Positions 1-64,000 are shown, numbered from the stretch's first letter. The stretch is 64,000 nt of DNA from Candidatus Gastranaerophilales bacterium (GCA_944325155.1 CALUYY010000007.1:1-64000), one strand, 5' to 3'. Translations and numbers: made by a program. Notes: generated from the letters alone by a model not told the origin.

Positions 1-70
1 ATCGTCTAGAGGCCTAGGACAACACCCTTTCACGGTGTAGACAGCGATTCGAATTCGCTTGGGGGTACCA
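1..70 (+). tRNA. tRNA-Glu (UUC), 5' end cut by window edge
   Basis: The D-arm, anticodon arm, variable loop and T-arm of a tRNA-Glu are visible. The anticodon stem ACACC/GGTGT closes the loop CTTTCAC, giving anticodon TTC at 29-31. The T-loop TTCGAAT is at 49-55. The acceptor 3' strand is at 60-66, the discriminator A at 67, and CCA is encoded at 68-70. Only about six 5' bases lie outside the window. The close match to bacterial tRNA-Glu(UUC) supports the identity. Confidence 0.93.
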
Positions 71-73
71 TTT

Positions 74-98
74 AAAAGAGCCATAAGGCTCTTTTTTT
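74..98 (+). terminator. Rho-independent terminator after tRNA-Glu
   Basis: The stem AAGAGCC (76-82) pairs with GGCTCTT (87-93) around the loop ATAA and is followed by a T-run to 98. It starts four bases after the tRNA CCA end. Confidence 0.85.
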
Positions 99-169
99 AT
101 ATATTAAATACCGGCGCATTAATAATTGTTTATATTGCTTTTTTAATTTTTAATAAAAATTTTTTCTTC

Positions 170-200
170 TTGACTGATAGCTGCTATCAGGAATTAAAAT
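170..200 (+). promoter_or_regulatory. Promoter with palindromic operator in front of the flavoprotein gene
   Basis: A -35-like TTGACT (170-175) overlaps a perfect inverted repeat CTGATAG-ctg-CTATCAG (174-190). A -10-like TAAAAT lies at 195-200. The repeat would let a dimeric repressor block the -35 box. The -10 box ends only seven bases before the ATG at 208, so a transcript from here would be leaderless for that start. The 19-bp spacing is slightly long, so the promoter call is tentative; the palindrome itself is exact. Confidence 0.5.
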
Positions 201-207
201 TTTATTT

Positions 208-840
208 ATGAAAAGGAGAGAATTTATAAAAAATACATCAATTGTTCTTTCCGCTCTTATGTTTACGGGCTGTAAGAATAATTTTGTTTTTGATAAAGGA
301 GAAAAGAAGATGAAAATTTTTATATTAACGGGAAGTCCCAGAAAAAACGGCAATTCAAATACTCTTGCCGATTATTTTTCAAAAGGTGCAACGGAAGCGG
401 GGCATAATGTCGTTCGTTTTGATTCGGCCTTTAAAAACGTTCACCCGTGCAGCGCCTGCAATAAATGCAATATGGACGGTAAATGCGTATATAAAGACGA
501 TTTTCAATTCGTAAAAGAAAATATCATTGATGCGGATTGCGTTGTTTTTGCAACCCCTATGTATTATTTCGGAATTTCGGCGCAGCTTAAAGCCGTTATA
601 GACAGATTTTATTCAATAAACGGAAAAATCAGTACGCCGAAAAAAGCCGTTTTGCTTATGACATACGCCGACACAGCTAAAATTGAAGCGGAACCGATTA
701 TTTTGCACTATAAAACTTTATTAAATTACCTTAACTGGGAAGATTCTGGACAAATTATCGCAAGCGGCGTCTGGAGTATGGGAAGTATAAATAATACGGA
801 ATATCCGAAAAAGGCGTATGAGCTTGGAAAAAATATTTAA
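208..840 (+). CDS. Flavodoxin-like NAD(P)H-dependent oxidoreductase with Tat-lipoprotein-like leader
   Basis: The mature part is a flavodoxin-fold reductase of the NADPH-dependent FMN reductase / iron-sulfur flavoprotein family. It has the FMN-phosphate loop TGSPRKNGNSNT near residues 39-50, the cysteine cluster CSACNKC followed by C at about 84-95, and ATPMYYFGISAQLKAVIDR. The first 34 residues look like a Tat lipoprotein signal: twin arginine in MKRREFIKN, a hydrophobic stretch and the lipobox MFTGC. An internal ATG at 310 has a strong Shine-Dalgarno AAAGGAG and would give a leaderless cytosolic form. The ATG at 208 has no ribosome site but a -10 box just upstream. I chose 208 because the signal sequence is unlikely by chance; 310 is a serious alternative. 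The reaction and electron partner are unknown. Confidence 0.75.
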   Translation: MKRREFIKNTSIVLSALMFTGCKNNFVFDKGEKKMKIFILTGSPRKNGNSNTLADYFSKGATEAGHNVVRFDSAFKNVHPCSACNKCNMDGKCVYKDDFQFVKENIIDADCVVFATPMYYFGISAQLKAVIDRFYSINGKISTPKKAVLLMTYADTAKIEAEPIILHYKTLLNYLNWEDSGQIIASGVWSMGSINNTEYPKKAYELGKNI

Positions 841-863
841 TTATGCTTATTTAGCATAATTAA
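837..863. terminator. Hairpin at end of flavoprotein gene
   Basis: An 11-bp perfect stem TTAATTATGCT / AGCATAATTAA with a 5-base loop begins at the stop codon. It has no T-run, so it may be a 3'-stabilising hairpin rather than an intrinsic terminator. Confidence 0.4.
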
Positions 864-931
864 CCATAGAATATAAGTATTTGCTATTTTTAAAAACGGG
901 TAAATAATAAAAATATATGCAGGATAAAAAT

Positions 932-1792
932 ATGTATATATTATGTAATTTAGCGTTGCTTGGCGCCGCTTTTATCTCGGGGCTTTCTTTTGTTGCGCAA
1001 AAACTCGGCATGGCTTATGTCGGACCTTTTACTTTTAATGCCTTAAGGTGTTTTATAGGTGCACTTTCGCTTTTGCCGCCGTTATTTTTTATGCACGGCG
1101 ATAAAAACAAAAATTTTATTAAAGGCGGAATAATTTCAGGCATTATTTTATTTTTTGCGTTTTCAACAAATCAAATCGCAATGATATATTCAGACGCCTC
1201 AAAAGCAGGGTTTATAACCTCATTATATATTCTTTTTGTGCCTTTAATTTCCGTTGTTTTTAAACATCCGCTTTCAAACAGAATAAAATTGTGTGTTTTG
1301 GCTTCAATTTTCGGTTTATATCTTCTTTGCGTTCAAAATTGGACGGAATTTTCAATTTGGGATTTTTTGCTTTTAATAAGTGCATTTTTCTTTGCAATTC
1401 ATATAATGACCGTAAGTTATTATTCAAAAAGACAAAGCGCAATCAAATTGTCTCTTGTGCAATTTTTAATTGCGGGGGTTTTATCTTCCGTTTTAATGTT
1501 CGCTTTTGAAGAACCTAAAATGGAATTAATTTTAGCGGGATGGAAGCCCGTTCTTTTTATAGGCGTTATAGTAACCGCCGTTGCATATACTTTGCAAATT
1601 TTCGGACACAAAAGAACCCGTGCCGTTTTGGCAACATTAATTTTAAGTTCCGAAGCTTTGTTTGCCGTTTTGGGCGGTGTTGTTTTATTGGGTGAAACCC
1701 TTAATTTAAAAGAAATTCTGGGGTGCATTATTATGCTTTTTGCGATTATTTTTTCCCGAATACCTTCAATTAAGAAAGGAGAAACAAAATGA
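932..1792 (+). CDS. EamA/DMT-family transporter, about ten membrane helices
   Basis: This is a drug/metabolite-transporter superfamily membrane protein. Two EamA repeats are visible: an N-terminal half with FVAQKLGMAYVGPFTFNALR, and a C-terminal half with RTRAVLATLILSSEALFAVL followed by GGVVLLGETLN, typical for the family. Substrate is unknown. An ATG at 917 is also in frame (five residues longer). I chose 932 because AGGA at 921-924 lies seven bases before it, while 917 has no ribosome site. The stop overlaps the next start (ATGA, 1789-1792), so it is translationally coupled to the beta-helix protein. Confidence 0.85.
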   Translation: MYILCNLALLGAAFISGLSFVAQKLGMAYVGPFTFNALRCFIGALSLLPPLFFMHGDKNKNFIKGGIISGIILFFAFSTNQIAMIYSDASKAGFITSLYILFVPLISVVFKHPLSNRIKLCVLASIFGLYLLCVQNWTEFSIWDFLLLISAFFFAIHIMTVSYYSKRQSAIKLSLVQFLIAGVLSSVLMFAFEEPKMELILAGWKPVLFIGVIVTAVAYTLQIFGHKRTRAVLATLILSSEALFAVLGGVVLLGETLNLKEILGCIIMLFAIIFSRIPSIKKGETK

Positions 1793-2646
1793 AAAAGACA
1801 ATTTCAAATCAAACCTTTGATGAAGAGCGTGCGTTATACAATTTAGAAAATTATTCGGTTATAAATTGTAATTTTGCGGGGGCGAAAGACGGCGAATCGG
1901 TTTTAAAAGAGTGCAGAAAAATTGATATTGAAAATTGTTCTTTTTCTTTAAGGTATCCCATTTGGCATGCAAAAAAATTCGTTTTAAAAAATTCAAAAAT
2001 GGACGATAAAACCCGCGCTCCTCTTTGGTATTCAAATGACGGTGTTATTGAATCGTCAAAAGTAGAAGGAATTAAATGTTTAAGGGAATGCAAAAATATT
2101 TTAATTCAAAATTCAATAATAAATTCCGATGAATTCGGGTGGAGATGCAAAAAATTAAAAATTGAAAATTCCGAAATAAATTCCGTTTATTTTTTGTTTG
2201 AATCAAAAGATGTTGAAATTGACAATTTAAAAATAAATGGGAAATATTCTTTTCAATATATGAAAAACCTTCATATAGAAAATTCAAATCTTGATACAAA
2301 AGATGCATTCTGGCATTCAAAAAATATTGTTGTTGAAAATTCTTTTGTTAAGGGTGAATACTTAGGCTGGTTCAGCGAAAATTTAACATTTATCAATTGT
2401 ACAATTGAAGGTACACAGCCTTTATGTTACGCAAAAAACCTTAAACTTATAAATTGTAAAATGATAAACTGCGACCTTGCTTTTGAATATTCCGATGTTA
2501 ATGCGGATATAAAAGGAAAAATAGATTCTGTTAAAAACCCCAAATCAGGAATTATCACGGCCGATATAATAGGCGAAATCATAAATGAAAAACCCGTTAT
2601 AAAATGCGGCTGCAAAATCGAGATAAATAACCCTGCCTTAGTTTGA
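1789..2646 (+). CDS. DUF3737-like right-handed beta-helix protein
   Basis: The 285-residue protein is built of short degenerate strands of the type xxIENSxIxS, repeated through residues 25-240, as in a right-handed beta-helix. The start MKKTISNQTFDEERALYN and the C-terminal segment with KCGCKIEINN resemble the DUF3737 family, often labelled putative hydrolase. There is no signal peptide, so it is probably cytosolic. It overlaps the upstream EamA gene by four bases. Its end overlaps the convergent SMR gene by nine bases. Function is unknown. Confidence 0.75.
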   Translation: MKKTISNQTFDEERALYNLENYSVINCNFAGAKDGESVLKECRKIDIENCSFSLRYPIWHAKKFVLKNSKMDDKTRAPLWYSNDGVIESSKVEGIKCLRECKNILIQNSIINSDEFGWRCKKLKIENSEINSVYFLFESKDVEIDNLKINGKYSFQYMKNLHIENSNLDTKDAFWHSKNIVVENSFVKGEYLGWFSENLTFINCTIEGTQPLCYAKNLKLINCKMINCDLAFEYSDVNADIKGKIDSVKNPKSGIITADIIGEIINEKPVIKCGCKIEINNPALV

Positions 2647-2955
2647 AATCAGCTTAAGCCCCGTTATACCAAAAATTATAAACGCCATACAAATAAATCT
2701 TATTAAACTTACGGGTTCTTTAAAAAAAATAATTCCGAATACAACGGTTCCGATTGTTCCGATTCCCGTCCAAATTGCATAAGCAGTGCCCAAAGGCAGG
2801 TTTTTTAATGCAAGAGATAAAAAATAAAAGCTTAAAATCATACAAATGATTGTAATAACGGAAGGAGTTAATTTTGTAAAACCGTGAGAAAACTTAAGCC
2901 CCACAGCCCAGCTGATTTCAAATAATCCCGCAATAAGCAAATGAATCCAGTGCAT
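2638..2955 (-). CDS. sugE: SMR-family exporter, SugE/Gdx type
   Basis: The 105-residue protein has four membrane helices and the small multidrug resistance signature. The essential glutamate is in GLFEISWAVGLK (about residue 13). The motif WAVGLKFSHGFTKLTPS is characteristic of the SugE/Gdx branch, which exports guanidinium and some quaternary ammonium compounds. Upstream on this strand I see AAAGGA plus a TATAAT, but no ACGR hairpins of a guanidine-II riboswitch. It lies tail-to-tail with the DUF3737-like gene, nine bases overlapping. SugE versus EmrE specificity is inferred from the motif only. Confidence 0.85.
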   Translation of the reverse strand: MHWIHLLIAGLFEISWAVGLKFSHGFTKLTPSVITIICMILSFYFLSLALKNLPLGTAYAIWTGIGTIGTVVFGIIFFKEPVSLIRFICMAFIIFGITGLKLISN

Positions 2956-3011
2956 AAATTATTATATCCTTTTGATTAACAAAAATATTTTATCAAAAAA
3001 AATTTTACCCC

Positions 3012-3040
3012 TTGACAAATATACCCCATTGGGGTATATT
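3012..3040 (+). promoter_or_regulatory. CsoR-type operator inside a sigma-70 promoter
   Basis: TTGACA (3012-3017) and TATATT (3035-3040) are separated by exactly 17 bp. The spacer holds the palindrome ATACCCC-att-GGGGTAT (3021-3037). This GC block flanked by AT matches the operator type of CsoR/RcnR repressors, and a csoR gene follows. Repressor binding here would block polymerase directly. Confidence 0.85.
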
Positions 3041-3054
3041 AAAAATATAAGCAG

Positions 3055-3071
3055 ATACCCCCAAGGGGTAT
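3055..3071 (+). promoter_or_regulatory. Second CsoR-type operator
   Basis: ATACCCC-caa-GGGGTAT has the same arms and the same 3-bp spacer as the first operator, 34 bp downstream. It lies between the predicted transcription start and the metallothionein-like ATG at 3091. Confidence 0.8.
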
Positions 3072-3090
3072 ATAAAAAAGAAGGCAAATT

Positions 3091-3216
3091 ATGGCTAAAT
3101 GTTCAAACCCAAAATGCAAATGCATTAACTGCACCTGCGGAGAAAACTGCACCTGCACGGGCGATAAATGCAACTGTCCGCCCGAGTGCAATCAGCCCGA
3201 AAAAAAAGAAAAATAA
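3091..3216 (+). CDS. Metallothionein-like peptide, 41 residues, ten cysteines
   Basis: The reading frame encodes a 41-residue peptide with ten cysteines and no histidine or aromatic residue. It begins MAKCSNPKCKCINCTCG, continues with NCTCTGDKCNC and ends in a lysine/glutamate-rich tail. CxC and CxxC spacing dominates, as expected for a cytosolic metal-thiolate protein binding Cu(I) or Zn. The ribosome site GAAGG lies about seven bases before the ATG. The gene follows a promoter with two CsoR-type operators and ends before an intrinsic terminator, with csoR next. Copper sequestration is therefore the likely job (inference). A longer overlapping frame on the same strand (2972-3292) is spurious because it would run through the promoter and terminator. 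Confidence 0.85.
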   Translation: MAKCSNPKCKCINCTCGENCTCTGDKCNCPPECNQPEKKEK

Positions 3217-3227
3217 TTTTCTTTATC

Positions 3228-3254
3228 AAAGGCGGTTTTTATACCGCCTTTTTG
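3228..3254 (+). terminator. Intrinsic terminator after metallothionein-like gene
   Basis: AAAGGCGGT (3228-3236) pairs with ACCGCCTTT (3243-3251), followed by Ts. It separates the small peptide from csoR. Confidence 0.85.
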
Positions 3255-3270
3255 ATGTTATAATTTTTTT

Positions 3271-3558
3271 ATGGATAATAAAGATGAATTAAAAATTCCT
3301 GACCATAAACACGAAATCCCCCGTTTAAACCGTGCAATCGGGCAATTGGAAGGGATTAAAAAAATGATTGAAGAACAAAGATACTGCCCGGATATTATTA
3401 TTCAGCTAAAAGCGGTTCAATCCGCAATTAAAAGAATAGAGAGCAATATTTTAAAAACCCATCTTGAAAACTGTGTTGCTGCTTCATTTTCAAACAAAGA
3501 GGAAGCGGCAAAAAAAATCCGTGAAATTAAAAATCTTCTTGATAAATTGCAGAATTAA
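3271..3558 (+). CDS. csoR: CsoR-family copper-sensing repressor
   Basis: The 95-residue all-helical repressor has the family pattern RLNRAIGQLEGIKKMIEEQ and YCPDIIIQLKAVQSAI. Cu(I) ligands Cys39, His64 and Cys68 form the C-H-C set of true CsoR, unlike the H-C-H-H of RcnR. Apo-protein should bind the two ATACCCC-N3-GGGGTAT operators at 3021-3071 and release them on Cu(I) binding. There is no Shine-Dalgarno. TATAAT at 3259-3264 sits six bases before the ATG, so the mRNA is probably leaderless and independent of the upstream terminator. No copper ATPase (CopA) is adjacent. Confidence 0.92.
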   Translation: MDNKDELKIPDHKHEIPRLNRAIGQLEGIKKMIEEQRYCPDIIIQLKAVQSAIKRIESNILKTHLENCVAASFSNKEEAAKKIREIKNLLDKLQN

Positions 3559-3562
3559 TTTT

Positions 3563-4540
3563 TTAACAAAGTCCGTTTTCTATATAATCAACAACACACG
3601 CATAGCTATCAATTGCGGATAATTCATCATATTTATTAAGATAATCTTCGCCATGGTCGGTTATTCCCTCTGCCCAGGCGCCGTCATGGTATCCCCAGAA
3701 AACGGCTCTCATAATGTCATCATTTCCGGTGAGCAGGCTTCCTGTTTCTTCAAGTTCGGTTTCTTTTTGTTCTTTTAAAAACATTAAATTATATATACAA
3801 GCGTCCAAATTATCATAAGGATCCATTACATCAAGATTAAGCTCGTAATAATTATTTATATAATCAACGGTATCGGGTGTCAGCTGAAAAGGACCGTATG
3901 CCTGATTTGTGTAGCTTTCTAAGATATTGCCGTTTTCATCATATACATTTCCTCTTGATTCAATCCAAAGAATTTTTAAAACATCAATAACATCAATTTT
4001 GCCTTTTGAAATTTCATCAACTCTTTGTCTGATTAATTCAAGACCGTCCGTTCCCATTTGATTTGAAAATGTTTCAAGAGCGGATGTAAGGTTATTATAT
4101 GCAATATTAACGTCTTCGTTTTCATCAAGTATTAAAGAAACTTCTCCGTATGGATCATACGTTTCTTCAACGACAATCGGTGTTTCCGGTGCACTTTGAG
4201 CGGCAGGAACAATATTATTGTTGTTTGAGTTTGGAAACAGACAGCTTAAGGTGAATATTATTGCGCCAAGACCGCCTGCCCCTGCTATAATTAACCCCTT
4301 TTTATCTTTATTGTTATTTTTTGCTTTTCTGTAATGAGGCTTTTTTGCGGGAGGCGTTTTTCTTTCCTGCCGCCTTAATTCAATTCTGTCATCGCTCAAG
4401 GGTCTTTTTATTGTTATATATTTCCCGCTTTCTGCATCATACAGCCTGAAATCGGCTTGTCTTTGCATTGGCACGGGGCGCTTTTTGGAATTGCCGGCGC
4501 CTTTTATATCGCTTTTAGATTTACCTTCAAAAGTTATCAT
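3563..4540 (-). CDS. Membrane-anchored lysozyme-fold (SLT-like) protein
   Basis: The 325-residue protein has a basic cytoplasmic N-terminus and one membrane helix at about 82-103 (GLIIAGAGGLGAIIFTLSCLF). A linker precedes a lysozyme-like domain. The catalytic Glu is probably in KILWIESRGN, followed by AYGPFQLTPDTV, the usual SLT motif pair. It would cleave peptidoglycan from the periplasmic side. It starts MITFEGK, one of several proteins here with a Phe motif near the N-terminus. No ribosome site is visible before the start. The end faces csoR with a 4-bp gap. Confidence 0.72.
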   Translation of the reverse strand: MITFEGKSKSDIKGAGNSKKRPVPMQRQADFRLYDAESGKYITIKRPLSDDRIELRRQERKTPPAKKPHYRKAKNNNKDKKGLIIAGAGGLGAIIFTLSCLFPNSNNNNIVPAAQSAPETPIVVEETYDPYGEVSLILDENEDVNIAYNNLTSALETFSNQMGTDGLELIRQRVDEISKGKIDVIDVLKILWIESRGNVYDENGNILESYTNQAYGPFQLTPDTVDYINNYYELNLDVMDPYDNLDACIYNLMFLKEQKETELEETGSLLTGNDDIMRAVFWGYHDGAWAEGITDHGEDYLNKYDELSAIDSYACVVDYIENGLC

Positions 4541-4629
4541 TTTATTTTTTTAATTATTAATGAGGATATATTATTATAAAAAACCTGAAAGATATAATTT
4601 GCCTTTTTAAAAACGGCTCAAGATTAAAA

Positions 4630-4701
4630 AGCGGGCGACGAGACTCGAACTCGCGACTTTTTGCTTGGGAAGCAAACATTCTACCACTGAATTACGCCCG
4701 C
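4630..4701 (-). tRNA. tRNA-Gly (CCC)
   Basis: Read on the minus strand, the acceptor GCGGGCG/CGCCCGC, D-arm with AGTGGTAGA, anticodon stem TTTGC/GCAAA around TTCCCAA, and T-arm GCGAGTTCGAGTCTCGT all fold. The anticodon is CCC, as in E. coli glyU. The discriminator is T and CCA is not encoded. Confidence 0.92.
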
Positions 4702-4802
4702 ATATAGAAAAATTATACTCTTAAAATAAAATATATCCATATTTTACAAAAACTCTTATTTATTGTATATTTAGCTTGTAATAAAAACAAGGAGCTTTAT
4801 TT

Positions 4803-5633
4803 ATGGGCATAATGGACGGTAAAAAAGGTATTATTTTCGGAGTTTCAAATAAATTCGGAATCGCAAATGCCATAGCGGAACAAATTAATGCGGCAGGCGG
4901 CGAACTGGCTTTTACTTATGCTAACGAAGCAATGGAGAAAAGAGTTCGTCCGATTGCGGAATCCATGAACGCTAAAATTTGTATTGAGTGCGACGTTACC
5001 AAAGATGAAGATGTTAAAAGGGTTTTTGACGAATATAAAAAAGTCTATGACAGATTGGATTTTGTTATTCATGCCGTTGCATTTGCAAATAAAGAGGATT
5101 TGACGGGTGAATTTTATACAACAAGCCGTGAAGGCTGGGATTTAGCCATGCATGTAAGCGCTTATTCGCTTCTTACTTTAAGTAAATATGCAAAACCACA
5201 GATGGAAGCAACGGGCGGCGGTTCAATTTTGGCTTTAACATATCTCGGTTCAACCAAAGCTGTTGCAAACTATAACATAATGGGCGTTGCAAAGGCTGCG
5301 CTTGAATCTTCAATGAGATTTATCGCAATGGATTTAGGCAAATATAATATAAGATGTAACTGTTTGTCTGCGGGTCCCGTTAAAACAATGGCGGCTAAAG
5401 GTATCGGCGGATTTGACAGAATGTTAAAGGCAAACGCTCTTAAAGCTCCCCTAAAAAGAACACCGTCGTTGGAAGATGTCGGCAAAGCCGGTTTATACCT
5501 TGCGTCCGACCTTTCATCGGGCGTTACGGGCGAAATTCATTTTGTTGACTGCGGCGCTCACAGCGTTTTTGCTTCAATTGATGAAATGGCTCAATTACAG
5601 CAAAATGCACAAGAAGAACTTGCAAGCGTTTAA
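4803..5633 (+). CDS. fabI: Enoyl-[acyl-carrier-protein] reductase (NADH), FabI
   Basis: FabI carries out the last reduction of each fatty-acid elongation round, in the cytosol. The 276-residue protein starts with the NAD-binding segment GIIFGVSNKFGIANAIA, in which FabI has replaced the usual SDR glycine motif. The active site has Tyr147, Tyr157 and Lys164, equivalent to Tyr146/Tyr156/Lys163 of E. coli. GGGSILALTYLGS and RCNCLSAGPVKTMAAKGI are classic FabI segments. AAGGAG lies nine bases before the ATG. The gene is monocistronic, ended by an intrinsic terminator. Confidence 0.96.
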   Translation: MGIMDGKKGIIFGVSNKFGIANAIAEQINAAGGELAFTYANEAMEKRVRPIAESMNAKICIECDVTKDEDVKRVFDEYKKVYDRLDFVIHAVAFANKEDLTGEFYTTSREGWDLAMHVSAYSLLTLSKYAKPQMEATGGGSILALTYLGSTKAVANYNIMGVAKAALESSMRFIAMDLGKYNIRCNCLSAGPVKTMAAKGIGGFDRMLKANALKAPLKRTPSLEDVGKAGLYLASDLSSGVTGEIHFVDCGAHSVFASIDEMAQLQQNAQEELASV

Positions 5634-5643
5634 GACAAATTTC

Positions 5644-5668
5644 GGCGGAAGTTTTTCTTCCGCCTTTT
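5644..5668 (+). terminator. Intrinsic terminator after fabI
   Basis: GGCGGAAG (5644-5651) pairs with CTTCCGCC (5657-5664) around a T-loop, followed by TTTT. Confidence 0.88.
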
Positions 5669-5723
5669 AGACCATAAATATTGAACAACTGAAGATTTAT
5701 GGTAAGATAAATATAATCCGTAT

Positions 5724-5812
5724 GGAGAAATGGCCGAGTGGCTGAAGGCGGCACCCTGCTAAGGTGTTATAGGGAGTAATCTCTATCGAGGGTTCGAATC
5801 CCTCTTTCTCCG
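5724..5812 (+). tRNA. tRNA-Ser (GCU)
   Basis: This is a class II tRNA with a long variable arm. The acceptor GGAGAAA pairs with TTTCTCC. The anticodon loop CTGCTAA gives anticodon GCT. The variable arm is around ATAGGGAGTAATCTCTAT and the T-arm is GAGGGTTCGAATCCCTC. The discriminator is G and CCA is not encoded. Confidence 0.93.
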
Positions 5813-5850
5813 AATTAAAAAACACCTCTTTACAGAGGTGTTTTTTAATT
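5813..5850. terminator. Intrinsic terminator after tRNA-Ser
   Basis: CACCTCT (5823-5829) pairs with AGAGGTG (5834-5840) around TTAC. The flanking A-run and T-run extend the stem to a near-perfect 17-bp palindrome able to act in both directions. Confidence 0.88.
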
Positions 5851-5854
5851 GAGG

Positions 5855-5991
5855 GATGAAGAACCCGAGATAAGAGGGTTTGAATCCTACGCCGTTACTT
5901 AAATGAGCTTGGGCGAATTTAGAAACGGCGGATGCAGTAAGCTTAAATTTTCTAAGGATTTTTATCCTTTTAGAAAATTAAGCGTCTGCCT
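5855..5991 (+). other. Structured, GC-richer intergenic segment (candidate ncRNA)
   Basis: No gene is visible between tRNA-Ser and the leftward gene ending at 6148. Three successive inverted repeats lie here: AACCC/GGGTT (5862-5866 with 5876-5880), CGCCGTT/AACGGCG (5890-5896 with 5924-5930), and a long imperfect stem from about 5932 to 5990 with its tip GGAT/ATCC (5956-5959 with 5964-5967). Bases 5861-5940 contain 37 G or C out of 80, clearly above the surroundings. The strand is not determined. The remaining 5992-6147 is AT-rich and featureless. Confidence 0.4.
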
Positions 5992-6147
5992 CTTTGATAA
6001 ATTATGATATATTCAAAATATAAAAACCGTTTCAAAAGAAAAATTACGGGCTTTAGGGGTTATTTAACATGAAAAAACATATATAATATTATTTGTTTTG
6101 TCTGCAAGAAATATTATTGAGTTTTTAGATATAAAATAAATCTTTAA

Positions 6148-6756
6148 TTATACTTTTTTATCCAATTCTCTTATACAGGTGTCAAACTTATCAGCTTCCA
6201 AAATTTTTACGCAATCCGACCCGTAGGACCTAAAGCATGGGATTGTGTCCCAAAATTGTCTGTTTCCGTTAAAAAGTGCGATTGAATCGGCGCCTATGGT
6301 TTTTGAATGTTTAATCATCTCCGATAATAAAACGGTTCCCGTTTTTGAATATTTTCTGTCTTTTGCTCCGTGGGCGGTTTTCGGGTCTGTGCAAAAATAT
6401 GTAATTTCAACCGATTTTTCGGGGGAATTTATTTCATCTTCAAGGTTAAGTTCGTCCAATCCGGTATTTGCTTCAAGCATTGCAAGTATATTTTGGTTTT
6501 TATCTTCAAGCCCGAAAAAGCGCTTTGTTTTGCTTCCGTTTAAATAACAGTCGATATAATCTTTAAAAATTCTTCTTGAATAATTATTTTTAGGATCCAT
6601 ATTCCATTTTTTTGCGGTGTCTGCAATTCTTGATAAATCATAAAAAGAATATTCATATTCGACAAAATGAACATCTTCTTTTGTATTTGTTTTATTATTT
6701 CTTATTTGTGCGGGTCTTATAAATTTCTGCCCGAAGCTGACAGAATCAATTCTCAT
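6148..6756 (-). CDS. Uncharacterised protein with GNAT-like C-terminal half
   Basis: The protein has 202 residues. The N-terminus MRIDSVSFGQKFIRP carries the VSFG-type motif also seen near the start of other unrelated proteins in this window. The second half, from about residue 112 (SVEITYFCTDPKTAH) through KYSKTGTVLLSEMIKHSK and GADSIALFNGNRQFWDTI, follows the strand-helix-strand order of a GNAT acetyltransferase, but the acetyl-CoA loop RxxGxG/A is not clear. The ribosome site AAGGAATGGAAG precedes the ATG. No signal peptide or membrane helix is seen. Function is unknown; GNAT is a guess from the pattern. Confidence 0.65.
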   Translation of the reverse strand: MRIDSVSFGQKFIRPAQIRNNKTNTKEDVHFVEYEYSFYDLSRIADTAKKWNMDPKNNYSRRIFKDYIDCYLNGSKTKRFFGLEDKNQNILAMLEANTGLDELNLEDEINSPEKSVEITYFCTDPKTAHGAKDRKYSKTGTVLLSEMIKHSKTIGADSIALFNGNRQFWDTIPCFRSYGSDCVKILEADKFDTCIRELDKKV

Positions 6757-6822
6757 CTTCCATTCCTTATATTGTGCAATTTAATAAAACATGTAAAAAA
6801 TAATTTATGCTAAAATTTCTTT

Positions 6823-7494
6823 ATGAATTATGCAATTATTTTAGCTTCAGGCAGCGGCTCAAGAGCGGAAACTTCCATTCCGAAACAGTTTGTTAAAATA
6901 AACGGAAAAACAATTCTTGAATATACTCTTGACCTTTTTGAAAAAAACGGGCTGACAAACAGAATTATTCTTGTTACAAACAAAGAATACATTGATTTTT
7001 GCATGCAATTTAAATATAAGAAGCTTTATAAAATAATTGAAGGCGGAATTTTAAGACAAGACAGCTCCTACAAGGGAGTTTTTGAAATAAAAGAAGACGA
7101 TGCAAAAGTTTTAATCCATGACGGCGCAAGGCCGTTTGCAACCGATGAATTAATAAATAACTGCTACAATGCCCTTGATAAATACGATGCGGTTAATACG
7201 GGCATTGAAACGGGGGATACCATAATTGAAATTAACGATAAAAATATAATTACAAAAATTCCAAACAGAAATAATCTTTTAAGATGTCAGACCCCGCAGG
7301 GTTTTAGAGCCTTTTTAATTAAAAAGGCACATAAAATTGCGAAAGAAAAAAATTTAAAAGTAACGGATGATACGGGCTTAATCGTTAATTTGGGTCTTTC
7401 GGATGTTTTTGTCATAAAGGGTGAAACGGGTAACATAAAAATTACCTATAAAAACGATATTGAATATGCCAAAAAATATTTACCTAGCGGTTAA
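6823..7494 (+). CDS. ispD: IspD/TarI-family cytidylyltransferase
   Basis: The nucleotidyltransferase transfers CMP from CTP to 2-C-methyl-D-erythritol 4-phosphate (IspD, isoprenoid MEP pathway), or to ribitol 5-phosphate in the closely related TarI. The CTP-binding loop is LASGSGSRAETSIPKQF (residues 7-23). VLIHDGARPF, RNNLLRCQTPQGF and the C-terminal GETGNIKITYKNDIEYA complete the family signature. The length, 223 residues, is typical. There is no Shine-Dalgarno. An extended -10 (TGcTAAAAT, 6808-6816) ends six bases before the ATG, suggesting a leaderless mRNA. The end overlaps the convergent gene by 11 bp. IspD is favoured because no teichoic-acid genes are nearby. Confidence 0.82.
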   Translation: MNYAIILASGSGSRAETSIPKQFVKINGKTILEYTLDLFEKNGLTNRIILVTNKEYIDFCMQFKYKKLYKIIEGGILRQDSSYKGVFEIKEDDAKVLIHDGARPFATDELINNCYNALDKYDAVNTGIETGDTIIEINDKNIITKIPNRNNLLRCQTPQGFRAFLIKKAHKIAKEKNLKVTDDTGLIVNLGLSDVFVIKGETGNIKITYKNDIEYAKKYLPSG

Positions 7495-9517
7495 TTCTTG
7501 ACATAACCGCTTTTACGTAGTTTTGTCCGCCCGATGTATTTATGCCGTTCGGGTTTCCCTGATTATACATTGCAAGCATTGAATTTGTGTCGCCCGTTTT
7601 GCTGTAATCATATTTTAACAACAATGCCATCATCTCAAGCGCTTTATAGGGGTCTGATCTGTCTGCGGATGTATAATTTGTTCCGTACTGATTGTTTACT
7701 TCTTCAACCGCACACTCATGGAACTGTCCCAGTCCGACCGCAAGCCCGCCGTCTCCTACAATGTCTGCAACATAACCGGATTCCTGTCTTATCTGGGCGC
7801 ATAATGTAACGGGGTCAATGCACCCTGCCGCCCATTCTTCGGATTCGCAAAGGTTTGTTAAATATGCGGCCGTTTCTTCGCGGCTCATGCCTAAAGTTGA
7901 ACATAATTTATCAAAATCGTTCCAGGCGTCGCCTCCGGTTGCTTCAAGTTCGGATAAAAATTCTTCTGCACCCGAATTATAGCCGTTTTCTTTTTCCTGT
8001 TCTTTATTTTTATATTCCGTGATTTTGGCGTTTATTTCTTCAACGGAATTTTGGGCTTCTTCGACTTTTGCTTTTTCATCGTCAAGTCTTTCCGTTTTGA
8101 TATTTTCATATTCCGTTCTTTTATCCTGATATTCTTTAAGCGCTTCTTTTGTTTTTTCGCTTGCTTTTTCGGAAATTTCTTTTTCTATTCTGTCTCGTGT
8201 TTCTATATATTCTTCATTTTTTGTATTCAGTTCATCAAGAGTTGTTTCAAGCCCGTCTTTTTCTTCGTTCAGGGAATCAAGCTTATCGTTTGCCGAATCA
8301 ATCTCGTTTTGTTTTGAATCAATCTGGCTTTGAACGTTTGAGATTTTTGAATCAATTTCCGCTTTGTTTTCTTCCGTTGTTTCAATTGATTGTAATTCGG
8401 ATAACGTCCCTTTAAGCGAACTTAATTCCGATTCAAGGTTTGTAATTAAATCCGTCTGTTCCCAAATTTCCTGTTCTTTATCATTTATGTCGGATTCGGT
8501 TGTTTTTATATTTTCTTCGTTTTCTTTTAAAAGTTCGTCGTTTTCATCTTTTTCTTCTTTAAGTGCTTTAATTTCGGGATTTGTTTCGGCTTCGTTTTCA
8601 AGAAGTTTATTATATTCTTCTTCTTTTTTATCCATATCCTCTTTTGCCGATTTGACATCTTCATCCGTTTCGTCATAAACGGCGCTTAGAGAGTCTTTAG
8701 CGTCAGACAGGGTATTTTCTCTTGTTTGTTTTTCTTGTTCAAGCTCTTCCAGACTCATTTCATTTGTTTCATTTGAAACCGAATTTGCATTTGAAGAAGC
8801 GGAGCTTACACTGCTGCTTCCTCCGCCCCCTGAGGATCCGCCCGAGCCGCCGTATCCGCCCCCTGAATATCCGCCGCCGCCGGAAGAGTATGAAGGCGTT
8901 TGAACGGGAGCCTGCACGCTTTGATTTTGGGTATTATCCGTATTAAATGCTTGTTTTAATTTTTCTACGATATCATCAAAGTTTTCATCCGTTATTTTTG
9001 AATTATCTTCATCGGCTGAACTTATGTTATTGTTTATAAACTTTTTTATTTCGCCCGGAGTAAAATCTTCCAAAGTTTCGCATGTCGGGTTAACTTTTTC
9101 TATGTCCGATTTTGTGATTTTGCCGTCGCCGTTTTTGTCAAATAATTTAAAAACTTCATCGTACCCGTATTTTGAAGCAAGTTCATCTATTTTTTCGTTT
9201 TTGGAGATAAATTCCTTAAATCCTTTAAGGTCAACTCCGTCATTATCTGTTTTATCGTTTGTTTGATTTAATGAAGATGTATCTTTTTTATCATCTTCAA
9301 TATCCGTATCATCAATTCTTATATTTTCAATATCAAGTTCAAATTCATCTTCTTTTTCTTCTTCAATTGATAATTCGACAAATTCGTTTTCATCGCTTGA
9401 TATTGCCGTTTCTTTTTCATTTTTTGAAACGGTTTGCGATTGTGTTTCATTTTGTTCATTTAATAAAACAGGGTTTGTTTCATTCAATTTATGTGTTTTA
9501 TCTATTTCAAACGTCAT
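7484..9517 (-). CDS. EF-hand/coiled-coil protein with C-terminal lysozyme-like (SLT) domain
   Basis: The order of parts in 677 residues is: an acidic N-terminus (about 40-90), one EF-hand loop DKNGDGKITKSD (127-138), a second acidic helix (about 175-190), a Gly/Ser linker (about 210-245), a long Glu/Lys-rich coiled coil (about 255-515), and a lysozyme-fold domain. The probable catalytic Glu579 is in CAQIRQESGY, followed by GLAVGLGQFHE. It likely cleaves glycan strands and binds calcium. No classical signal peptide is visible, so the export route is open. The start lies 12 bp after the stop of the paralogue upstream, with AAGG as ribosome site, so both sit in one operon under the sigma-28-like promoter at 11612-11638. 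The two share the whole chassis and differ only in the final domain. Confidence 0.8.
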   Translation of the reverse strand: MTFEIDKTHKLNETNPVLLNEQNETQSQTVSKNEKETAISSDENEFVELSIEEEKEDEFELDIENIRIDDTDIEDDKKDTSSLNQTNDKTDNDGVDLKGFKEFISKNEKIDELASKYGYDEVFKLFDKNGDGKITKSDIEKVNPTCETLEDFTPGEIKKFINNNISSADEDNSKITDENFDDIVEKLKQAFNTDNTQNQSVQAPVQTPSYSSGGGGYSGGGYGGSGGSSGGGGSSSVSSASSNANSVSNETNEMSLEELEQEKQTRENTLSDAKDSLSAVYDETDEDVKSAKEDMDKKEEEYNKLLENEAETNPEIKALKEEKDENDELLKENEENIKTTESDINDKEQEIWEQTDLITNLESELSSLKGTLSELQSIETTEENKAEIDSKISNVQSQIDSKQNEIDSANDKLDSLNEEKDGLETTLDELNTKNEEYIETRDRIEKEISEKASEKTKEALKEYQDKRTEYENIKTERLDDEKAKVEEAQNSVEEINAKITEYKNKEQEKENGYNSGAEEFLSELEATGGDAWNDFDKLCSTLGMSREETAAYLTNLCESEEWAAGCIDPVTLCAQIRQESGYVADIVGDGGLAVGLGQFHECAVEEVNNQYGTNYTSADRSDPYKALEMMALLLKYDYSKTGDTNSMLAMYNQGNPNGINTSGGQNYVKAVMSRINR
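8863..8997 (-). repeat. Linker-coding repeat, copy A (matches 10831-10965)
   Basis: These 135 bp align without gaps to 10831-10965 with about nine differences, much closer than the rest of the two genes. The repeat codes for the acidic helix and the start of the Gly/Ser linker. Confidence 0.85.
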
Positions 9518-9529
9518 AATATACCTTCT

Positions 9530-11587
9530 TTATACGGGAATAAAGACTCTGTATTCACTGCCTCTGTCTGCATAGTAGGTTGTAATATCCGATTTAAAGT
9601 CGCTTATTTCATGACCTTGTCCGTCTGAAATATAAACGTGTCCGTAGGTGTTACCCAAGCTTGTCGTGTTATAAGGGCTCCAGCTTACAACGGCGCCTGC
9701 GGGCAGGTTCACAAGTTCGGATGCGCTTTCATATTGATCGGTTACCTCAACCCAATCATCAAGCGCCGATAAAGTATTTCCGTAATCGCAGCCGTTGCCC
9801 GAGGTTGAATATCCGAACGCTTTTTGAATAGCCTGTGATACACCTTTTGCGCACCAGCCTCCGCCCGTTGAAACTCCGCCGTATAGTGAATTTGCGGCAT
9901 CCGCAAGAGCCTGTCCTCTTTCTTCGTTATATTGCATCATAGGATCAAGTGAATTTTCTTTTTGGATTTGTTCGGCCCTTAATTGTGCGATTTGGTTATC
10001 GATTTCCGTTATTTCCGCCTGCTTTGTCGTAATTTCGCCGTTAACGGCGTCTTTTCTTTCCGTTTTGACGGATTCCACGTTTGTTCTTGCGTCTTGATAT
10101 TTTTCAAGCGCTTCTTTTGTTTTTTCGCTTACCGAATTTTTAATCTCGTTTTCAATATCTTTAAGTGCACTCTCAAGGTCTTTTTTGGTGCCCTCAAGTT
10201 CTGTTTTCTTGTTTTCAAGGTCTGTTTTTTCCTGTTCAAGTGTTTTAAGTTCGTCTTTTGCCGCCCGGATTTCAGCTTCTTTAGCCTGAATCTGGCTGTT
10301 TAAATCATTTCTTTTTGCTTCAACATCATCTCTGTTATTGTCCGTTACTTCAATGGAATCCAGCGCTGATAAGCTTGATTCAAGTGCGGATTTATCCGAT
10401 TCAAGACCTGAAATTTCCGATTCTTTGGTTGTAATTTCCTGTTCTTTATCGGTTATTTTGACTTCGGTATCATCGATGTCTTTTGTTGTATCTTCAATTT
10501 CCGTTTCTTTTTCTTCTTGTTGTTCTTTTAATTTGGCGATTTCAGGGTTTTTTTCAATTTCATCGCTCATGCAATCATCATATTCTTGTTTTGCTTCATC
10601 AAGCTCGTCTTGTGCCGCGCTTACTTCTTCATCCGATCCGTCATATACGGCGTTTAAATTTTCGTTTAAAGTTGTAAGCTCGCCTTCTTTTGTTGCTTTT
10701 TGCTGCTCAAGTTCGGCAATTGAATCTTCAAGGCTCTCCGGTGCGGATCCTGCGCCGTCAACACCCGCTGTTGAGCTGCCCCCCGAAGAAGACGAACCTC
10801 CGCCCCCTGAATATGAGCCTCCGCCTCCGCCTGAATATCCGCCGCCGCCGGAAGAGTATGAAGGCGTTTGAACGGGGGTTTGAACCGCTTGATTTTGGGT
10901 ATTATCCGTATTAAATGCTTCTTTTAATTTTTCTACGATATCATCAAAATTTTCATCCGTTATTTCGGAATCATCTTCTTCAACTGAATCAATATTTTCT
11001 TCAATATATTTTTTTAATTCGCCGTAGGTTAAATCTTCAACAGATTCGCTTGAAGAACTTATTTCTTTTATTTCATCTTTTGAAATTTTGCCGTCGTTAT
11101 CTTTGTCAAAAAGTTCAAAAACTTTATCGTATCCGTATTTTGATACTAAATCATCGAGTTTTTCGTCTTTTGACATAAGCTTTTTAAAATCGCTTAAAGT
11201 TGTGCCGTCGTCTGCTTCTTCATCATCGTTTTCTTCATTATCCTCGGGCAAACTTATGTCATCTTTTTCGGCAATATCTTTTTCATCCGAAGAAGTTTCA
11301 TTAATCTTCTTATCGCTTATATCTTCATCATCAACACTTACTTCATCTTCCGCATAAGAAATTTTATCAATATCCGGCATAACATCATTTGTATCGGATA
11401 CAATTTCTTCATCAAATTCATCCGACATTTCAACGTATTCATCCTCATTTGCCTGCGGCAGAATAATATTTTGAGTCTGCACCTCAACAGGGATATCTTC
11501 TTTAGGCTTGTTATCGCCGTTATCCGTACCTTGTACGCCGTTTTGGGCGGTTAATTTCTTCATTTCAAAAGAATCAAAAGATGTCAT
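9530..11587 (-). CDS. EF-hand/coiled-coil protein with C-terminal CHAP-like amidase domain
   Basis: The 685-residue paralogue of the downstream SLT protein has an acidic N-terminus, EF-hand loop DKDNDGKISKDE (161-172), acidic helix, Gly/Ser linker (about 240-280) and Glu/Lys coiled coil (about 290-540). The end differs: a CHAP/NlpC-P60-like cysteine hydrolase with probable Cys579 in GGGWCAKGVSQAI, LPAGAVVSW, and His650 in YGHVYISDGQGH. Such domains cut peptide cross-links or amide bonds in peptidoglycan. No Sec signal peptide is visible. The ribosome site AAGGAAGG lies before the ATG. A sigma-28-like promoter lies just upstream and flagellar genes are close, so a cell-wall remodelling role in flagellar assembly or motility is inferred. 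Confidence 0.8.
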   Translation of the reverse strand: MTSFDSFEMKKLTAQNGVQGTDNGDNKPKEDIPVEVQTQNIILPQANEDEYVEMSDEFDEEIVSDTNDVMPDIDKISYAEDEVSVDDEDISDKKINETSSDEKDIAEKDDISLPEDNEENDDEEADDGTTLSDFKKLMSKDEKLDDLVSKYGYDKVFELFDKDNDGKISKDEIKEISSSSESVEDLTYGELKKYIEENIDSVEEDDSEITDENFDDIVEKLKEAFNTDNTQNQAVQTPVQTPSYSSGGGGYSGGGGGSYSGGGGSSSSGGSSTAGVDGAGSAPESLEDSIAELEQQKATKEGELTTLNENLNAVYDGSDEEVSAAQDELDEAKQEYDDCMSDEIEKNPEIAKLKEQQEEKETEIEDTTKDIDDTEVKITDKEQEITTKESEISGLESDKSALESSLSALDSIEVTDNNRDDVEAKRNDLNSQIQAKEAEIRAAKDELKTLEQEKTDLENKKTELEGTKKDLESALKDIENEIKNSVSEKTKEALEKYQDARTNVESVKTERKDAVNGEITTKQAEITEIDNQIAQLRAEQIQKENSLDPMMQYNEERGQALADAANSLYGGVSTGGGWCAKGVSQAIQKAFGYSTSGNGCDYGNTLSALDDWVEVTDQYESASELVNLPAGAVVSWSPYNTTSLGNTYGHVYISDGQGHEISDFKSDITTYYADRGSEYRVFIPV
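10831..10965 (-). repeat. Linker-coding repeat, copy B (matches 8863-8997)
   Basis: This is the second copy of the 135-bp segment, in the CHAP-type gene. The near identity at synonymous positions suggests recent duplication or gene conversion between the two hydrolase genes. Confidence 0.85.
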
Positions 11588-11611
11588 AATAATTTCCCTT
11601 CCTTGGTATTT

Positions 11612-11638
11612 CTATCGGCAAAACACCAAAAAAGTTAA
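11612..11638 (-). promoter_or_regulatory. Sigma-28-like promoter of the hydrolase operon
   Basis: On the minus strand TTAA (11638-11635), 15 bases, then GCCGATAG (11619-11612) resembles the flagellar sigma consensus TAAA-N15-GCCGATAA. The start codon follows about 25 bases after the -10 element, with a good ribosome site between. Confidence 0.6.
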
Positions 11639-11676
11639 TTATATTTATGAAAAATATTTTATTTTTTTACAATTGT

Positions 11677-12357
11677 TTACAAATCCTCATCTTCAAACCC
11701 GGGGGAGCGTGAAGGAAGCGTTTGATATCCCGCATTTGAAAGGACGGATTTTCTTATATATTTATCCGTATAGTTTCCTTTTATAAAGAGTCTTTTAATC
11801 GTATTTTCCCTTGCTACGAGCGGATGAGATATTTCTTCAAGAGAAGGGTTTTGTTCGGTAAAATTATTCCAAACGGCAGCTTCCAATGTCCAGCAGTATG
11901 TTTCTTCGTTGATTGAATTTAATTCATCCTGATGAAGCGCCTCATGGGACAAAATTGAAGCAAGAGCTTCTTTCGGTGCGTCTTGGTGTTTAATATTTAT
12001 AAAAATATATAATTTTTCTTTATATTTCCACCCGAGCGCATCAAAATCTTTATATGCTTCATTTATTTGGGCTAAATCCCTGAATTCTACTTTAATGGGT
12101 TTTTCCGATAAATTATCCCCTAAAATCGCCCTTCTTGAATAGTCGCCAAGCGTTCCTTTCATAGCTTCGATTGCGCGGATTATTCTGTCATCATCGGACA
12201 CTTTTTTATACATTTTATATGTGGCGTTATCAATATAAATTTCTTCTTTTTTATTATCGACATCATCAATTTTGGGGATGTTTTCTTCTATTGCATAAGA
12301 AACCGACCCCGTCCAAAATAAAAATGCAAAAGCTAAAACAAAACCTTTTAATTTCAC
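11677..12357 (-). CDS. Secreted protein with HExxH zinc-peptidase-like motif
   Basis: The 226-residue protein has a Sec signal peptide (basic MKLK, hydrophobic GFVLAFAFLFWTG, cleavage near SYA). The mature part contains SHEALHQDELNS, an HExxH pair, with a downstream Glu in NEETYCW as a possible third zinc ligand. The family is not recognised. The start is GTG at 12357, supported by AAAGGA nine bases upstream. It follows the hook-type gene by 65 bp and precedes the hydrolase operon, all on the minus strand, so it may belong to the flagellar or wall-remodelling set. Catalytic activity is inferred from the motif. Confidence 0.7.
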   Translation of the reverse strand: MKLKGFVLAFAFLFWTGSVSYAIEENIPKIDDVDNKKEEIYIDNATYKMYKKVSDDDRIIRAIEAMKGTLGDYSRRAILGDNLSEKPIKVEFRDLAQINEAYKDFDALGWKYKEKLYIFINIKHQDAPKEALASILSHEALHQDELNSINEETYCWTLEAAVWNNFTEQNPSLEEISHPLVARENTIKRLFIKGNYTDKYIRKSVLSNAGYQTLPSRSPGFEDEDL

Positions 12358-12422
12358 AACAACTATCCTTTATTCCTTTTCATACAATTTACATTATGAT
12401 AGTTTTTTTAAAAAAGTAAAAT

Positions 12423-13256
12423 TTAACTCATAAGAGAAATTGCATTTTCAAGAAGGTCTTTATAGCTTGAAATTAAATTTTTGGCTAAATCCATCTGGAG
12501 CTTTGCTTCCTGATAATATGTTATATTTGATTTAAAATCGACGTTCGATAATTCGATTAATCCCGATCTTATTTCGCCTCTGCCTGCAATCGGGCGCCCG
12601 GAGGCTTCGGTTTCGACAAACATGCCTTCTTTATACTGGAATAATTCCTGAGGATTGTGAAAATTCATAACGGCAAGTTTAAACAACGGCGAAGATTCCT
12701 GACCGTTATTTGCTTTTCCGTATAAAATGCCGTCGCCTTTTATTTCAAATTCGTCATATTTGCCTAAATATTTTCCGTTATCGGGGTCAATCCAAAGTTT
12801 TATTTCCGTTGTGGGGATATTAATCGAACCGCCTTCCGATAGTGTTCTTTCGTAATCTTCTCTGCTTAATGACGTTGTTCCGGACATAATTTCGCCTTTT
12901 TCGTTCATAATATATCCTTGAACAACGGAGCCGTCTGCGGCTTTATAAACTCCGTTTTCATCAAACTTAAATTCGCCGAGTCTTGTATAAGCAAGGCGCC
13001 CTTCTTCGTTCCTTACGACAAAATATCCCTGTCCTTCAAGGAAAACATTTTCATTAGAGGTGCCGGGGACTGCTTTTCCCTGTTCCGGACTTTTTAGAAA
13101 GCCGTCGGGGGAAACGCTGTCTAAAAACGTTTTAAAAGTTGTTTTATTTTCTCTGTACCCGGGGGTATAGATATTTGCAAGGTTTTCCGTTATTGCATCC
13201 ATCCAGCTTATGCTTGCTTTTTGGGTGTTTAGAGCGTTAATAAACGAATCATTCAT
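12423..13256 (-). CDS. Flagellar hook/basal-body rod protein (FlgE/FlgF/FlgG family)
   Basis: The 277-residue axial protein has the family's N-terminal helix: NALNTQKASISWMDAITENL followed by ANIYTPGYRENKTTF, the counterpart of the usual NNLANxxTxGFK motif. GQGYFVVRNEEGRLAYTRLG then GEFKFDENG matches the FlgE/F/G core, and the C-terminal helix from LSNVDFKSNITYYQEAKLQ is the matching end. Such proteins form the hook or distal rod and are exported by the flagellar type III machine. Which of E, F or G cannot be decided; the position after fliK favours FlgE, although it is short. It overlaps the fliK-like gene by 8 bp. Confidence 0.82.
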   Translation of the reverse strand: MNDSFINALNTQKASISWMDAITENLANIYTPGYRENKTTFKTFLDSVSPDGFLKSPEQGKAVPGTSNENVFLEGQGYFVVRNEEGRLAYTRLGEFKFDENGVYKAADGSVVQGYIMNEKGEIMSGTTSLSREDYERTLSEGGSINIPTTEIKLWIDPDNGKYLGKYDEFEIKGDGILYGKANNGQESSPLFKLAVMNFHNPQELFQYKEGMFVETEASGRPIAGRGEIRSGLIELSNVDFKSNITYYQEAKLQMDLAKNLISSYKDLLENAISLMS

Positions 13257-13914
13257 TTTTATCTCCCTGCTTGTTGTTTCTGTTTTGTCTGTAAGGTCTG
13301 TAACTTATGTTTGAATATGCTATATTTTGTTCGTCAAATCTTACTTTAAGATAATCTATGTTGTTTCTTAAATATTGTTCGACCTGCTTATCCTGCGGGA
13401 AAAAGCTGGCGTCAATTTTACCTTCTTTTGAAACTTTTAAGACAACTGTTACCCTGTTATCAAAATCAAGCCTTACGGATTTGTTATTTTCCGCCGATTT
13501 CATAATGATATCGCCAAGGGTTTTTGAAACTTCCATTGTTTTATAATTGCTTGCATCAATTATGCTTGTGTCATTGTTTAATTTTATGTTTACATTCTCG
13601 CCTCGGGATGAAATATTTAAGAAAAACATGGCATCTTTGTTATCAATTGTTTTTGTGTCAATAAAATATGAATCAAATTCGTCGCTTTGAATATCCGGGG
13701 TAAATTCGGGCGTAAATAAAGGATAAAGCCCTAAGGAAGACGCTATTAACGATGTATCAACGGTATTTGAGTTATCGCTTATAAGTTTATCAAACTCATT
13801 TTTAAAGGAAACACCGTCTTTTTGTATTGTTTTGCCCAAAGAACCGTTTGAAGCGTCTATTCTGACGTTTCCTTTAAGTTCATTGTTGGGCTGATTTTCA
13901 TTGATACTCATCAT
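13249..13914 (-). CDS. fliK: Putative flagellar hook-length control protein (FliK-like)
   Basis: The 221-residue protein has a disordered N-terminus. Its C-terminal half (about 135-205) reads VRLDFDNRVTVVLKVSKEGK, then FFPQDKQVEQYLRNNIDYLK and FDEQNIAYSNISYRP. This matches the FliK C-terminal pattern: a beta segment, a helix with leucines, then a final strand. FliK measures hook length and switches export specificity. The gene sits between fliJ-like (17-bp overlap) and the hook-type gene (8-bp overlap), the canonical fliJ-fliK-(flgD)-flgE order, which supports the weak similarity. Confidence 0.6.
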   Translation of the reverse strand: MMSINENQPNNELKGNVRIDASNGSLGKTIQKDGVSFKNEFDKLISDNSNTVDTSLIASSLGLYPLFTPEFTPDIQSDEFDSYFIDTKTIDNKDAMFFLNISSRGENVNIKLNNDTSIIDASNYKTMEVSKTLGDIIMKSAENNKSVRLDFDNRVTVVLKVSKEGKIDASFFPQDKQVEQYLRNNIDYLKVRFDEQNIAYSNISYRPYRQNRNNKQGDKNE

Positions 13915-14374
13915 AATTTTCTTCTGTTTCTTGCTCTTCTTTTTGTTCTCTTTGGCGCATAAAATGTTTTTGGGAACCGACTTCGTTTAGGGTTTTTAAT
14001 TCTGCCATTTTTTCTTCATAGAGATATTCTTCTTTTTTGTGTTCTTTATGTTTTTCTAAAACGTTTACCCTTTGCTCTTTTTCTTTTAATATTTCAATTT
14101 CTTCATCAAGCTTTTTTTTGGCTTCCTGTTTTTTAATTTCCAATTGTTCGCCGATTTCATACAAATGTTTTAAGAAATTGTCAAACCCTTCATACATTCT
14201 GGGGTCTGATTTTCTCATGTTTATTCTCGTGTCGGTTATATTTTTATTGTTGGCTTCAATTTCGGCTTCAACCGCCCAAAGCGCATTTTGTGCTTCCTGT
14301 ACGACTTTTAGCTGTTCCTCTTTTTCTTTAATTCTGATTTCGAGAAATTTTTGAAGTCTGTACCTGAAGGGCAT
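13898..14374 (-). CDS. fliJ: FliJ-like flagellar export chaperone
   Basis: The 158-residue protein is almost entirely coiled coil. FRYRLQKFLEIRIKEKEEQL at residues 3-22 is the typical FliJ opening, and length and charge pattern fit. FliJ is the cytosolic stalk of the flagellar type III export ATPase. It is first in a leftward run with overlapping ends to the fliK-like gene. The ribosome site is weak. A TATAAT-type promoter may lie in the 14375-14460 AT-rich stretch. Confidence 0.65.
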   Translation of the reverse strand: MPFRYRLQKFLEIRIKEKEEQLKVVQEAQNALWAVEAEIEANNKNITDTRINMRKSDPRMYEGFDNFLKHLYEIGEQLEIKKQEAKKKLDEEIEILKEKEQRVNVLEKHKEHKKEEYLYEEKMAELKTLNEVGSQKHFMRQREQKEEQETEENYDEYQ

Positions 14375-14523
14375 AAGGTTTTTTCCGCAATTTTAGCTAT
14401 ATATTATATTTTACGGACTATACACCTTTTTGTTTAATAAAAACCTTAAAAAAGTCAAAAAAATACTTTATTTGAATTAGAAAAATCTTTTGTGAATTTT
14501 TATTACAAAAAAATAATAAATTC

Positions 14524-14551
14524 TAAAGTTATATTTTTCTTGTGCCGATAG
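14524..14551 (+). promoter_or_regulatory. Sigma-28-like promoter of a small membrane protein
   Basis: TAAAGTTA (from 14524) and GCCGATAG (14544-14551) fit the flagellar sigma consensus TAAAGTTT...GCCGATAA with one extra spacer base. The small gene at 14600 follows after about 48 bases. Confidence 0.65.
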
Positions 14552-14599
14552 AAAATTTGTAAGGAAGATTTGGTTTATTTAGAAAGCGAGGCATAAGAA

Positions 14600-14755
14600 A
14601 TGTTTGAAGCAATCAGTCTGGTTATATTTGCAGGCGTAATTTATTTTTGTCTGGTTCTCGCTCCCTCTATGGTGGAATTTTTCGGAAGCGAACAATTTAA
14701 AAGGTCATATTTTAATCACCTTGCGGATGAAAATTTAAACTCTTACGGAAAATAA
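14600..14755 (+). CDS. Small single-helix membrane protein, 51 residues
   Basis: The frame begins MFEAISLVIFAGVIYFC, a membrane helix at about residues 4-22, followed by an amphipathic tail with SEQFKRSYFNHLADEN. The ribosome site GAGG lies nine bases before the ATG. A sigma-28-like promoter upstream and a strong terminator downstream bracket the gene, which argues for a real transcription unit. I do not recognise the family. It is transcribed away from the fliJ-fliK-hook cluster, so a flagellum-related role is inferred from promoter type and place. Confidence 0.75.
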   Translation: MFEAISLVIFAGVIYFCLVLAPSMVEFFGSEQFKRSYFNHLADENLNSYGK

Positions 14756-14785
14756 GTTTAACACTTTTCGTTTTCTTTTCCCCAT

Positions 14786-14826
14786 AATTAAGCGCGCTTT
14801 TTTAATAATTGCGCGCTTAATTTTTA
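14786..14826. terminator. Bidirectional terminator between small membrane gene and MATE gene
   Basis: TTAAGCGCGC (14788-14797) pairs with GCGCGCTTAA (14811-14820) with a 13-base loop. A-rich and T-rich flanks serve both convergent genes. Confidence 0.85.
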
Positions 14827-16179
14827 AATGTTTGAATTTCTTAATTTTTTAATATTTTTTATAAGGCTTATTTTATACCCTATATATAAAACAACTGCGG
14901 CCGCAATCCAGGCGGCGGGGCCGGCAAGGCAAATTCCTATATATCCTAAAGTGTGCCCCAGGGTAAATGCCGCAAGCGTTCTCATAATTAATTCCGCAAT
15001 TCCAGAAAATAAAGGCGCCATAACGCTTCCCATTCCCTGAAGAATATTTCTGTATATAAGCAATAACCCGAGGAAGAAGAAAAATACCATAATAATATTT
15101 AAATATTGCTGTGCAAGGTTTAAAACTTCGGGGTCCGGAACATCCATAAACCAGCCTACGATTGTTTTTCCGAAACAAAGAAGAATAATTGCGCACAAAA
15201 TACTTAAAATTAAAGCGATTAAAACGCAGGCTCTTGCACCCTGTCTTATTCTTGCCATTTTATTTGCGCCGAAATTCTGCGCCGTAAACGTGGCGGCGGC
15301 GGCGCCCAATGCCAATAAAGACTGCGAAACCAATTGGTCAACTCTTACCGCAGTTGTAAAAGCGGCAATTGCGGTTGACCCGAGGCCGTTTAAAACAAAC
15401 TGCACCGCAATAATTCCGATAATTAAAACGGACATCTGAAATCCCATCGGAATGCCTATTCTTAAATGTTCATACAGAAAATCAAAATCAACAAGCCAGT
15501 CCGATTTTTTCAGTCTTAAAATCGGAAATTTTATAAACATATAGCTTAAACAAATAACGGTTGAAATTGCCTGCGATAAAACGGTTGCCCATGCGGCGCC
15601 CGATACGCCCATATTGAATTTTAAAATGAATAAAAGGTCTAAAAATATATTTAAAATTGAAGAAAAAATAAGAAAATATAAAGGCGTTTTGCTGTCGCCG
15701 AGGGCTCTTATAATGTTTGAAGAAACGTTATAAAAAACCGTTGCGCCTATTCCTATATACATTATAAAAAGATAATCATTCGCAAGATAAATAATATCTG
15801 AGGGTGTCTGCAATAATTTTAACATCGGCATTGTAAAAGGTGCCGAAATTAAAGTCATTATAACCGTTAAAAGGAAAGAAAGAATAAAAGAGGCTGCGGT
15901 TGATTTTCTCACCATATCATATTCTTTTGCGCCGAATTTTTGCGCCGTTACAACGGAAAACCCCTGTGTGGAAGCGAAAATAAAGGCAATAATCAGAAAA
16001 ATCAAAGGCCCCGTGGCGCCGACTGCGGCAAGCGCCTTAAGTCCGATTGTTCTTCCGACGATAAGAGCGTCAACAAGGTTATAAAACTGCTGGAAAATGT
16101 TTCCGAAAAACATCGGAAGCATAAATAAAATTATTAATTTAAAAGGATTTCCTTCCGTTAAATCTCTTGTTGTTGACAT
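14824..16179 (-). CDS. MATE-family multidrug/Na+ antiporter
   Basis: The 451-residue protein has twelve predicted helices in two bundles. The N-terminal LTEGNPFKLIILFMLPMFFG and QQFYNLVDALIVGRTIG segments are typical of the NorM/DinF-type MATE family. The second half begins with the matching GIPMGFQMSVLIIGIIAV. It exports cationic compounds in exchange for Na+ or H+. GGAGCAGATT is a good ribosome site for the ATG. The gene stands alone, facing a bidirectional terminator. Confidence 0.92.
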   Translation of the reverse strand: MSTTRDLTEGNPFKLIILFMLPMFFGNIFQQFYNLVDALIVGRTIGLKALAAVGATGPLIFLIIAFIFASTQGFSVVTAQKFGAKEYDMVRKSTAASFILSFLLTVIMTLISAPFTMPMLKLLQTPSDIIYLANDYLFIMYIGIGATVFYNVSSNIIRALGDSKTPLYFLIFSSILNIFLDLLFILKFNMGVSGAAWATVLSQAISTVICLSYMFIKFPILRLKKSDWLVDFDFLYEHLRIGIPMGFQMSVLIIGIIAVQFVLNGLGSTAIAAFTTAVRVDQLVSQSLLALGAAAATFTAQNFGANKMARIRQGARACVLIALILSILCAIILLCFGKTIVGWFMDVPDPEVLNLAQQYLNIIMVFFFFLGLLLIYRNILQGMGSVMAPLFSGIAELIMRTLAAFTLGHTLGYIGICLAGPAAWIAAAVVLYIGYKISLIKNIKKLRNSNI

Positions 16180-16306
16180 AATCTGCTCCGGTTAACAAAA
16201 AAATTGTAACATAAAATTAATATGCTTTTAAAATGAGCAAAAAATTTTTATCAGGTGCGTTAAAACTTTATCCCCTCAAATTTTAAGTATCAGGAAAATT
16301 GAAGTT

Positions 16307-16492
16307 ATGAAAAATTCTATGCACAAAAACGTGTTTGAAAAAAGCGTTAATGATTATACGGGCTTTTGCAGATATACAACCCCCGATGAATTAAAAGACA
16401 TTATAAGAAGCCCCTATATTAAAGATGAATTAAAAGCGATTTTAATCCGTGTTTTAGAAAATAAAACAAACGAAAGGGAAATTGTTTTATAA
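16307..16492 (+). CDS. Small uncharacterised protein, 61 residues
   Basis: The frame encodes a soluble charged peptide: MKNSMHKNVFEKSVNDYTGF, then a helix-rich part with PDELKDIIRSPYIKDELKAI. AGGA lies 13 bases before the ATG, so the ribosome site is weak. A perfect terminator begins five bases after the stop, which supports a real gene. I do not recognise the family, and neighbours give no hint. Confidence 0.6.
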   Translation: MKNSMHKNVFEKSVNDYTGFCRYTTPDELKDIIRSPYIKDELKAILIRVLENKTNEREIVL

Positions 16493-16496
16493 AAAT

Positions 16497-16523
16497 AAAC
16501 GTATGCATTTTGCATACGTTTTT
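16497..16523 (+). terminator. Intrinsic terminator after small gene
   Basis: AAACGTATGCA (16497-16507) pairs with TGCATACGTTT (16511-16521) around TTT, followed by Ts. It could also serve the convergent kinase gene. Confidence 0.85.
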
Positions 16524-16548
16524 AAAAGAAGGTTTATTTTGTGTGAAA

Positions 16549-17754
16549 TTAATTCAGGGGAAGAGTTATCCTGAAAATCGTAATTTTATCATCGGATAAT
16601 AATAACTCTAAATTTCCTCTAAAGTTTTCGATATATTTTTTGCAGGCATATAATCCTATGCCCCAGCCTTTTGTTTTTGTCGTAAAGCCTTTGTCAAAAA
16701 TATGTTTTTTGTTTTCTTCTTTAATTTTTTGACCGTGGTTTATAATATCAAGATTGACTTTGTTTTTATCAATATCCAGTTTTAATTCGATAGTATCATT
16801 TTTTGTCGATTCGTCCGCATTTTTTATTATGTTGTTTAAAACGGATAAAAGCTTGTTTTCATCGGCAAAAACTTTTATATCGTATTTTATGTTTTTATCA
16901 AATGCGATTTTATTATTGTTTTGATTTACCACTCCGCTCATTATATCTATTGATTCTTCAATAACATCCTGAAGGATAATTTCTTTTATTTCTTCGTTTT
17001 CGTAATTTTTAAGCTCGTTCAGCCAAATGGCAATCAGGCTGTCTGCTTTTTTTATAACTTCAATATTTTTGTTTTTGCCCGTTTCTTTTTCAATTAATTT
17101 TAAATAGATGTCGATAACGGACAGTTGATTTTTGATTTCATGGCTTGCGGTTCTGATTTTTTCATCCCTGTTTTCTTCATCGGATAAATCAAGAATAAAA
17201 TCGTCATTTTGGCTGTATGCGTTTTCTTCAATACTGTTATTCAATTTTTTAAAGACGTTAAACAAAGCTTCGTTTAAAAGCTCGTTTTCACGTCTTTCGG
17301 GTTTGTGGAGATAGAATTTTTCTTTGTAGTTTTCGTTTAAATTTAATTGAAGAACTTCATATACATCATTTACAAGTCTTGAGTTGGCAAGAAAATATGC
17401 ATTTGTTTTGTTTTTATCGGGGTCGTTTGAATAATCCCAGATAAGGGCAAAATTGTATCTTGCGGATGTAAAAATTACAAATTCCAATTCGACATAATCG
17501 TCTTTAATTAAAACATTGGGTGCGGTTACATCAACCATTTCAACGTTGTTACAATATTCAAGGCGTTTTATAAGCCCTTGCAGGCCCTCTTTGTTTTTAA
17601 ATCTCGTAAAAACCAGAGATACCGCATTTTGATTTGCAACCGGCTCCAATAATGCTCTTATGATTGTATTCATTGAGCTTCTTGAAAATAATTCATCGTT
17701 ATATACGCTTGAATTTAAAAACGATTTTAATGTTTTTTTGGCTTTTTTATACAT
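16549..17754 (-). CDS. Soluble sensor histidine kinase
   Basis: The 401-residue protein has no membrane helix. Residues 1-170 form an unrecognised sensory part. The dimerisation/phosphoacceptor helix carries His205 in SHEIKNQLS. The ATPase domain has the N-box NNIIKNADES and the G-box KGWGIGLYACKKY. It should phosphorylate the response regulator encoded just upstream (34-bp gap, same strand). Being cytosolic, it must sense an internal signal or a partner. The start ATG lacks a strong ribosome site, consistent with coupling to the upstream gene. Confidence 0.88.
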   Translation of the reverse strand: MYKKAKKTLKSFLNSSVYNDELFSRSSMNTIIRALLEPVANQNAVSLVFTRFKNKEGLQGLIKRLEYCNNVEMVDVTAPNVLIKDDYVELEFVIFTSARYNFALIWDYSNDPDKNKTNAYFLANSRLVNDVYEVLQLNLNENYKEKFYLHKPERRENELLNEALFNVFKKLNNSIEENAYSQNDDFILDLSDEENRDEKIRTASHEIKNQLSVIDIYLKLIEKETGKNKNIEVIKKADSLIAIWLNELKNYENEEIKEIILQDVIEESIDIMSGVVNQNNNKIAFDKNIKYDIKVFADENKLLSVLNNIIKNADESTKNDTIELKLDIDKNKVNLDIINHGQKIKEENKKHIFDKGFTTKTKGWGIGLYACKKYIENFRGNLELLLSDDKITIFRITLPLN

Positions 17755-17788
17755 TTTCCCCTGCCCGAAGTTTCAACTTATGCTGCCA

Positions 17789-18499
17789 TTAAACCGCAAT
17801 TTTCATTCTTTGTTTGTTTAAGAAACCTTTGTTAATTGCATATAATACGGCTTGTGTTCTGTCATTTACCTGTAATTTTTGGAAAATGTTATTAACGTGG
17901 GTTTTAACGGTTGTTTCCGAGATAAAGAGTTTTTGCGCAACTCCTTTATATGTAACCCCTTGTGTTAAAAGTCCCAAAACTTCTTCTTCCCTGTTTGTTA
18001 AATCGTTTAAGAGATTATTTTCATCGTCGGCAATTTTATTTTGCTGATGTTTTTCAAAATTCTGGAAATATTCAAAAAATCTTGAACATAAAACGTTGGG
18101 AAGGTATATTTTGCCGTTTGCAACTTCATCCAGGGCATGGATTAACTGGTGAGATGCCATTGTTTTTAAGATATATCCTTTTGCACCCAGTTTCATTGCA
18201 CGGTATATTAAATCGGGATCATCGTATGCCGTTAAAACTATAACTTTTGTTTCAACATTTAATTCGCCGATTTTCATAATGGCGGTAATACCGTCGACAT
18301 CAGGCATGTTCATATCCATTAAAACAATGTCCGGCTGGTATTTTTTAATTAAAGATAACGCAACGTTTGCGTTTCCCGCATTTGCAATTACTTCATAATC
18401 GTTTTCAAGGTTGATTAATTCTCTGATACCCGATGCATGGTCATAATTGTCATCAACCACGATAACTCTTGTTTTTCTTTGAAAATCAAGTCTTCTCAT
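17789..18499 (-). CDS. NarL/LuxR-type response regulator
   Basis: The receiver domain has the acidic pair Asp16/Asp17, phosphoacceptor Asp62 in VLMDMNMPDVDG, the Thr in VLTAYDD and the Lys in GYILKT. A LuxR-type helix-turn-helix follows: LTNREEEVLGLLTQG, then ISETTVKTHVNNIFQKL. It is the DNA-binding partner of the adjacent histidine kinase. An in-frame start at 18589 would add 30 residues. I chose 18499 because GGAGG lies 12 bases before that ATG and family members start right before the receiver domain. It is divergent from the ATP synthase operon, whose promoter region it shares. Confidence 0.93.
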   Translation of the reverse strand: MRRLDFQRKTRVIVVDDNYDHASGIRELINLENDYEVIANAGNANVALSLIKKYQPDIVLMDMNMPDVDGITAIMKIGELNVETKVIVLTAYDDPDLIYRAMKLGAKGYILKTMASHQLIHALDEVANGKIYLPNVLCSRFFEYFQNFEKHQQNKIADDENNLLNDLTNREEEVLGLLTQGVTYKGVAQKLFISETTVKTHVNNIFQKLQVNDRTQAVLYAINKGFLNKQRMKIAV

Positions 18500-18756
18500 T
18501 TTTATTCTATCCTCCAAAACCTTTTCATCCTGATAATGTAATGTAATCGGCTGATTACAATTGAATAATAGCCCGTTTATATGAGCCAAACATCAATAAA
18601 AGGGTCGAAATATAGGGTTTTCGGGTGGATAAAATTATCTAGACCTAAAGATTTAATTTTGACCGAATTGCTTTTAAAATCAGGGGTTTTTGATGTCAAT
18701 CGTCCTTGGTGCTTTAAAATTTTACCTGTCGGTTAATTGAATTATTTTTTTTGTTA

Positions 18757-18762
18757 TATAAT
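18757..18762 (+). promoter_or_regulatory. -10 box of the ATP synthase operon
   Basis: TATAAT lies 33 bases before the atpB start, with Ts and a weak TTGAAT upstream at non-standard spacing. The 18590-18756 gap shows no gene; it holds the divergent control region of the response regulator and the atp operon. Confidence 0.5.
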
Positions 18763-18794
18763 GAACTTAACATTTGCGGAGGGTATTAATTTTT

Positions 18795-19580
18795 ATGAAT
18801 CTTAATATCGGAGAACATTATATAGTAAATATCCTCGGCTTAAATGTCCATATGGATACTTTAATTACTCTATGGATTGCAATGGCGGTTATTCTTTTAT
18901 TTGCGCTTTTGTCCGTCATAAAAATAAATATTATCCCGAATAAACTTCAGGGTGTTTTTGAAAAAATCGTTACCCTTTTTGTCGGGCTTACAAAAGGTAT
19001 GGGAAAAGAACAGGGTTCAAGCGCACTTGTTTTAATGTGTTTGTTCTTGCTTATAATCGTAAGCAACCTTCTGGGGCAGGTTCCTTTGAAAATTTTTCAT
19101 CTGCCCGCAGGCGAACTTGCTTCTCCGACAAACGACCTTAATACGACTGCGGCGCTTGCCGTATTTGTTTTAATCTTTTATTTATATAAAGGAATTAAGG
19201 CAAAGGGGTTAGGTTATTTTAAACACTATGTTCAGCCCGTCTGGTTTATGACGCCTTTTAATATAATGGAAGATTTTACAAGACCCTTAACGCTTTCAAT
19301 CCGACTTTTTGCAAATATTCTTGCGGGCGAGATTTTAATTATGGTTCTTGCTTCAATTATTGCAAGCGTTCTTACGCCGGACGGCGTTTCAAGTTTTGTG
19401 CAAAATGCCTTGGGGGGAATTTTGCCTTCGGGGTTTGTATATAATTTAGGTTTATTTTTAGGTTCGCTTTTGCCTTTGCCTGTTATGTTTTTTGAATTAT
19501 TCGTAGCATTTATTCAGGCACTGGTATTTACGCTGCTTGCTTCCGCATACATTCAGGGGGCGGCGGCAAAAAGTCATTAG
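18795..19580 (+). CDS. atpB: ATP synthase F0 subunit a
   Basis: Subunit a forms the ion channel half-sites next to the c-ring. The protein has 261 residues and about six helices. The essential Arg is in PLTLSIRLFANILAGE, and the C-terminal helix contains FVAFIQALVFTLLASAYI. It starts at ATG 18795 with GGAGGG 11 bases upstream. A longer frame from TTG 18774 would read through the ribosome site and is rejected. It is first in the operon a-c-b'-b-delta-alpha-gamma, as in cyanobacteria; no atpI precedes it. Confidence 0.95.
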   Translation: MNLNIGEHYIVNILGLNVHMDTLITLWIAMAVILLFALLSVIKINIIPNKLQGVFEKIVTLFVGLTKGMGKEQGSSALVLMCLFLLIIVSNLLGQVPLKIFHLPAGELASPTNDLNTTAALAVFVLIFYLYKGIKAKGLGYFKHYVQPVWFMTPFNIMEDFTRPLTLSIRLFANILAGEILIMVLASIIASVLTPDGVSSFVQNALGGILPSGFVYNLGLFLGSLLPLPVMFFELFVAFIQALVFTLLASAYIQGAAAKSH

Positions 19581-19599
19581 ATAATATAAGGAGAAAAAA

Positions 19600-19848
19600 A
19601 TGGAAACGGATTTAACCCTTTTAATTAAATGCTTTAAGTATATTTCAATGGGCATTGCAATCGGGCTTGGCGTTTTGGGACCCGCAATAAGCCTCGGTCT
19701 TGCAACAAAAACAATTATTGAATCAACGGCAAGACAACCCGAAGCCGAAGGCCAGATTTCGAAATATTTCTATATCGGCGCCGGGCTGATTGAAGCCTGC
19801 GCTATTTATGCGCTTTTGGTTGTAATTATTATCGGTTTTGTCGTTTAA
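19600..19848 (+). CDS. atpE: ATP synthase F0 subunit c
   Basis: The 82-residue hairpin protein has the polar loop ARQPEAEGQ and the ion-binding carboxylate Glu65 in GAGLIEACAIYALL. Ala66 follows Glu65 where Na+-type rings carry Ser or Thr, so H+ coupling is predicted (inference). The glycine ladder of helix 1 is altered: GVLGPAISLGLAT replaces the usual GxGxGxG, which may affect ring packing. AAGGAG precedes the ATG, 19 bp after atpB. Confidence 0.95.
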   Translation: METDLTLLIKCFKYISMGIAIGLGVLGPAISLGLATKTIIESTARQPEAEGQISKYFYIGAGLIEACAIYALLVVIIIGFVV

Positions 19849-19858
19849 GGAATAAATT

Positions 19859-20332
19859 ATGCTTCTTCAAATTGACGCAACCATAATATTTGTATTTGTA
19901 AGCTTTGTCATTTTTGTTTTTTTGATGAACCTTATCTGTTATAAACCGATTATGAAAGTAATCGAAGAGAGGGAAAAACTGCTTGTAAAAAATAAGCAAA
20001 CAGTAGATGAAACAAACTTAAAAAAAGACAATTTAACAAAAGAAATGAATGATGAAATTTCAAAATCCAAATTTGAAAGTTCAAAAATTCTGAAAGATAC
20101 AATGGATAAAAACAAGCTTCAAAAAGAAGAGAGCATAAAAAACAAAAAAGAAAATCTTCTCAATTCTTTTATTGAATTTGAAAATGAAATGAATGAAAAT
20201 TCCAAAAAAGTTAAAGAAGAATTAAGAAACGAAATCGATTCTTACGTTAAAAGCACGGTTTCAAAAATTTTAAACGTAAGCCCCGATACGGTCGGTGTTG
20301 ACAGAGAACAAATAGACGAGATATTAAAATAA
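19859..20332 (+). CDS. atpF': ATP synthase F0 subunit b' (first b-type subunit)
   Basis: The 157-residue protein has one N-terminal membrane helix (about 5-27) and a long charged helix forming half of the peripheral stalk. CYKPIMKVIEEREKLL after the helix is the common b-type junction. Two consecutive b genes, as here, are typical for cyanobacteria and chloroplast-related operons, where the first is b'. The stop overlaps the next start (TAATG). AAGGA lies before the ATG. Confidence 0.9.
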   Translation: MLLQIDATIIFVFVSFVIFVFLMNLICYKPIMKVIEEREKLLVKNKQTVDETNLKKDNLTKEMNDEISKSKFESSKILKDTMDKNKLQKEESIKNKKENLLNSFIEFENEMNENSKKVKEELRNEIDSYVKSTVSKILNVSPDTVGVDREQIDEILK

Positions 20333-20841
20333 TGCATAATGAATCTTTATTTTTAACGATACTTGAAACAAACATTATTAATTTTTTAATAATGATAAGC
20401 ATTCTTGTCTGGATTTTTAAAAAATTCAACCTCGGGGCTTTGATTGATAATCTTGCGTATGATATCAAAAATAATGTCATAACAAGCGCCGAAGCCGTGC
20501 AAAACGCATTAAACGAATACAAAAAAACAAGAAAAGAATCAAGGGAAATTCCCTTAAAAAAACAAGAAATTATAGAAAATGCCAATCTTCAGGCTAAAAA
20601 AATGGATGAAAAAAACCTTGAAGAAATAAAAGAAAAAGAAAAAAAACTTGAAGAAGATTCATCCAAAATGAAAGAATCATACAGTGAAAAAATAATTCTA
20701 AAAACCGCTAAAAATATAAATGATGCGGTTTATGAACTGTCGAAAAGAAGCATAATAAATATGCTTAATTATGATATTCAAAATAAAATCACAAAAGATT
20801 GTTTAGATGAACTTGATAAAATGAACGAGGTTAAATTTTGA
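20332..20841 (+). CDS. atpF: ATP synthase F0 subunit b
   Basis: The 169-residue second stalk subunit has a membrane helix at about 9-27 (FLIMISILVWIFKKFNLGAL) and then a Lys/Glu-rich helix. The start overlaps the b' stop by one base and the end overlaps the delta start, so translation is coupled. Sequence similarity to b' is low, as expected for a heterodimeric stalk. Confidence 0.9.
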   Translation: MHNESLFLTILETNIINFLIMISILVWIFKKFNLGALIDNLAYDIKNNVITSAEAVQNALNEYKKTRKESREIPLKKQEIIENANLQAKKMDEKNLEEIKEKEKKLEEDSSKMKESYSEKIILKTAKNINDAVYELSKRSIINMLNYDIQNKITKDCLDELDKMNEVKF

Positions 20842-21380
20842 GCATTCAAGATATTGAACTAAACAGCATAAAACCCGCAAAAAGATACGCTCTTGCTTTG
20901 TTTGAGGCGGCAGAAAATTTTGATTTAAATAAAATTTTAAACGAGATTGCTTTTGCGTCCGATACAATCTGCAAAATTGATGATTTTAAAAACTTTTTAA
21001 ATCATCCGATTATATCCCCGAATGAAAAAAAGGAACTTCTGGGCGAAATTTTTAAAGATTTTGAACCCGTTGTTAAAGATTTTTTATTTGTTCTTGTTGA
21101 TGAGAAAAGAATTAATTGTATTGATGAAATAAAAGATTTTTTATCCGATTTGATTAATTCAAAAAATAAAATTATAAACCTGGATGTTATTCTTGCATAT
21201 GATCCGGATGACAATACGAAAGAATATATCAAACAAAGACTCGAGAGCAAATTTCAATCAAAAGCAATTATCAATTATAAAAAAGACGAATCGCTTCTTG
21301 CGGGAATGCAGATTAAAATCAAAGACACACTTATTGATTTAAGCACCAAAAAAAAGTTAGAAAATTTTAAAAGAATGTAA
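20838..21380 (+). CDS. atpH: ATP synthase F1 subunit delta
   Basis: The 180-residue delta (OSCP) subunit links the peripheral stalk to the F1 head. The N-terminal domain has AKRYALALFEAAENF and FKNFLNHPIISPNEKKELL, the C-terminal part DESLLAGMQIKIKDTLIDLS, both conserved in the family. The start is TTG at 20838, overlapping the b stop (TTGA); GAGG nine bases upstream supports it. Confidence 0.93.
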   Translation: MSIQDIELNSIKPAKRYALALFEAAENFDLNKILNEIAFASDTICKIDDFKNFLNHPIISPNEKKELLGEIFKDFEPVVKDFLFVLVDEKRINCIDEIKDFLSDLINSKNKIINLDVILAYDPDDNTKEYIKQRLESKFQSKAIINYKKDESLLAGMQIKIKDTLIDLSTKKKLENFKRM

Positions 21381-21395
21381 TGAGGCAGGTTAATT

Positions 21396-22922
21396 ATGAA
21401 CGCAACAATTAATGCTAGCGAAATATCACAAATAATAAAAACAAAAATCGAAAATTATGAAAATAAACTTGATGTCGTTGATATAGGAAGCGTTATTGAA
21501 ATCGGCGACGGAATTTCAAGGGTATACGGGCTTAAAAATGTTATGTCAAACGAGCTTGTAAGGTTTGATGATAAAAAAGGAACGCTCGGCATTGCAATGA
21601 ACCTTGAAGAAGATAATGTGGGTGTTGTAATTTTAGGCGATTATACCGAAATCAAAGAAGGCATGCAGGTAAGAACCACGGGTGAAATTGCCTCGATTCC
21701 CGTCGGAGATGAATTAATAGGAAGAATAATAGACCCCACGGGGCTTCCTTTGGACGGTAAAGGGGAAATCCATACAACGAAATTAAGACCGGTTGAAAGA
21801 ATTGCCCCCGGTATTATTACCAGAAAATCGGTCTGCGAACCGCTTCAAACGGGAATTACCGCAATTGACGCTCTTACTCCCATCGGAAGGGGGCAGAGGG
21901 AATTAATCATCGGCGACAGACAAACGGGTAAAACCGCAATTGCGATTGATACAATCATTAACCAGAAAAATGAAAACGTTATTTGTATCTATGTTGCAAT
22001 AGGACAGAAAAAATCAACAATAGCACAGCTTGCAAAAACTCTGGAAGAGCATAATGCAATGGATTATACAATTATAGTATCGGCAAGCGCCGATAATTCG
22101 GCACCGCTTCAATATATTGCGCCTTATGCGGGCTGCGCCGTTGCGGAAGAATTTCTGGAACAGGGCAGACACTGTTTAATAGTTTATGATGATTTAACCA
22201 AACACGCTCAGGCATACCGTGCAATGAGTCTGCTTCTTAAACGCCCGTCGGGAAGAGAAGCGTACCCCGGGGATGTATTTTATCTCCATTCAAGACTGTT
22301 GGAACGTGCGTGTAAATTATCGGATGAGCTCGGCGGCGGGTCAATTACGGCTCTTCCCATTATCGAAACACAGGCGGGGGATGTTTCCGCGTATATTCCC
22401 ACAAACGTTATTTCAATCACGGACGGTCAGATATTTTTGGAAACGAATCTTTTTAACGCAGGTCAAAGACCCGCAATTAATGCCGGGATTTCCGTTTCAA
22501 GGGTCGGGGGTGCCGCCCAGACAAAAGGCATTAAGCAGGTTGCGGGGCAATTAAGACTTGATTTGGCGCAATACAGAGAGCTTGAAGCTTTTGCGCAATT
22601 TGCTTCGGATCTTGACCCTGCAACAAAGGCGCAGCTGTTAAAAGGCGAAAAGCTGACCCAAATTTTAATCCAGCCCCAATATTCGCCCCTTTCGGTTGCC
22701 CATCAGGTAACAATATTATATGCGGGCAATAACGGCTTTTTGGACGAGATAAACAATATGGATATTCCGAAATATAAAAAACAATGGTTTGAATATTTTT
22801 CATCCAATATGCAGGAATTGGAAGCAAAATTAAACGCAGGCGACAAATTAAGCGATGAAGACAAAACAAAATTGGACGAACAATTGAAAAACTTTAATGA
22901 AAATGTTTTCAGCAAAGAATAA
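21396..22922 (+). CDS. atpA: ATP synthase F1 subunit alpha
   Basis: The 508-residue subunit carries the non-catalytic nucleotide sites. It contains the P-loop GDRQTGKTA (about residue 170), [19 protein letters not shown]-type core sequence, [15 protein letters not shown] and the C-terminal helix bundle. The length and all blocks are normal. GAGG precedes the ATG. It lies between delta and gamma. Confidence 0.98.
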
Positions 22923-22935
22923 AAAAGGTTAATTT

Positions 22936-23913
22936 ATGCCAAGCTTAAGAAATACAAAAGACAGAATACAAAGTATTAAAAATACCCAGAAAATTACAAG
23001 GGCGATGAAAATGGTTGCGGCGGCAAAAGTTAAAAAAGCGGAAAATGCCGTTAAAATGTCAAGACCGTTTTCACTTGAATTGTTCAGGACTTTTGTTGAA
23101 ATTTATAATGCAATCGAAGATAAAAATTTTGAAGAAGTAAAATCAAATAACCCGCTTGATAATTATCCCGTTTTATTAAAACAAAGAGAAATAAAGACAC
23201 TGGGGCTTGTTATTGTTTCTTCAAACAAAGGGCTTGCGGGTGCTTATACCGCAAATTTGGTGAAATTTGCAGCACGGGAAATCAAAAAAGCCAATGACAA
23301 AAACCTTGATGTTAAAATTTTTCTTCTCGGGCAAAAAGCGGAATCTTCTTTGAGGGCGCTGAAAAGCGAATATAAATTTGATATAAAAGAAGTCTATACG
23401 GGTATTTTAGACGGCATAAACGCAAGCTCGGCAAAAATTGTCGCTTCCGATCTGGCACAGGAATTTGTCGACGGTAAAATCGATAAAATCGAGCTTGTTA
23501 CAACAAGATATATTAATATGATGAATTATAAGGTTGAAGGCTGGACGCTTCTGCCGGTTATAAATGCGGAAGATAAAGAACTTAAAACGTTTTTAAACAA
23601 AGAATTCGACAAAGAAAACCGATTTGAATACAGGACATTTTTTGAAAGAATAAAACCCGCATTTGAAATTTTTGAGCCGAGCCAGAAGGCAATTTTACAA
23701 AAAATTGTTCCTATGTATATTACAAACCTTATTTTTCAGGCAATTTTGGAAGCACAAGCCTCCGAGCTTGCTTCAAGAATGACTGCAATGTCTGCCGCAA
23801 CGAATAATGCCAACGATATGATTGAAACCCTTACGATTCAATATAATAAAGCAAGGCAGGATAAAATTACGCAGGAATTAACGGAGGTAATTTCGGGCAG
23901 CTTGAAAAAATAA
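22936..23913 (+). CDS. atpG: ATP synthase F1 subunit gamma, with cyanobacterial-type extension
   Basis: The 325-residue central-shaft subunit has the standard N-terminal helix (SLRNTKDRIQSIKNTQKITR) and C-terminal helix (ASRMTAMSAATNNANDMIET). Between TLLP and FEP (residues 208-245) it has about 38 residues where E. coli gamma has about 17. Cyanobacterial gamma carries its insertion at this place. There is no cysteine pair in it, so no thiol switch is expected. It is last in the operon; beta and epsilon must be elsewhere, as in cyanobacteria. Confidence 0.96.
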   Translation: MPSLRNTKDRIQSIKNTQKITRAMKMVAAAKVKKAENAVKMSRPFSLELFRTFVEIYNAIEDKNFEEVKSNNPLDNYPVLLKQREIKTLGLVIVSSNKGLAGAYTANLVKFAAREIKKANDKNLDVKIFLLGQKAESSLRALKSEYKFDIKEVYTGILDGINASSAKIVASDLAQEFVDGKIDKIELVTTRYINMMNYKVEGWTLLPVINAEDKELKTFLNKEFDKENRFEYRTFFERIKPAFEIFEPSQKAILQKIVPMYITNLIFQAILEAQASELASRMTAMSAATNNANDMIETLTIQYNKARQDKITQELTEVISGSLKK

Positions 23914-23916
23914 TTT

Positions 23917-24537
23917 TTAAGCGCTTAAAATTTCTTCTTTGGTGTCGGCAAGAGTGTATAATTCTTCGGGTTTTCCGTTTAAAAGCCCGTTTTGATAAAT
24001 TGTTTCGTATTGTTCGTTTAAGCCTTTAAAATAATCGCTTCCCACAAGAACGATTTTCTTTCTTTTATCTTCCGGAGTGTAGTTATTTCTGCTTATAAGT
24101 GTTGCCGCTTCCTGCATTGTTGCGGCGCCGCCGGGGAAGATTATTATTTTATCCGCAAGGTTTGAAAATTTTTCTATTCTTTCGGCCTCCGAATTTGCGC
24201 TGTCCAAAACAATACAATTTTTCATATCCTCATCGCCCCAAAGCGGAGTTTTAACAATTGCAAGGTTTTGGGCGGGTTTGTTGTTTTCATCTTTTTTGGA
24301 ATAAGTTTTTGCCGCATTATATGCCGAACCCATAATGCCTGAATTTCCGCACCCGTGGAGAATGTTTTTGTCCGCAAGCACAAGGCTTTTTGTAACTTCC
24401 GAACAAAGCTCCATATAATCCATAATTGAATCTTTTGTTTTTGAGCTTCCTAAAATTGCAACGGTTTCTTGTTTTTTATTTTGTTTAAAATTTATGTTTT
24501 TTTGAACGGAATTTTCGGGGCTGAAGAAAATTTTCAT
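23917..24537 (-). CDS. LOG-family protein (cytokinin riboside monophosphate hydrolase-like)
   Basis: The Rossmann-like LOG/TIGR00730-type protein has the signature PGGAATMQEAATLISRNNY, equivalent to PGGxGTxxE, plus VAILGSSKTKDS near the start and ILHGCGNSGIMGSAYNAA. LOG enzymes release the base from nucleoside 5'-monophosphates; the true substrate here is unknown. I start at ATG 24537 because GAGG lies just upstream and the upstream gene stops one base before; an in-frame upstream codon would add six residues. The N-terminus MKIFFSPENSVQKNINFKQN carries the INF-type tag seen in other proteins of this window. Confidence 0.82.
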   Translation of the reverse strand: MKIFFSPENSVQKNINFKQNKKQETVAILGSSKTKDSIMDYMELCSEVTKSLVLADKNILHGCGNSGIMGSAYNAAKTYSKKDENNKPAQNLAIVKTPLWGDEDMKNCIVLDSANSEAERIEKFSNLADKIIIFPGGAATMQEAATLISRNNYTPEDKRKKIVLVGSDYFKGLNEQYETIYQNGLLNGKPEELYTLADTKEEILSA

Positions 24538-24538
24538 T

Positions 24539-24739
24539 TTATCCTCTTGCCACAACCGTTGTGATTAAATCGCCGTAGCTGTTAAAGCTTCCGTCTGTTT
24601 GCTCGATTATATAATTTAAACCTTCTTTGCCTTTAATTGCTTCTTGGGCTTTTTCATAAGCAATTTCAAAATCGGGCGTTTCCATAATAAAAACTCTTGT
24701 AAGGTCGGAGTTGTTTTTCTCGGTGTATACGTGGTACAT
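24539..24739 (-). CDS. Small uncharacterised protein, 66 residues
   Basis: The soluble peptide begins MYHVYTEKNNSDLTRVFIME and has an alpha/beta look with EIAYEKAQEAIKGKEGLNYI. The start at 24739 is set by AAAAGGAG seven bases upstream; an in-frame ATG at 24784 lies before this site and is rejected. TATAAT upstream (on the minus strand near 24764-24769) is a likely promoter. It forms an operon with the LOG gene, with one base between stop and next ATG. The family is not recognised. Confidence 0.72.
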   Translation of the reverse strand: MYHVYTEKNNSDLTRVFIMETPDFEIAYEKAQEAIKGKEGLNYIIEQTDGSFNSYGDLITTVVARG

Positions 24740-24784
24740 ATTTTTTCTCCTTTTGATATAATTATATAACAATATTTTTTTCAT

Positions 24785-25058
24785 GAATAAATGTTTCGCC
24801 GGTAACTTAAAATTGCTTTTAAAATAAGAAAAATTTATTTTAAATTTTCCGCTTTATTTATTATTTTAAAATTTTTAACCGTCTTTTTTTAAAACCCGCT
24901 TTTTTTCTTTTAAAAACGGGTATTTTGGAATTTAATTTTTTTATAAAAAGTATCCTTAAAGTTACTTTTTAATTTATTGACTTCAAACCATAGTTATAAT
25001 ACTCTTACAATAAGATATAATTTGGTATTACTTGTAATTTTTAATTGACGGGAAAAAT
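24785..25058 (+). other. Gene-free AT-rich control region before the autotransporter
   Basis: No gene is visible. TATAAT boxes lie at 24995-25000 and 25016-25021, and TTGACT at 24977-24982, but no pair has standard spacing. A weak hairpin AAAACCCG...CGGGTATTTT lies around 24891-24925. GGG seven bases before the ATG serves as ribosome site. Confidence 0.4.
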
Positions 25059-28000
25059 ATGAGCGGAAAAAATAATAAAAAATTTAAGCTGGCGGTTTGT
25101 CTGCTTGCAATATTTGGCGTATCAATTTTCGGGCTTCAACAGGCAAAAGCGGTTAATGTCAATAACCAAAGCGGGCTTGAAGATACAAATAATTATAGAA
25201 ACAATGAAGCTCTTAATGTTACGGGAAATATAAATCTTAATAGCGGCAATTTACCCGATATTCAAAACGCCGTTAATGCTGTTGTAAACGGAAATAATCA
25301 TACAATATCGGGGGGTATATTTAACAGCGATAGAGAAAGTGAGGATAATTCTTTAACTTACGGGCACTACACCGTGCAAAATAATTCTTCGCTTACTTTT
25401 AATAATATTGGTTTTTCAACAAATACCGATATAGGAGGCACAGACTCTTGGACAGGTAATTCAAGAGATTGGAGAGTTTTCGGGTTAATTGCTCAAAATA
25501 TGGCTTCAAATTCTTCCGTAAATATAAACGGTTCAATTTTTACAAATAATGTTCTTAATATTCACCAAACAAGAAACGGCGCCAATTCAGATGTTGCAAA
25601 TCGGGTAAACGGCGGATTTTTAAATAATGCCGCAGGTTCTATGAACATAACATCAACAAATTTTACTGATAATGAAGTTATTGTTACAACAACTAAAAAC
25701 GATAGTAATCTGTTCTTTAGCGGTAACGCCCATTCTTATGTATACGGGGGCATTTTTTCAAATTATGAAGATGCACAGCTAAATATTACGGGCGGCACAA
25801 TTAGTAACAATTCGGTTCAAGTTACTTCAAACGGTGCCGGTACTGATGATAGTGTTATTGCGACTGTTCAAGGCGGTGTTATAAATAATGAAGGAATGGC
25901 ATTAATAGATGGTGTTCAAATTAATAACAATACGGTAAGTGCAAGCACAAATAATCTCGGCGATAATGCAACCGCACAAGGGGGCGCGATTTATAATGCA
26001 CAAGGTGCAATTCTTACAATTCAAGGGGATACCTCTTTTAGCGGCAACTCCGTAAATGCAAGCGGTGCAAATTCTAATACCGCACAAGGGGGCGCAATTT
26101 ATAACGCAGGGGCAATTAATGTTTCCGGCGGAAGCACCGTTTTTTCAGATAACAGCGCAAACAATGCCTTGAATGATATTTATTTTGCAGACGGTTCAAC
26201 AATGTCTTTAACAGAGGGTTCAACCGTTACATTATCTTCAGGCATTCAATCTCAAAATCAAAATGCGCAAATTACGGTTGAAGGCACAAGCAATTTAATT
26301 CAAAACAATACAAATTCAAGCGCATACCGAGGGCAGATAAACATTCAATCAAACGGGCTTTTAACATTTAAAGGTCAAGATTTAGGTGTTATAAATTCGC
26401 TGAATAATGCGGAAATTAACCTTTCTCAAAACAGCGGGCTGGGGTTTGAAATTGAAAATAATATAACTTTAGATGCCGGTGATGTTATGGCAAATTTTGA
26501 TACAATCACTCCAAGCGGCACATTAAACATCTATAAAACCGGCGATAACGAAATGACTCTTGCGGGCGATTTTGACGGCATTGCGGATGAATATAATATT
26601 TCAGGCGGAAAATTAATCGCAAGTGATGAAAACTTAGCTTCAAGCGATACGGTAAATGTTAATAATGCCGAATTTGAATATTCAACAAAGGGTGAAATCG
26701 TAAATAATGTCAGCTTATCAAACGGTTCAACTTATACAATTAATGCAAATAGCAGCGATGAAGCAATTACAATAAATAATTCTCCCGTATTTAACGGTGC
26801 AAATAATACCGTTAATCTGGAAAACGGAAATTATGACTTAAATACTAATTTTAGAAGCGATGAAATTCAAAACATAAATATTAATTCTTCAAATGTTTCC
26901 TTTGGACAGGGAGGAATAAGCCAAAATACAACAGTTACAGATTCAGTGCTTAATTTGTCAAATAATAATATTGAAAAAACAACGTTTTCAAACCTGACAT
27001 CAAATAACAGCAGCGTTAATCTTGATATTGATTTATCAAACGGAACATCGGATACCATAATAGCAGGCGACAATTCAGACGGTTCTCTTAATTTGGGCGA
27101 ACTTACTTTTATCGGTGATGCAAGCGAAACGGAATACAATTTTCAAGTTATAACGGGCGAAAATTTAGCTTTCAGCGATTATAACGGAACTTTTGAATCC
27201 GAAGTTTATAAATATGCGGTAGGCGCAAGCGGTCAGACAATTAAATTAAACGCAACGGGGATTGCTTCAAACGGTTTAAAATATTATAACCATACGTTAA
27301 CGGGTGATAGAACCTTTAGCTTTATAGGCGATGAAATTTATAAAATAGGGCAAGATTTGGAATCTACCAATGCGGGCGATTTTATCGTTAACGGCAAAAG
27401 TGAAACCGCAAAAGACAGCATTATTTCGGGTGATGTTTCCCATTCATTTTTTGAAGTCAGCGATAATAAATTAACCGTAAATAACGTTACGATTCAGGAT
27501 GCTCTTGCAAGCAATTTGGATGAATTATTGGAAGGTGCATCAACAAACACCGACGGTGCCGTTTTAAACATAGAGGGCGGAAGCGCCGAATTTAACAACG
27601 TTATTTTGCAAAATAACAAAGCGGAAGGTTCGGGCGGCGTTATAAGTGCAACTGCGGGAAGTGTTGTCATTAAAAATTCCAAAATACAAAATAATAATGC
27701 CGTCTATGGCGGCGCAATAAATGCGCATAATCATGCGGAAATTACAATTAATGATTCAACAATTTCAAATAACTCGGCAACCGAGGGTTCCGCAATTTAT
27801 AATGCAATGGGCGGAAGCGTTATATTAAATGATGTTAAAATTTCAAATAACACGGGCAGTTCTTCAATTTATAACGAAGGTGAAAATTCAACCGTTTCGA
27901 TTACAAATGAGAAAGATAATATCATCAATAACGGCGATAATGCAGTAATTAAAAATACGGGAACAATAAATATAACGGCAAATAATGATACATTAACAAC

Positions 28001-31000
28001 AATTCAAGACGCCATACAAAACCTCGATATAACAACCAATACCAAAGGAAACATTGAAACAAAAGGTAATGTTACATTTTCCGATATTACAAATCAAATC
28101 GTAACCCAGACAAATTCAACCGTTCAAATTGAAAATCTGACAGGTTCGGAATATATAGCGGGCGGCAATTTATATATTTCAGGCAATGTTAATTCTTCAA
28201 TAATTACATCAAATGCAAAAGCGCCGGATGACGTAAGTTACAGCCTTGATTTAAACGTTGCGGAGAATGGAAGTGAAATTACTTTAAATGACGGCAGCGC
28301 ATATATTCAATCGCTTAATAATTCAAAATTAACCGTTAACGGAGGAAGAGCGGAAAATATTTATTTTGTAAATAACAATTCTAAAGTTTATATTAACGGC
28401 GGAAGTTACAGCGGTATAGGCACAATTTCAAACGGTACAACGGTTACGATAAATAATGGCGTTGAAGATTCCAATACGGCAATTTCTACCGCTAACGATT
28501 CAACAATAATTAATACTTTAGGTACAACCAAAGTTCATAATTCAAATAATACGGATATTAAAAATTCAGGGACAATTTCTGTTGAAAACCTGCAAAGCGG
28601 ATCAAGCTTCACCCAGACAAAAGGAACTTCAACAATAACAAATGCAATTGAAAAATCCGTTATTGATATAGATGGCGGAACATCAACAATAACACAAGGA
28701 AATGATGTAACAATTACCGTAGATAATGCCGAATTGAATCTTGGAAGTGATACAGCAACGAATGCTCTTACAAATTCTTCTCTTACAATCGGAAATGCGG
28801 CAGAGGCTAATTTAACGGGCGGGAACATTTCAGGCGGCGAAATTATACTGGCTGCCGCACAAGACAGCTTAAATGCAGGTATTTTAAATATATCTGGCAA
28901 AGATACAACAATTTCATCCGCTCTTTCAGGCGGCGGCACAATTAATAAAACCGAAGGCGGAAGGCTTGATTTAGAGGGCGCAGACGGTGCAAACGCAGAA
29001 TTTACGGGCGAAATTAACGTATCAAACGACGGTACTCTTGCATTTGACCAAAACTCAACATTGAATAAAGATGCGAATATAAATTTAGACAATTCAACCT
29101 TTGATTTTGATTTAACGACCGGTGAAGATATAAGCCTGACAGATGACGGTTTTTCAACGGTAAATCTTACAAATTCTTCAACAATGAATGTGGATGGCAC
29201 GGGGCTTAATCAGGATATTCAAATTCAAGTCGGAAACGGTTTTTGGACATCCGATAATAGGGGTAACACTCTTAATTTTGCAAACGCAAGTTATAATTTA
29301 ATAAATAAACAAGGCGCAAGTGAAGCCGTAAACGACATCCTGACTTTTACAAGCGCAAACTTAACGCTGGAGGAAAATCAAACCTGGGAAAATAAAATTG
29401 CTCTTGATAATACAACGCTTGATTTATCAAACAAAAATGCGGGCGATACATATCATTTTAGCAATTTGAACGTCATTAATAATACAGAAAATAAACCAAA
29501 CAACAATTTAACCGTTGACGTTGATTTTGTATACGTTGATAATCCGGAAGGCGAAAAAGATATTTTACCTTACGCAGATAAAATAATCGTTGATGAAGGT
29601 TCGGGGATTTTAGAATTAACCCAGGTCTTTATAACGGATGATAACGGCGGAATTGTAAACTATAAAGACGATGAAGGCAACGCAATTCCGATACAAATTA
29701 TTAAAAACGTCGGAGAAAATGCGAGCGTTCAGCTTGAAACAAATGAAGATATCGAAATTTTAAGCTGGTCGACAAACGTTTATAAATACAGCATTAATTC
29801 CGCAATTTCGGATAAAGAGCAAGGGCTTATCGACAGTATCACGGTTGACCCGAACGGAGTTGCTTCAAGCGACACTTTAAGAGATTTAAACCACTATAAA
29901 GGAAACAGAGGTTTCAGCTTTGTTATTAAAGGCGAAGACGGTCAGGCGGTTGAAAACAAATATCAAATTTACAGAGACCTTGATACTACGGCGGCCGGCA
30001 ATTTAACCGTTATAGGAAGAGTTGATGAAAACGGCAAAAGCATTTTATCGGGTAAATTAAAAGAACTTGTGATTGATGAAAATGACCAAAGATATGATGC
30101 ACAAAACAGCACTTATACATATTTAGGGCCCGAACAGGCTGACGGACAAAGACCCGTTGTTGATACAGCAACGGTTAATAAAGAGCCGACATTAAAAGAC
30201 GGCGAATATACCTTTGAAATCGGCGCTATGGATAGTGATAACCCAATTAAAGAAAACGGTTCGTTATTTGAACTTAAAAATGCAACAAATCTTAAAATAA
30301 CGGATGTAAGCCTTGAAGACGCATACAGAGGCAAAACCGACACAATTAAAAACGGTTCTGCGATTTATGCAAATAATAATTCGGCAACGGTTGAATTAAA
30401 TAATGTTGACTTTAAAAATAATACCGTATCAAGCGGTTCAGGCGGTGCCGTTGCAAATGAATTAAGCCAATCATTCCTGCTTGACGGTTCCGTTATAGCG
30501 GCAAACAAAGCTTCAGAAAACGGCGGAGCATTTTATAATACATCAAGCGGTGAAACAAAAATTCAAAATGCAACGTTTTACGGGAACAGCGCAGGCAGTC
30601 TTGGCGGTGCGATTTATACAAATGCCGATATGACAATTGTTAATTCCAATTTCGGTAAAGATACCAATAATGTTGATAATTTTAATTATATCGGATCGGA
30701 ACCCGATAAAGTTGCAAATGATATTTATATTGATAAAAAAGCTAAATTAACTTTTGAAGTTAATGAAAATGCGGTAAATAAAACTTCAATCATTGCAAGC
30801 GGCATTATGGGAAGTGAAACTTCTTCGTTTATAAAAACGGGCACGGGCACTCTTAATTTAAGCGGAAACAATAAAGATTTTAAGGGTGATTTTATCCTTG
30901 CCGAATATGGCGGAAAAGTTTTATATAAAGCGGATTCTACCGGTGATTCATTTGTATCGGGGGATGTTTTAATAGGTCAAAGTTCCGCTTTAGAGATGGA

Positions 31001-34000
31001 AATTTCAAACAGCGCAGTAAGCGAAAGTATAACCCAAAATATAAATAACGTTTCAGGCACGGGCGAATTTATTAAAAGCGGTCAAGGCGCGCTTAATCTG
31101 GGCGGAGATAATTCAGGCTTCACCGGTACGGCGCAAATTAATGCGGGAAGTTTAAATTATCTTGCAGATAATAATACGGATAAGTACTTTTTGGGCGCAA
31201 CAAAAATAAGCGAAAATGCGGAATTAAATTTAACGATTAATGAGGGAATTTCAAATAATGTAAATGAAATTTCGGGAGATGGAACCGTTAATAAATTTGA
31301 ATCAGGCAAAGTTATTTTATCCGGAAATAACAGCGGATTTGAAGGAACTTTAAATATTAAGGAAGGAATTCTTGAATACAAAAATTCTGACGGCAATTCG
31401 CCCGAAGGCACAAGCTATATTTCAGGGGTAACAAATATGGCCAAAGGGTCAGTGTTTATTGCAAACACCGACGGTCTTAATTATGACTTTACAGATGAAA
31501 TAAACAGTTCCTTTAAAGGTAAAGGCACCTTTATAAAAGAAGGTTTCGGAACGCTTAAATTATCGGGCGATCTTAAAGAATTAACGGGTGATGTTCAAAT
31601 TCAAACGGGCAATTTAGAATTTATCAAAAATGAAGATAACGGTTATATAAATGGCGGCACATTTGTCGGCAGCGGAAACACCTTTATATATAATACAAAC
31701 GGTAATAATGCTGAGTTAAGCAATAATATAAAAGGTGCAGGCAACTTCACAAAAGAAGGCAAAGGCACTTTAACCATAAAAGGCGATTACAGCAATTTAA
31801 CAGGTGCTGCCACAATTTCGGAAGGTACTCTTAAATACATTCAAAATCAGGGTAAATATTTTGGCGGTCATACCAATGTTGATGAAAACGGTACATTAAT
31901 TTTTGATACAAACGGAATTAATTCTGAAATTTCAAATATCACCCAATCAACGGAAATTGGCGGCACCTTCATAAAAGAAGGTGAAGGCACTTTAACTTTA
32001 TCGGGTGCTAACGGTTCATTTGACGGCAAATCTTATATCGATGAAGGCACGCTTGCTTTTTCAAATCTTGACGGAAGCACATATTTTGCGGGTGCAACGC
32101 ATATTAGTGAAAACGCTATTTTAGCCTATACAACGGGAGAATACGCTACATTAAGTAATTTTACGGGCGCAGGCACGATAAACAAAGACGGCTCCAATAC
32201 TTTAGCAATATCTGATTATAATGTAGAGGGAAATAAATTTTCAGGTACGCTCAATGTAGAAGAAGGAAGCGCTATCGTTAATGCCGCAAGCGATGCGGAT
32301 AAAAACTTTGATTTTAATATGACGGTAAATAACGGCAACCTTGTATATAATGCAGCTCAAAATCAAAATTATAATATAGGAACCGTTGATTCAAAAGTTT
32401 CATTCGGCGAAAATGTAAACGGTGCAACCATTACCTTTAACGGCGGCAATTATAATTTAGCGGGCGACATACAAAATGCGGTTGCGGTTAATAATATAAC
32501 AAAATTTACCGATGCAACTTTAACGCTCGGCAGCAAAAATTATAACGGCAATTATAAATTATCGGGCGGCAATGTTGTTTTATCAGATGATAACGTATAT
32601 TCTCATCATACGTTTAACAATTTAGAGGCTTTAAATACAAATCTTTCTTTGGATTTAGGATTTAAAAACCCTGCCGATGAAACAATGTATGATAAAATTA
32701 CCGTAAATAGCGGCGATGCTTCATTTAACGTAATATCTGTTAATATGATACCGTCTGACGGCGAAAACAGTTCTGACGGCACGGCATCGGATAGCGGAGA
32801 AAATGAAACTTTAACATTTAACGTTTTAGGGGGAGAAGCTACCTTTAATTCAATCTATTCTTTAACAAGTTATGCAACGAATAAATATACATACGATGTA
32901 ACTTATGAAAACGGGCAAAATATCGTATTTACAAAAACGGGAAATTCTGACAGCAACACTTTAAAACGCCAGAATATTAACGAAATTGATGATATCAGAG
33001 AATTTCAATTCGATAATGATATAACATTAAATAATCCTTATCTTTTGGATGAAGATTTAACGACAACCCATGAAGGCATATTTACCGTTTTAGGTTATAA
33101 AGATGATACGGCGGAAGAACCCGTTACAGTGATAGACGGCAGCAATGACCATTCGATGTTTGAAGTCGGCGATAACACTACGTTAAATGTTTCAGACATT
33201 CATTTTACAAATGCTAAAGCTTCTATGACCGATATTGAAGGCGAAGATAAATCATCAAAAGGTATCCACGGTTCAATCCTTGCTCTTACGGGCGGAAGCG
33301 CAACTCTTGATAATGTTAAGGCAACAAACAATGCCTCGGACGGCAAAGGCGGCGCAATTTATGTTAACGGCGGAAACTTAACCTTAAACGATATTTATTT
33401 TGAAAATAATACTCATAAATTAAGCGCCGATACCGAAATTGATAACGATATTTATGTTGAGGGCGGAAAAACCGTTAATATCACGGGCGACAGCACGGTT
33501 AAAAGCGGCTTGGCGGGCGAAGGCACCGTTAATACAAGCGGAAACTTTAATTTAGAAGGAAATAATAAAGATTTTAAAGGCACACTGCTTGTATCAAGCG
33601 GACAGGCAACTTTCACCCAAAACGAAGACGACACCTTTATTTCAGGCACAACGGAAATATCAAAAAATGCCGATGCAATAATTAATAATAATTATTCTGA
33701 AATTGAAGGCACCTTTAAAGGCGAAGGCAATTTAACAAAAGAAGGAAGTGAAAATCTTGTTCTTATAGGCGATAACAGCCTTATGACGGGAAATGTTACG
33801 GTTGAAGAAGGGCACATTGTCTTAAATACGGACGGCGCCGCATACTTTAGCGGAAACACCGAATTAAAGGATAACACGGGCATTATCGTTTCCGGTTCAA
33901 AAGACGCCGATTTATCAAATGTATCGGGAAGCGAAAATTCAACAGTTGAAAAATCGGGTTCGGGCAAATTAACCTTCGGCGGAAACGGAAAATATGAAGG

Positions 34001-35549
34001 TACCGTTAATATCCATGAAGGGGCGCTCGGCTTAAATTATAATTCAAATTATGCGATTGCAAACGCCAATTTTGCTTCGGGCACTTCATTAAATCTTCAA
34101 AATACCGTTGCGATTAATCAAAACGGACAGTGGACGACAAATCCCAATCCTTCCGGAATTGAAACCATTACATTTGATAATATTAATCTTGAAGGACCCG
34201 TTGATTTATTCCTTGATATAGATTTAAAACAGGGTGTTGCGGATAAAATTGCCGCAAATACGGTAGAGGGAAGCGGATATCTTGTTTTGGGATATGACGG
34301 AATAAATGCGGTAACAGACGCACTCAGAGATGATTCAAGCGTGCAGATTGCAACGGGCGCAATCACCGATTATATCAAACTTGAAGAAGAAGATATGAAA
34401 GTTATGGGTCCGATTGAAGAATATTTAATCGGATATGATGACGGCATGCTCAACTTCACAAAAACCGGCGGTAATCATCCCAAATATTCACAGGTTAACC
34501 CCGGCATCATGGCGGGTGCGGTTGCCGCACAAATGGGCGGATATCTTGTACAGTTAAATTCATACGATGAAGCGTTCAGAAATATGGATATGTATATGCT
34601 TATGACCAAAAAACAGCGTGAAGCAATGAAACACAGAAATAAATACGCTTATAACGGTTCATCGGGCATAATTTATGACGCTTCGATTTCAAGACATGAA
34701 AATAAATCGGGCTGGCTCAGACCTTTTGCAACATTTGAACAGGTTGACCTTGACGGCGGACCCGATGTTTCAAACGTTTCATACGGTTCATATTTCGGTA
34801 TGGATTCCGAATTTATTGATCTCGGCCACGGATGGGACGGCGTTTGGAGCGCTTATGCGGGATATAACGGCTCTCACCAATCTTATGACGGTATCGGCAT
34901 TTATCAAAACGGCGGTACACTGGGTGTTGTCGGTATGGCATATAAAGGCAACTTCTTTACAGGTTTAACCGTTAACGCAGGCGCAAGCGCAGGCAGAGCA
35001 AACGTTGATATGGGTTATGACGACTTTACGATGTTGATGAGCGGTGTTGCTTCAAAATCGGGTTATAACTTTGAATTGTTTGACGGCAAATTTATAATCC
35101 AGCCGAGCTATATGATGTCTTATTCATTCGTTAATATGTTTGATTATACAAGCGCTCAAGGTGCAAGAGTAACGTCTGATCCTTTGCATGCAATTCATAT
35201 TGAACCCGGCATTAAATTTATCGGAAACCTCAAAAACGGCTGGCAGCCTTATGCGGGCATTTCAATGATTTGGAATGTTATGGATAAGACAAGATTTATG
35301 GCAAATGAAGTTTATCTGCCCGAATTATCAATTAAACCGTTTGTTAAATACGGCGTGGGCTTGAGAAAATCCTGGGGAGAAAGATTTACGGGCTACTTGC
35401 AGACATATATTACAAACGGCGGAAGAAACGGTGTAGGTTTGCAGGCAGGCTTTAACTGGGCATTGGGAAAACCCGTTGTCAGAGAAAGACAGGCATTCGG
35501 CATAACACCGAGCGTTGAGAGCGTAAAATTTGCAAAGAAAACAAAATAA
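25059..35549 (+). CDS. Giant type V autotransporter adhesin (3496 residues)
   Basis: The signal peptide (residues 1-32, basic then LAVCLLAIFGVSIFGLQQ, cleavage after AKA) is followed by a huge Asn/Thr/Gly-rich beta-helical passenger. Polymorphic-outer-membrane-like GGAIY/NN blocks lie at about 290-370, 840-930 and 1770-1860. Autotransporter-associated beta-strand repeats of the form FIKEGxGTLxLSG are at about 1915-2400 and 2800-2990. A helical linker (NPGIMAGAVAAQMGGYLVQL, about 3150) leads into a C-terminal beta-barrel at about 3215-3471. The last strand ends GLQAGFNWALG, then a 27-residue basic tail follows, unlike the usual terminal Phe. It is a surface adhesin or matrix protein needing an outer membrane and BAM complex. 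It is monocistronic with a strong terminator. Confidence 0.93.
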   Translation: MSGKNNKKFKLAVCLLAIFGVSIFGLQQAKAVNVNNQSGLEDTNNYRNNEALNVTGNINLNSGNLPDIQNAVNAVVNGNNHTISGGIFNSDRESEDNSLTYGHYTVQNNSSLTFNNIGFSTNTDIGGTDSWTGNSRDWRVFGLIAQNMASNSSVNINGSIFTNNVLNIHQTRNGANSDVANRVNGGFLNNAAGSMNITSTNFTDNEVIVTTTKNDSNLFFSGNAHSYVYGGIFSNYEDAQLNITGGTISNNSVQVTSNGAGTDDSVIATVQGGVINNEGMALIDGVQINNNTVSASTNNLGDNATAQGGAIYNAQGAILTIQGDTSFSGNSVNASGANSNTAQGGAIYNAGAINVSGGSTVFSDNSANNALNDIYFADGSTMSLTEGSTVTLSSGIQSQNQNAQITVEGTSNLIQNNTNSSAYRGQINIQSNGLLTFKGQDLGVINSLNNAEINLSQNSGLGFEIENNITLDAGDVMANFDTITPSGTLNIYKTGDNEMTLAGDFDGIADEYNISGGKLIASDENLASSDTVNVNNAEFEYSTKGEIVNNVSLSNGSTYTINANSSDEAITINNSPVFNGANNTVNLENGNYDLNTNFRSDEIQNININSSNVSFGQGGISQNTTVTDSVLNLSNNNIEKTTFSNLTSNNSSVNLDIDLSNGTSDTIIAGDNSDGSLNLGELTFIGDASETEYNFQVITGENLAFSDYNGTFESEVYKYAVGASGQTIKLNATGIASNGLKYYNHTLTGDRTFSFIGDEIYKIGQDLESTNAGDFIVNGKSETAKDSIISGDVSHSFFEVSDNKLTVNNVTIQDALASNLDELLEGASTNTDGAVLNIEGGSAEFNNVILQNNKAEGSGGVISATAGSVVIKNSKIQNNNAVYGGAINAHNHAEITINDSTISNNSATEGSAIYNAMGGSVILNDVKISNNTGSSSIYNEGENSTVSITNEKDNIINNGDNAVIKNTGTINITANNDTLTTIQDAIQNLDITTNTKGNIETKGNVTFSDITNQIVTQTNSTVQIENLTGSEYIAGGNLYISGNVNSSIITSNAKAPDDVSYSLDLNVAENGSEITLNDGSAYIQSLNNSKLTVNGGRAENIYFVNNNSKVYINGGSYSGIGTISNGTTVTINNGVEDSNTAISTANDSTIINTLGTTKVHNSNNTDIKNSGTISVENLQSGSSFTQTKGTSTITNAIEKSVIDIDGGTSTITQGNDVTITVDNAELNLGSDTATNALTNSSLTIGNAAEANLTGGNISGGEIILAAAQDSLNAGILNISGKDTTISSALSGGGTINKTEGGRLDLEGADGANAEFTGEINVSNDGTLAFDQNSTLNKDANINLDNSTFDFDLTTGEDISLTDDGFSTVNLTNSSTMNVDGTGLNQDIQIQVGNGFWTSDNRGNTLNFANASYNLINKQGASEAVNDILTFTSANLTLEENQTWENKIALDNTTLDLSNKNAGDTYHFSNLNVINNTENKPNNNLTVDVDFVYVDNPEGEKDILPYADKIIVDEGSGILELTQVFITDDNGGIVNYKDDEGNAIPIQIIKNVGENASVQLETNEDIEILSWSTNVYKYSINSAISDKEQGLIDSITVDPNGVASSDTLRDLNHYKGNRGFSFVIKGEDGQAVENKYQIYRDLDTTAAGNLTVIGRVDENGKSILSGKLKELVIDENDQRYDAQNSTYTYLGPEQADGQRPVVDTATVNKEPTLKDGEYTFEIGAMDSDNPIKENGSLFELKNATNLKITDVSLEDAYRGKTDTIKNGSAIYANNNSATVELNNVDFKNNTVSSGSGGAVANELSQSFLLDGSVIAANKASENGGAFYNTSSGETKIQNATFYGNSAGSLGGAIYTNADMTIVNSNFGKDTNNVDNFNYIGSEPDKVANDIYIDKKAKLTFEVNENAVNKTSIIASGIMGSETSSFIKTGTGTLNLSGNNKDFKGDFILAEYGGKVLYKADSTGDSFVSGDVLIGQSSALEMEISNSAVSESITQNINNVSGTGEFIKSGQGALNLGGDNSGFTGTAQINAGSLNYLADNNTDKYFLGATKISENAELNLTINEGISNNVNEISGDGTVNKFESGKVILSGNNSGFEGTLNIKEGILEYKNSDGNSPEGTSYISGVTNMAKGSVFIANTDGLNYDFTDEINSSFKGKGTFIKEGFGTLKLSGDLKELTGDVQIQTGNLEFIKNEDNGYINGGTFVGSGNTFIYNTNGNNAELSNNIKGAGNFTKEGKGTLTIKGDYSNLTGAATISEGTLKYIQNQGKYFGGHTNVDENGTLIFDTNGINSEISNITQSTEIGGTFIKEGEGTLTLSGANGSFDGKSYIDEGTLAFSNLDGSTYFAGATHISENAILAYTTGEYATLSNFTGAGTINKDGSNTLAISDYNVEGNKFSGTLNVEEGSAIVNAASDADKNFDFNMTVNNGNLVYNAAQNQNYNIGTVDSKVSFGENVNGATITFNGGNYNLAGDIQNAVAVNNITKFTDATLTLGSKNYNGNYKLSGGNVVLSDDNVYSHHTFNNLEALNTNLSLDLGFKNPADETMYDKITVNSGDASFNVISVNMIPSDGENSSDGTASDSGENETLTFNVLGGEATFNSIYSLTSYATNKYTYDVTYENGQNIVFTKTGNSDSNTLKRQNINEIDDIREFQFDNDITLNNPYLLDEDLTTTHEGIFTVLGYKDDTAEEPVTVIDGSNDHSMFEVGDNTTLNVSDIHFTNAKASMTDIEGEDKSSKGIHGSILALTGGSATLDNVKATNNASDGKGGAIYVNGGNLTLNDIYFENNTHKLSADTEIDNDIYVEGGKTVNITGDSTVKSGLAGEGTVNTSGNFNLEGNNKDFKGTLLVSSGQATFTQNEDDTFISGTTEISKNADAIINNNYSEIEGTFKGEGNLTKEGSENLVLIGDNSLMTGNVTVEEGHIVLNTDGAAYFSGNTELKDNTGIIVSGSKDADLSNVSGSENSTVEKSGSGKLTFGGNGKYEGTVNIHEGALGLNYNSNYAIANANFASGTSLNLQNTVAINQNGQWTTNPNPSGIETITFDNINLEGPVDLFLDIDLKQGVADKIAANTVEGSGYLVLGYDGINAVTDALRDDSSVQIATGAITDYIKLEEEDMKVMGPIEEYLIGYDDGMLNFTKTGGNHPKYSQVNPGIMAGAVAAQMGGYLVQLNSYDEAFRNMDMYMLMTKKQREAMKHRNKYAYNGSSGIIYDASISRHENKSGWLRPFATFEQVDLDGGPDVSNVSYGSYFGMDSEFIDLGHGWDGVWSAYAGYNGSHQSYDGIGIYQNGGTLGVVGMAYKGNFFTGLTVNAGASAGRANVDMGYDDFTMLMSGVASKSGYNFELFDGKFIIQPSYMMSYSFVNMFDYTSAQGARVTSDPLHAIHIEPGIKFIGNLKNGWQPYAGISMIWNVMDKTRFMANEVYLPELSIKPFVKYGVGLRKSWGERFTGYLQTYITNGGRNGVGLQAGFNWALGKPVVRERQAFGITPSVESVKFAKKTK
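30796..32250 (+). repeat. Tandem beta-strand repeats in the autotransporter passenger
   Basis: About seven to eight units of roughly 60-75 residues each contain GxGTFIKEGxGTLxLSG followed by a strand ending GTLxY. Examples are SGTGEFIKSGQGALNLGG, KGKGTFIKEGFGTLKLSG and GGTFIKEGEGTLTLSG. Units are diverged at DNA level. Confidence 0.8.
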
Positions 35550-35571
35550 ATTAAATTAAATTAAATAATAA

Positions 35572-35600
35572 AAAAAGGGGGGTATTAAGCCCCCCTTTTT
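35572..35600 (+). terminator. Intrinsic terminator after the autotransporter
   Basis: GGGGGG (35577-35582) pairs with CCCCCC (35590-35595) around TATTAAG, followed by TTTTT and preceded by an A-run. Confidence 0.92.
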
Positions 35601-35669
35601 ATCTTATTATCTATTTTATAAAATCCGCAATTATTAATTTTTTGTTAATAATTAAGAGAATTTGAAAAT

Positions 35670-35698
35670 TTGAATATAAGATTGTCTTATCAGATAAA
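35670..35698 (+). promoter_or_regulatory. Probable groESL promoter with small palindrome
   Basis: TTGAAT (35670-35675), 17 bases, then GATAAA (35693-35698). The palindrome TTATC-A-GATAA (35687-35697) overlaps the -10 region. No CIRCE element (TTAGCACTC-N9-GAGTGCTAA) is present, so HrcA control is not supported. Confidence 0.45.
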
Positions 35699-35724
35699 GT
35701 CTATCTATTTTAAAGGAGGATATT

Positions 35725-36012
35725 ATGACAATTAAACCGTTAGGCGACAGGGTCGTTCTTAAAGTTATTGATGATGTACAGCAAACACAGGGCGGAATTT
35801 TTATTCCCGATTCCGCTAAAGAAAAACCCCAAAAAGGGGAAGTTGTAGCTGTCGGACCCGGAAAAACAATGGATTCGGGCGAAAGAGAACCCTTGGACGT
35901 TAAAGTCGGAGATAAAGTTTTATATGCAAAATATGCAGGAACAGACGTTAAAATGGACGGCGTCGAGTATAAAATTTTATCCGTTAAAGATGTATTGGCT
36001 GTCATTGAATAA
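35725..36012 (+). CDS. groES: Co-chaperonin GroES
   Basis: The 95-residue protein opens with [15 protein letters not shown], has the mobile loop [20 protein letters not shown] and ends [14 protein letters not shown]. All are standard GroES features. It caps the GroEL ring during protein folding in the cytosol. AAAGGAGG is an excellent ribosome site. It precedes groEL by 22 bp. Confidence 0.98.
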
Positions 36013-36028
36013 TTAAAGTAAGGAGTGA

Positions 36029-37681
<1,653 letters not shown>

Positions 37682-37704
37682 TTTTTTAAAAATACATATA
37701 CCTT

Positions 37705-37740
37705 AAAAAGATTGGATAAAATTTTATCCAATCTTTTTTT
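37705..37740 (+). terminator. Intrinsic terminator after groEL
   Basis: The palindrome AAAGATTGGATAAAA / TTTTATCCAATCTTT is perfect and ends in a T-run. Confidence 0.88.
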
Positions 37741-37754
37741 ATAAAATTCAAATA

Positions 37755-37788
37755 AAAAGACCCGAATATATTTTTATTCGGGTCTTTT
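37755..37788. terminator. Second tandem terminator after groEL
   Basis: AAAAGACCCGAATA (37755-37768) pairs with TATTCGGGTCTTTT (37775-37788). A -10-like TAAAAT follows soon after for the next gene. Confidence 0.8.
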
Positions 37789-37820
37789 GTTATGGTAAAA
37801 TTTTTTAAAAAGGTTATTTT

Positions 37821-38426
37821 ATGTATTTTAAATACGGGAAAAAAGAAAAAGATTATCTGAAATCAAAAGATAAAATTTTAGGCGCTTATATTGATAAAAT
37901 CGGAACAATAAAAAGAGAAACCGACCCCGATATTTTTTATTCTCTTGTTCACTGTATAACGGGCCAGCAGATTTCAACAAAAGCGCATGTTTCAATATGG
38001 AAAAGAATGAATGAAGGCTTAATTAAAATTACGCCGGATACGATAATAAAAGCGGGTGTTGATAAAATAAAAGCATTCGGCATTTCATATAAAAAAGCGG
38101 GATATATTTTTGAACTTGCAATGAAAGTCAAAAATAAAGAATTGGACCTTGATAAATTGTATGATAAGCCGACGGATATTATTATAAAAGAATTAACCGC
38201 ACAAAGGGGAATAGGCATTTGGAGCGCCGAGATGGTTTTGTTATTCTGTCTTCAGAGAGGGGATGTTTTAAGTTATAAGGATTTAGGCATACAAAGAGGA
38301 ATAAAAATTTTATACGGGGTTGATATCGTAAAAAAAGAATTTTTTGAAGAGTTAAAAGAAAAATGGACGCCTTATTTAAGCGTTGCAAGCCTTTATCTTT
38401 GGGAAGCGGCGGGAACAAATGTATAA
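37821..38426 (+). CDS. DNA-3-methyladenine glycosylase, AlkA-like (HhH-GPD)
   Basis: The 201-residue base-excision glycosylase has the helix-hairpin-helix and catalytic segment: LTAQRGIGIWSAEMVLLFCL followed by GDVLSYKDLGIQRGI, where the Asp of KDLG is the catalytic residue. IFYSLVHCITGQQIS is the conserved N-terminal helix of the AlkA/MAG group. The AlkA N-terminal extra domain is missing, as in many short homologues. AAAAGG precedes the ATG. The end overlaps the methyltransferase gene by 8 bp, forming an alkylation-repair operon. Confidence 0.88.
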   Translation: MYFKYGKKEKDYLKSKDKILGAYIDKIGTIKRETDPDIFYSLVHCITGQQISTKAHVSIWKRMNEGLIKITPDTIIKAGVDKIKAFGISYKKAGYIFELAMKVKNKELDLDKLYDKPTDIIIKELTAQRGIGIWSAEMVLLFCLQRGDVLSYKDLGIQRGIKILYGVDIVKKEFFEELKEKWTPYLSVASLYLWEAAGTNV

Positions 38427-38913
38427 AAGTTTTTATTTTTCGCCTTTGGGGAAAATTGTTCTTCTTGAAGAAAATAATTATTTAACCAACCTTTATTTTG
38501 AGGGGCAGAAGAAATTTGAGCCTGAAATAAAAGATATAAAAGAAAAAGATTTAAAAATTTTTAAAGAGACCAAAAAATGGCTTGATTGTTATTTTAGAGG
38601 AGAAATCCCGGATTATACCCCCGAACTTTTATTAAAAGGAACGGAATTTCAGCTTGAAGTCTGGGAGCTATTAAAAAATATTCAATACGGAAAAATAACA
38701 ACATATAAAGAAATTGCACAAACAATCGCAAAAAAAAGAGGAATTAAAAAAATGTCCGCTCAAGCCATTGGCGGTGCAATTTCAAAAAATCCCGTCGCAA
38801 TTATTATTCCATGCCACAGAGTTATTGCGCAAAACGGCTCTTTAACGGGATATGCGGGCGGAATTAAAAGAAAAGAAGAATTGTTAAAAATTGAAAAGAG
38901 CTTATTAATCTAA
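38419..38913 (+). CDS. ogt: Methylated-DNA-protein cysteine methyltransferase (Ogt/MGMT)
   Basis: The suicide repair protein takes O6-alkyl groups from guanine. The acceptor Cys is in IIIPCHRVIAQNGSLTGYAGG, with the DNA-binding helix QAIGGAISKNP before it. ELLLKGTEFQLEVWELLKNI is the family core. I start at ATG 38419 (164 residues), which gives the usual MYKSFYFSPLGKI opening; a start at 38383 would add 12 residues inside the upstream gene. It overlaps the glycosylase stop, so translation is coupled. Confidence 0.93.
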   Translation: MYKSFYFSPLGKIVLLEENNYLTNLYFEGQKKFEPEIKDIKEKDLKIFKETKKWLDCYFRGEIPDYTPELLLKGTEFQLEVWELLKNIQYGKITTYKEIAQTIAKKRGIKKMSAQAIGGAISKNPVAIIIPCHRVIAQNGSLTGYAGGIKRKEELLKIEKSLLI

Positions 38914-38942
38914 AAAATAATTTTTATAGTATTATTTATTGT

Positions 38943-39326
38943 ATGAAATTAGTTTGCAGAGCAGTTTTCTTATTTTTTGTATTTATTTCGATTTTAATAA
39001 ATACAACTTTTGCAAACGAATATAATTTTTATAAAGCTCCGTTTTCGGGCGCTTATATGTATAGCGCCGATTATTTGAATGAAGATATTATCAACAATGA
39101 AAACAACAAACCTCTTTCAAATTTAACAAACAGAGATTCAAGGCTGGTATCGGGCAGCATTAAAGATGAAAATTGTGCAAATTTTCCTTTAAATATCCAT
39201 GCCGTTATTAAAAATACGCAGATAGAAAAGCTTTTTTATCATACATATTTTAAAACGAATTTAAAAGACAACAATAAAAAACATTTTATTGCGCTTTTAT
39301 CGCAGGTTTTTCCCCAGGCTCCGTAA
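38943..39326 (+). CDS. Small secreted protein of unknown function
   Basis: The 127-residue protein has a clear signal peptide (MKLVCRAVFLFFVFISILIN, cleavage near TTFA). The mature part is polar with Tyr/Asn-rich start, two cysteines absent except one in ENCANF, and no recognised domain. TATAGT lies 12 bases before the ATG and there is no ribosome site, so the leader is very short. It precedes the oadG-like gene by about 50 bp but probably has its own promoter. Confidence 0.65.
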   Translation: MKLVCRAVFLFFVFISILINTTFANEYNFYKAPFSGAYMYSADYLNEDIINNENNKPLSNLTNRDSRLVSGSIKDENCANFPLNIHAVIKNTQIEKLFYHTYFKTNLKDNNKKHFIALLSQVFPQAP

Positions 39327-39377
39327 TTATTCCTTTATTTAAAAAGTGAATAAAATTAAAATTTAAAGGAGTAAAAA

Positions 39378-39635
39378 ATGGATATGGAAAAATTTATGCC
39401 GCTTTTTTATGACGGCATGGTTGTAACATTGGTCGGGATGTTTGTCGTAATGGTGTTTTTAACCGTTATGATATGGGTTATAGATTTTACACAGGTAATT
39501 GTAAGATATATAAACAAAAAATTTCCCGTTGAAGTTAAAGATGAAACAGCCAAAAAATCAAAACAACAAACAAATGACACGGAAGACATTGCGGTTGCAA
39601 TTGCTGCCGCATTAAGTTATCAATCAAAGGCATAA
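39378..39635 (+). CDS. OadG-like small membrane subunit
   Basis: The 85-residue protein has one N-terminal membrane helix in LFYDGMVVTLVGMFVVMVFL and a polar C-terminal tail. The GMxVxLxGMxVV pattern is that of the gamma subunit of oxaloacetate decarboxylase and related Na+-pumping decarboxylases. No alpha or beta decarboxylase subunit is nearby. Instead it sits 12 bp before an NhaD/ArsB-type carrier, apparently as one operon, so it may act as an accessory subunit of that carrier (inference). AAAGGAG precedes the ATG. Confidence 0.7.
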   Translation: MDMEKFMPLFYDGMVVTLVGMFVVMVFLTVMIWVIDFTQVIVRYINKKFPVEVKDETAKKSKQQTNDTEDIAVAIAAALSYQSKA

Positions 39636-39647
39636 GGGGAGAAAAAA

Positions 39648-40973
39648 ATGGAATTTATACATGAATATGTTACCGCTCACAACCTTATGATTTCATCCTG
39701 GATTTTAATTATAGCGTATTTCTTTATTGCGCTTGATAAAATTCCTAAAGTAACGATTGCGCTTTTTGGCGGCGCAATAACAATCCTTTTGGGGCTTGTG
39801 AGCCAGACAAAATCAATTGACGGACTTATCAATCAGGGATATTTTATAAACTATGTTGATTTTAACGTTATATTCCTGCTTGTTTCAATGATGATAATTG
39901 TATTAATTACTACAAAAAGCGGGGTGTTTAATTATGCCGCAAATGCGCTTTTAAAATTAACAAAAGGGCACCCGATTAAAGTTCTTATAACGTTAGGGTT
40001 TTTTACCGCTTTTGTAAGCGCATTTCTTGATAACGTTACAACGGTTATACTTGTTATGCCGATTACGTTTTCAATTTGCAAAAAACTTGATATTAACCCG
40101 ATTCCTTATCTTTTATGCGAAGTTATGGCTTCAAATATCGGCGGAACGGCAACATTAATCGGCGACCCGCCGAATATCATTATAGGAAGCACGGGCGGTC
40201 TTACTTTTATGGACTTTATAAAAGAATTAACCCCCGGTGTTGCCGTAATTTTAGTTGCGGTAATGATATTTTACGTGCTTTGCTTTAGAAAAGTGCTTGT
40301 TACGACAAAAGAAAAAATGGATGAGGTTTCAAAAATCGATAATTCAAACTCAATAACCGATTTTAACTTAATGCTCCGTTCAACAACGGTTCTTGTTCTT
40401 GTTATTATAGGTTTTATGCTTCATGATGCGATTCATGTTGAAACAAGCATTATAGCAATGCTCGGCGCTTGTATTTTATTGTTTTTTGAAAAGCCGACCG
40501 AAATTCTGAAAGAAGTTGAATGGAATACCATATTCTTCTTTATCGGTTTATTTATTATAATAGGCGGGCTTGAAGCGTCCGGCGGAATAAAGCTTATGGC
40601 CGAATGGGTTTTAAATGTAACGGACGGCAACCAGAGCGCAACCGCTATGATTATTTTATGGGCGTCGGGTATAATTTCAGGGTTTATTGATAATATCCCC
40701 TATACCGCTACGATGGCGCCGATGATTTTGGAAATCGAAAAAGCAACAAGCGTAGATTATGCTTATCCTCTTTGGTGGGCATTGTCTTTGGGGGCTTGTC
40801 TCGGCGGCAACTTAACCATAATAGGAGCGGCAGCTAACGTTATCGTAAGTGAAAATGCGGCTAAAGCCGGTTATAAAATTCCTTTTATGAGGTTTATGAA
40901 ATACGGGGTCGGAGTTGTTCTGATTTCTTTAATCATAAGCACCGCTTATATTTATATAAGATTTTTAAAATAA
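39648..40973 (+). CDS. NhaD/ArsB-family (ion transporter superfamily) carrier
   Basis: The 441-residue membrane protein has about eleven helices. The duplicated family motifs are visible: FLDNVTTVILVMPITF and NIGGTATLIGDPPNIII in the first half, then FIDNIPYTATMAPMIL and LGACLGGNLTIIGAAANVI in the second. These are shared by NhaD Na+/H+ antiporters, ArsB and related carriers. Na+/H+ exchange is the best guess given the OadG-like partner. GGGGAG precedes the ATG; a bidirectional terminator follows. Confidence 0.85.
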   Translation: MEFIHEYVTAHNLMISSWILIIAYFFIALDKIPKVTIALFGGAITILLGLVSQTKSIDGLINQGYFINYVDFNVIFLLVSMMIIVLITTKSGVFNYAANALLKLTKGHPIKVLITLGFFTAFVSAFLDNVTTVILVMPITFSICKKLDINPIPYLLCEVMASNIGGTATLIGDPPNIIIGSTGGLTFMDFIKELTPGVAVILVAVMIFYVLCFRKVLVTTKEKMDEVSKIDNSNSITDFNLMLRSTTVLVLVIIGFMLHDAIHVETSIIAMLGACILLFFEKPTEILKEVEWNTIFFFIGLFIIIGGLEASGGIKLMAEWVLNVTDGNQSATAMIILWASGIISGFIDNIPYTATMAPMILEIEKATSVDYAYPLWWALSLGACLGGNLTIIGAAANVIVSENAAKAGYKIPFMRFMKYGVGVVLISLIISTAYIYIRFLK

Positions 40974-40974
40974 A

Positions 40975-41002
40975 TTAAAGGGGGATTAAATCCCCCTTTT
41001 AA
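40975..41002. terminator. Bidirectional terminator between carrier and helicase genes
   Basis: TTAAAGGGGGA (40975-40985) pairs with TCCCCCTTTTAA (40991-41002) around TTAAA. It serves both convergent genes. Confidence 0.85.
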
Positions 41003-44000
41003 TTATTCAATTCTTTTAAAATTCTGTCCAGTGAAGCTTTTTTGGATAAATCCCATTCTCTTTTGGTTAATCTTATAACTTTAAAACCGCACCTTTCCAA
41101 CAGCGATTGTTTTTTCATGTTTGAATATTTGGAAGATATTTTATCGATAACGCCGTCAAGTTCAATTACCGTTTTATCAATTACCAAATCGGCATTAACG
41201 CCCCCGATTTCCAATCCGGATAAGATTTTTTTATCCGGTATAACAGCGGTTAATTCACCCCAGACTTCTTTTTCAAAGTCATTTTTGAATTGAATTTTAT
41301 CTTTTGTTTCAAAAGCTTTTTTAGCGTTTTGCACATATTCGACATAATCTCTTAAAAGCCCTTCGGGAATTGTGTTGGGCGCTTTTGATAAAAAGTTTAT
41401 GATTTTTTTTCTTGCTCTTGTAATTGCAACGTTAAAGAGATTGGGTTTTTGCAAAAACGTTAAAGACTGTGAGCGGGAATTATCCGCAATTGCCCATGAC
41501 ATAAGCATAATGTCTTTTTCATCGCCCTGAAACGTGTGGGCGGTTCCTATTTCGATTGAATGTTTTTGTATTGTTTCAAGCGAAAACATCTGCAATACAT
41601 CTTTTTTAATTAAATCAACCTGACCTCTGAAGGGCGATAAAATTCCTATTGAAGTCGGATTATCGGGATTTTTTTCTTCGTCTTCCGATATAATATCACG
41701 CATTTTTTTAATAACGGCTTCGGCTTCAATTGTGTTTCTTGTTATATCGATATCAACTTTGCCGTCGGGCACCACTATGAGTTCAACGGGGCAATAGTTT
41801 TCGGGCGTCATTTTCATTACTTTAATTCTTCCGCCGTAAAATTCTTTGCTTGAAAATTCGATAACGGGGCGCGGGCTTCTGAAATGTTCGTCCAACAATA
41901 CGGGCGTTGTTGAATAATAATTTGCCAAATCGAACATTGAATTTGTTCTGAAGCGCCACATTAACTGATATTTATCATCAATATTATACTGGTTTAAAAA
42001 CGATTGTTCTTTTGCTTTTTCCAAAAACGATAAATGCGGAAGCTGTTTATCATCACCCACAATAACCGCTTTTTTGGCACGGTATAAAATCGGAAAACAG
42101 CTTGCTATGTCGCACTGGCTTGCTTCATCTATTATAACAACGTCAAATAGCGCAGGTTTTAAGGGAAGCGAATTTGAAATTGCATAAGTTGTTGTGCACC
42201 AGCAGGGAAACGCATTTAAAAGCGGTTTAAAATCTTCGTTTTCAAGCAGACGGTTTTGAAGCATTGCTTTTTTGCTTACAAGAGATTTTGAATGAATCAT
42301 TAATCTTCTTCTTTTGTTTTGATCCGACAAAAGCTCTTTTAAGGCGGTTCTTCTTTTATTTCTTAAAATTTCGACCGCAAGTTTTTTTTGTTTTCCTTTC
42401 AGAAGTTTAATTTTATTTAAAAGCTGGTGAAGATTGCCCGTTGCCATTATTTCATCTTCAATTTCTCTTGCTTTTGCGCTTAATTTTTCAATATCAAGTT
42501 CAATATCAAGCCTCTGTGCCAAGTCTTGCACTTTGAAAGCTTTTTTTAAGTTAAGAATTTTTTTGATTTTTCTTAAATTTAAAAAGATTAAAATTTTAGT
42601 GATGAAATTTGTATTTTTATTTAAATTGTTTTTTAATTTTTCAAGCGATTTTTTTAAAGTTTCGATTTCTTTTGTCGTAAGTTCATTTTTTACGTATCTT
42701 AATTCGCCGATTGAACCTTCGGATTGTTTTATTTCGATGTCTGCTTCTTCATATTTTTCTTCAAGACGGATGATTTTTTCACATAAATTTTCAAGACGTT
42801 TAATTTCATCCAGAAGTTCTTTCATATCTTTGGTATCAACCAAAATCGAATCCATGTAATCGTCCGTATTTAATTCAACTTTGTTTGATAATAAATCTTC
42901 CAATTGAAAACAAAGTTGTTTTTGATAATTGGCTCTCCCCGCCCGAAGCGCAAGATAGGGCGCATCCATTTCATTTAATCTTTCCGCAACGACATCAACC
43001 GCTTTATCCATGCGTGAAGCCACAAGAACGGTTTTATTGTTTGCGATTAGGTGGGAAACAAGGTTTACTATTGTCTGGCTTTTGCCGGTTCCCGGAGGTC
43101 CGTATACTGCAAGAAAGTCATTGTTTTCAATTTTTCTTATTACATCTTCCTGCGAATCGCTTAATGAAAGCGGAGTTACGGGAAAGAAATCCGTTTTTAT
43201 GTTTTCTTTTACTTTTAAGTCTTTTTTTGTCTGGTTATTATATTCATCCAAAATCGTTCCCAGAGCCGTTTCTTTTATAATGCCTGCGGGCTTTTCCGAT
43301 ATTTGGGTTAATTCATGCAAAACGCCTGCCGTTACCGTCGGGCGCTTTGTTAAAATGACGGATTGAAGTCTTTTTAAAATTAATTTATCAAGGTTTACTT
43401 TAGGTTTTTGTTTTATAACGTCAATTGAATCCAATTCGTCAAAATTAAATTCATCAAGGCTTTCAATCGTATTTGAATAAAAGTCTTCATCGGTTTGGTG
43501 CAATTGTTCATTTGCCAGTCCCGTTGTTTCGATTTCAACATCGGGGATTAGAGATTTTAAGGTCGATAAAAATATTTCAAGCTTTTCTTCATTCAAAGGT
43601 AATTCGGGCACAACGTCAATTAACCCTTGAAGCATTGCATCAATTTCATCTTCATCATCTTTTCTCATTAACTGTGCAAGAGCACCGGTGTTTAGAGATA
43701 AGGTTTCTTCCTGAATTAATAATTTTAAATTTTTCCCTTCACGCTCTATTTTGCAGGGAGAATATAAAATAGGCGTTAAAAATTCATTATTCTTTTTTGC
43801 TCTGCCGTTTTTTCCGATTAAGAAAAGGTAGCCGTATAAAAGATATTTTTCTTTTTGGCTTACTTCGGCCTGAATCATAAGCTCCGTTAAATAAGGGTTT
43901 TCGCCGCTTATTATAAGAGGCTTGTCATAGTTTGAAAAAAGTTCTTCTTCTCCTTCCAAAAAAACCCATTTGTTTTCTTTATCGCCTTTAAGGTTTCTGA

Positions 44001-44112
44001 ACGTTGAGCTTTGAACTTCTTCTCTTATACAATCATGCAGATATTGGGAAATTCTTTTGATAAAATTTCCCATAAAAACTTTGTTGACGGCTTTCGGTAT
44101 TGTTTCTAGCAT
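40999..44112 (-). CDS. SF1 (UPF1/DNA2-like) helicase fused to a Vsr/DUF559-like nuclease
   Basis: In 1037 residues: an unrecognised N-terminal region (1-310), Walker A YGPPGTGKSQTIVNLVSHL (about 340), a coiled-coil insertion (about 420-600), Walker B FDVVIIDEASQCD, motif III VGDDKQLPH, and the C-terminal helicase motifs TAHTFQGDEKDI and NVAITRARKK. The last about 100 residues look like a restriction-endonuclease fold of the Vsr/DUF559 type: NADLVIDKTVIELDGVIDK, then LLERCGFKVIRLT. Such fusions occur in phage or plasmid defence and in DNA repair. It stands alone with no defence partner. TATAAT (44120-44125) ends seven bases before the ATG and no ribosome site is seen, so the mRNA is probably leaderless. 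Confidence 0.85.
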   Translation of the reverse strand: MLETIPKAVNKVFMGNFIKRISQYLHDCIREEVQSSTFRNLKGDKENKWVFLEGEEELFSNYDKPLIISGENPYLTELMIQAEVSQKEKYLLYGYLFLIGKNGRAKKNNEFLTPILYSPCKIEREGKNLKLLIQEETLSLNTGALAQLMRKDDEDEIDAMLQGLIDVVPELPLNEEKLEIFLSTLKSLIPDVEIETTGLANEQLHQTDEDFYSNTIESLDEFNFDELDSIDVIKQKPKVNLDKLILKRLQSVILTKRPTVTAGVLHELTQISEKPAGIIKETALGTILDEYNNQTKKDLKVKENIKTDFFPVTPLSLSDSQEDVIRKIENNDFLAVYGPPGTGKSQTIVNLVSHLIANNKTVLVASRMDKAVDVVAERLNEMDAPYLALRAGRANYQKQLCFQLEDLLSNKVELNTDDYMDSILVDTKDMKELLDEIKRLENLCEKIIRLEEKYEEADIEIKQSEGSIGELRYVKNELTTKEIETLKKSLEKLKNNLNKNTNFITKILIFLNLRKIKKILNLKKAFKVQDLAQRLDIELDIEKLSAKAREIEDEIMATGNLHQLLNKIKLLKGKQKKLAVEILRNKRRTALKELLSDQNKRRRLMIHSKSLVSKKAMLQNRLLENEDFKPLLNAFPCWCTTTYAISNSLPLKPALFDVVIIDEASQCDIASCFPILYRAKKAVIVGDDKQLPHLSFLEKAKEQSFLNQYNIDDKYQLMWRFRTNSMFDLANYYSTTPVLLDEHFRSPRPVIEFSSKEFYGGRIKVMKMTPENYCPVELIVVPDGKVDIDITRNTIEAEAVIKKMRDIISEDEEKNPDNPTSIGILSPFRGQVDLIKKDVLQMFSLETIQKHSIEIGTAHTFQGDEKDIMLMSWAIADNSRSQSLTFLQKPNLFNVAITRARKKIINFLSKAPNTIPEGLLRDYVEYVQNAKKAFETKDKIQFKNDFEKEVWGELTAVIPDKKILSGLEIGGVNADLVIDKTVIELDGVIDKISSKYSNMKKQSLLERCGFKVIRLTKREWDLSKKASLDRILKELNN

Positions 44113-44164
44113 AAGTATAATTATACTCTCAATGGTTTTTAATTGCGCTCAACCAAATGATTGA

Positions 44165-45886
44165 TTAATCACAAAGAAGTTTATCTGCCAGCGGCGAAAT
44201 AACGGTTCCGTTCAGCGTTTTATTTACTTCTTTTAATTTGTTTGCAATAATTTCCATTTCATCTGTCCAGACAAAATTTTCTTTAACGTATTTTTCGCCT
44301 TCAAGAAAGCTTTTTGACATCTGGACTCTTATAATCGTATTTAACATTTTTTTGGCCGCAGGAACAACTTTATCAATGTTGACAAAGATTTTATTTTCTT
44401 TTGTAAGATTGTATGCGCCTTCCTTAAAAAGAAAGTAATTCTGCATAACGGTTCTTACCCTGTGGGCTTGTGAAAATTCGGGTTTTGATTTTAAGAAACA
44501 ATCGGCAACAAAAGTTACTATAATTTGCGTTCTTTGTTCTTTTGTGTAATATCCCAGTTCCTTTAACAAGTCAACAAAAGCAAGCGATGCCATATCGGCT
44601 TTATTTTCTTCAATTATGCTTGTATATTTTCCGAGCGCTTCCGTTCCTTTGTTGGGGCCTAATGAATGAGCGTTTTCATGGCCTATCGTAAACCAGTGGT
44701 CGGCTTCGTCAAGATAGTATTTATGCTGTGATTTATCAAGCGTTGCGTCAAGTCTTTTTTGAAGTTTAACGGGGTCAAGCGTTCTTATTTGTCTGTGGTA
44801 AACGTTTCTTCTTCCGCCCCCCATTTTAATTGATAATTTATCGTTATTCGGAAGATTTTCGGCTAAGGTTATTCCCCCCCTGAATTCGCCGACGTTTCCC
44901 GTTATTGCAACCAAATCAACGTCAACCATTGTTTGTTTGTTGTCGTTATGCCCTATATTTTGCTCGTATTCATCCTTATATGGCATATTTGAAGCTAAAA
45001 TCGGAAGATAGTCTTTTATTTTTAAAAGTGCTTCCGTTCCTTTTTTGTTTATTATTCCGACTCTGCCTCCCAGAAAATCTTTTGATACGGGTTCAATTTC
45101 ATATTTTTTCAACAATTTATGAAGTTCATCATTTTCATAAACCGTTTCTGTCATCTCATCCTGATAATTTTCTCTTGTTATTGTAAATTCTAAGGGAGTA
45201 TCCTGTAATTGAGCCCATTTTATATCCGCATAAGCGTCTAAAACGGGATCCGCTTTTTTAAGGGCTTCGGCCTGTAATTTTAAGTATTCGTTAAAATCTT
45301 TGTCGGTTGAAACTTCGCTTGCAAGGATTAATTCTTCCGCCATTAAGGCAAAATCATCTTTAAAATAGTCGATATAATCAATTGCGGTTAATTCATTATC
45401 TTTTCTTTCGATAACGCTTCTTTGGTTTAAGATTTTTTTAACTTCGTCAATTTTATTTTCATTAAGCATTTTAATTAAAATTTTATGAAATTCTTCAACG
45501 GTTAAATCTTCGGGGTAGAGACCCTTTTGGGGAAGTTCTTTTATGTTTTTTGCCAGACTTATTTTGTTGCTTTCGGTATCAATTGCGCAAATTCCTTTTT
45601 GTGCGTCGTATAGAATTTTTGTTAATTTTGCTTCTTTGTTTCCTTTTTTAATTTCGTCTTCAAGCCAGTTTTTAAAAGGAATATTTTCTCTGTTATCCAA
45701 AATCGTATTTATTTTTTCCAAAATATATGCCGCTTTTACAAGATGTTTCAGGGCAATTTTATCGTTATTGTCCAATTCAAGATATTCTTTTGAATTTTCG
45801 GATAACATCTTTTTTTCGGTTAAATATTCTTTATTTGTTCTTTTTTCAAGTTCTTCCAAACTTAAATTTAATTCAAAATTTGTCAT
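44165..45886 (-). CDS. M49-like zinc metallopeptidase
   Basis: The 573-residue cytosolic protein has WFTIGHENAHSLGP, an HExxH motif, and about 20 residues later IIEENKADMASLAF, giving the ExxxAD-type third ligand. This arrangement fits dipeptidyl-peptidase III / M49-type peptidases, although classical DPP III has HExxxH. DVDLVAITGNVGEFRGGITL upstream also fits that group. It likely trims short peptides or cleaves another hydrolysable substrate. AAAGGA precedes the ATG; it lies 12 bp after hisH in the same leftward run. Confidence 0.72.
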   Translation of the reverse strand: MTNFELNLSLEELEKRTNKEYLTEKKMLSENSKEYLELDNNDKIALKHLVKAAYILEKINTILDNRENIPFKNWLEDEIKKGNKEAKLTKILYDAQKGICAIDTESNKISLAKNIKELPQKGLYPEDLTVEEFHKILIKMLNENKIDEVKKILNQRSVIERKDNELTAIDYIDYFKDDFALMAEELILASEVSTDKDFNEYLKLQAEALKKADPVLDAYADIKWAQLQDTPLEFTITRENYQDEMTETVYENDELHKLLKKYEIEPVSKDFLGGRVGIINKKGTEALLKIKDYLPILASNMPYKDEYEQNIGHNDNKQTMVDVDLVAITGNVGEFRGGITLAENLPNNDKLSIKMGGGRRNVYHRQIRTLDPVKLQKRLDATLDKSQHKYYLDEADHWFTIGHENAHSLGPNKGTEALGKYTSIIEENKADMASLAFVDLLKELGYYTKEQRTQIIVTFVADCFLKSKPEFSQAHRVRTVMQNYFLFKEGAYNLTKENKIFVNIDKVVPAAKKMLNTIIRVQMSKSFLEGEKYVKENFVWTDEMEIIANKLKEVNKTLNGTVISPLADKLLCD

Positions 45887-45898
45887 CGTTTATTCCTT

Positions 45899-46510
45899 TT
45901 ATTTTTGAAGCCACTTTTTAAAGAAATTCATTCCCGCATTTGAACTTTTTTCCGGGTGAAACTGGACTGCCGTTATATTTTTATATTGTACGCTTGATGT
46001 ATAATCAATGTGATAATTTCCGTATGAACTTATTATATCTTTATTTTCGGGTGATACATAATAAGAATTTACAAAATAAAAATATTCATTATCCAAAAGA
46101 GTATTATTTTTTGTTGTTTTAATTTCCGCCCAGCCTATCTGCGGGGTTTTGCCTTTTTTAAATTTTAAGACTTCGCCTTTGAATATCTTAAGCCCTTCAA
46201 TATTCGGCGCTTCTTCCGATTTTTCAAACAAAACCTGAAGCCCGAGGCAAATGCCCAAAAATTCTTTTTTCCCCGCACAGAGGTCTTGAATAAATGATAT
46301 CATATCTTTTGATTTTAATTTATTCATCGCCTGTTCAAAGTGCCCCTGCCCGGGGAAAATAATTTTATCCGAGTTTTTGATTTTTTCTTTATCGGGCGTT
46401 ATTAGATAATTACAGCCCAAATGTTCGAGCATATTTGCAATGCTTTTAACGTTTCCCGCTTCATAATCTATTATTGCGATTTTTTGTTTATTAATATTGG
46501 AATCCGTCAA
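45899..46510 (-). CDS. hisH: Imidazole glycerol phosphate synthase glutaminase subunit (HisH)
   Basis: The class I glutamine amidotransferase has the nucleophile Cys in GICLGLQVLF and the His/Glu pair in VQFHPEKSSN. IAIIDYEAGNVKSIANMLEHLG and IIFPGQGHFEQAM are characteristic of HisH. It supplies ammonia to HisF in histidine and purine metabolism. HisF is not nearby. No ATG is available at the front; the start is TTG at 46510, overlapping the aminotransferase end by 20 bp. HisH paralogues also serve sugar amidation, so the pathway is not certain. Confidence 0.87.
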   Translation of the reverse strand: MTDSNINKQKIAIIDYEAGNVKSIANMLEHLGCNYLITPDKEKIKNSDKIIFPGQGHFEQAMNKLKSKDMISFIQDLCAGKKEFLGICLGLQVLFEKSEEAPNIEGLKIFKGEVLKFKKGKTPQIGWAEIKTTKNNTLLDNEYFYFVNSYYVSPENKDIISSYGNYHIDYTSSVQYKNITAVQFHPEKSSNAGMNFFKKWLQK

Positions 46511-47747
46511 TTTTCATTCTTTCAATTACGGTATCGAGATTTTCTTCCGATGTTGTTACCGATATTCTTACATAACCTTTGCCTAAATCGCCGAAGGCAA
46601 TCCCCGGGACCACAACAACGCCCGATTTTTCAAGAAGGTCATCGGCAAATTTTTTGGAGTCGCCGTTGTATCTTTCGGGGATTTTTACCCATAGATAAAA
46701 TGCGGCTTTGGGCATTTTGACGTTGTATCCGAGTTCGTTTAACCCGTTAACGAATTTTTGGATTTTATGTTTGAATTTTTCGTTCGCTTCTTTTATGTAT
46801 TCATCGCCTTCCGTTGAGTCAAGCAGCTTTGCGCCGGTTAATTGGAGCGCTTTAAAAATGCCCGTATCAATTGAGGATTTTAATTTGCCAAACATTGAAA
46901 CGACGGTTGAATTTCCGCAAACAAAACCCAATCTCCAGCCCGTCATAGCGTAGGGTTTTGAGAAGCTGTGAAATTCAACGGCAATATCTTTTGCGCCCTT
47001 GCATTCAAGAATGCTGTGGGGTTTATCCTTTTCATCAAAATAAATTTCACAGTAAGCGTTATCAGAGATAAGAATAATATTATGTTTTAAGCAAAAATCA
47101 ACGCAATGCTGCATATATTCTAAAGTACAGGTGGCGCCGAGAGGGTTATTGGGGTAATTTATAATCAGCGCTTTTATTTTATCGGGGTTATAGCCTTTTT
47201 TAACAAGCTTGTCGTATTCTTCATCCAAATTCGGCTGATAGTTATTTTCTTCCATGAGGCTTATACCGTAGCATAAACCCCCCGACACTTTTACCATTTC
47301 TTTGTATGAGGCATACCCCGGATTCGGGCACAAGATTATATCTTTTTCTTTTTCAATTGTTGTCGGGTTGCACAAACCTCTTATCAGGTTTGCAATACCT
47401 TCTTTTGAACCTATGAGAGAAAAAATTTCATCTTTCGGGCAAACATCAACGTTAAATCTTTTTTTCATTCTTCTTGCAACCGCTTCAAGGAAATATTTTT
47501 CGCCTTTGGGGGTTGAATATGTATGAATGGAAGGATCGTCCAAAACACTTTTTAAAGTGTCAATTGCAAATTCGGGCACCATATCAACGGGAGCCCCCAT
47601 AGACATTGCAATCGGTTTTCTTTCTTTTTTGATTAATTCATCCGTTAATTCCAATTGTCTTTGTTTAATTTGAAACATAATATAAGTTTCAAGATTTTGT
47701 ATATAGTCGTTAAATTTTGCTTTTAATTTTAAATTTTCTTGTGCCAT
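46491..47747 (-). CDS. Class I/II PLP aminotransferase (LL-diaminopimelate aminotransferase-like)
   Basis: The 418-residue fold-type I enzyme has the PLP lysine in FHSFSKPYAMTGWRLGFVCG, the Asn/Asp/Tyr pocket in INYPNNPLGATC and ISDNAYCEIYFDE, and the carboxylate Arg in YVRISVTTSEEN. Extra N-terminal length and GSKEGIANLIRGLCNP resemble DapL-type enzymes, which make LL-DAP for lysine and peptidoglycan. Aspartate or alanine aminotransferase cannot be excluded. AAGGAATTAAAAA precedes the ATG. It lies 18 bp after the phosphohexomutase stop. Confidence 0.85.
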   Translation of the reverse strand: MAQENLKLKAKFNDYIQNLETYIMFQIKQRQLELTDELIKKERKPIAMSMGAPVDMVPEFAIDTLKSVLDDPSIHTYSTPKGEKYFLEAVARRMKKRFNVDVCPKDEIFSLIGSKEGIANLIRGLCNPTTIEKEKDIILCPNPGYASYKEMVKVSGGLCYGISLMEENNYQPNLDEEYDKLVKKGYNPDKIKALIINYPNNPLGATCTLEYMQHCVDFCLKHNIILISDNAYCEIYFDEKDKPHSILECKGAKDIAVEFHSFSKPYAMTGWRLGFVCGNSTVVSMFGKLKSSIDTGIFKALQLTGAKLLDSTEGDEYIKEANEKFKHKIQKFVNGLNELGYNVKMPKAAFYLWVKIPERYNGDSKKFADDLLEKSGVVVVPGIAFGDLGKGYVRISVTTSEENLDTVIERMKIDGFQY

Positions 47748-47765
47748 TTTTTAATTCCTTATGTT

Positions 47766-49967
47766 TTAAAAATCGTAATCAGGTATAATAAACTGTCTTT
47801 CATCGGCGTCTTTAAGCGAATATTTTGAATAAATTTTATATGAAAGTTCTTTTGAATCGTTAACGAAATCTTTTGATAAATATTTTAAATACGTTTCGTT
47901 TAATTCACCCGAATAATTGCCTAAAGTTTTTGAATAAAGAGTTAGCAGTTCTTTATTTGACCCGCCTGCGTATGCTTTTGTTTTGGCGTCGGTGCCGGAG
48001 GGTCTTATTTCAATGAATTTGTCGTCAAAATCAAGATAAGTTCCGTCGCCGACGAATTTAACCGCAATAAGGTTTGAAAAATCAAGTTCTTTAAATGTTG
48101 AAGATAAAATTTCTTTAACATTTTCAAGAGTCAATTTATTTTCCAAAAGCCCGATTGCAAGCGCAAGATAAAAGACATCGTTTTTGGTTCTTTTTGCTTC
48201 GCCTTCAAGTTTTGCAAGCTTTAATTTATCAATATCGGGTTCCGATTCGTTATAGTATGCTATATCATCCCTTACATCGAATTTTGCAATGATATTGTTG
48301 TTTTTATAAACGTTTTCAAGGTGTTTATATAAAGGAACATCAATTGAAGCAATTAGCCCCGATGCTGCAATAATAGCTTCGGTTGCGCTTTTTTCGCGCA
48401 TAGACAGCGCTTTTCTTTTTGAATTTGATTCTATAATATCATTTGAACCTATAATCATTCCGCCCGATTCTTCGCCTCCGAATATCATTCTCGGGGAAGA
48501 GCCCAAATGAATTTCATTATTAAAGATATCGTTTATTATAATATCTTTAACTCCTTTTTCCATTTGATATTCGGTTTTTTTAACGACGCTTGCGATTTCT
48601 TTAAAGCCGACGGGGGTGTTTATAACTTCAACATTGTTATTTTTTGCCCATTCATCCCAGCTTTTTGAACTTGCGGTTGTTTTTACCATAAAGCGTTTGT
48701 GGTCGTTGAATTTGCCAGTTTTTTTAAGTTCTTCTTTAACAAAATCCATAATCATCAAAAATGCCTGATTGGCGGAGAAAATGCATAAAATTCTGTTTTC
48801 ATCCAGTTTTGTATAGTCAACGCCCGCTTCTTTTACTTCTTTTTCGTTTTTAATATCTTCAATTTGAACAACAGACAATCTGTCATGGTCGGGGTCCGTT
48901 ATTAATGAGACGGTGCCTTTGGGATAATTTTTTAATTTTTCTTCGTAGTGAAGAGAATCTATGACGGGAAAATATGTTTCACCTTTATCGTTTTTGGATG
49001 TTACCGTTATATCCAATGACCAATCATAGAATGAACCGTTTTTAATATCTTTTCCGATTGAATGGAAGAAGGGGTCTTCTTCAACGTTCAGCCATGTGTA
49101 TGTTTTATCAATGTTTAATTTTGACAAAATTTTGTTTAACGTGCGGTAAGCTGCACCTCCGACGGAATCAATCACGATTTTTTTATCAAAATTTCTTATT
49201 TTATTTAATATATTATCAAGCGCAACGGTGGATTTTAAATATTCAACGTATAAATCAATTCCGTTGTTGATTTTATCCATATATTTTTCATCAATTAAAG
49301 AATCATTACTTGCCGAGAATTCAATTTTATAGAAGCCTTTTTCATTGACTTCATTTAAAATTTCTTCCATTTTATTTACAAATTCCATGCTCTCATCCGG
49401 CAAAAACTGGGAGCCTTGGTTGTTTAAGTCTTTTGTGGCGTTTTTAACCGAGATGCCGTGGGAGCTTGTAATATATTCTGCCCCGACCAAATCCAATTTA
49501 AATGCCAGAAACGAAGCAAGCCAGATGGGGATTGTTTCTCTGTTTTTGGGAACAAGAGTTTTAATTCCCGCATTTGCCTGTATTCTTGCGATTAAATCAA
49601 GATAAATTTTTGAATTGTATCTTACTTCACAGCCTGCCAATTTTGTGAGTTTTTTATCTTTGTATTTTTCTTTTAAAACAAGCGCTTTAGCGAGTGTCGC
49701 AAGAGTAATTCCTATTGTGTTAATCGGAAATCTTGTATCATGCGGATATAAGATGTTTTGAGGGCCTCTGATACCTGCCGTTGAAACAAGCGCCTCTTTT
49801 TTGTAGTTTTCAAACCAGCTTTTTAAATTTAATTTTTCCGCCAGTTCTTTTGTTAAAATAAATTCAATTTTATCTTTGCTTGTATAGTTAAAAACTTTGT
49901 CATTTTTTATATAATCGGGAGTATTTTTTTCAACTCCGTCTTTTAATAATTGCTCCAAACTGTTCAA
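47766..49967 (-). CDS. Phosphohexomutase (phosphoglucomutase/phosphomannomutase superfamily), long form
   Basis: The alpha-D-phosphohexomutase domains are in order: TAGIRG opening, phosphoserine loop YITSSHGISVKN, metal loop TDPDHDRLS, sugar loop FGGEESGGMI and phosphate loop IRPSGTDAKTKAY. The first two loops deviate from the usual TASHNP and DGDGDR. At 733 residues it is longer than most family members. It interconverts hexose 1- and 6-phosphates. I start at TTG 49967 because GGAG lies nine bases upstream; a TTG at 50009 lies within the promoter (TATAAT just downstream of it) and is rejected. Confidence 0.85.
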   Translation of the reverse strand: MNSLEQLLKDGVEKNTPDYIKNDKVFNYTSKDKIEFILTKELAEKLNLKSWFENYKKEALVSTAGIRGPQNILYPHDTRFPINTIGITLATLAKALVLKEKYKDKKLTKLAGCEVRYNSKIYLDLIARIQANAGIKTLVPKNRETIPIWLASFLAFKLDLVGAEYITSSHGISVKNATKDLNNQGSQFLPDESMEFVNKMEEILNEVNEKGFYKIEFSASNDSLIDEKYMDKINNGIDLYVEYLKSTVALDNILNKIRNFDKKIVIDSVGGAAYRTLNKILSKLNIDKTYTWLNVEEDPFFHSIGKDIKNGSFYDWSLDITVTSKNDKGETYFPVIDSLHYEEKLKNYPKGTVSLITDPDHDRLSVVQIEDIKNEKEVKEAGVDYTKLDENRILCIFSANQAFLMIMDFVKEELKKTGKFNDHKRFMVKTTASSKSWDEWAKNNNVEVINTPVGFKEIASVVKKTEYQMEKGVKDIIINDIFNNEIHLGSSPRMIFGGEESGGMIIGSNDIIESNSKRKALSMREKSATEAIIAASGLIASIDVPLYKHLENVYKNNNIIAKFDVRDDIAYYNESEPDIDKLKLAKLEGEAKRTKNDVFYLALAIGLLENKLTLENVKEILSSTFKELDFSNLIAVKFVGDGTYLDFDDKFIEIRPSGTDAKTKAYAGGSNKELLTLYSKTLGNYSGELNETYLKYLSKDFVNDSKELSYKIYSKYSLKDADERQFIIPDYDF

Positions 49968-50092
49968 AATGTTAACTCCATTATATTTACGGGTGTAATT
50001 ATACCACAAATATAAAACCCTTATACAAACACTGTATTTTATTTGCTTTTTATGATAAAGTTCATATGGAAAGGTAGAAATTTGGAGTTTTT

Positions 50093-51049
50093 ATGTCTTC
50101 CTGCAAGCTTGCAATCGTTATTCCCTGTTACAACGAAGAAGAGTCTTTGCCTGTATGTCTGAAAGCTGTTTGGAATCAGATAAATTCTTTAATTGATAAT
50201 AATAAAATTTCAGATGACAGCTTCATTTTTTTAATTGATGACGGCTCAACGGATAAAACCTGGGAGCTGATGGAAAAAGCCCATGAATTATCCGGCGGCA
50301 AAGTTAAGGCAATTAAATTTACAAGAAATTTCGGAAACCAAAACGCTATTTTTGCGGGACTTAAAGCAATGAAACATTTTAATGTCGATGCGGCGATTAC
50401 GATTGATGCGGACCTGCAGCAGGATGAAACCAAGATTGAAGAATTTGTCGAAAAATATAAAGAAGGATACGATATCGTTGCGGGCGTCAGGGAAAATAAC
50501 GACGAATATACCTTTTGTAAGAAAATTACATCGGAGCTTTTTTATAAGTTAATTAACTGGCTCGGCGTTAAAATTAAGCCCAATCACTCCGAATTCAGGC
50601 TTATAAGTTCACGAGCATTGAATATGATTGATATGTACAGGGAGAATAATCTTTTTTTAAGGGGGCTGTTCTATGAATTGGGTTTAAAGACAGCCTATGT
50701 TAACTATGAAATAAAAGAAAGAGAATTCGGAAAATCCAAATTTTCAATCTCAAAATTAATAAAGCTCGCTTCAACGGGCATTGTTTCATACAGCACAAAA
50801 CCTTTAAGAATAATATTTTTTCTGGGGCTTATTGTTGCCATTATAAGTTTTTTAATGTGGGTTGTAACAATTTTTGTTGAAGTAATTTTAAATCATGATA
50901 TAAGGGCGATTGAGCCTTTTGAAATTTGGGAATCTTTTATATCGGGCGTGCAGATTTTATCTATCGGCATAATAGGCGAATATATAGGACAAATTTTAAT
51001 TGAAGTAAAAGACAGGCCCCGTTTTTTAATTGATAAAAAGCTTTTTTAA
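50093..51049 (+). CDS. Family 2 glycosyltransferase, polyprenyl-phosphate sugar type
   Basis: The 318-residue enzyme has an N-terminal GT2 domain with IVIPCYNEEESLPVCL, LIDDGSTDKTWELM, the metal motif TIDADLQQDE and KFTRNFGNQNAIFAGL. Two membrane helices lie at the C-terminus (about 240-262 and 283-300). This layout is that of GtrB/ArnC/DPM1-like enzymes that load a sugar onto undecaprenyl phosphate. GGAG precedes the ATG. It is divergent from the phosphohexomutase, which may feed the same sugar pathway. Confidence 0.9.
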   Translation: MSSCKLAIVIPCYNEEESLPVCLKAVWNQINSLIDNNKISDDSFIFLIDDGSTDKTWELMEKAHELSGGKVKAIKFTRNFGNQNAIFAGLKAMKHFNVDAAITIDADLQQDETKIEEFVEKYKEGYDIVAGVRENNDEYTFCKKITSELFYKLINWLGVKIKPNHSEFRLISSRALNMIDMYRENNLFLRGLFYELGLKTAYVNYEIKEREFGKSKFSISKLIKLASTGIVSYSTKPLRIIFFLGLIVAIISFLMWVVTIFVEVILNHDIRAIEPFEIWESFISGVQILSIGIIGEYIGQILIEVKDRPRFLIDKKLF

Positions 51050-51050
51050 A

Positions 51051-51533
51051 TTATTTTTTAGGGAAAAATAATCTTCTTGCGTTTATTTCCGTTATCATTT
51101 TTGAACCGTCGGGTGCGTATTCGTAAGTTTTTGTTGCAACTTTTCCGATTTCATTGGGAGCGGAAGCTTTTTTAAATTCTCTTATTGAAGTTTGAATAAG
51201 ACCGTCTGTATATTCAAGAGTGGTATTTGCTTCTTTTCCTTTTATAAAAATTTTTCCCGTGTAATTTGAACCGTCTTTTAATTTGGCTGTACCTTTATCA
51301 AAAAAGCCCTTGTTTTTAAATTTGGATAAAGTTAAGGTATCATCGGGGAGTTTATTTTTCTTTGCAAGCGCAATTCCCGCCAGGGCAACCGTTGCGGTGC
51401 AGGCAAGGGCAAGAGCCAATTTTTTTGAATCAAAAGATTTTTTATCGTTTGTTTTTTTATCCGGCAAATTTTCTGCCGTTTTGGCGGAAGATAAAAAAGA
51501 AACATTATTATTTATTGATGATACTTTAAGCAT
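51051..51533 (-). CDS. Small membrane-anchored protein with YD-like motif
   Basis: The 160-residue protein begins MLKVSSINNNVSFLSSAKTA, an Asn/Ser-rich tag with VSF, then has a membrane helix at about 39-57 (LALALACTATVALAGIALA). The outer part has short strands such as GSNYTGKIFIKGK and the YD-like TYEYAPDGSKMITEI near the end. It resembles the larger 52088-53461 protein in layout. Function is unknown. Its end faces the glycosyltransferase with a 1-bp gap. Confidence 0.65.
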   Translation of the reverse strand: MLKVSSINNNVSFLSSAKTAENLPDKKTNDKKSFDSKKLALALACTATVALAGIALAKKNKLPDDTLTLSKFKNKGFFDKGTAKLKDGSNYTGKIFIKGKEANTTLEYTDGLIQTSIREFKKASAPNEIGKVATKTYEYAPDGSKMITEINARRLFFPKK

Positions 51534-51608
51534 ATTTAATCAACACCCGTCAAAAAAATTTTTTGCGCTAATTGATTATACAATAAAAATTTGTGTTAGC
51601 ATAGATAT

Positions 51609-52100
51609 ATGGTTAAATTTGAAATTGCAGACAAAGATAAAATTAAGCTTTTAGCTTCAATTGCGGATGAAATATGGCATGAGTACTGGCCTTTTTTATT
51701 ATCAAAAGAACAGATTGATTATATGGTTGAAATTTTTCAATCGGAAGCGGCCATAAAAAAACAGATAGATTTTGAACATTATAACTATTATTTTATTAAA
51801 AACGATGATGAAACGGCGGGATATTTCGGAATTTCATTTAAAGAAGATTATTTGTTTTTATCAAAGCTCTATATTAAAAAAGATTACAGACACAAAGGCA
51901 TCGGAAAAGAAGCGTTTTTAAAAATAATCGATATTGCAAAAGAAAAAAAATATAAAAAGATAAGATTAACCGTTAACAAAAATAATAAAAATACAATAAA
52001 CGCTTATTTAAAGTACGGTCTTAAGATTGCTTATGAGGATATAACCGATATCGGACACGGTTTTGTGATGGATGATTACATTATGGATTATGCGCTTTGA
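51609..52100 (+). CDS. GNAT-family N-acetyltransferase
   Basis: The 163-residue protein has the acetyl-CoA motif YIKKDYRHKGIGKEAFLKII (RxxGxG/A), the strand KIRLTVNKNNKNTINAYLK and a C-terminal YGL segment, typical for GNAT. The substrate is unknown. No ribosome site is visible; an extended -10 (TGtTAGCAT, ending 51602) lies six bases before the ATG, suggesting a leaderless mRNA. The end overlaps the convergent gene by 13 bp. Confidence 0.88.
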   Translation: MVKFEIADKDKIKLLASIADEIWHEYWPFLLSKEQIDYMVEIFQSEAAIKKQIDFEHYNYYFIKNDDETAGYFGISFKEDYLFLSKLYIKKDYRHKGIGKEAFLKIIDIAKEKKYKKIRLTVNKNNKNTINAYLKYGLKIAYEDITDIGHGFVMDDYIMDYAL

Positions 52101-53461
52101 GCGGCGCCGTCTTCCGCATCTTTTAATCCGCCTTTAATCATTCTGAAGGGTTCTTTGTTCCTTGAGATTATATCTCCGTCGTCATCATATCTGTATATTG
52201 TGTCGGTTACTTGTTTTCCGTGTTGGTCTACGCTTATGTTTTGACTGCAGGATATGGGGTTTCCCGCATTGTTATAGATATATCTTCTTCCTATATATTT
52301 TTCGCTTCCTTTTTCAAGAATATCGTTTTCGGACAATACGAGCCTGTCGCCGTTATAAACATATCTTTCCAAAATATTGCCGTTTTTTTCTTTCGCATAT
52401 TCGGTGATTTTTGTTTTCGGGTTAAACGAAATGTTTTGCGCCTGAATATCAAAATTTTTGCCTTTTGTTACGGTTTCGTTATAGTATACAAGTTTGTTTC
52501 CGACAAATTTCATTTTTATTCCGGTGTTTGAACGGGGGTTGAACCCTACAACGGTTATGCTTTTGCCATCGGACATTGCCTTTGCGTCCGATAAGATATA
52601 TTTTCTCAGATATGTATTTAAAGCGGGCTGCGTGTTATCTTTGCCGTATCCGACACTTTTTATGCGGCCGTTTTGGAATGTTGTTTCCATGAGTGCCTTA
52701 AATATTTGTCCGCTGCTGTTTATCCGCGCATCTGTATAATGTGATTCCATTTTTCCGAATTCATCAAAGTTTAAAATTTCCGAGTATTTTAATAAGCCTC
52801 CCGCGGTTTCTTCTTTTCCGGTCTTGAAGCTTCTTTTAAGTCTGTTTCTTATTTCAAGTTCAAAAGAATTTTTATGGTCGATTACGTCAAAATCAAAATT
52901 GTCAAGGCTTTTTATTTTGCATTCTCTTATAATGTCGCCTGAAGCCGAATATTCAAAAACTCTTTGCACAACCCCGTTTTCATCTTTTAAAAATTCGATT
53001 GAGGGTCTGCCGTTTGCCTGAAGATTTTTAAAACCGTTTCTTTTGCCTCTGTCTATAATGCCCAAAATTTCATCGGCCATAATATCGGCTTTTTTTCTTG
53101 TTTCTTTTGCGGACAGCCTTGCTTCCCTGAAAGCAGCTTTCATTTGGAACATAGTAAGATTTTTTTTGTCTTTAATTTCTTCTAATACACGTAAAGCTTC
53201 TTTTTTTGCAAGGTTTGCGCCTTCCATAAACTCGTCGGCCTCATTTTGAACAACTTTTGAACAGGACGGGGGCATTTTTTTGTTTATTAAAATTCCGCCC
53301 AAAATGAGAGCGCCCAAGCAAAGAGCGCCTGCGGCGCCTATTATTGCTTTATGTTCTTTTATATATGAATTTTCGCTGTTTTCTGTTTTGTTTTGAGGCA
53401 GGCTTGTTGCGTTATTAGTTCTAAAGCTGCCCTGAAACGCTCCGGGGATAGTATATTCCAT
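52088..53461 (-). CDS. Membrane-anchored protein with YD/Rhs-like repeats
   Basis: The 457-residue protein has the N-terminal tag region MEYTIPGAFQGSFRTNNATS, a membrane helix at about 38-60 (IIGAAGALCLGALILGGIL), and a helical section rich in Lys/Glu (about 75-140). Then come many short strand repeats of the YD type: YVYNGDRLVLSEN, YIYNNAGNPIS and YRYDDDGDIISRN. YD repeats are common in wall- or surface-associated proteins. Ribosome site is weak (AAGAAG). The layout matches its smaller neighbour 51051-51533. Confidence 0.68.
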   Translation of the reverse strand: MEYTIPGAFQGSFRTNNATSLPQNKTENSENSYIKEHKAIIGAAGALCLGALILGGILINKKMPPSCSKVVQNEADEFMEGANLAKKEALRVLEEIKDKKNLTMFQMKAAFREARLSAKETRKKADIMADEILGIIDRGKRNGFKNLQANGRPSIEFLKDENGVVQRVFEYSASGDIIRECKIKSLDNFDFDVIDHKNSFELEIRNRLKRSFKTGKEETAGGLLKYSEILNFDEFGKMESHYTDARINSSGQIFKALMETTFQNGRIKSVGYGKDNTQPALNTYLRKYILSDAKAMSDGKSITVVGFNPRSNTGIKMKFVGNKLVYYNETVTKGKNFDIQAQNISFNPKTKITEYAKEKNGNILERYVYNGDRLVLSENDILEKGSEKYIGRRYIYNNAGNPISCSQNISVDQHGKQVTDTIYRYDDDGDIISRNKEPFRMIKGGLKDAEDGAAQSA

Positions 53462-53596
53462 ATTTTTTCATACTTCTTAAAAAGGGGATATGGGCTTATA
53501 AAACACCTGAAAAAAATTTTTTGCGGGTTTTTTAAAATTTGCTTAACAAAAATATACCTTGACTTATATAATAATTAATTTTTTAATTTAGTCATA

Positions 53597-54187
53597 ATGA
53601 TTGAAAATTATAAAAAATATCTGGATTTTATACAGAATAAAATAAACGGTTTTTTTGAAAGACAAAAACCTTATATTTTTTGCAAAAAAGGCTGCTCTCT
53701 TTGCTGCGAGAAGGGGGAGTATCCCTGGTCATATATAGAATATAAATATATAATTGAAGGGTTTTTAAAGTTAGATTTTGAACTTCAAAACAAAATAAAA
53801 GAAAATATAAAAAAAATAAAAGAAGATAAAAAAAATTTTAACGGGGACGGAATTTTTATGCACCAATGCCCCTTTTTAATCGATAAGGTTTGTGTTTTAT
53901 ATGATTACAGGGGAATAATCTGCCGTTCGTTCGGGCTTCTTGTAAACCTTGAAAATAAAAAACCGCAGATTCCTTTTTGTTCTTCTCTGGGGCTTAATTA
54001 TTCAAACGTATACGATAGTGAAAAAAAGATTATATCAAATGATATGTGGAAAAAAACGGGGATTGAAACTGAACCGAAATTATATAACGTAAGCTATAAT
54101 TTTTTAACAAACGACAGTTTTGCCGATGCCTATAATTTTAAATTCGGTGAAAAAAGACCCTTAATTGACTGGTTTGAAGAAATTTAA
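53597..54187 (+). CDS. YkgJ-like cysteine-cluster (zinc/iron-chelating) protein
   Basis: The 196-residue protein has a Cys cluster CKKGCSLCCEKGEYPWS near residues 29-45 and later HQCPFLIDKVCVLYDYRGII plus CRSFG, the YkgJ/UPF0153 pattern thought to bind Zn or Fe-S. Biochemical role is unknown. There is no ribosome site; TTGACT (53559-53564) and TTTAAT (53582-53587) at 17-bp spacing form a promoter nine bases from the ATG. The end overlaps the convergent gene by 27 bp. Confidence 0.82.
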   Translation: MIENYKKYLDFIQNKINGFFERQKPYIFCKKGCSLCCEKGEYPWSYIEYKYIIEGFLKLDFELQNKIKENIKKIKEDKKNFNGDGIFMHQCPFLIDKVCVLYDYRGIICRSFGLLVNLENKKPQIPFCSSLGLNYSNVYDSEKKIISNDMWKKTGIETEPKLYNVSYNFLTNDSFADAYNFKFGEKRPLIDWFEEI

Positions 54188-54934
54188 AAGTTCTTTTTCA
54201 TCATTTATTTTTTTTGTATAAATAATTTCCGCTTTAGACTTTTCAAAATAAGATCTGTAGAAAAGATTGTCATCGGATAAGATTTTTTTATAAATATCAA
54301 CCGGATATGCAATTTTGCATATAGAAGAAGCGGTTCTTGCAATTCTTCCGTAGATTCCTCTTTTGGGGCTTAAGGGGGTTGTGGCGCAATAATCGGGTGA
54401 AAAATAAATTGCAAATTCTTTTAAATTGAGTTCGTAATCATCACACTTTATAATAAAAGTTTCAATTTCTTCACTTGATGAAAGAAAATTTATATAGGGA
54501 TTTGTTTTTGTTTCTATAATTTTTGCGGGATTAAAAATATTTTTTATTTTATCGGTTATTTCGTTTAATTTATATTCGCCCGATACCATTATAATTTTTG
54601 AATTTTTATTTTGTCTTTTATACAGTGTCAGATTTTTTAAAGCGGAATTTATATCATCAATAAGTAAAATAAAATCCGGATTGTTATTTTTAATCAATTT
54701 ATCTTTAAATGAGGATAAAATAAAACCGTTTTTTTCAATTATAAAGCCTTTTATTTTTTGGTTTAAATCCTGTTTATATAAAGAAATATCAGATATAAAA
54801 CAGATTGAATTTTCTTTCAATGTATCATTTGAAAAACATATTTCATATTTTTTATTAAAGATAATATTATTGCTTTTTTTATAAAAAAAGCTTCCGCCCG
54901 TGTTTATTATAATTTCATCTAAATTAAAGAACAT
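54161..54934 (-). CDS. Degenerate Mur-ligase-like protein B (no P-loop)
   Basis: The 257-residue protein follows the MurF domain order: DFILLIDDINSALKNLTLYK as the end of the N-domain, then IIMVSGEYKLNEITDKI where Mur ligases have the P-loop TGSNGKTTTK, and EIETFIIKCDDYELNLKEFA where they have the ViEmG strand. The Gly-Lys-Thr residues are lost, so ATP-dependent ligation is unlikely. The C-terminal domain is short. It is last in an operon behind capA and a second Mur-like gene (16-bp overlap). AGGA precedes the ATG. The Mur relation is inferred from pattern, not from a search. Confidence 0.55.
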   Translation of the reverse strand: MFFNLDEIIINTGGSFFYKKSNNIIFNKKYEICFSNDTLKENSICFISDISLYKQDLNQKIKGFIIEKNGFILSSFKDKLIKNNNPDFILLIDDINSALKNLTLYKRQNKNSKIIMVSGEYKLNEITDKIKNIFNPAKIIETKTNPYINFLSSSEEIETFIIKCDDYELNLKEFAIYFSPDYCATTPLSPKRGIYGRIARTASSICKIAYPVDIYKKILSDDNLFYRSYFEKSKAEIIYTKKINDEKELLNFFKPVN

Positions 54935-56091
54935 AATATTTCATTTTTTCCTATGAATAAACATTTTGTGTCATTGTCTTTTTTATATTCAATAACTTTT
55001 TTTATCGAATTGATTGTATCATCTTTGGCAATTTTAAAATTTACGATTATACTTTTTTTGTTTTTATCTTTTATATAGGGAAGATAATCTTCAAAATCCG
55101 ATAAAACAATAAAATCGAAACTCTCATCCAATAATAATAAAAGTTCAAGGTTGTAATTTTTTATATATTTACCCAAGTTTCTTATTTTTTGAAAAAAGAC
55201 TATTTTTTTATTTTCTTTATACCGGTTTAAAAAATCTTTTATGCCTTTTTTAATCGAATACAGGGAATTTGAGTCAAGAAAAACATAATCTTTATTTTCA
55301 GGCGGTATTACAATTTCAATATATTTTTTATTCAGATATTCAATTAAGCATTTCAGCGGCTCGGGCGTTATTTGAAGATTATTCAGATAAGGAAGCCTTA
55401 TTAAATCGCAATTTTCATCCGAAAAAACCGCCCTCGGACCGTTTGATAAAAGATTGCACCATTCTTCATTATAATTTTCGATTGTTTCATAATTTTGCAT
55501 ATTTCTTATTGAAATTTTAGAATAAAGAATAATCGAACCTTCTTTATAATCCGCTATATATTTTGAACAGCGGGGAACATTTATGTTTGTTTGAATTATT
55601 GCGTATTTATCGTTTTCATCCAGTCTTAAAAGAGGGTCAATTGACATCTGCCAGAAGGTGTCATATTTGATATAATCAATGTTTAAATTTTTTGATAATT
55701 TATATTTTATTTCTTCAATTTCATCCGTGCCTGCAAGAATAATTATTTCCGGGTTAAAATGATTTGCATTTATTTTTGCGATTTTAAACGCCGATAAATA
55801 AACGTTTTTTGTGCAAAGAACGTTTTTCGGGGAATATTTATCCAATATTTTTATATATTCTTTATCATATAAAAATTTTTCATTAATTATAAAACCTTTG
55901 CACAGTTTATTTTGAAGATGTTTTTCAATTTCTTTGAAAAAATTTTTTTCATTTTTTAATGCGGGAATAAAAATATATTCAAAATCTATATTTTTATCCG
56001 AGATTGCAAATTTATATCCCTTATTTTCATCTTCGGTTATGAAAAGTTTCATCCCCGTTAAATCACATATTTCTTTTAGAGTTTTATACAA
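54919..56091 (-). CDS. Degenerate Mur-ligase-like protein A (no P-loop)
   Basis: The 390-residue protein resembles MurE/MurF N- and central domains. FEYIFIPALKNEKNFFKEIE stands for the ALFVALxGxxxDGH motif. PEIIILAGTDEIEEIKYKL lies at the P-loop place, but Gly-Lys-Thr is absent. DKYAIIQTNINVPRCSKYIA stands for the conserved EMG strand region. The last 150 residues (KKIVFFQKIRNLGKYIKNYN onward) are unlike Mur. The start is TTG at 56091, with AAGGTG ten bases upstream, overlapping capA by 16 bp. It may be a non-catalytic partner of CapA, as CapB/PgsB is a Mur-like ligase. Mur relation is inference. Confidence 0.55.
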   Translation of the reverse strand: MYKTLKEICDLTGMKLFITEDENKGYKFAISDKNIDFEYIFIPALKNEKNFFKEIEKHLQNKLCKGFIINEKFLYDKEYIKILDKYSPKNVLCTKNVYLSAFKIAKINANHFNPEIIILAGTDEIEEIKYKLSKNLNIDYIKYDTFWQMSIDPLLRLDENDKYAIIQTNINVPRCSKYIADYKEGSIILYSKISIRNMQNYETIENYNEEWCNLLSNGPRAVFSDENCDLIRLPYLNNLQITPEPLKCLIEYLNKKYIEIVIPPENKDYVFLDSNSLYSIKKGIKDFLNRYKENKKIVFFQKIRNLGKYIKNYNLELLLLLDESFDFIVLSDFEDYLPYIKDKNKKSIIVNFKIAKDDTINSIKKVIEYKKDNDTKCLFIGKNEILCSLI

Positions 56092-57119
56092 ATGAATTCA
56101 CCTTTTTCAATTTTTATTTTATCTTTAACTTCGGGGTTGTTTTCGGATAAATAATTTATTGTTTCATCAATTTCGTTTTCATTTATCACTCTCGGCAACG
56201 GGAGCATTGAGTTGTTCGGAATATAGATAGGGTAGAGATTATTGTTTATTTTAATCTCATTATCTTTCTCATAAAGTTCAATTTCCGCTATCAGATTATA
56301 GGGAACGGGCTTTTTCTTAAAATCTACGGGGAAAAGAAAATTTCCTATGCTGTATAAGATAACTTTGTCTTTATAATATTCCATATTATTCATCATATGC
56401 GGTCCGTGGCCTATAACAATATCGGCGCCCATATCTATAAATTGCCTTGAAAGATTGATTTGGGAAGGAAGCGTTTTTTGAAAATCACTTCCGTAGTGGG
56501 GAAAAATTACAATATATGAGTTTTTATCTTCTTGTTTTATTTTTTTGATATCTTCTCTTAAAATATCCGTGTTAAGGTCAAAAACGCCTTCTTTGTTTTC
56601 TTGTGCATAAAAGTTGTATTCAAGGTCGTATTCTTTTCTGTATATGTATCCGCAGAAAACATAAAGATTTATTTTTTTATTGTTAAATTCAAACGTTTTA
56701 ACAAAGGGTTTTTTTGCATCCGATAAATTTTTTCCCGCTCCGAAATATTTTATGTTTTTTCTCTCCAGAGCATTTATTGTTTCATACAGCCCTTCTTTTT
56801 CATAGTCCATTGTGTGGTTGTTGCCTAATGATACGTATTCTATATTATATTTTTTTAAAATGTCCGGTACAATTAAAGGGTCTGACCAGTGGACAACAAA
56901 TTTTTTATGCTCAAGGCTTGAATTTTGTTTTGTCGTTAAGGGCGTTTCAAGGTTTATAAAATTTATTGCGTCGTTAAAAACGGGTTTTATATCGTTTAAT
57001 AAAAATTCGTAGCCGTATCTTCTTAAAATGCTTGCATGGTATTTGGCGTCATAGCCCTGCTGATAATTTTCGCCAAAGGTAAAATCGCCGTAAAATCTTA
57101 TTTTAAAACCGTTTTCCAT
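56076..57119 (-). CDS. capA: CapA-family metallophosphatase-like protein
   Basis: The 347-residue protein has all calcineurin-like motifs of the PgsA/CapA family: FYGDFTFGEN, FINLETPLT, SLGNNHTMDYEKEG, IFPHYGSDFQ, VIGHGPHMM and LYSIGNFLF. Family members act in poly-gamma-glutamate or other surface polymer formation. No signal or membrane helix is seen at the N-terminus, unlike most CapA proteins, so it may be cytosolic. An extended -10 (TGcTATAAA, 57135-57127) ends seven bases before the ATG, without ribosome site. It leads a three-gene operon with two Mur-like pseudoligases. Confidence 0.88.
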   Translation of the reverse strand: MENGFKIRFYGDFTFGENYQQGYDAKYHASILRRYGYEFLLNDIKPVFNDAINFINLETPLTTKQNSSLEHKKFVVHWSDPLIVPDILKKYNIEYVSLGNNHTMDYEKEGLYETINALERKNIKYFGAGKNLSDAKKPFVKTFEFNNKKINLYVFCGYIYRKEYDLEYNFYAQENKEGVFDLNTDILREDIKKIKQEDKNSYIVIFPHYGSDFQKTLPSQINLSRQFIDMGADIVIGHGPHMMNNMEYYKDKVILYSIGNFLFPVDFKKKPVPYNLIAEIELYEKDNEIKINNNLYPIYIPNNSMLPLPRVINENEIDETINYLSENNPEVKDKIKIEKGEFICIKL

Positions 57120-57192
57120 AAGATTATTTATAGCATTTTTGTCTTATTTTATACAAGAAAACAAATAAAATTCATTTGCAAGATGTAAAAAA

Positions 57193-58365
57193 TTATTTTT
57201 GTTCTTTTCTTAATTTTTCAACAAATCTTTTTAGTCTTGAAATTGCTTCTTTTAAATTTTCAATGGAATAAGCGTAAGATATTCTTAAATATCCTTCGCC
57301 GCTGTCGCCGAATGCGTTCCCCGGGATTGCGGCAACATGTTCTTCTTCAAGAAATCTTGTTGCAAATTCTTCGCTTGTCATATTAAATTCTTTTATTGAA
57401 GGAAACACATAAAAAGCGCCGTATGGTTCAAAACATTTAAGATTCATTTCTCTGAACGCATTTAATAAAAATCTTCTTCTTTGGTTGTATGATGTTCTCA
57501 TCATTTCAATATCTTTATCGCCGTTTTTAAGAGCGCTGATTGCGGCATATTGACTTGATGTGGGTGCGCACATAATTGCAAACTGATGAATTTTTGTCAT
57601 TTGTTTAATGATTTCTTTGGGCGCACAGGCGTACCCCAATCTCCAGCCCGTCATTGCGTATGCTTTTGAAAAGCCGTCAATTAAGATTGTTCTTTCTTTC
57701 ATGTTATCAAGGCTTGCGATTGATACATGTTTTTCTTTATAGGTTAATTCCGAATATATTTCATCCGACATAACATAGATATCGTTATCGATTATTATTT
57801 TTGCGATTTTTTCCAGATCTTCATATTCCATAATGGCGCCTGTCGGGTTATTGGGGTAGGGAAGAATAAGGGCTTTTGTTTTATCGCTTATTGCGTTTAT
57901 AAGTTCATCCGCCTGAAGCCTGAAGTTGTTTTCGCCTTTAAGGTTTATAATAACGGGTTTGGCATCTGCAAGAAGTGCGCAGGGTTCATAGGAAACGTAT
58001 GAAGGCTGGGGGATTATAACTTCATCACCTTCGTTTATAATTGCTCTTAAACCTATATCAATGGCTTCAGACCCGCCTACCGTTACAAGGATTTCATCGT
58101 TCGGATTATATTCAAGATTTCTTTTTTTCTTAACGTTATCGGAAATCGCCTGTCTTAATTCTTTTAAGCCCGCATTTGAAGTATAGAAGGTTTTGCCTTT
58201 TTCAAGCGAATAAATCCCTTCTTCTCTTATATGCCAGGGGGTGTCAAAATCGGGTTCGCCGACGCCCAATGATATTGCATCTTTCATTTCGGATACTATA
58301 TCAAAAAATTTTCTTATACCCGAAGGCTTCATATTAATAACTTTTGAGCTTAAGGATTTTGTCAT
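57193..58365 (-). CDS. Class I PLP aminotransferase (aspartate aminotransferase-like)
   Basis: The 390-residue fold-type I enzyme has ISLGVGEPDFDTPWHI, the pocket LPYPNNPTGAIM, YVMSDEIYSELTY, the PLP lysine in LIDGFSKAYAMTGWRLGYAC, and Arg in GYLRISYAYSIENL. It matches the Ib subgroup of aspartate/aromatic aminotransferases. The start overlaps the Lrp-type regulator stop (ATGA), so the two are coupled; the regulator may sense the amino acid product. Confidence 0.9.
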   Translation of the reverse strand: MTKSLSSKVINMKPSGIRKFFDIVSEMKDAISLGVGEPDFDTPWHIREEGIYSLEKGKTFYTSNAGLKELRQAISDNVKKKRNLEYNPNDEILVTVGGSEAIDIGLRAIINEGDEVIIPQPSYVSYEPCALLADAKPVIINLKGENNFRLQADELINAISDKTKALILPYPNNPTGAIMEYEDLEKIAKIIIDNDIYVMSDEIYSELTYKEKHVSIASLDNMKERTILIDGFSKAYAMTGWRLGYACAPKEIIKQMTKIHQFAIMCAPTSSQYAAISALKNGDKDIEMMRTSYNQRRRFLLNAFREMNLKCFEPYGAFYVFPSIKEFNMTSEEFATRFLEEEHVAAIPGNAFGDSGEGYLRISYAYSIENLKEAISRLKRFVEKLRKEQK

Positions 58366-58844
58366 GGAGTAATTATCTCCCTTGTATCCGTATGTTTTTT
58401 ATCAAGGATTGTTCCGTGGTCTTTATATTTTTTCAAAATAAAGTGGGTTGCGGTGCTTAAAACGGAATCAAGAGTGGATAATTTATCCGTTACAAACATT
58501 GAGATTTCTTTTAGTGATTTTTCTTCCAATGTAACGAGAAGATCATATCCGCCCGAGATTAAATAAACGGCGCGGACTTCGGGATAGTTATAAATGCGCT
58601 CGGCTATATGGTCAAACCCCTGCCCTCTTTGCGGAGTAACACGGACTTCAATTAAGGCGCTTACTTTTTCGATTGAAGTTTTTTCCCAATTAATAAGCGT
58701 ATGATAACCGCAGATTATTCCTTCTTTTTCAAGAGAGTGGAGTTCATCTAAAATTTTTTGTTCATCGGTGTTTAAGATAACCGCAAGCTCTTTTAAGTTT
58801 ATACGGCTGTTTTTTTCTATAACGGATAAGAGTTCTTCTCTCAT
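58362..58844 (-). CDS. Lrp/AsnC-family transcriptional regulator
   Basis: The N-terminal helix-turn-helix (INLKELAVILNTDEQKILDE) and C-terminal RAM ligand domain (YNYPEVRAVYLISGGYDLLV) are typical. The start at 58844 gives 160 residues and is set by AAGGA eight bases upstream. A frame from 58907 would include the promoter (TATGGTATAAT just upstream of the leader) and is rejected. It is likely to control the coupled aminotransferase gene and itself. Confidence 0.9.
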   Translation of the reverse strand: MREELLSVIEKNSRINLKELAVILNTDEQKILDELHSLEKEGIICGYHTLINWEKTSIEKVSALIEVRVTPQRGQGFDHIAERIYNYPEVRAVYLISGGYDLLVTLEEKSLKEISMFVTDKLSTLDSVLSTATHFILKKYKDHGTILDKKHTDTREIITP

Positions 58845-58928
58845 TTTTTCTTCCTTAGTATTGTTTAATGTCTGATTATTATACCATAGGGAGAAGAAAA
58901 AAGACATAATGTAATGAAAAGGGGAAGA

Positions 58929-59822
58929 TTACATCCAATCGTTTGCGAATGCTTTTGTTTTATGCATTGTGCAGTTGAAACATTTTTCCGTATCCAAATA
59001 AATTTTTCTTGAACACCCTTCAATGGAATATCCCGAACGCGCTCTAAAGTCGTTGCATAATACGGGGCAGGAAAACACGCCTTTTTGGCTTACTATTCTT
59101 GAATTTTTGCAATCGAGCTTATTTGTGTCAAAGTCAAATGTTTCAAGCTGCCTGAAAGTATTGGGGTCGGGGTTAAAATAGGGGATTATTTTTAAATTTA
59201 TCTGTCCCATTTCAAAATTAAACTTTTTGCAAAGTTCATAAAATCCTTCAAACATTTTTTCACGGGGTTCTTTATAGTAGTCGGTAATCGAAATAATGGG
59301 GTTAAAATCGTATTTGTAAAGATTTTGAACTGCAAACAGGGCTTTTCTGAAACTTCCTCTTCCTCTTATCAGGTCGTTTTTTTGTTCGTCGTAGTGTTCA
59401 AAGCTTATTCTGTATATTGTTTCATATTCGCTTTCGTCGTCTATTTTTCTTAAAAATCGGGCTTTTTTGTCGTTTATAAACGTTCCGTTTGTTAAAATCG
59501 TTGTGTTTGAAATTTTAAGGCACATTCTTAAAATTGTGTTGAAATCCGGGTGCATCATTGGTTCTCCGCCCGTTAGATAAATTGATTTTAAGTTTTCCTT
59601 TTTTGCCATAATTAAATTTTGTTTGATTTTATCAAGCGAGAGAAAATCTTTTTCTTTTTTAAAGGGGTTTCTTTTAATAAAGCAGTGGGTGCATTTTAAG
59701 TTGCAGCATTTGTTTGTAAGTTCAAAAAACAGGTTGTTTAATTCTTCCGTTTCGACAACGGGAGCCTGCATGAAGCCAAGCTTCATCGTTTGTTTCACGT
59801 TTTGCAATTTTATATTCTCCAT
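58929..59822 (-). CDS. Radical SAM protein with SPASM/twitch-like C-terminal cysteines
   Basis: The 297-residue protein has the radical-SAM cluster Cys40-x3-Cys44-x2-Cys47 in NKCCNLKCTHC, the SAM motif IYLTGGEPMMHPDF, and a Cys-rich C-terminus (FSCPVLC, EGCSRK, EKCFNCTMHK) able to hold an auxiliary Fe-S cluster. Such proteins modify peptides or build cofactors; no precursor peptide is obvious. I start at ATG 59822, preceded by GAAGG; TTG at 59837 is in frame but has no ribosome site. A candidate structured RNA lies upstream on this strand. Confidence 0.85.
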   Translation of the reverse strand: MENIKLQNVKQTMKLGFMQAPVVETEELNNLFFELTNKCCNLKCTHCFIKRNPFKKEKDFLSLDKIKQNLIMAKKENLKSIYLTGGEPMMHPDFNTILRMCLKISNTTILTNGTFINDKKARFLRKIDDESEYETIYRISFEHYDEQKNDLIRGRGSFRKALFAVQNLYKYDFNPIISITDYYKEPREKMFEGFYELCKKFNFEMGQINLKIIPYFNPDPNTFRQLETFDFDTNKLDCKNSRIVSQKGVFSCPVLCNDFRARSGYSIEGCSRKIYLDTEKCFNCTMHKTKAFANDWM

Positions 59823-59880
59823 AAACCTTCTTGACAATTGTTATGTTATAAATTCAACAAATAAAAAAAATTACTCACTC

Positions 59881-59994
59881 GGGTAGAAAAAACATTGACA
59901 AAGGTGTAGGCGTAAACGATGAACCTGCCCCCGTAACCGTCGTTAACCGCCTTTTGAATGGAGCGATAAGCGAAAGAAGGGCAATGAATTTACC
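59881..59994. other. Structured GC-rich segment between pilO and the radical SAM gene (candidate RNA)
   Basis: Nested pairings close the whole segment: GGTA (59882-59885) with TACC (59991-59994), CATTG (59893-59897) with CAATG (59982-59986), GGCG (59909-59912) with CGCC (59948-59951), and AACGA (59915-59919) with TCGTT (59940-59944). Bases 59901-59980 have 41 G or C of 80. On the minus strand it would be a 5' leader of the radical SAM gene or the 3' end of the pil operon. The minus strand also reads as an open frame of 39 codons (59994-59875) without ATG, ending GAGSSFTPTPLSMFFLPE, which may be fortuitous. Confidence 0.45.
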
Positions 59995-60005
59995 TTATAA
60001 CATTA

Positions 60006-60587
60006 TTATTTTGTTCTTGTATAAAATCTTAATTTAATGTTTGCAATAAGTATGCTTTTATCTCTCTGCCAGGAGATAATTTCCAATTCAGCCATATTTA
60101 CAAGATAATATTCGCTCAGCATTGCTTTTAGAAACGTTTGAATTTCCGAATATTTTCCGACTATCGTTGCGCTGAATTCGCAAACATTTATGCCGTCAAT
60201 TTTTGCGGCAAATACGGGGTCTTTTTCGGGTGCATAATTATAATCAACGGAGCGGATTTTAATGCCCGAATTTTTTGCTATGGTGAGCATATTATCAAAC
60301 AAGGGTGCAAATGAAGCGTCAACACCAAAACCGCCTTCGGGCGCAAAGATTTTTTTGGTATTTGGGTCTGCTTCTTCTTTTTCCTGCGCTTTAAGCTGCG
60401 CTTCAAGGTCCAGCTTCTTTTGCGTCAGCGTTTCAACCTGCGCCGCATTATCATTATATTTTTTAATGTTTACAAAAGATTGATTTCCCGTATAACCAAG
60501 ACCCATAATAAAAACAACAATAAGTATTATGGGAAGCCCTATAAATACTGCCTGTTCTTTGAATAAGTCCTGATAATTTATCTGCAT
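60006..60587 (-). CDS. pilO: PilO-like type IV pilus inner-membrane assembly protein
   Basis: The 193-residue protein has a short cytosolic start, one membrane helix (FIGLPIILIVVFIMGLGYTG, about 15-34), a coiled coil (about 45-72) and a C-terminal ferredoxin-like domain with FDNMLTIAKNSGIKIRSVDY, as in PilO. It pairs with PilN in the alignment complex of type IV pili or type II secretion. It lies 13 bp after the pilM-pilN fusion gene in the same operon. Confidence 0.78.
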   Translation of the reverse strand: MQINYQDLFKEQAVFIGLPIILIVVFIMGLGYTGNQSFVNIKKYNDNAAQVETLTQKKLDLEAQLKAQEKEEADPNTKKIFAPEGGFGVDASFAPLFDNMLTIAKNSGIKIRSVDYNYAPEKDPVFAAKIDGINVCEFSATIVGKYSEIQTFLKAMLSEYYLVNMAELEIISWQRDKSILIANIKLRFYTRTK

Positions 60588-60600
60588 TTATTTAAAGTCC

Positions 60601-62289
60601 TTATTTAATTTCTTTCAGATTAACTTCGACATCCGGAATTACGGGAATTTTAGCGGCTCTTGCTTTTTTTGTCTTTTTGTTTTTGTTGTCCGCCGTTATT
60701 TTATTTCCTTTTTCATCAAATGTTTTTGTGTATTCAACGTTTGATATTACAAACTTAAATACCTGCTGGTTTTGTTCAAGATCATTCATTGCCATTGAGT
60801 CAATGTCTGCTTCATTTTCTTCATCGGAGAATACTTCAAGCTCGTTAAGAAGAATCTTTGATTTGGGTGCAAGAATTTTTAAGCTTTTATAATATTCGTA
60901 AATATCGTTAATTTCAAGTGAATAGCCTTCAATTGCAACGCTGTCGCCGTCTAAATTGTAATAATAATTCAGCCACACATGCGGCGGGATGTCCGAGGAA
61001 AGCGAATCGTAAAAATTAATTCCCGTTTTATTTTTTTCGCTTATCTGTTTAATAAGAGTTATAATTCCCGTGCTTATTTTCTTTTCAAGCTCCGCAATTT
61101 GTGTTTGAAGCATGTTGATTTCATTTTGTTTTGCTTCTGCCCGCGAACCGAAATATGCGCTTGTTGCAAATAATATTCCGCAAACCAGAATAATAAGCCC
61201 TATAAAGATACCTGATACCATTAGAGAGTATTTGCTTATATTTTCGGAAGTTATTTCAACCTCATTGCCGTTAAATTCAATGCTTCCGTATGAAGCTATG
61301 CCGTCATAATTTGCATTTCCGAGGACATTTAATGTAATAAAGCCGTTTATCTTGGGAACCGCAGCGCCGAGAGCGCACATCGACATGCTTGATGCAACCT
61401 GCTCGATAACTTCGCCCGATATTCTTGCGCTCGGAGCGGCTCCGAATTTGTTGCTTTCAATTGCAACCGTTTCTTCGTCAAAAACTATTTCGTTTTTTAA
61501 TAAACCGGCAGAAACGTTATCGGTTTGGGATATAACCACGAGTTTTTTAGCCGGATAATTGGGAAGATATTGTGCCACGGCTGATGATAAGGCGCTGTAA
61601 ACTTCTTCGCCTTCAAACGACATAATTGCGAAAGGAACTTCAACATAATCGAGTATTCTTGTTCCCGACATCTGGAAAATAGCGTAACTGTTGGGATTAA
61701 TTAATAAAATATCCCAATTTTGATTATTTTCAATTTCATTTTGACACAGTTTTGTTTCGTAAATGCCTCTGGGGATTGCACTTATGGATGATTCAATACC
61801 GATAACGGAAACACCTATGTCCATACAGGCGTCTTGAATTTCATCAACAACGTTTCTTTGGAATGAAGAGTGTGCAATATATCTTGACCCAGAACTTTTA
61901 GGGTTAATATCAGCCCAGGCTGAAACCGGCTCTTCTTTTTTAAAGATGTATGATTCGCTTGTTTCGGATAAAATCATGCTCTCAATCGCATCATCATCAA
62001 AAGAAGGGTCGTCTATGCTTCTGAAGCCGAAGTGAACATTGGGCAGAACAAGAAAAATATTTGCGGAATCTTTTATAATCCCAAGTTCGTCCATAAGGTC
62101 CGAAATTGCGCTTCTGAATGCATTGGGGTCTTGCATTTCTTTTGAAGCGAGATTATATTCAACAAATTTTTGACCGTATTTTACGACTTCATCTGTTTTT
62201 TTATCGTATACTAAGGCTTCAAGCCCCAAATTCGGGGTTACAGCCAAACCTACCAGTTGTTTTTTTTCTGTGCCGCCAATACTAAACAT
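60601..62289 (-). CDS. PilM-PilN fusion protein of the type IV pilus alignment complex
   Basis: Residues 1-315 look like PilM, the actin-like cytosolic ring protein: LVGLAVTPNLGLEALVYDK, VLPNVHFGFRSIDDPSFDDD and ILSETSESYIFKKEEPVSAW. Residues 316-350 contain FITLNVLG, at the place of the PilN INLLP motif that normally docks into PilM. A membrane helix (355-379), coiled coil (380-415) and a PilN-like periplasmic domain follow, then a Lys-rich tail. The two proteins are usually separate genes. The start ATG has GTGGA upstream. It is followed by pilO. Confidence 0.78.
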   Translation of the reverse strand: MFSIGGTEKKQLVGLAVTPNLGLEALVYDKKTDEVVKYGQKFVEYNLASKEMQDPNAFRSAISDLMDELGIIKDSANIFLVLPNVHFGFRSIDDPSFDDDAIESMILSETSESYIFKKEEPVSAWADINPKSSGSRYIAHSSFQRNVVDEIQDACMDIGVSVIGIESSISAIPRGIYETKLCQNEIENNQNWDILLINPNSYAIFQMSGTRILDYVEVPFAIMSFEGEEVYSALSSAVAQYLPNYPAKKLVVISQTDNVSAGLLKNEIVFDEETVAIESNKFGAAPSARISGEVIEQVASSMSMCALGAAVPKINGFITLNVLGNANYDGIASYGSIEFNGNEVEITSENISKYSLMVSGIFIGLIILVCGILFATSAYFGSRAEAKQNEINMLQTQIAELEKKISTGIITLIKQISEKNKTGINFYDSLSSDIPPHVWLNYYYNLDGDSVAIEGYSLEINDIYEYYKSLKILAPKSKILLNELEVFSDEENEADIDSMAMNDLEQNQQVFKFVISNVEYTKTFDEKGNKITADNKNKKTKKARAAKIPVIPDVEVNLKEIK

Positions 62290-62416
62290 GTTCCACTCTT
62301 TTTAAAAATCCGCAAATAACGTGATTATTAAATATTCAATATTCATAATACAATAATATAATAATGTATAAAAGCTTCTTAAAAAAAATATACAATATTT
62401 GGAGTATCAAAGAATA

Positions 62417-63163
62417 ATGGAAAACTATATATACGGTAAAAATTCCGTTTTTGAAACTTTGTCAAACAATCCTTCAAGGATAAATAAAGTATTTATTCAA
62501 AAGAATATCGGACTTGATAACAGATTGAAAAAGATTAAAGATTTGTGCAGGCTAAATTCAATAATTTTAAATTTTGTCGAATTCAATAAATTCCATGAAC
62601 TTTTTAATACAAAAGAAAATAATATTAATCTTCAAGGCGTGGTGGCGTCCGTTTCGCCCGTTGAATATAAGGATTTTGATGAATTTCTGGCACAAAAAAA
62701 AGAAGGATACGGCAAGCTTATTATCCTGGACGGTGTTTCGGACCCGCATAATTTCGGCGCTATTATAAGAACGGCTGCTGCGGGCGGGTATGACGGCATA
62801 ATAATTTCAAACCACAGATCGTGTCCCGTTAATTCAACGGTGGAAAAAATTTCATCGGGCGCCGTTAATAAAGTTCCCATAATAAAAGTAAATAGCCTTA
62901 CGGGCGCAATTCAAAAATTAAAAGAAAATGACTGGTGGATAATTGCGTTGGATGTTGATGCAAGTGATAATTATCTTGATGTTGATTACAAGAATATGAA
63001 TTTTGCGCTCGTGTTCGGCTCCGAAGGCGACGGTATCAGTAAAACGATTTTAAAATTATCCGATTATAAAGTTAAATTAATGACAAATTTTGAATCGCTA
63101 AATGTTTCCTGCTGTTGTGCCGTTATAGTATATGAAACGTTAAGACAAATAAATTATACATAG
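62417..63163 (+). CDS. rlmB: 23S rRNA 2'-O-ribose methyltransferase (RlmB/TrmH family)
   Basis: The SPOUT methyltransferase has an N-terminal substrate-binding domain (YIYGKNSVFETLS) and the knot motifs LDGVSDPHNFGAIIRTAAA, ALVFGSEGDGIS and LNVSCCCAVIVYETLRQ. It probably methylates 23S rRNA G2251. I start at ATG 62417 (248 residues) with GGAG 12 bases upstream; TTG 62399 lies before this site. It is divergent from the pil operon. Confidence 0.92.
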   Translation: MENYIYGKNSVFETLSNNPSRINKVFIQKNIGLDNRLKKIKDLCRLNSIILNFVEFNKFHELFNTKENNINLQGVVASVSPVEYKDFDEFLAQKKEGYGKLIILDGVSDPHNFGAIIRTAAAGGYDGIIISNHRSCPVNSTVEKISSGAVNKVPIIKVNSLTGAIQKLKENDWWIIALDVDASDNYLDVDYKNMNFALVFGSEGDGISKTILKLSDYKVKLMTNFESLNVSCCCAVIVYETLRQINYT

Positions 63164-63226
63164 TATTTTATAAAAACATCCTATATATTATTATTTATTT
63201 TAAAGAATCAGGAGTAATATAATTAT

Positions 63227-64000
63227 ATGAAAACAAAAACCCCGAAAAATAAACATATTGAAGATGATTTTAATTTTGACGATTTTGACGAAAGCCAGTT
63301 ATCTTTAATTGAAGAACAGGAAAACGAAGAGGATAAAGAAGACTTAAAAGAAGATTATAAAAACTATGCAACGGATGATTCCGTTAAAGCATATTTGCAG
63401 CAGATAGGAAAAATTCCTCTTTTGTCATATGAAGAGGAGATGAAAATTGCAAAAGAAATTAAAGAAAAAAATTCAATTAAAGCAAAAGAAACTCTTGTTA
63501 ATTCAAATTTAAGACTTGTTGTATCAATTGCAAAAAAATATATAGGAAGAGGCTTGTCTTTCCTTGATTTAATTCAGGAGGGCAATTTAGGCTTAATTAA
63601 AGCTGCGGAAAAATTTGATTATACAAAAGGATATAAATTTTCAACTTACGCTACCTGGTGGATTCAACAATCAATTACAAGAGGCATTGCCGATAAATCA
63701 AGAATAATAAGGCTGCCCGTTCATATGATAGAGACTTTGGGAAAAATTAAAAAAGCAACTTTTGATTTATCTATTGAGCTTGGAAGAATGCCCACCAAAG
63801 AAGAAATAGCAGAAAAAATAGGAATTTCGGTAAGCAAGCTCGGGCAATTGCTGAAATCGGCGCAAGGTACAATTTCAATTGAAACACCCGCCAATCAGAA
63901 AGACGATTCAACAAAAATTGCGGATTATATTGTTGATGAATCGGATTCAACGCCCGATACAAAAGTAACCCATGATAATTTGCTTGATGATGTAAGAAAA
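63227..64000 (+). CDS. rpoD: Primary sigma factor RpoD/SigA, 3' part beyond window
   Basis: The visible 258 codons show an acidic N-terminus, region 1.2 ([20 protein letters not shown]), region 2 with [39 protein letters not shown] and the -10 recognition helix [20 protein letters not shown], and region 3. Region 4 lies outside. The N-terminal region 1.1 is short, as in the RpoD group of cyanobacteria and relatives. AGGAG lies 12 bases before the ATG. It is 63 bp after rlmB. Confidence 0.95.

Follow-up and report, generated by a model that had tools for sequence, protein, structure and literature searches.

A compact CapA cassette with a predicted pseudo-MurF and a MurF-like partner truncated in one Gastranaerophilales genome

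Mur ligases have been studied as cell-wall enzymes and as antibiotic targets, and their active sites include a catalytic Glu and a Lys that is carbamylated. Relatives of these enzymes also serve elsewhere. In poly-gamma-glutamate synthesis, CapA/PgsA works with CapB/PgsB within the PgsBCA/CapBCA system, and in MurT-GatD a Mur-type protein that keeps its ATP site (MurT) is paired with a glutaminase-like partner. A further described relative of CapA is MslH, a Ca-dependent peptide epimerase with a calcineurin-like fold, whose target is the C-terminal Trp of a lasso peptide (PMC10406935).

The locus considered here lies in a 64,000-nucleotide stretch of a Candidatus Gastranaerophilales bacterium (GCA_944325155.1, CALUYY010000007.1:1-64000), which we call the window. 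It consists of a capA gene followed by two MurF-like genes, A and B, with 16-nt overlaps at both the capA/A and the A/B joint; by its sequence, the triad is a compact, overlapping three-gene cassette. A preliminary description of this DNA had reported three overlapping genes, and its coordinates, strand and gene order were correct. The features are as follows.

56076-57119, minus strand: capA, 347 aa, the operon's first gene; PGA_cap match with intact motifs
54919-56091, minus strand: gene A, 390 aa, TTG start; predicted MurF-fold pseudoligase, 163 bits to the A profile
54161-54934, minus strand: gene B, 257 aa; truncated MurF-like ligase, predicted to be disabled
55711-55734, minus strand: AGTDEIEE in A (residues 120-127), at the P-loop position but degenerate; aligned with the canonical MurF TGSSGKTT
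55648-55653, minus strand: WQ (residues 147-148), specific to A and invariant in all nine A proteins, where MurF has its NHNNEIG motif
54560-54586, minus strand: VSGEYKLNE in B (residues 117-125), at the P-loop position but degenerate; relatives have here VTGS(I/V)GKT(S/A)T
54161-54187, no strand assigned: truncation scar, comprising the eight C-terminal residues of B with its stop, antisense to the 3' end of the CxxCxxCC gene
53597-54187, plus strand: CxxCxxCC-domain gene, convergent with B, flanking and outside the system, with orthologues in the genus (Pfam CxxCxxCC 20.1 bits, below the cut-off of 23)

CapA, a protein of metallophosphatase fold, matches Pfam PGA_cap (PF09587) with an E-value of 8.6e-55 and 186 bits, where the cut-off is 27, and it retains GD (residues 11-12), NLE (56-58), NNHxxD (100-105), H208 and GHxxH (237-241). 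The family match, together with the presence of the metal and catalytic motifs, bears out the earlier claim of a CapA with intact motifs; the accompanying claim that it has no signal peptide also holds, since neither a membrane-like segment nor a signal-peptide-like start was found in CapA (highest 19-residue hydropathy 0.67), which by its sequence is cytosolic. The protein is 48-52% identical to eight orthologues in relatives that carry the same triad, and it is encoded by the sole CapA gene of the window genome, where A is likewise single-copy. Its nearest PDB sequence is MslH (PDB 8gq9, E 3.4e-12), an instance of a CapA-like fold in cytosolic use. CapA H102 and D105 align with one catalytic dyad of MslH (His88/Asp91) and H241 aligns with His295, residues of a kind shared among phosphoesterases, and CapA D12 corresponds to Asp11 of the second MslH dyad (His295/Asp11) by motif position only. 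The two proteins nevertheless differ: CapA reaches 59.8 bits against the NF038314 equivalog cut-off of 700 bits, no lasso-peptide genes were recognised next to the triad, and the MslH paper (PMC10406935) contains no link to a Mur-type ligase.

Taken alone, A and B return nothing usable in Pfam, NCBIfam or PDB sequence searches, and neither hits the MurF model TIGR01143 (UDP-MurNAc-tripeptide--D-Ala-D-Ala ligase; cut-off 288.6 bits). A profile built from A and its relatives, on the other hand, retrieves canonical MurF genes across the class, and hhalign links the A alignment to the B alignment at 99.7% probability. AlphaFold models of the window proteins, built with relatives in the alignment, have mean pLDDT values of 80.7 for A and 71.0 for B, the B model leaning on the intact B proteins that its alignment contains. 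MurF is the best PDB match of both models in Foldseek (3zl8 for A, E 1.4e-11; 1gg4 for B, E 5.5e-7), and VIA-align superposes A on MurF over 361 residues (Z 20.6, rmsd 6.5) and B over 215 residues (Z 13.6, rmsd 5.1). The A-profile search, Foldseek, VIA-align and hhalign together rule out a chance resemblance, and structure prediction thus supports the MurF fold that had been proposed for both proteins. The proposal that both follow the MurF domain order stands for A and fails for window B, which at 257 aa, compared with about 490 aa in its family, is a first half only: it comprises the first domain and a portion of the middle one, inside which it ends, and has no C-terminal domain. Fold and domain order are otherwise shared with MurF by A and by full-length B. 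A difference from MurF lies in the P-loop GxxGKT/S, which is missing from A and, along with half the length, from window B; both degenerate sequences, AGTDEIEE and VSGEYKLNE, are as first noted.

The UDP-substrate motifs STDTR and DGHxF are missing in all A and all B proteins and are kept by canonical MurF of the same class. Moreover, the window genome has its own canonical MurF elsewhere (360.7 bits against the cut-off of 288.6). These two observations rule out A and B as spare MurF copies and suggest that they are diverged paralogues with another job; with the UDP-substrate motifs gone, synthesis of the usual cell-wall precursor by either protein is improbable. B of three scanned relatives gives 167-225 bits with TIGR01143, below the cut-off of 288.6, and is well over the cut-off of Mur_ligase_M, and A of two relatives gives 28 and 16 bits with TIGR01143.

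To place the locus among its relatives, we searched 383 genomes of the same family for CapA and compared the neighbourhoods. Besides the window, twelve close CapA orthologues were found (47-52% identity). The arrangement capA-A-B occurs in nine of the 383 genomes, the window genome included, and spans six genera; in all nine the order is the same and the joints are few-base gaps or overlaps, so that the three genes are indeed kept together in relatives. The A profile finds A-type genes in exactly these nine genomes of the 383, so A is not seen without CapA and B, and it finds none in the other families of the class sample. Drawing the family a second time under a different completeness limit yielded an identical set of genomes and hence no additional triads. 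Within the window's own genus, A and CapA are absent from the eight other sampled genomes. No pathway genes recur around the nine cassettes that would name a substrate. Within the flanks examined, the CapA relatives of cyanobacteria and Fictibacillus are not accompanied by anything resembling A or B. Several other candidates were set aside: second MurF-like genes in two genomes of one genus (g2) have pabA/pabB-like neighbours in place of CapA, and their scores fall far short of those of true B; plasmid matches to B are all below 60% identity, the ten listed being at about 22-28% and MurF where annotated; and anti-phage defence or a phage origin was dismissed, with no PADLOC hit and only weak PHROG matches of unknown function, for CapA and for the B of one relative. 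In a separate genus (g10), apparent in-frame stops in MurF proved to be matches running into upstream DNA.

Comparison of the nine triads sets the two MurF-like genes apart. A lacks GKT, the Mur-type Lys and the NANP motif in all nine genomes, and its invariant residues include CKG and WQ, in the window copy too. B, in contrast, is full length (about 490 aa) in all eight relatives, and each of these eight proteins keeps a VTGS(I/V)GKT(S/A)T P-loop together with the catalytic Glu and the Lys. In a tree, A forms one clade (support 100) and B without the window copy another (support 95), and the internal branching of the two subtrees is identical, which fits co-inheritance. On these motifs, A is a conserved pseudo-MurF, predicted to be catalytically dead, and B is predicted to be normally the catalytic member of the cassette, disabled only in the window genome. 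A lost P-loop is by itself no proof that every activity is lost; nor is activity of B certain, since the His of the MurF TNxGxAH motif is replaced in the B of relatives except in the most MurF-like one (G204). The picture of CapA accompanied by two pseudoligases is therefore not a general rule: only A is always without a P-loop, and the third gene has an intact P-loop and full length in 8/8 relatives. From the sequences compared, the double P-loop loss is a derived state of the window genome alone, linked to the truncation of the third gene.

With the family norm in view, the described systems can be compared more closely. The triad resembles CapA/PgsA with CapB/PgsB in that a PGA_cap gene adjoins a Mur-type ligase gene, and it is conceivable on this basis that CapA and the ligase make or export an anionic polymer at the surface, as PgsB, PgsC and PgsA do. 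The assignment of CapA to the PGA_cap family and the Mur-type ligase character of B in relatives are in keeping with this explanation, as is a more distant CapA of the family (L053) that sits among glycosyltransferases. Nevertheless, CapA carries neither a membrane anchor nor a signal; a CapC/PgsC-like membrane gene is absent from the operon in 9/9 triad genomes, which hold only capA, A and B there; the B of relatives is MurF-type by best NCBIfam hit, not PgsB-type; and the triad contains a dedicated pseudoligase, with no Mur P-loop protein, and so no catalytic ligase, left in the window operon. A poly-gamma-glutamate-like polymer consequently appears highly improbable. MurT, which is among the structural matches, provides a second parallel, in that its Mur-type fold has been put to another use together with a partner, but no GatD-like gene is present here and A, unlike MurT, has no ATP site.

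The CapA relatives outside the triad show that its partners can vary. In four of the twelve (G052, G236, G246, G332), capA is followed by a gene for a radical-SAM protein with hexapeptide acyltransferase repeats (domains scanned for G052), and G408, which is more distantly related, has the CapA and radical-SAM/hexapeptide domains fused in a protein of 1009 aa. In the CapA tree, the four genes linked to radical SAM nest among the triad genes, and the fused G408 branches outside; this nesting suggests that partners were swapped around a constant CapA. The pairing of the same CapA with a radical-SAM/hexapeptide partner in four relatives speaks against a strict need of CapA for A and B.

Window B was identified as B because of its gene order and of a match to a profile from the relatives, which covers residues 1-210 (E 1e-7, search space set to 1000). 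Its P-loop, Glu and Lys are all lost, and it lies on a long branch that the tree cannot place. Its identity to relatives is 23-30%, compared with 43-78% among the relatives themselves (MurF-like G204 left out), whereas A (26-34%) and CapA fall within the between-relative range. Six further genomes of the genus carry the CxxCxxCC gene that meets B tail to tail, with a similar C-terminus and in places where the operon is missing, and in five genus genomes TPR-like genes (TPR by sequence inspection) take the position that capA has beside the aminotransferase in the window. The antisense scar in the conserved 3' end of the CxxCxxCC gene, combined with these differing flanks, makes it most likely that B was severed by a rearrangement located at 54187 or immediately before it.

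Such a history raises the possibility that the operon is simply in decay: a ligase-CapA system that formerly worked would have lost the 3' half of B to the rearrangement and be dead in this genome, A and CapA would be next, and the pair of pseudoligases is a snapshot of that process. The junction of B with an unrelated gene, the divergence of B far in excess of that of CapA and A, and the patchy distribution of the cassette, absent from the other eight genus genomes, would all be expected, and the three codon positions of B differ little in GC content (GC1/2/3 0.26/0.25/0.21), which is compatible with decay. However, the B frame is open over 257 codons. When the B of a relative was left to drift freely in simulation to a comparable loss of identity, 0/300 runs stayed free of stops, and a gentler drift model applied to three relatives gave 0 stop-free sequences in 3 x 200 runs; an open frame is thus improbable under free drift, which argues for a retained product. 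CapA and A, for their part, show normal divergence, intact motifs and preserved gene overlaps. We regard decay of the whole operon as rather unlikely, though it deserves serious consideration.

Alternatively, A and truncated B could bind a precursor (peptide or nucleotide) or the housekeeping MurF and switch CapA according to the state of the wall. The window does hold two MurF-fold proteins without catalytic residues beside an intact CapA, and a precedent for such reuse is the plant MurE-like protein in plastid RNA polymerase (structural match 8r6s); but with the UDP-binding motifs lost, binding of a wall precursor is not expected, and one of the two partners looks catalytic in all relatives. 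A sensor or regulator of this kind is very unlikely in our estimate.

The explanation toward which we lean, by a modest measure, is that A and B would form a heteromer as the family norm, in which B would serve as an amide ligase that is ATP-dependent and takes a non-UDP substrate, with A as a non-catalytic subunit, perhaps a scaffold or substrate clamp. CapA would then act on the ligated product, either as a metal-dependent hydrolase or as an epimerase like MslH. When an inactive paralogue is retained by an active-looking one across six genera, in overlapping genes whose trees match, the pattern usually points to a non-catalytic subunit. In the window genome the ligase step would be gone, unless another protein supplies it, and CapA would be left with two non-catalytic MurF-fold partners; the operon would then either encode a reduced binding complex or be disappearing. 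The rarity of the cassette (9/383) and the absence of recurring pathway genes around it count against this explanation. A bolder form of the heteromer proposal, which we put forward tentatively and would not expect to prevail, is that the triad works in the cytosol as a system not described before, its active MurF-derived non-UDP ligase depending on a dedicated pseudo-MurF and CapA modifying the product, and that here the active subunit became a second pseudo-subunit and was kept.

No description of the triad was found in the literature searched, whose coverage was partial, so this is weak evidence of novelty. If the proposed roles are right, A, with its active-looking sister, would be, as far as we found, the first case in bacteria of a pseudo-Mur ligase that has a partner dedicated to it, and the pair would provide a simple two-gene test of the reuse of the Mur fold as a non-catalytic subunit. 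The cassette also points to an intracellular use of CapA, apart from capsule export, in a lineage with little-known biochemistry.

The B protein encoded in relative G204 (locus L049, 4490-6034), a MurF-like protein of the capA-A-B operon, is an intermediate form. It keeps the TNxxxxH motif of MurF together with a NANL motif, both of which are gone from the other B proteins, and may therefore be similar to the ancestral B. In genus g2, two genomes have a second MurF-like gene that adjoins pabA/pabB-like genes and is unrelated to the capA-A-B operon:

L142:7627-9090, second MurF-like gene
L143:6786-8210, second MurF-like gene

The window genome encodes two CxxCxxCC-domain proteins, 48% identical to each other:

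window 53597-54187, plus strand, CxxCxxCC-domain gene
G000:C17:5022-5603, CxxCxxCC-domain gene

Several relatives within the genus have the orthologue of the former immediately downstream of a gene of glycosyltransferase type, whereas in the window two other genes separate the glycosyltransferase-like gene from the CxxCxxCC-domain gene.

In four relatives the CapA that elsewhere accompanies A and B instead precedes a radical-SAM protein whose C-terminal part consists of hexapeptide acyltransferase repeats, and in G408 the CapA, radical-SAM and hexapeptide domains are fused in a single 1009-aa protein. This pairing is a second CapA partnership, of which we found no description:

L006:4568-7502; L048, L050, L051; L052:8065-11091, CapA/radical-SAM/hexapeptide loci, separate and fused

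The family also has a CapA-like protein that is more distantly related (L053:7649-8884); its gene is surrounded by several glycosyltransferase-like genes and one resembling UDP-sugar dehydrogenases, a likely surface-polysaccharide locus.
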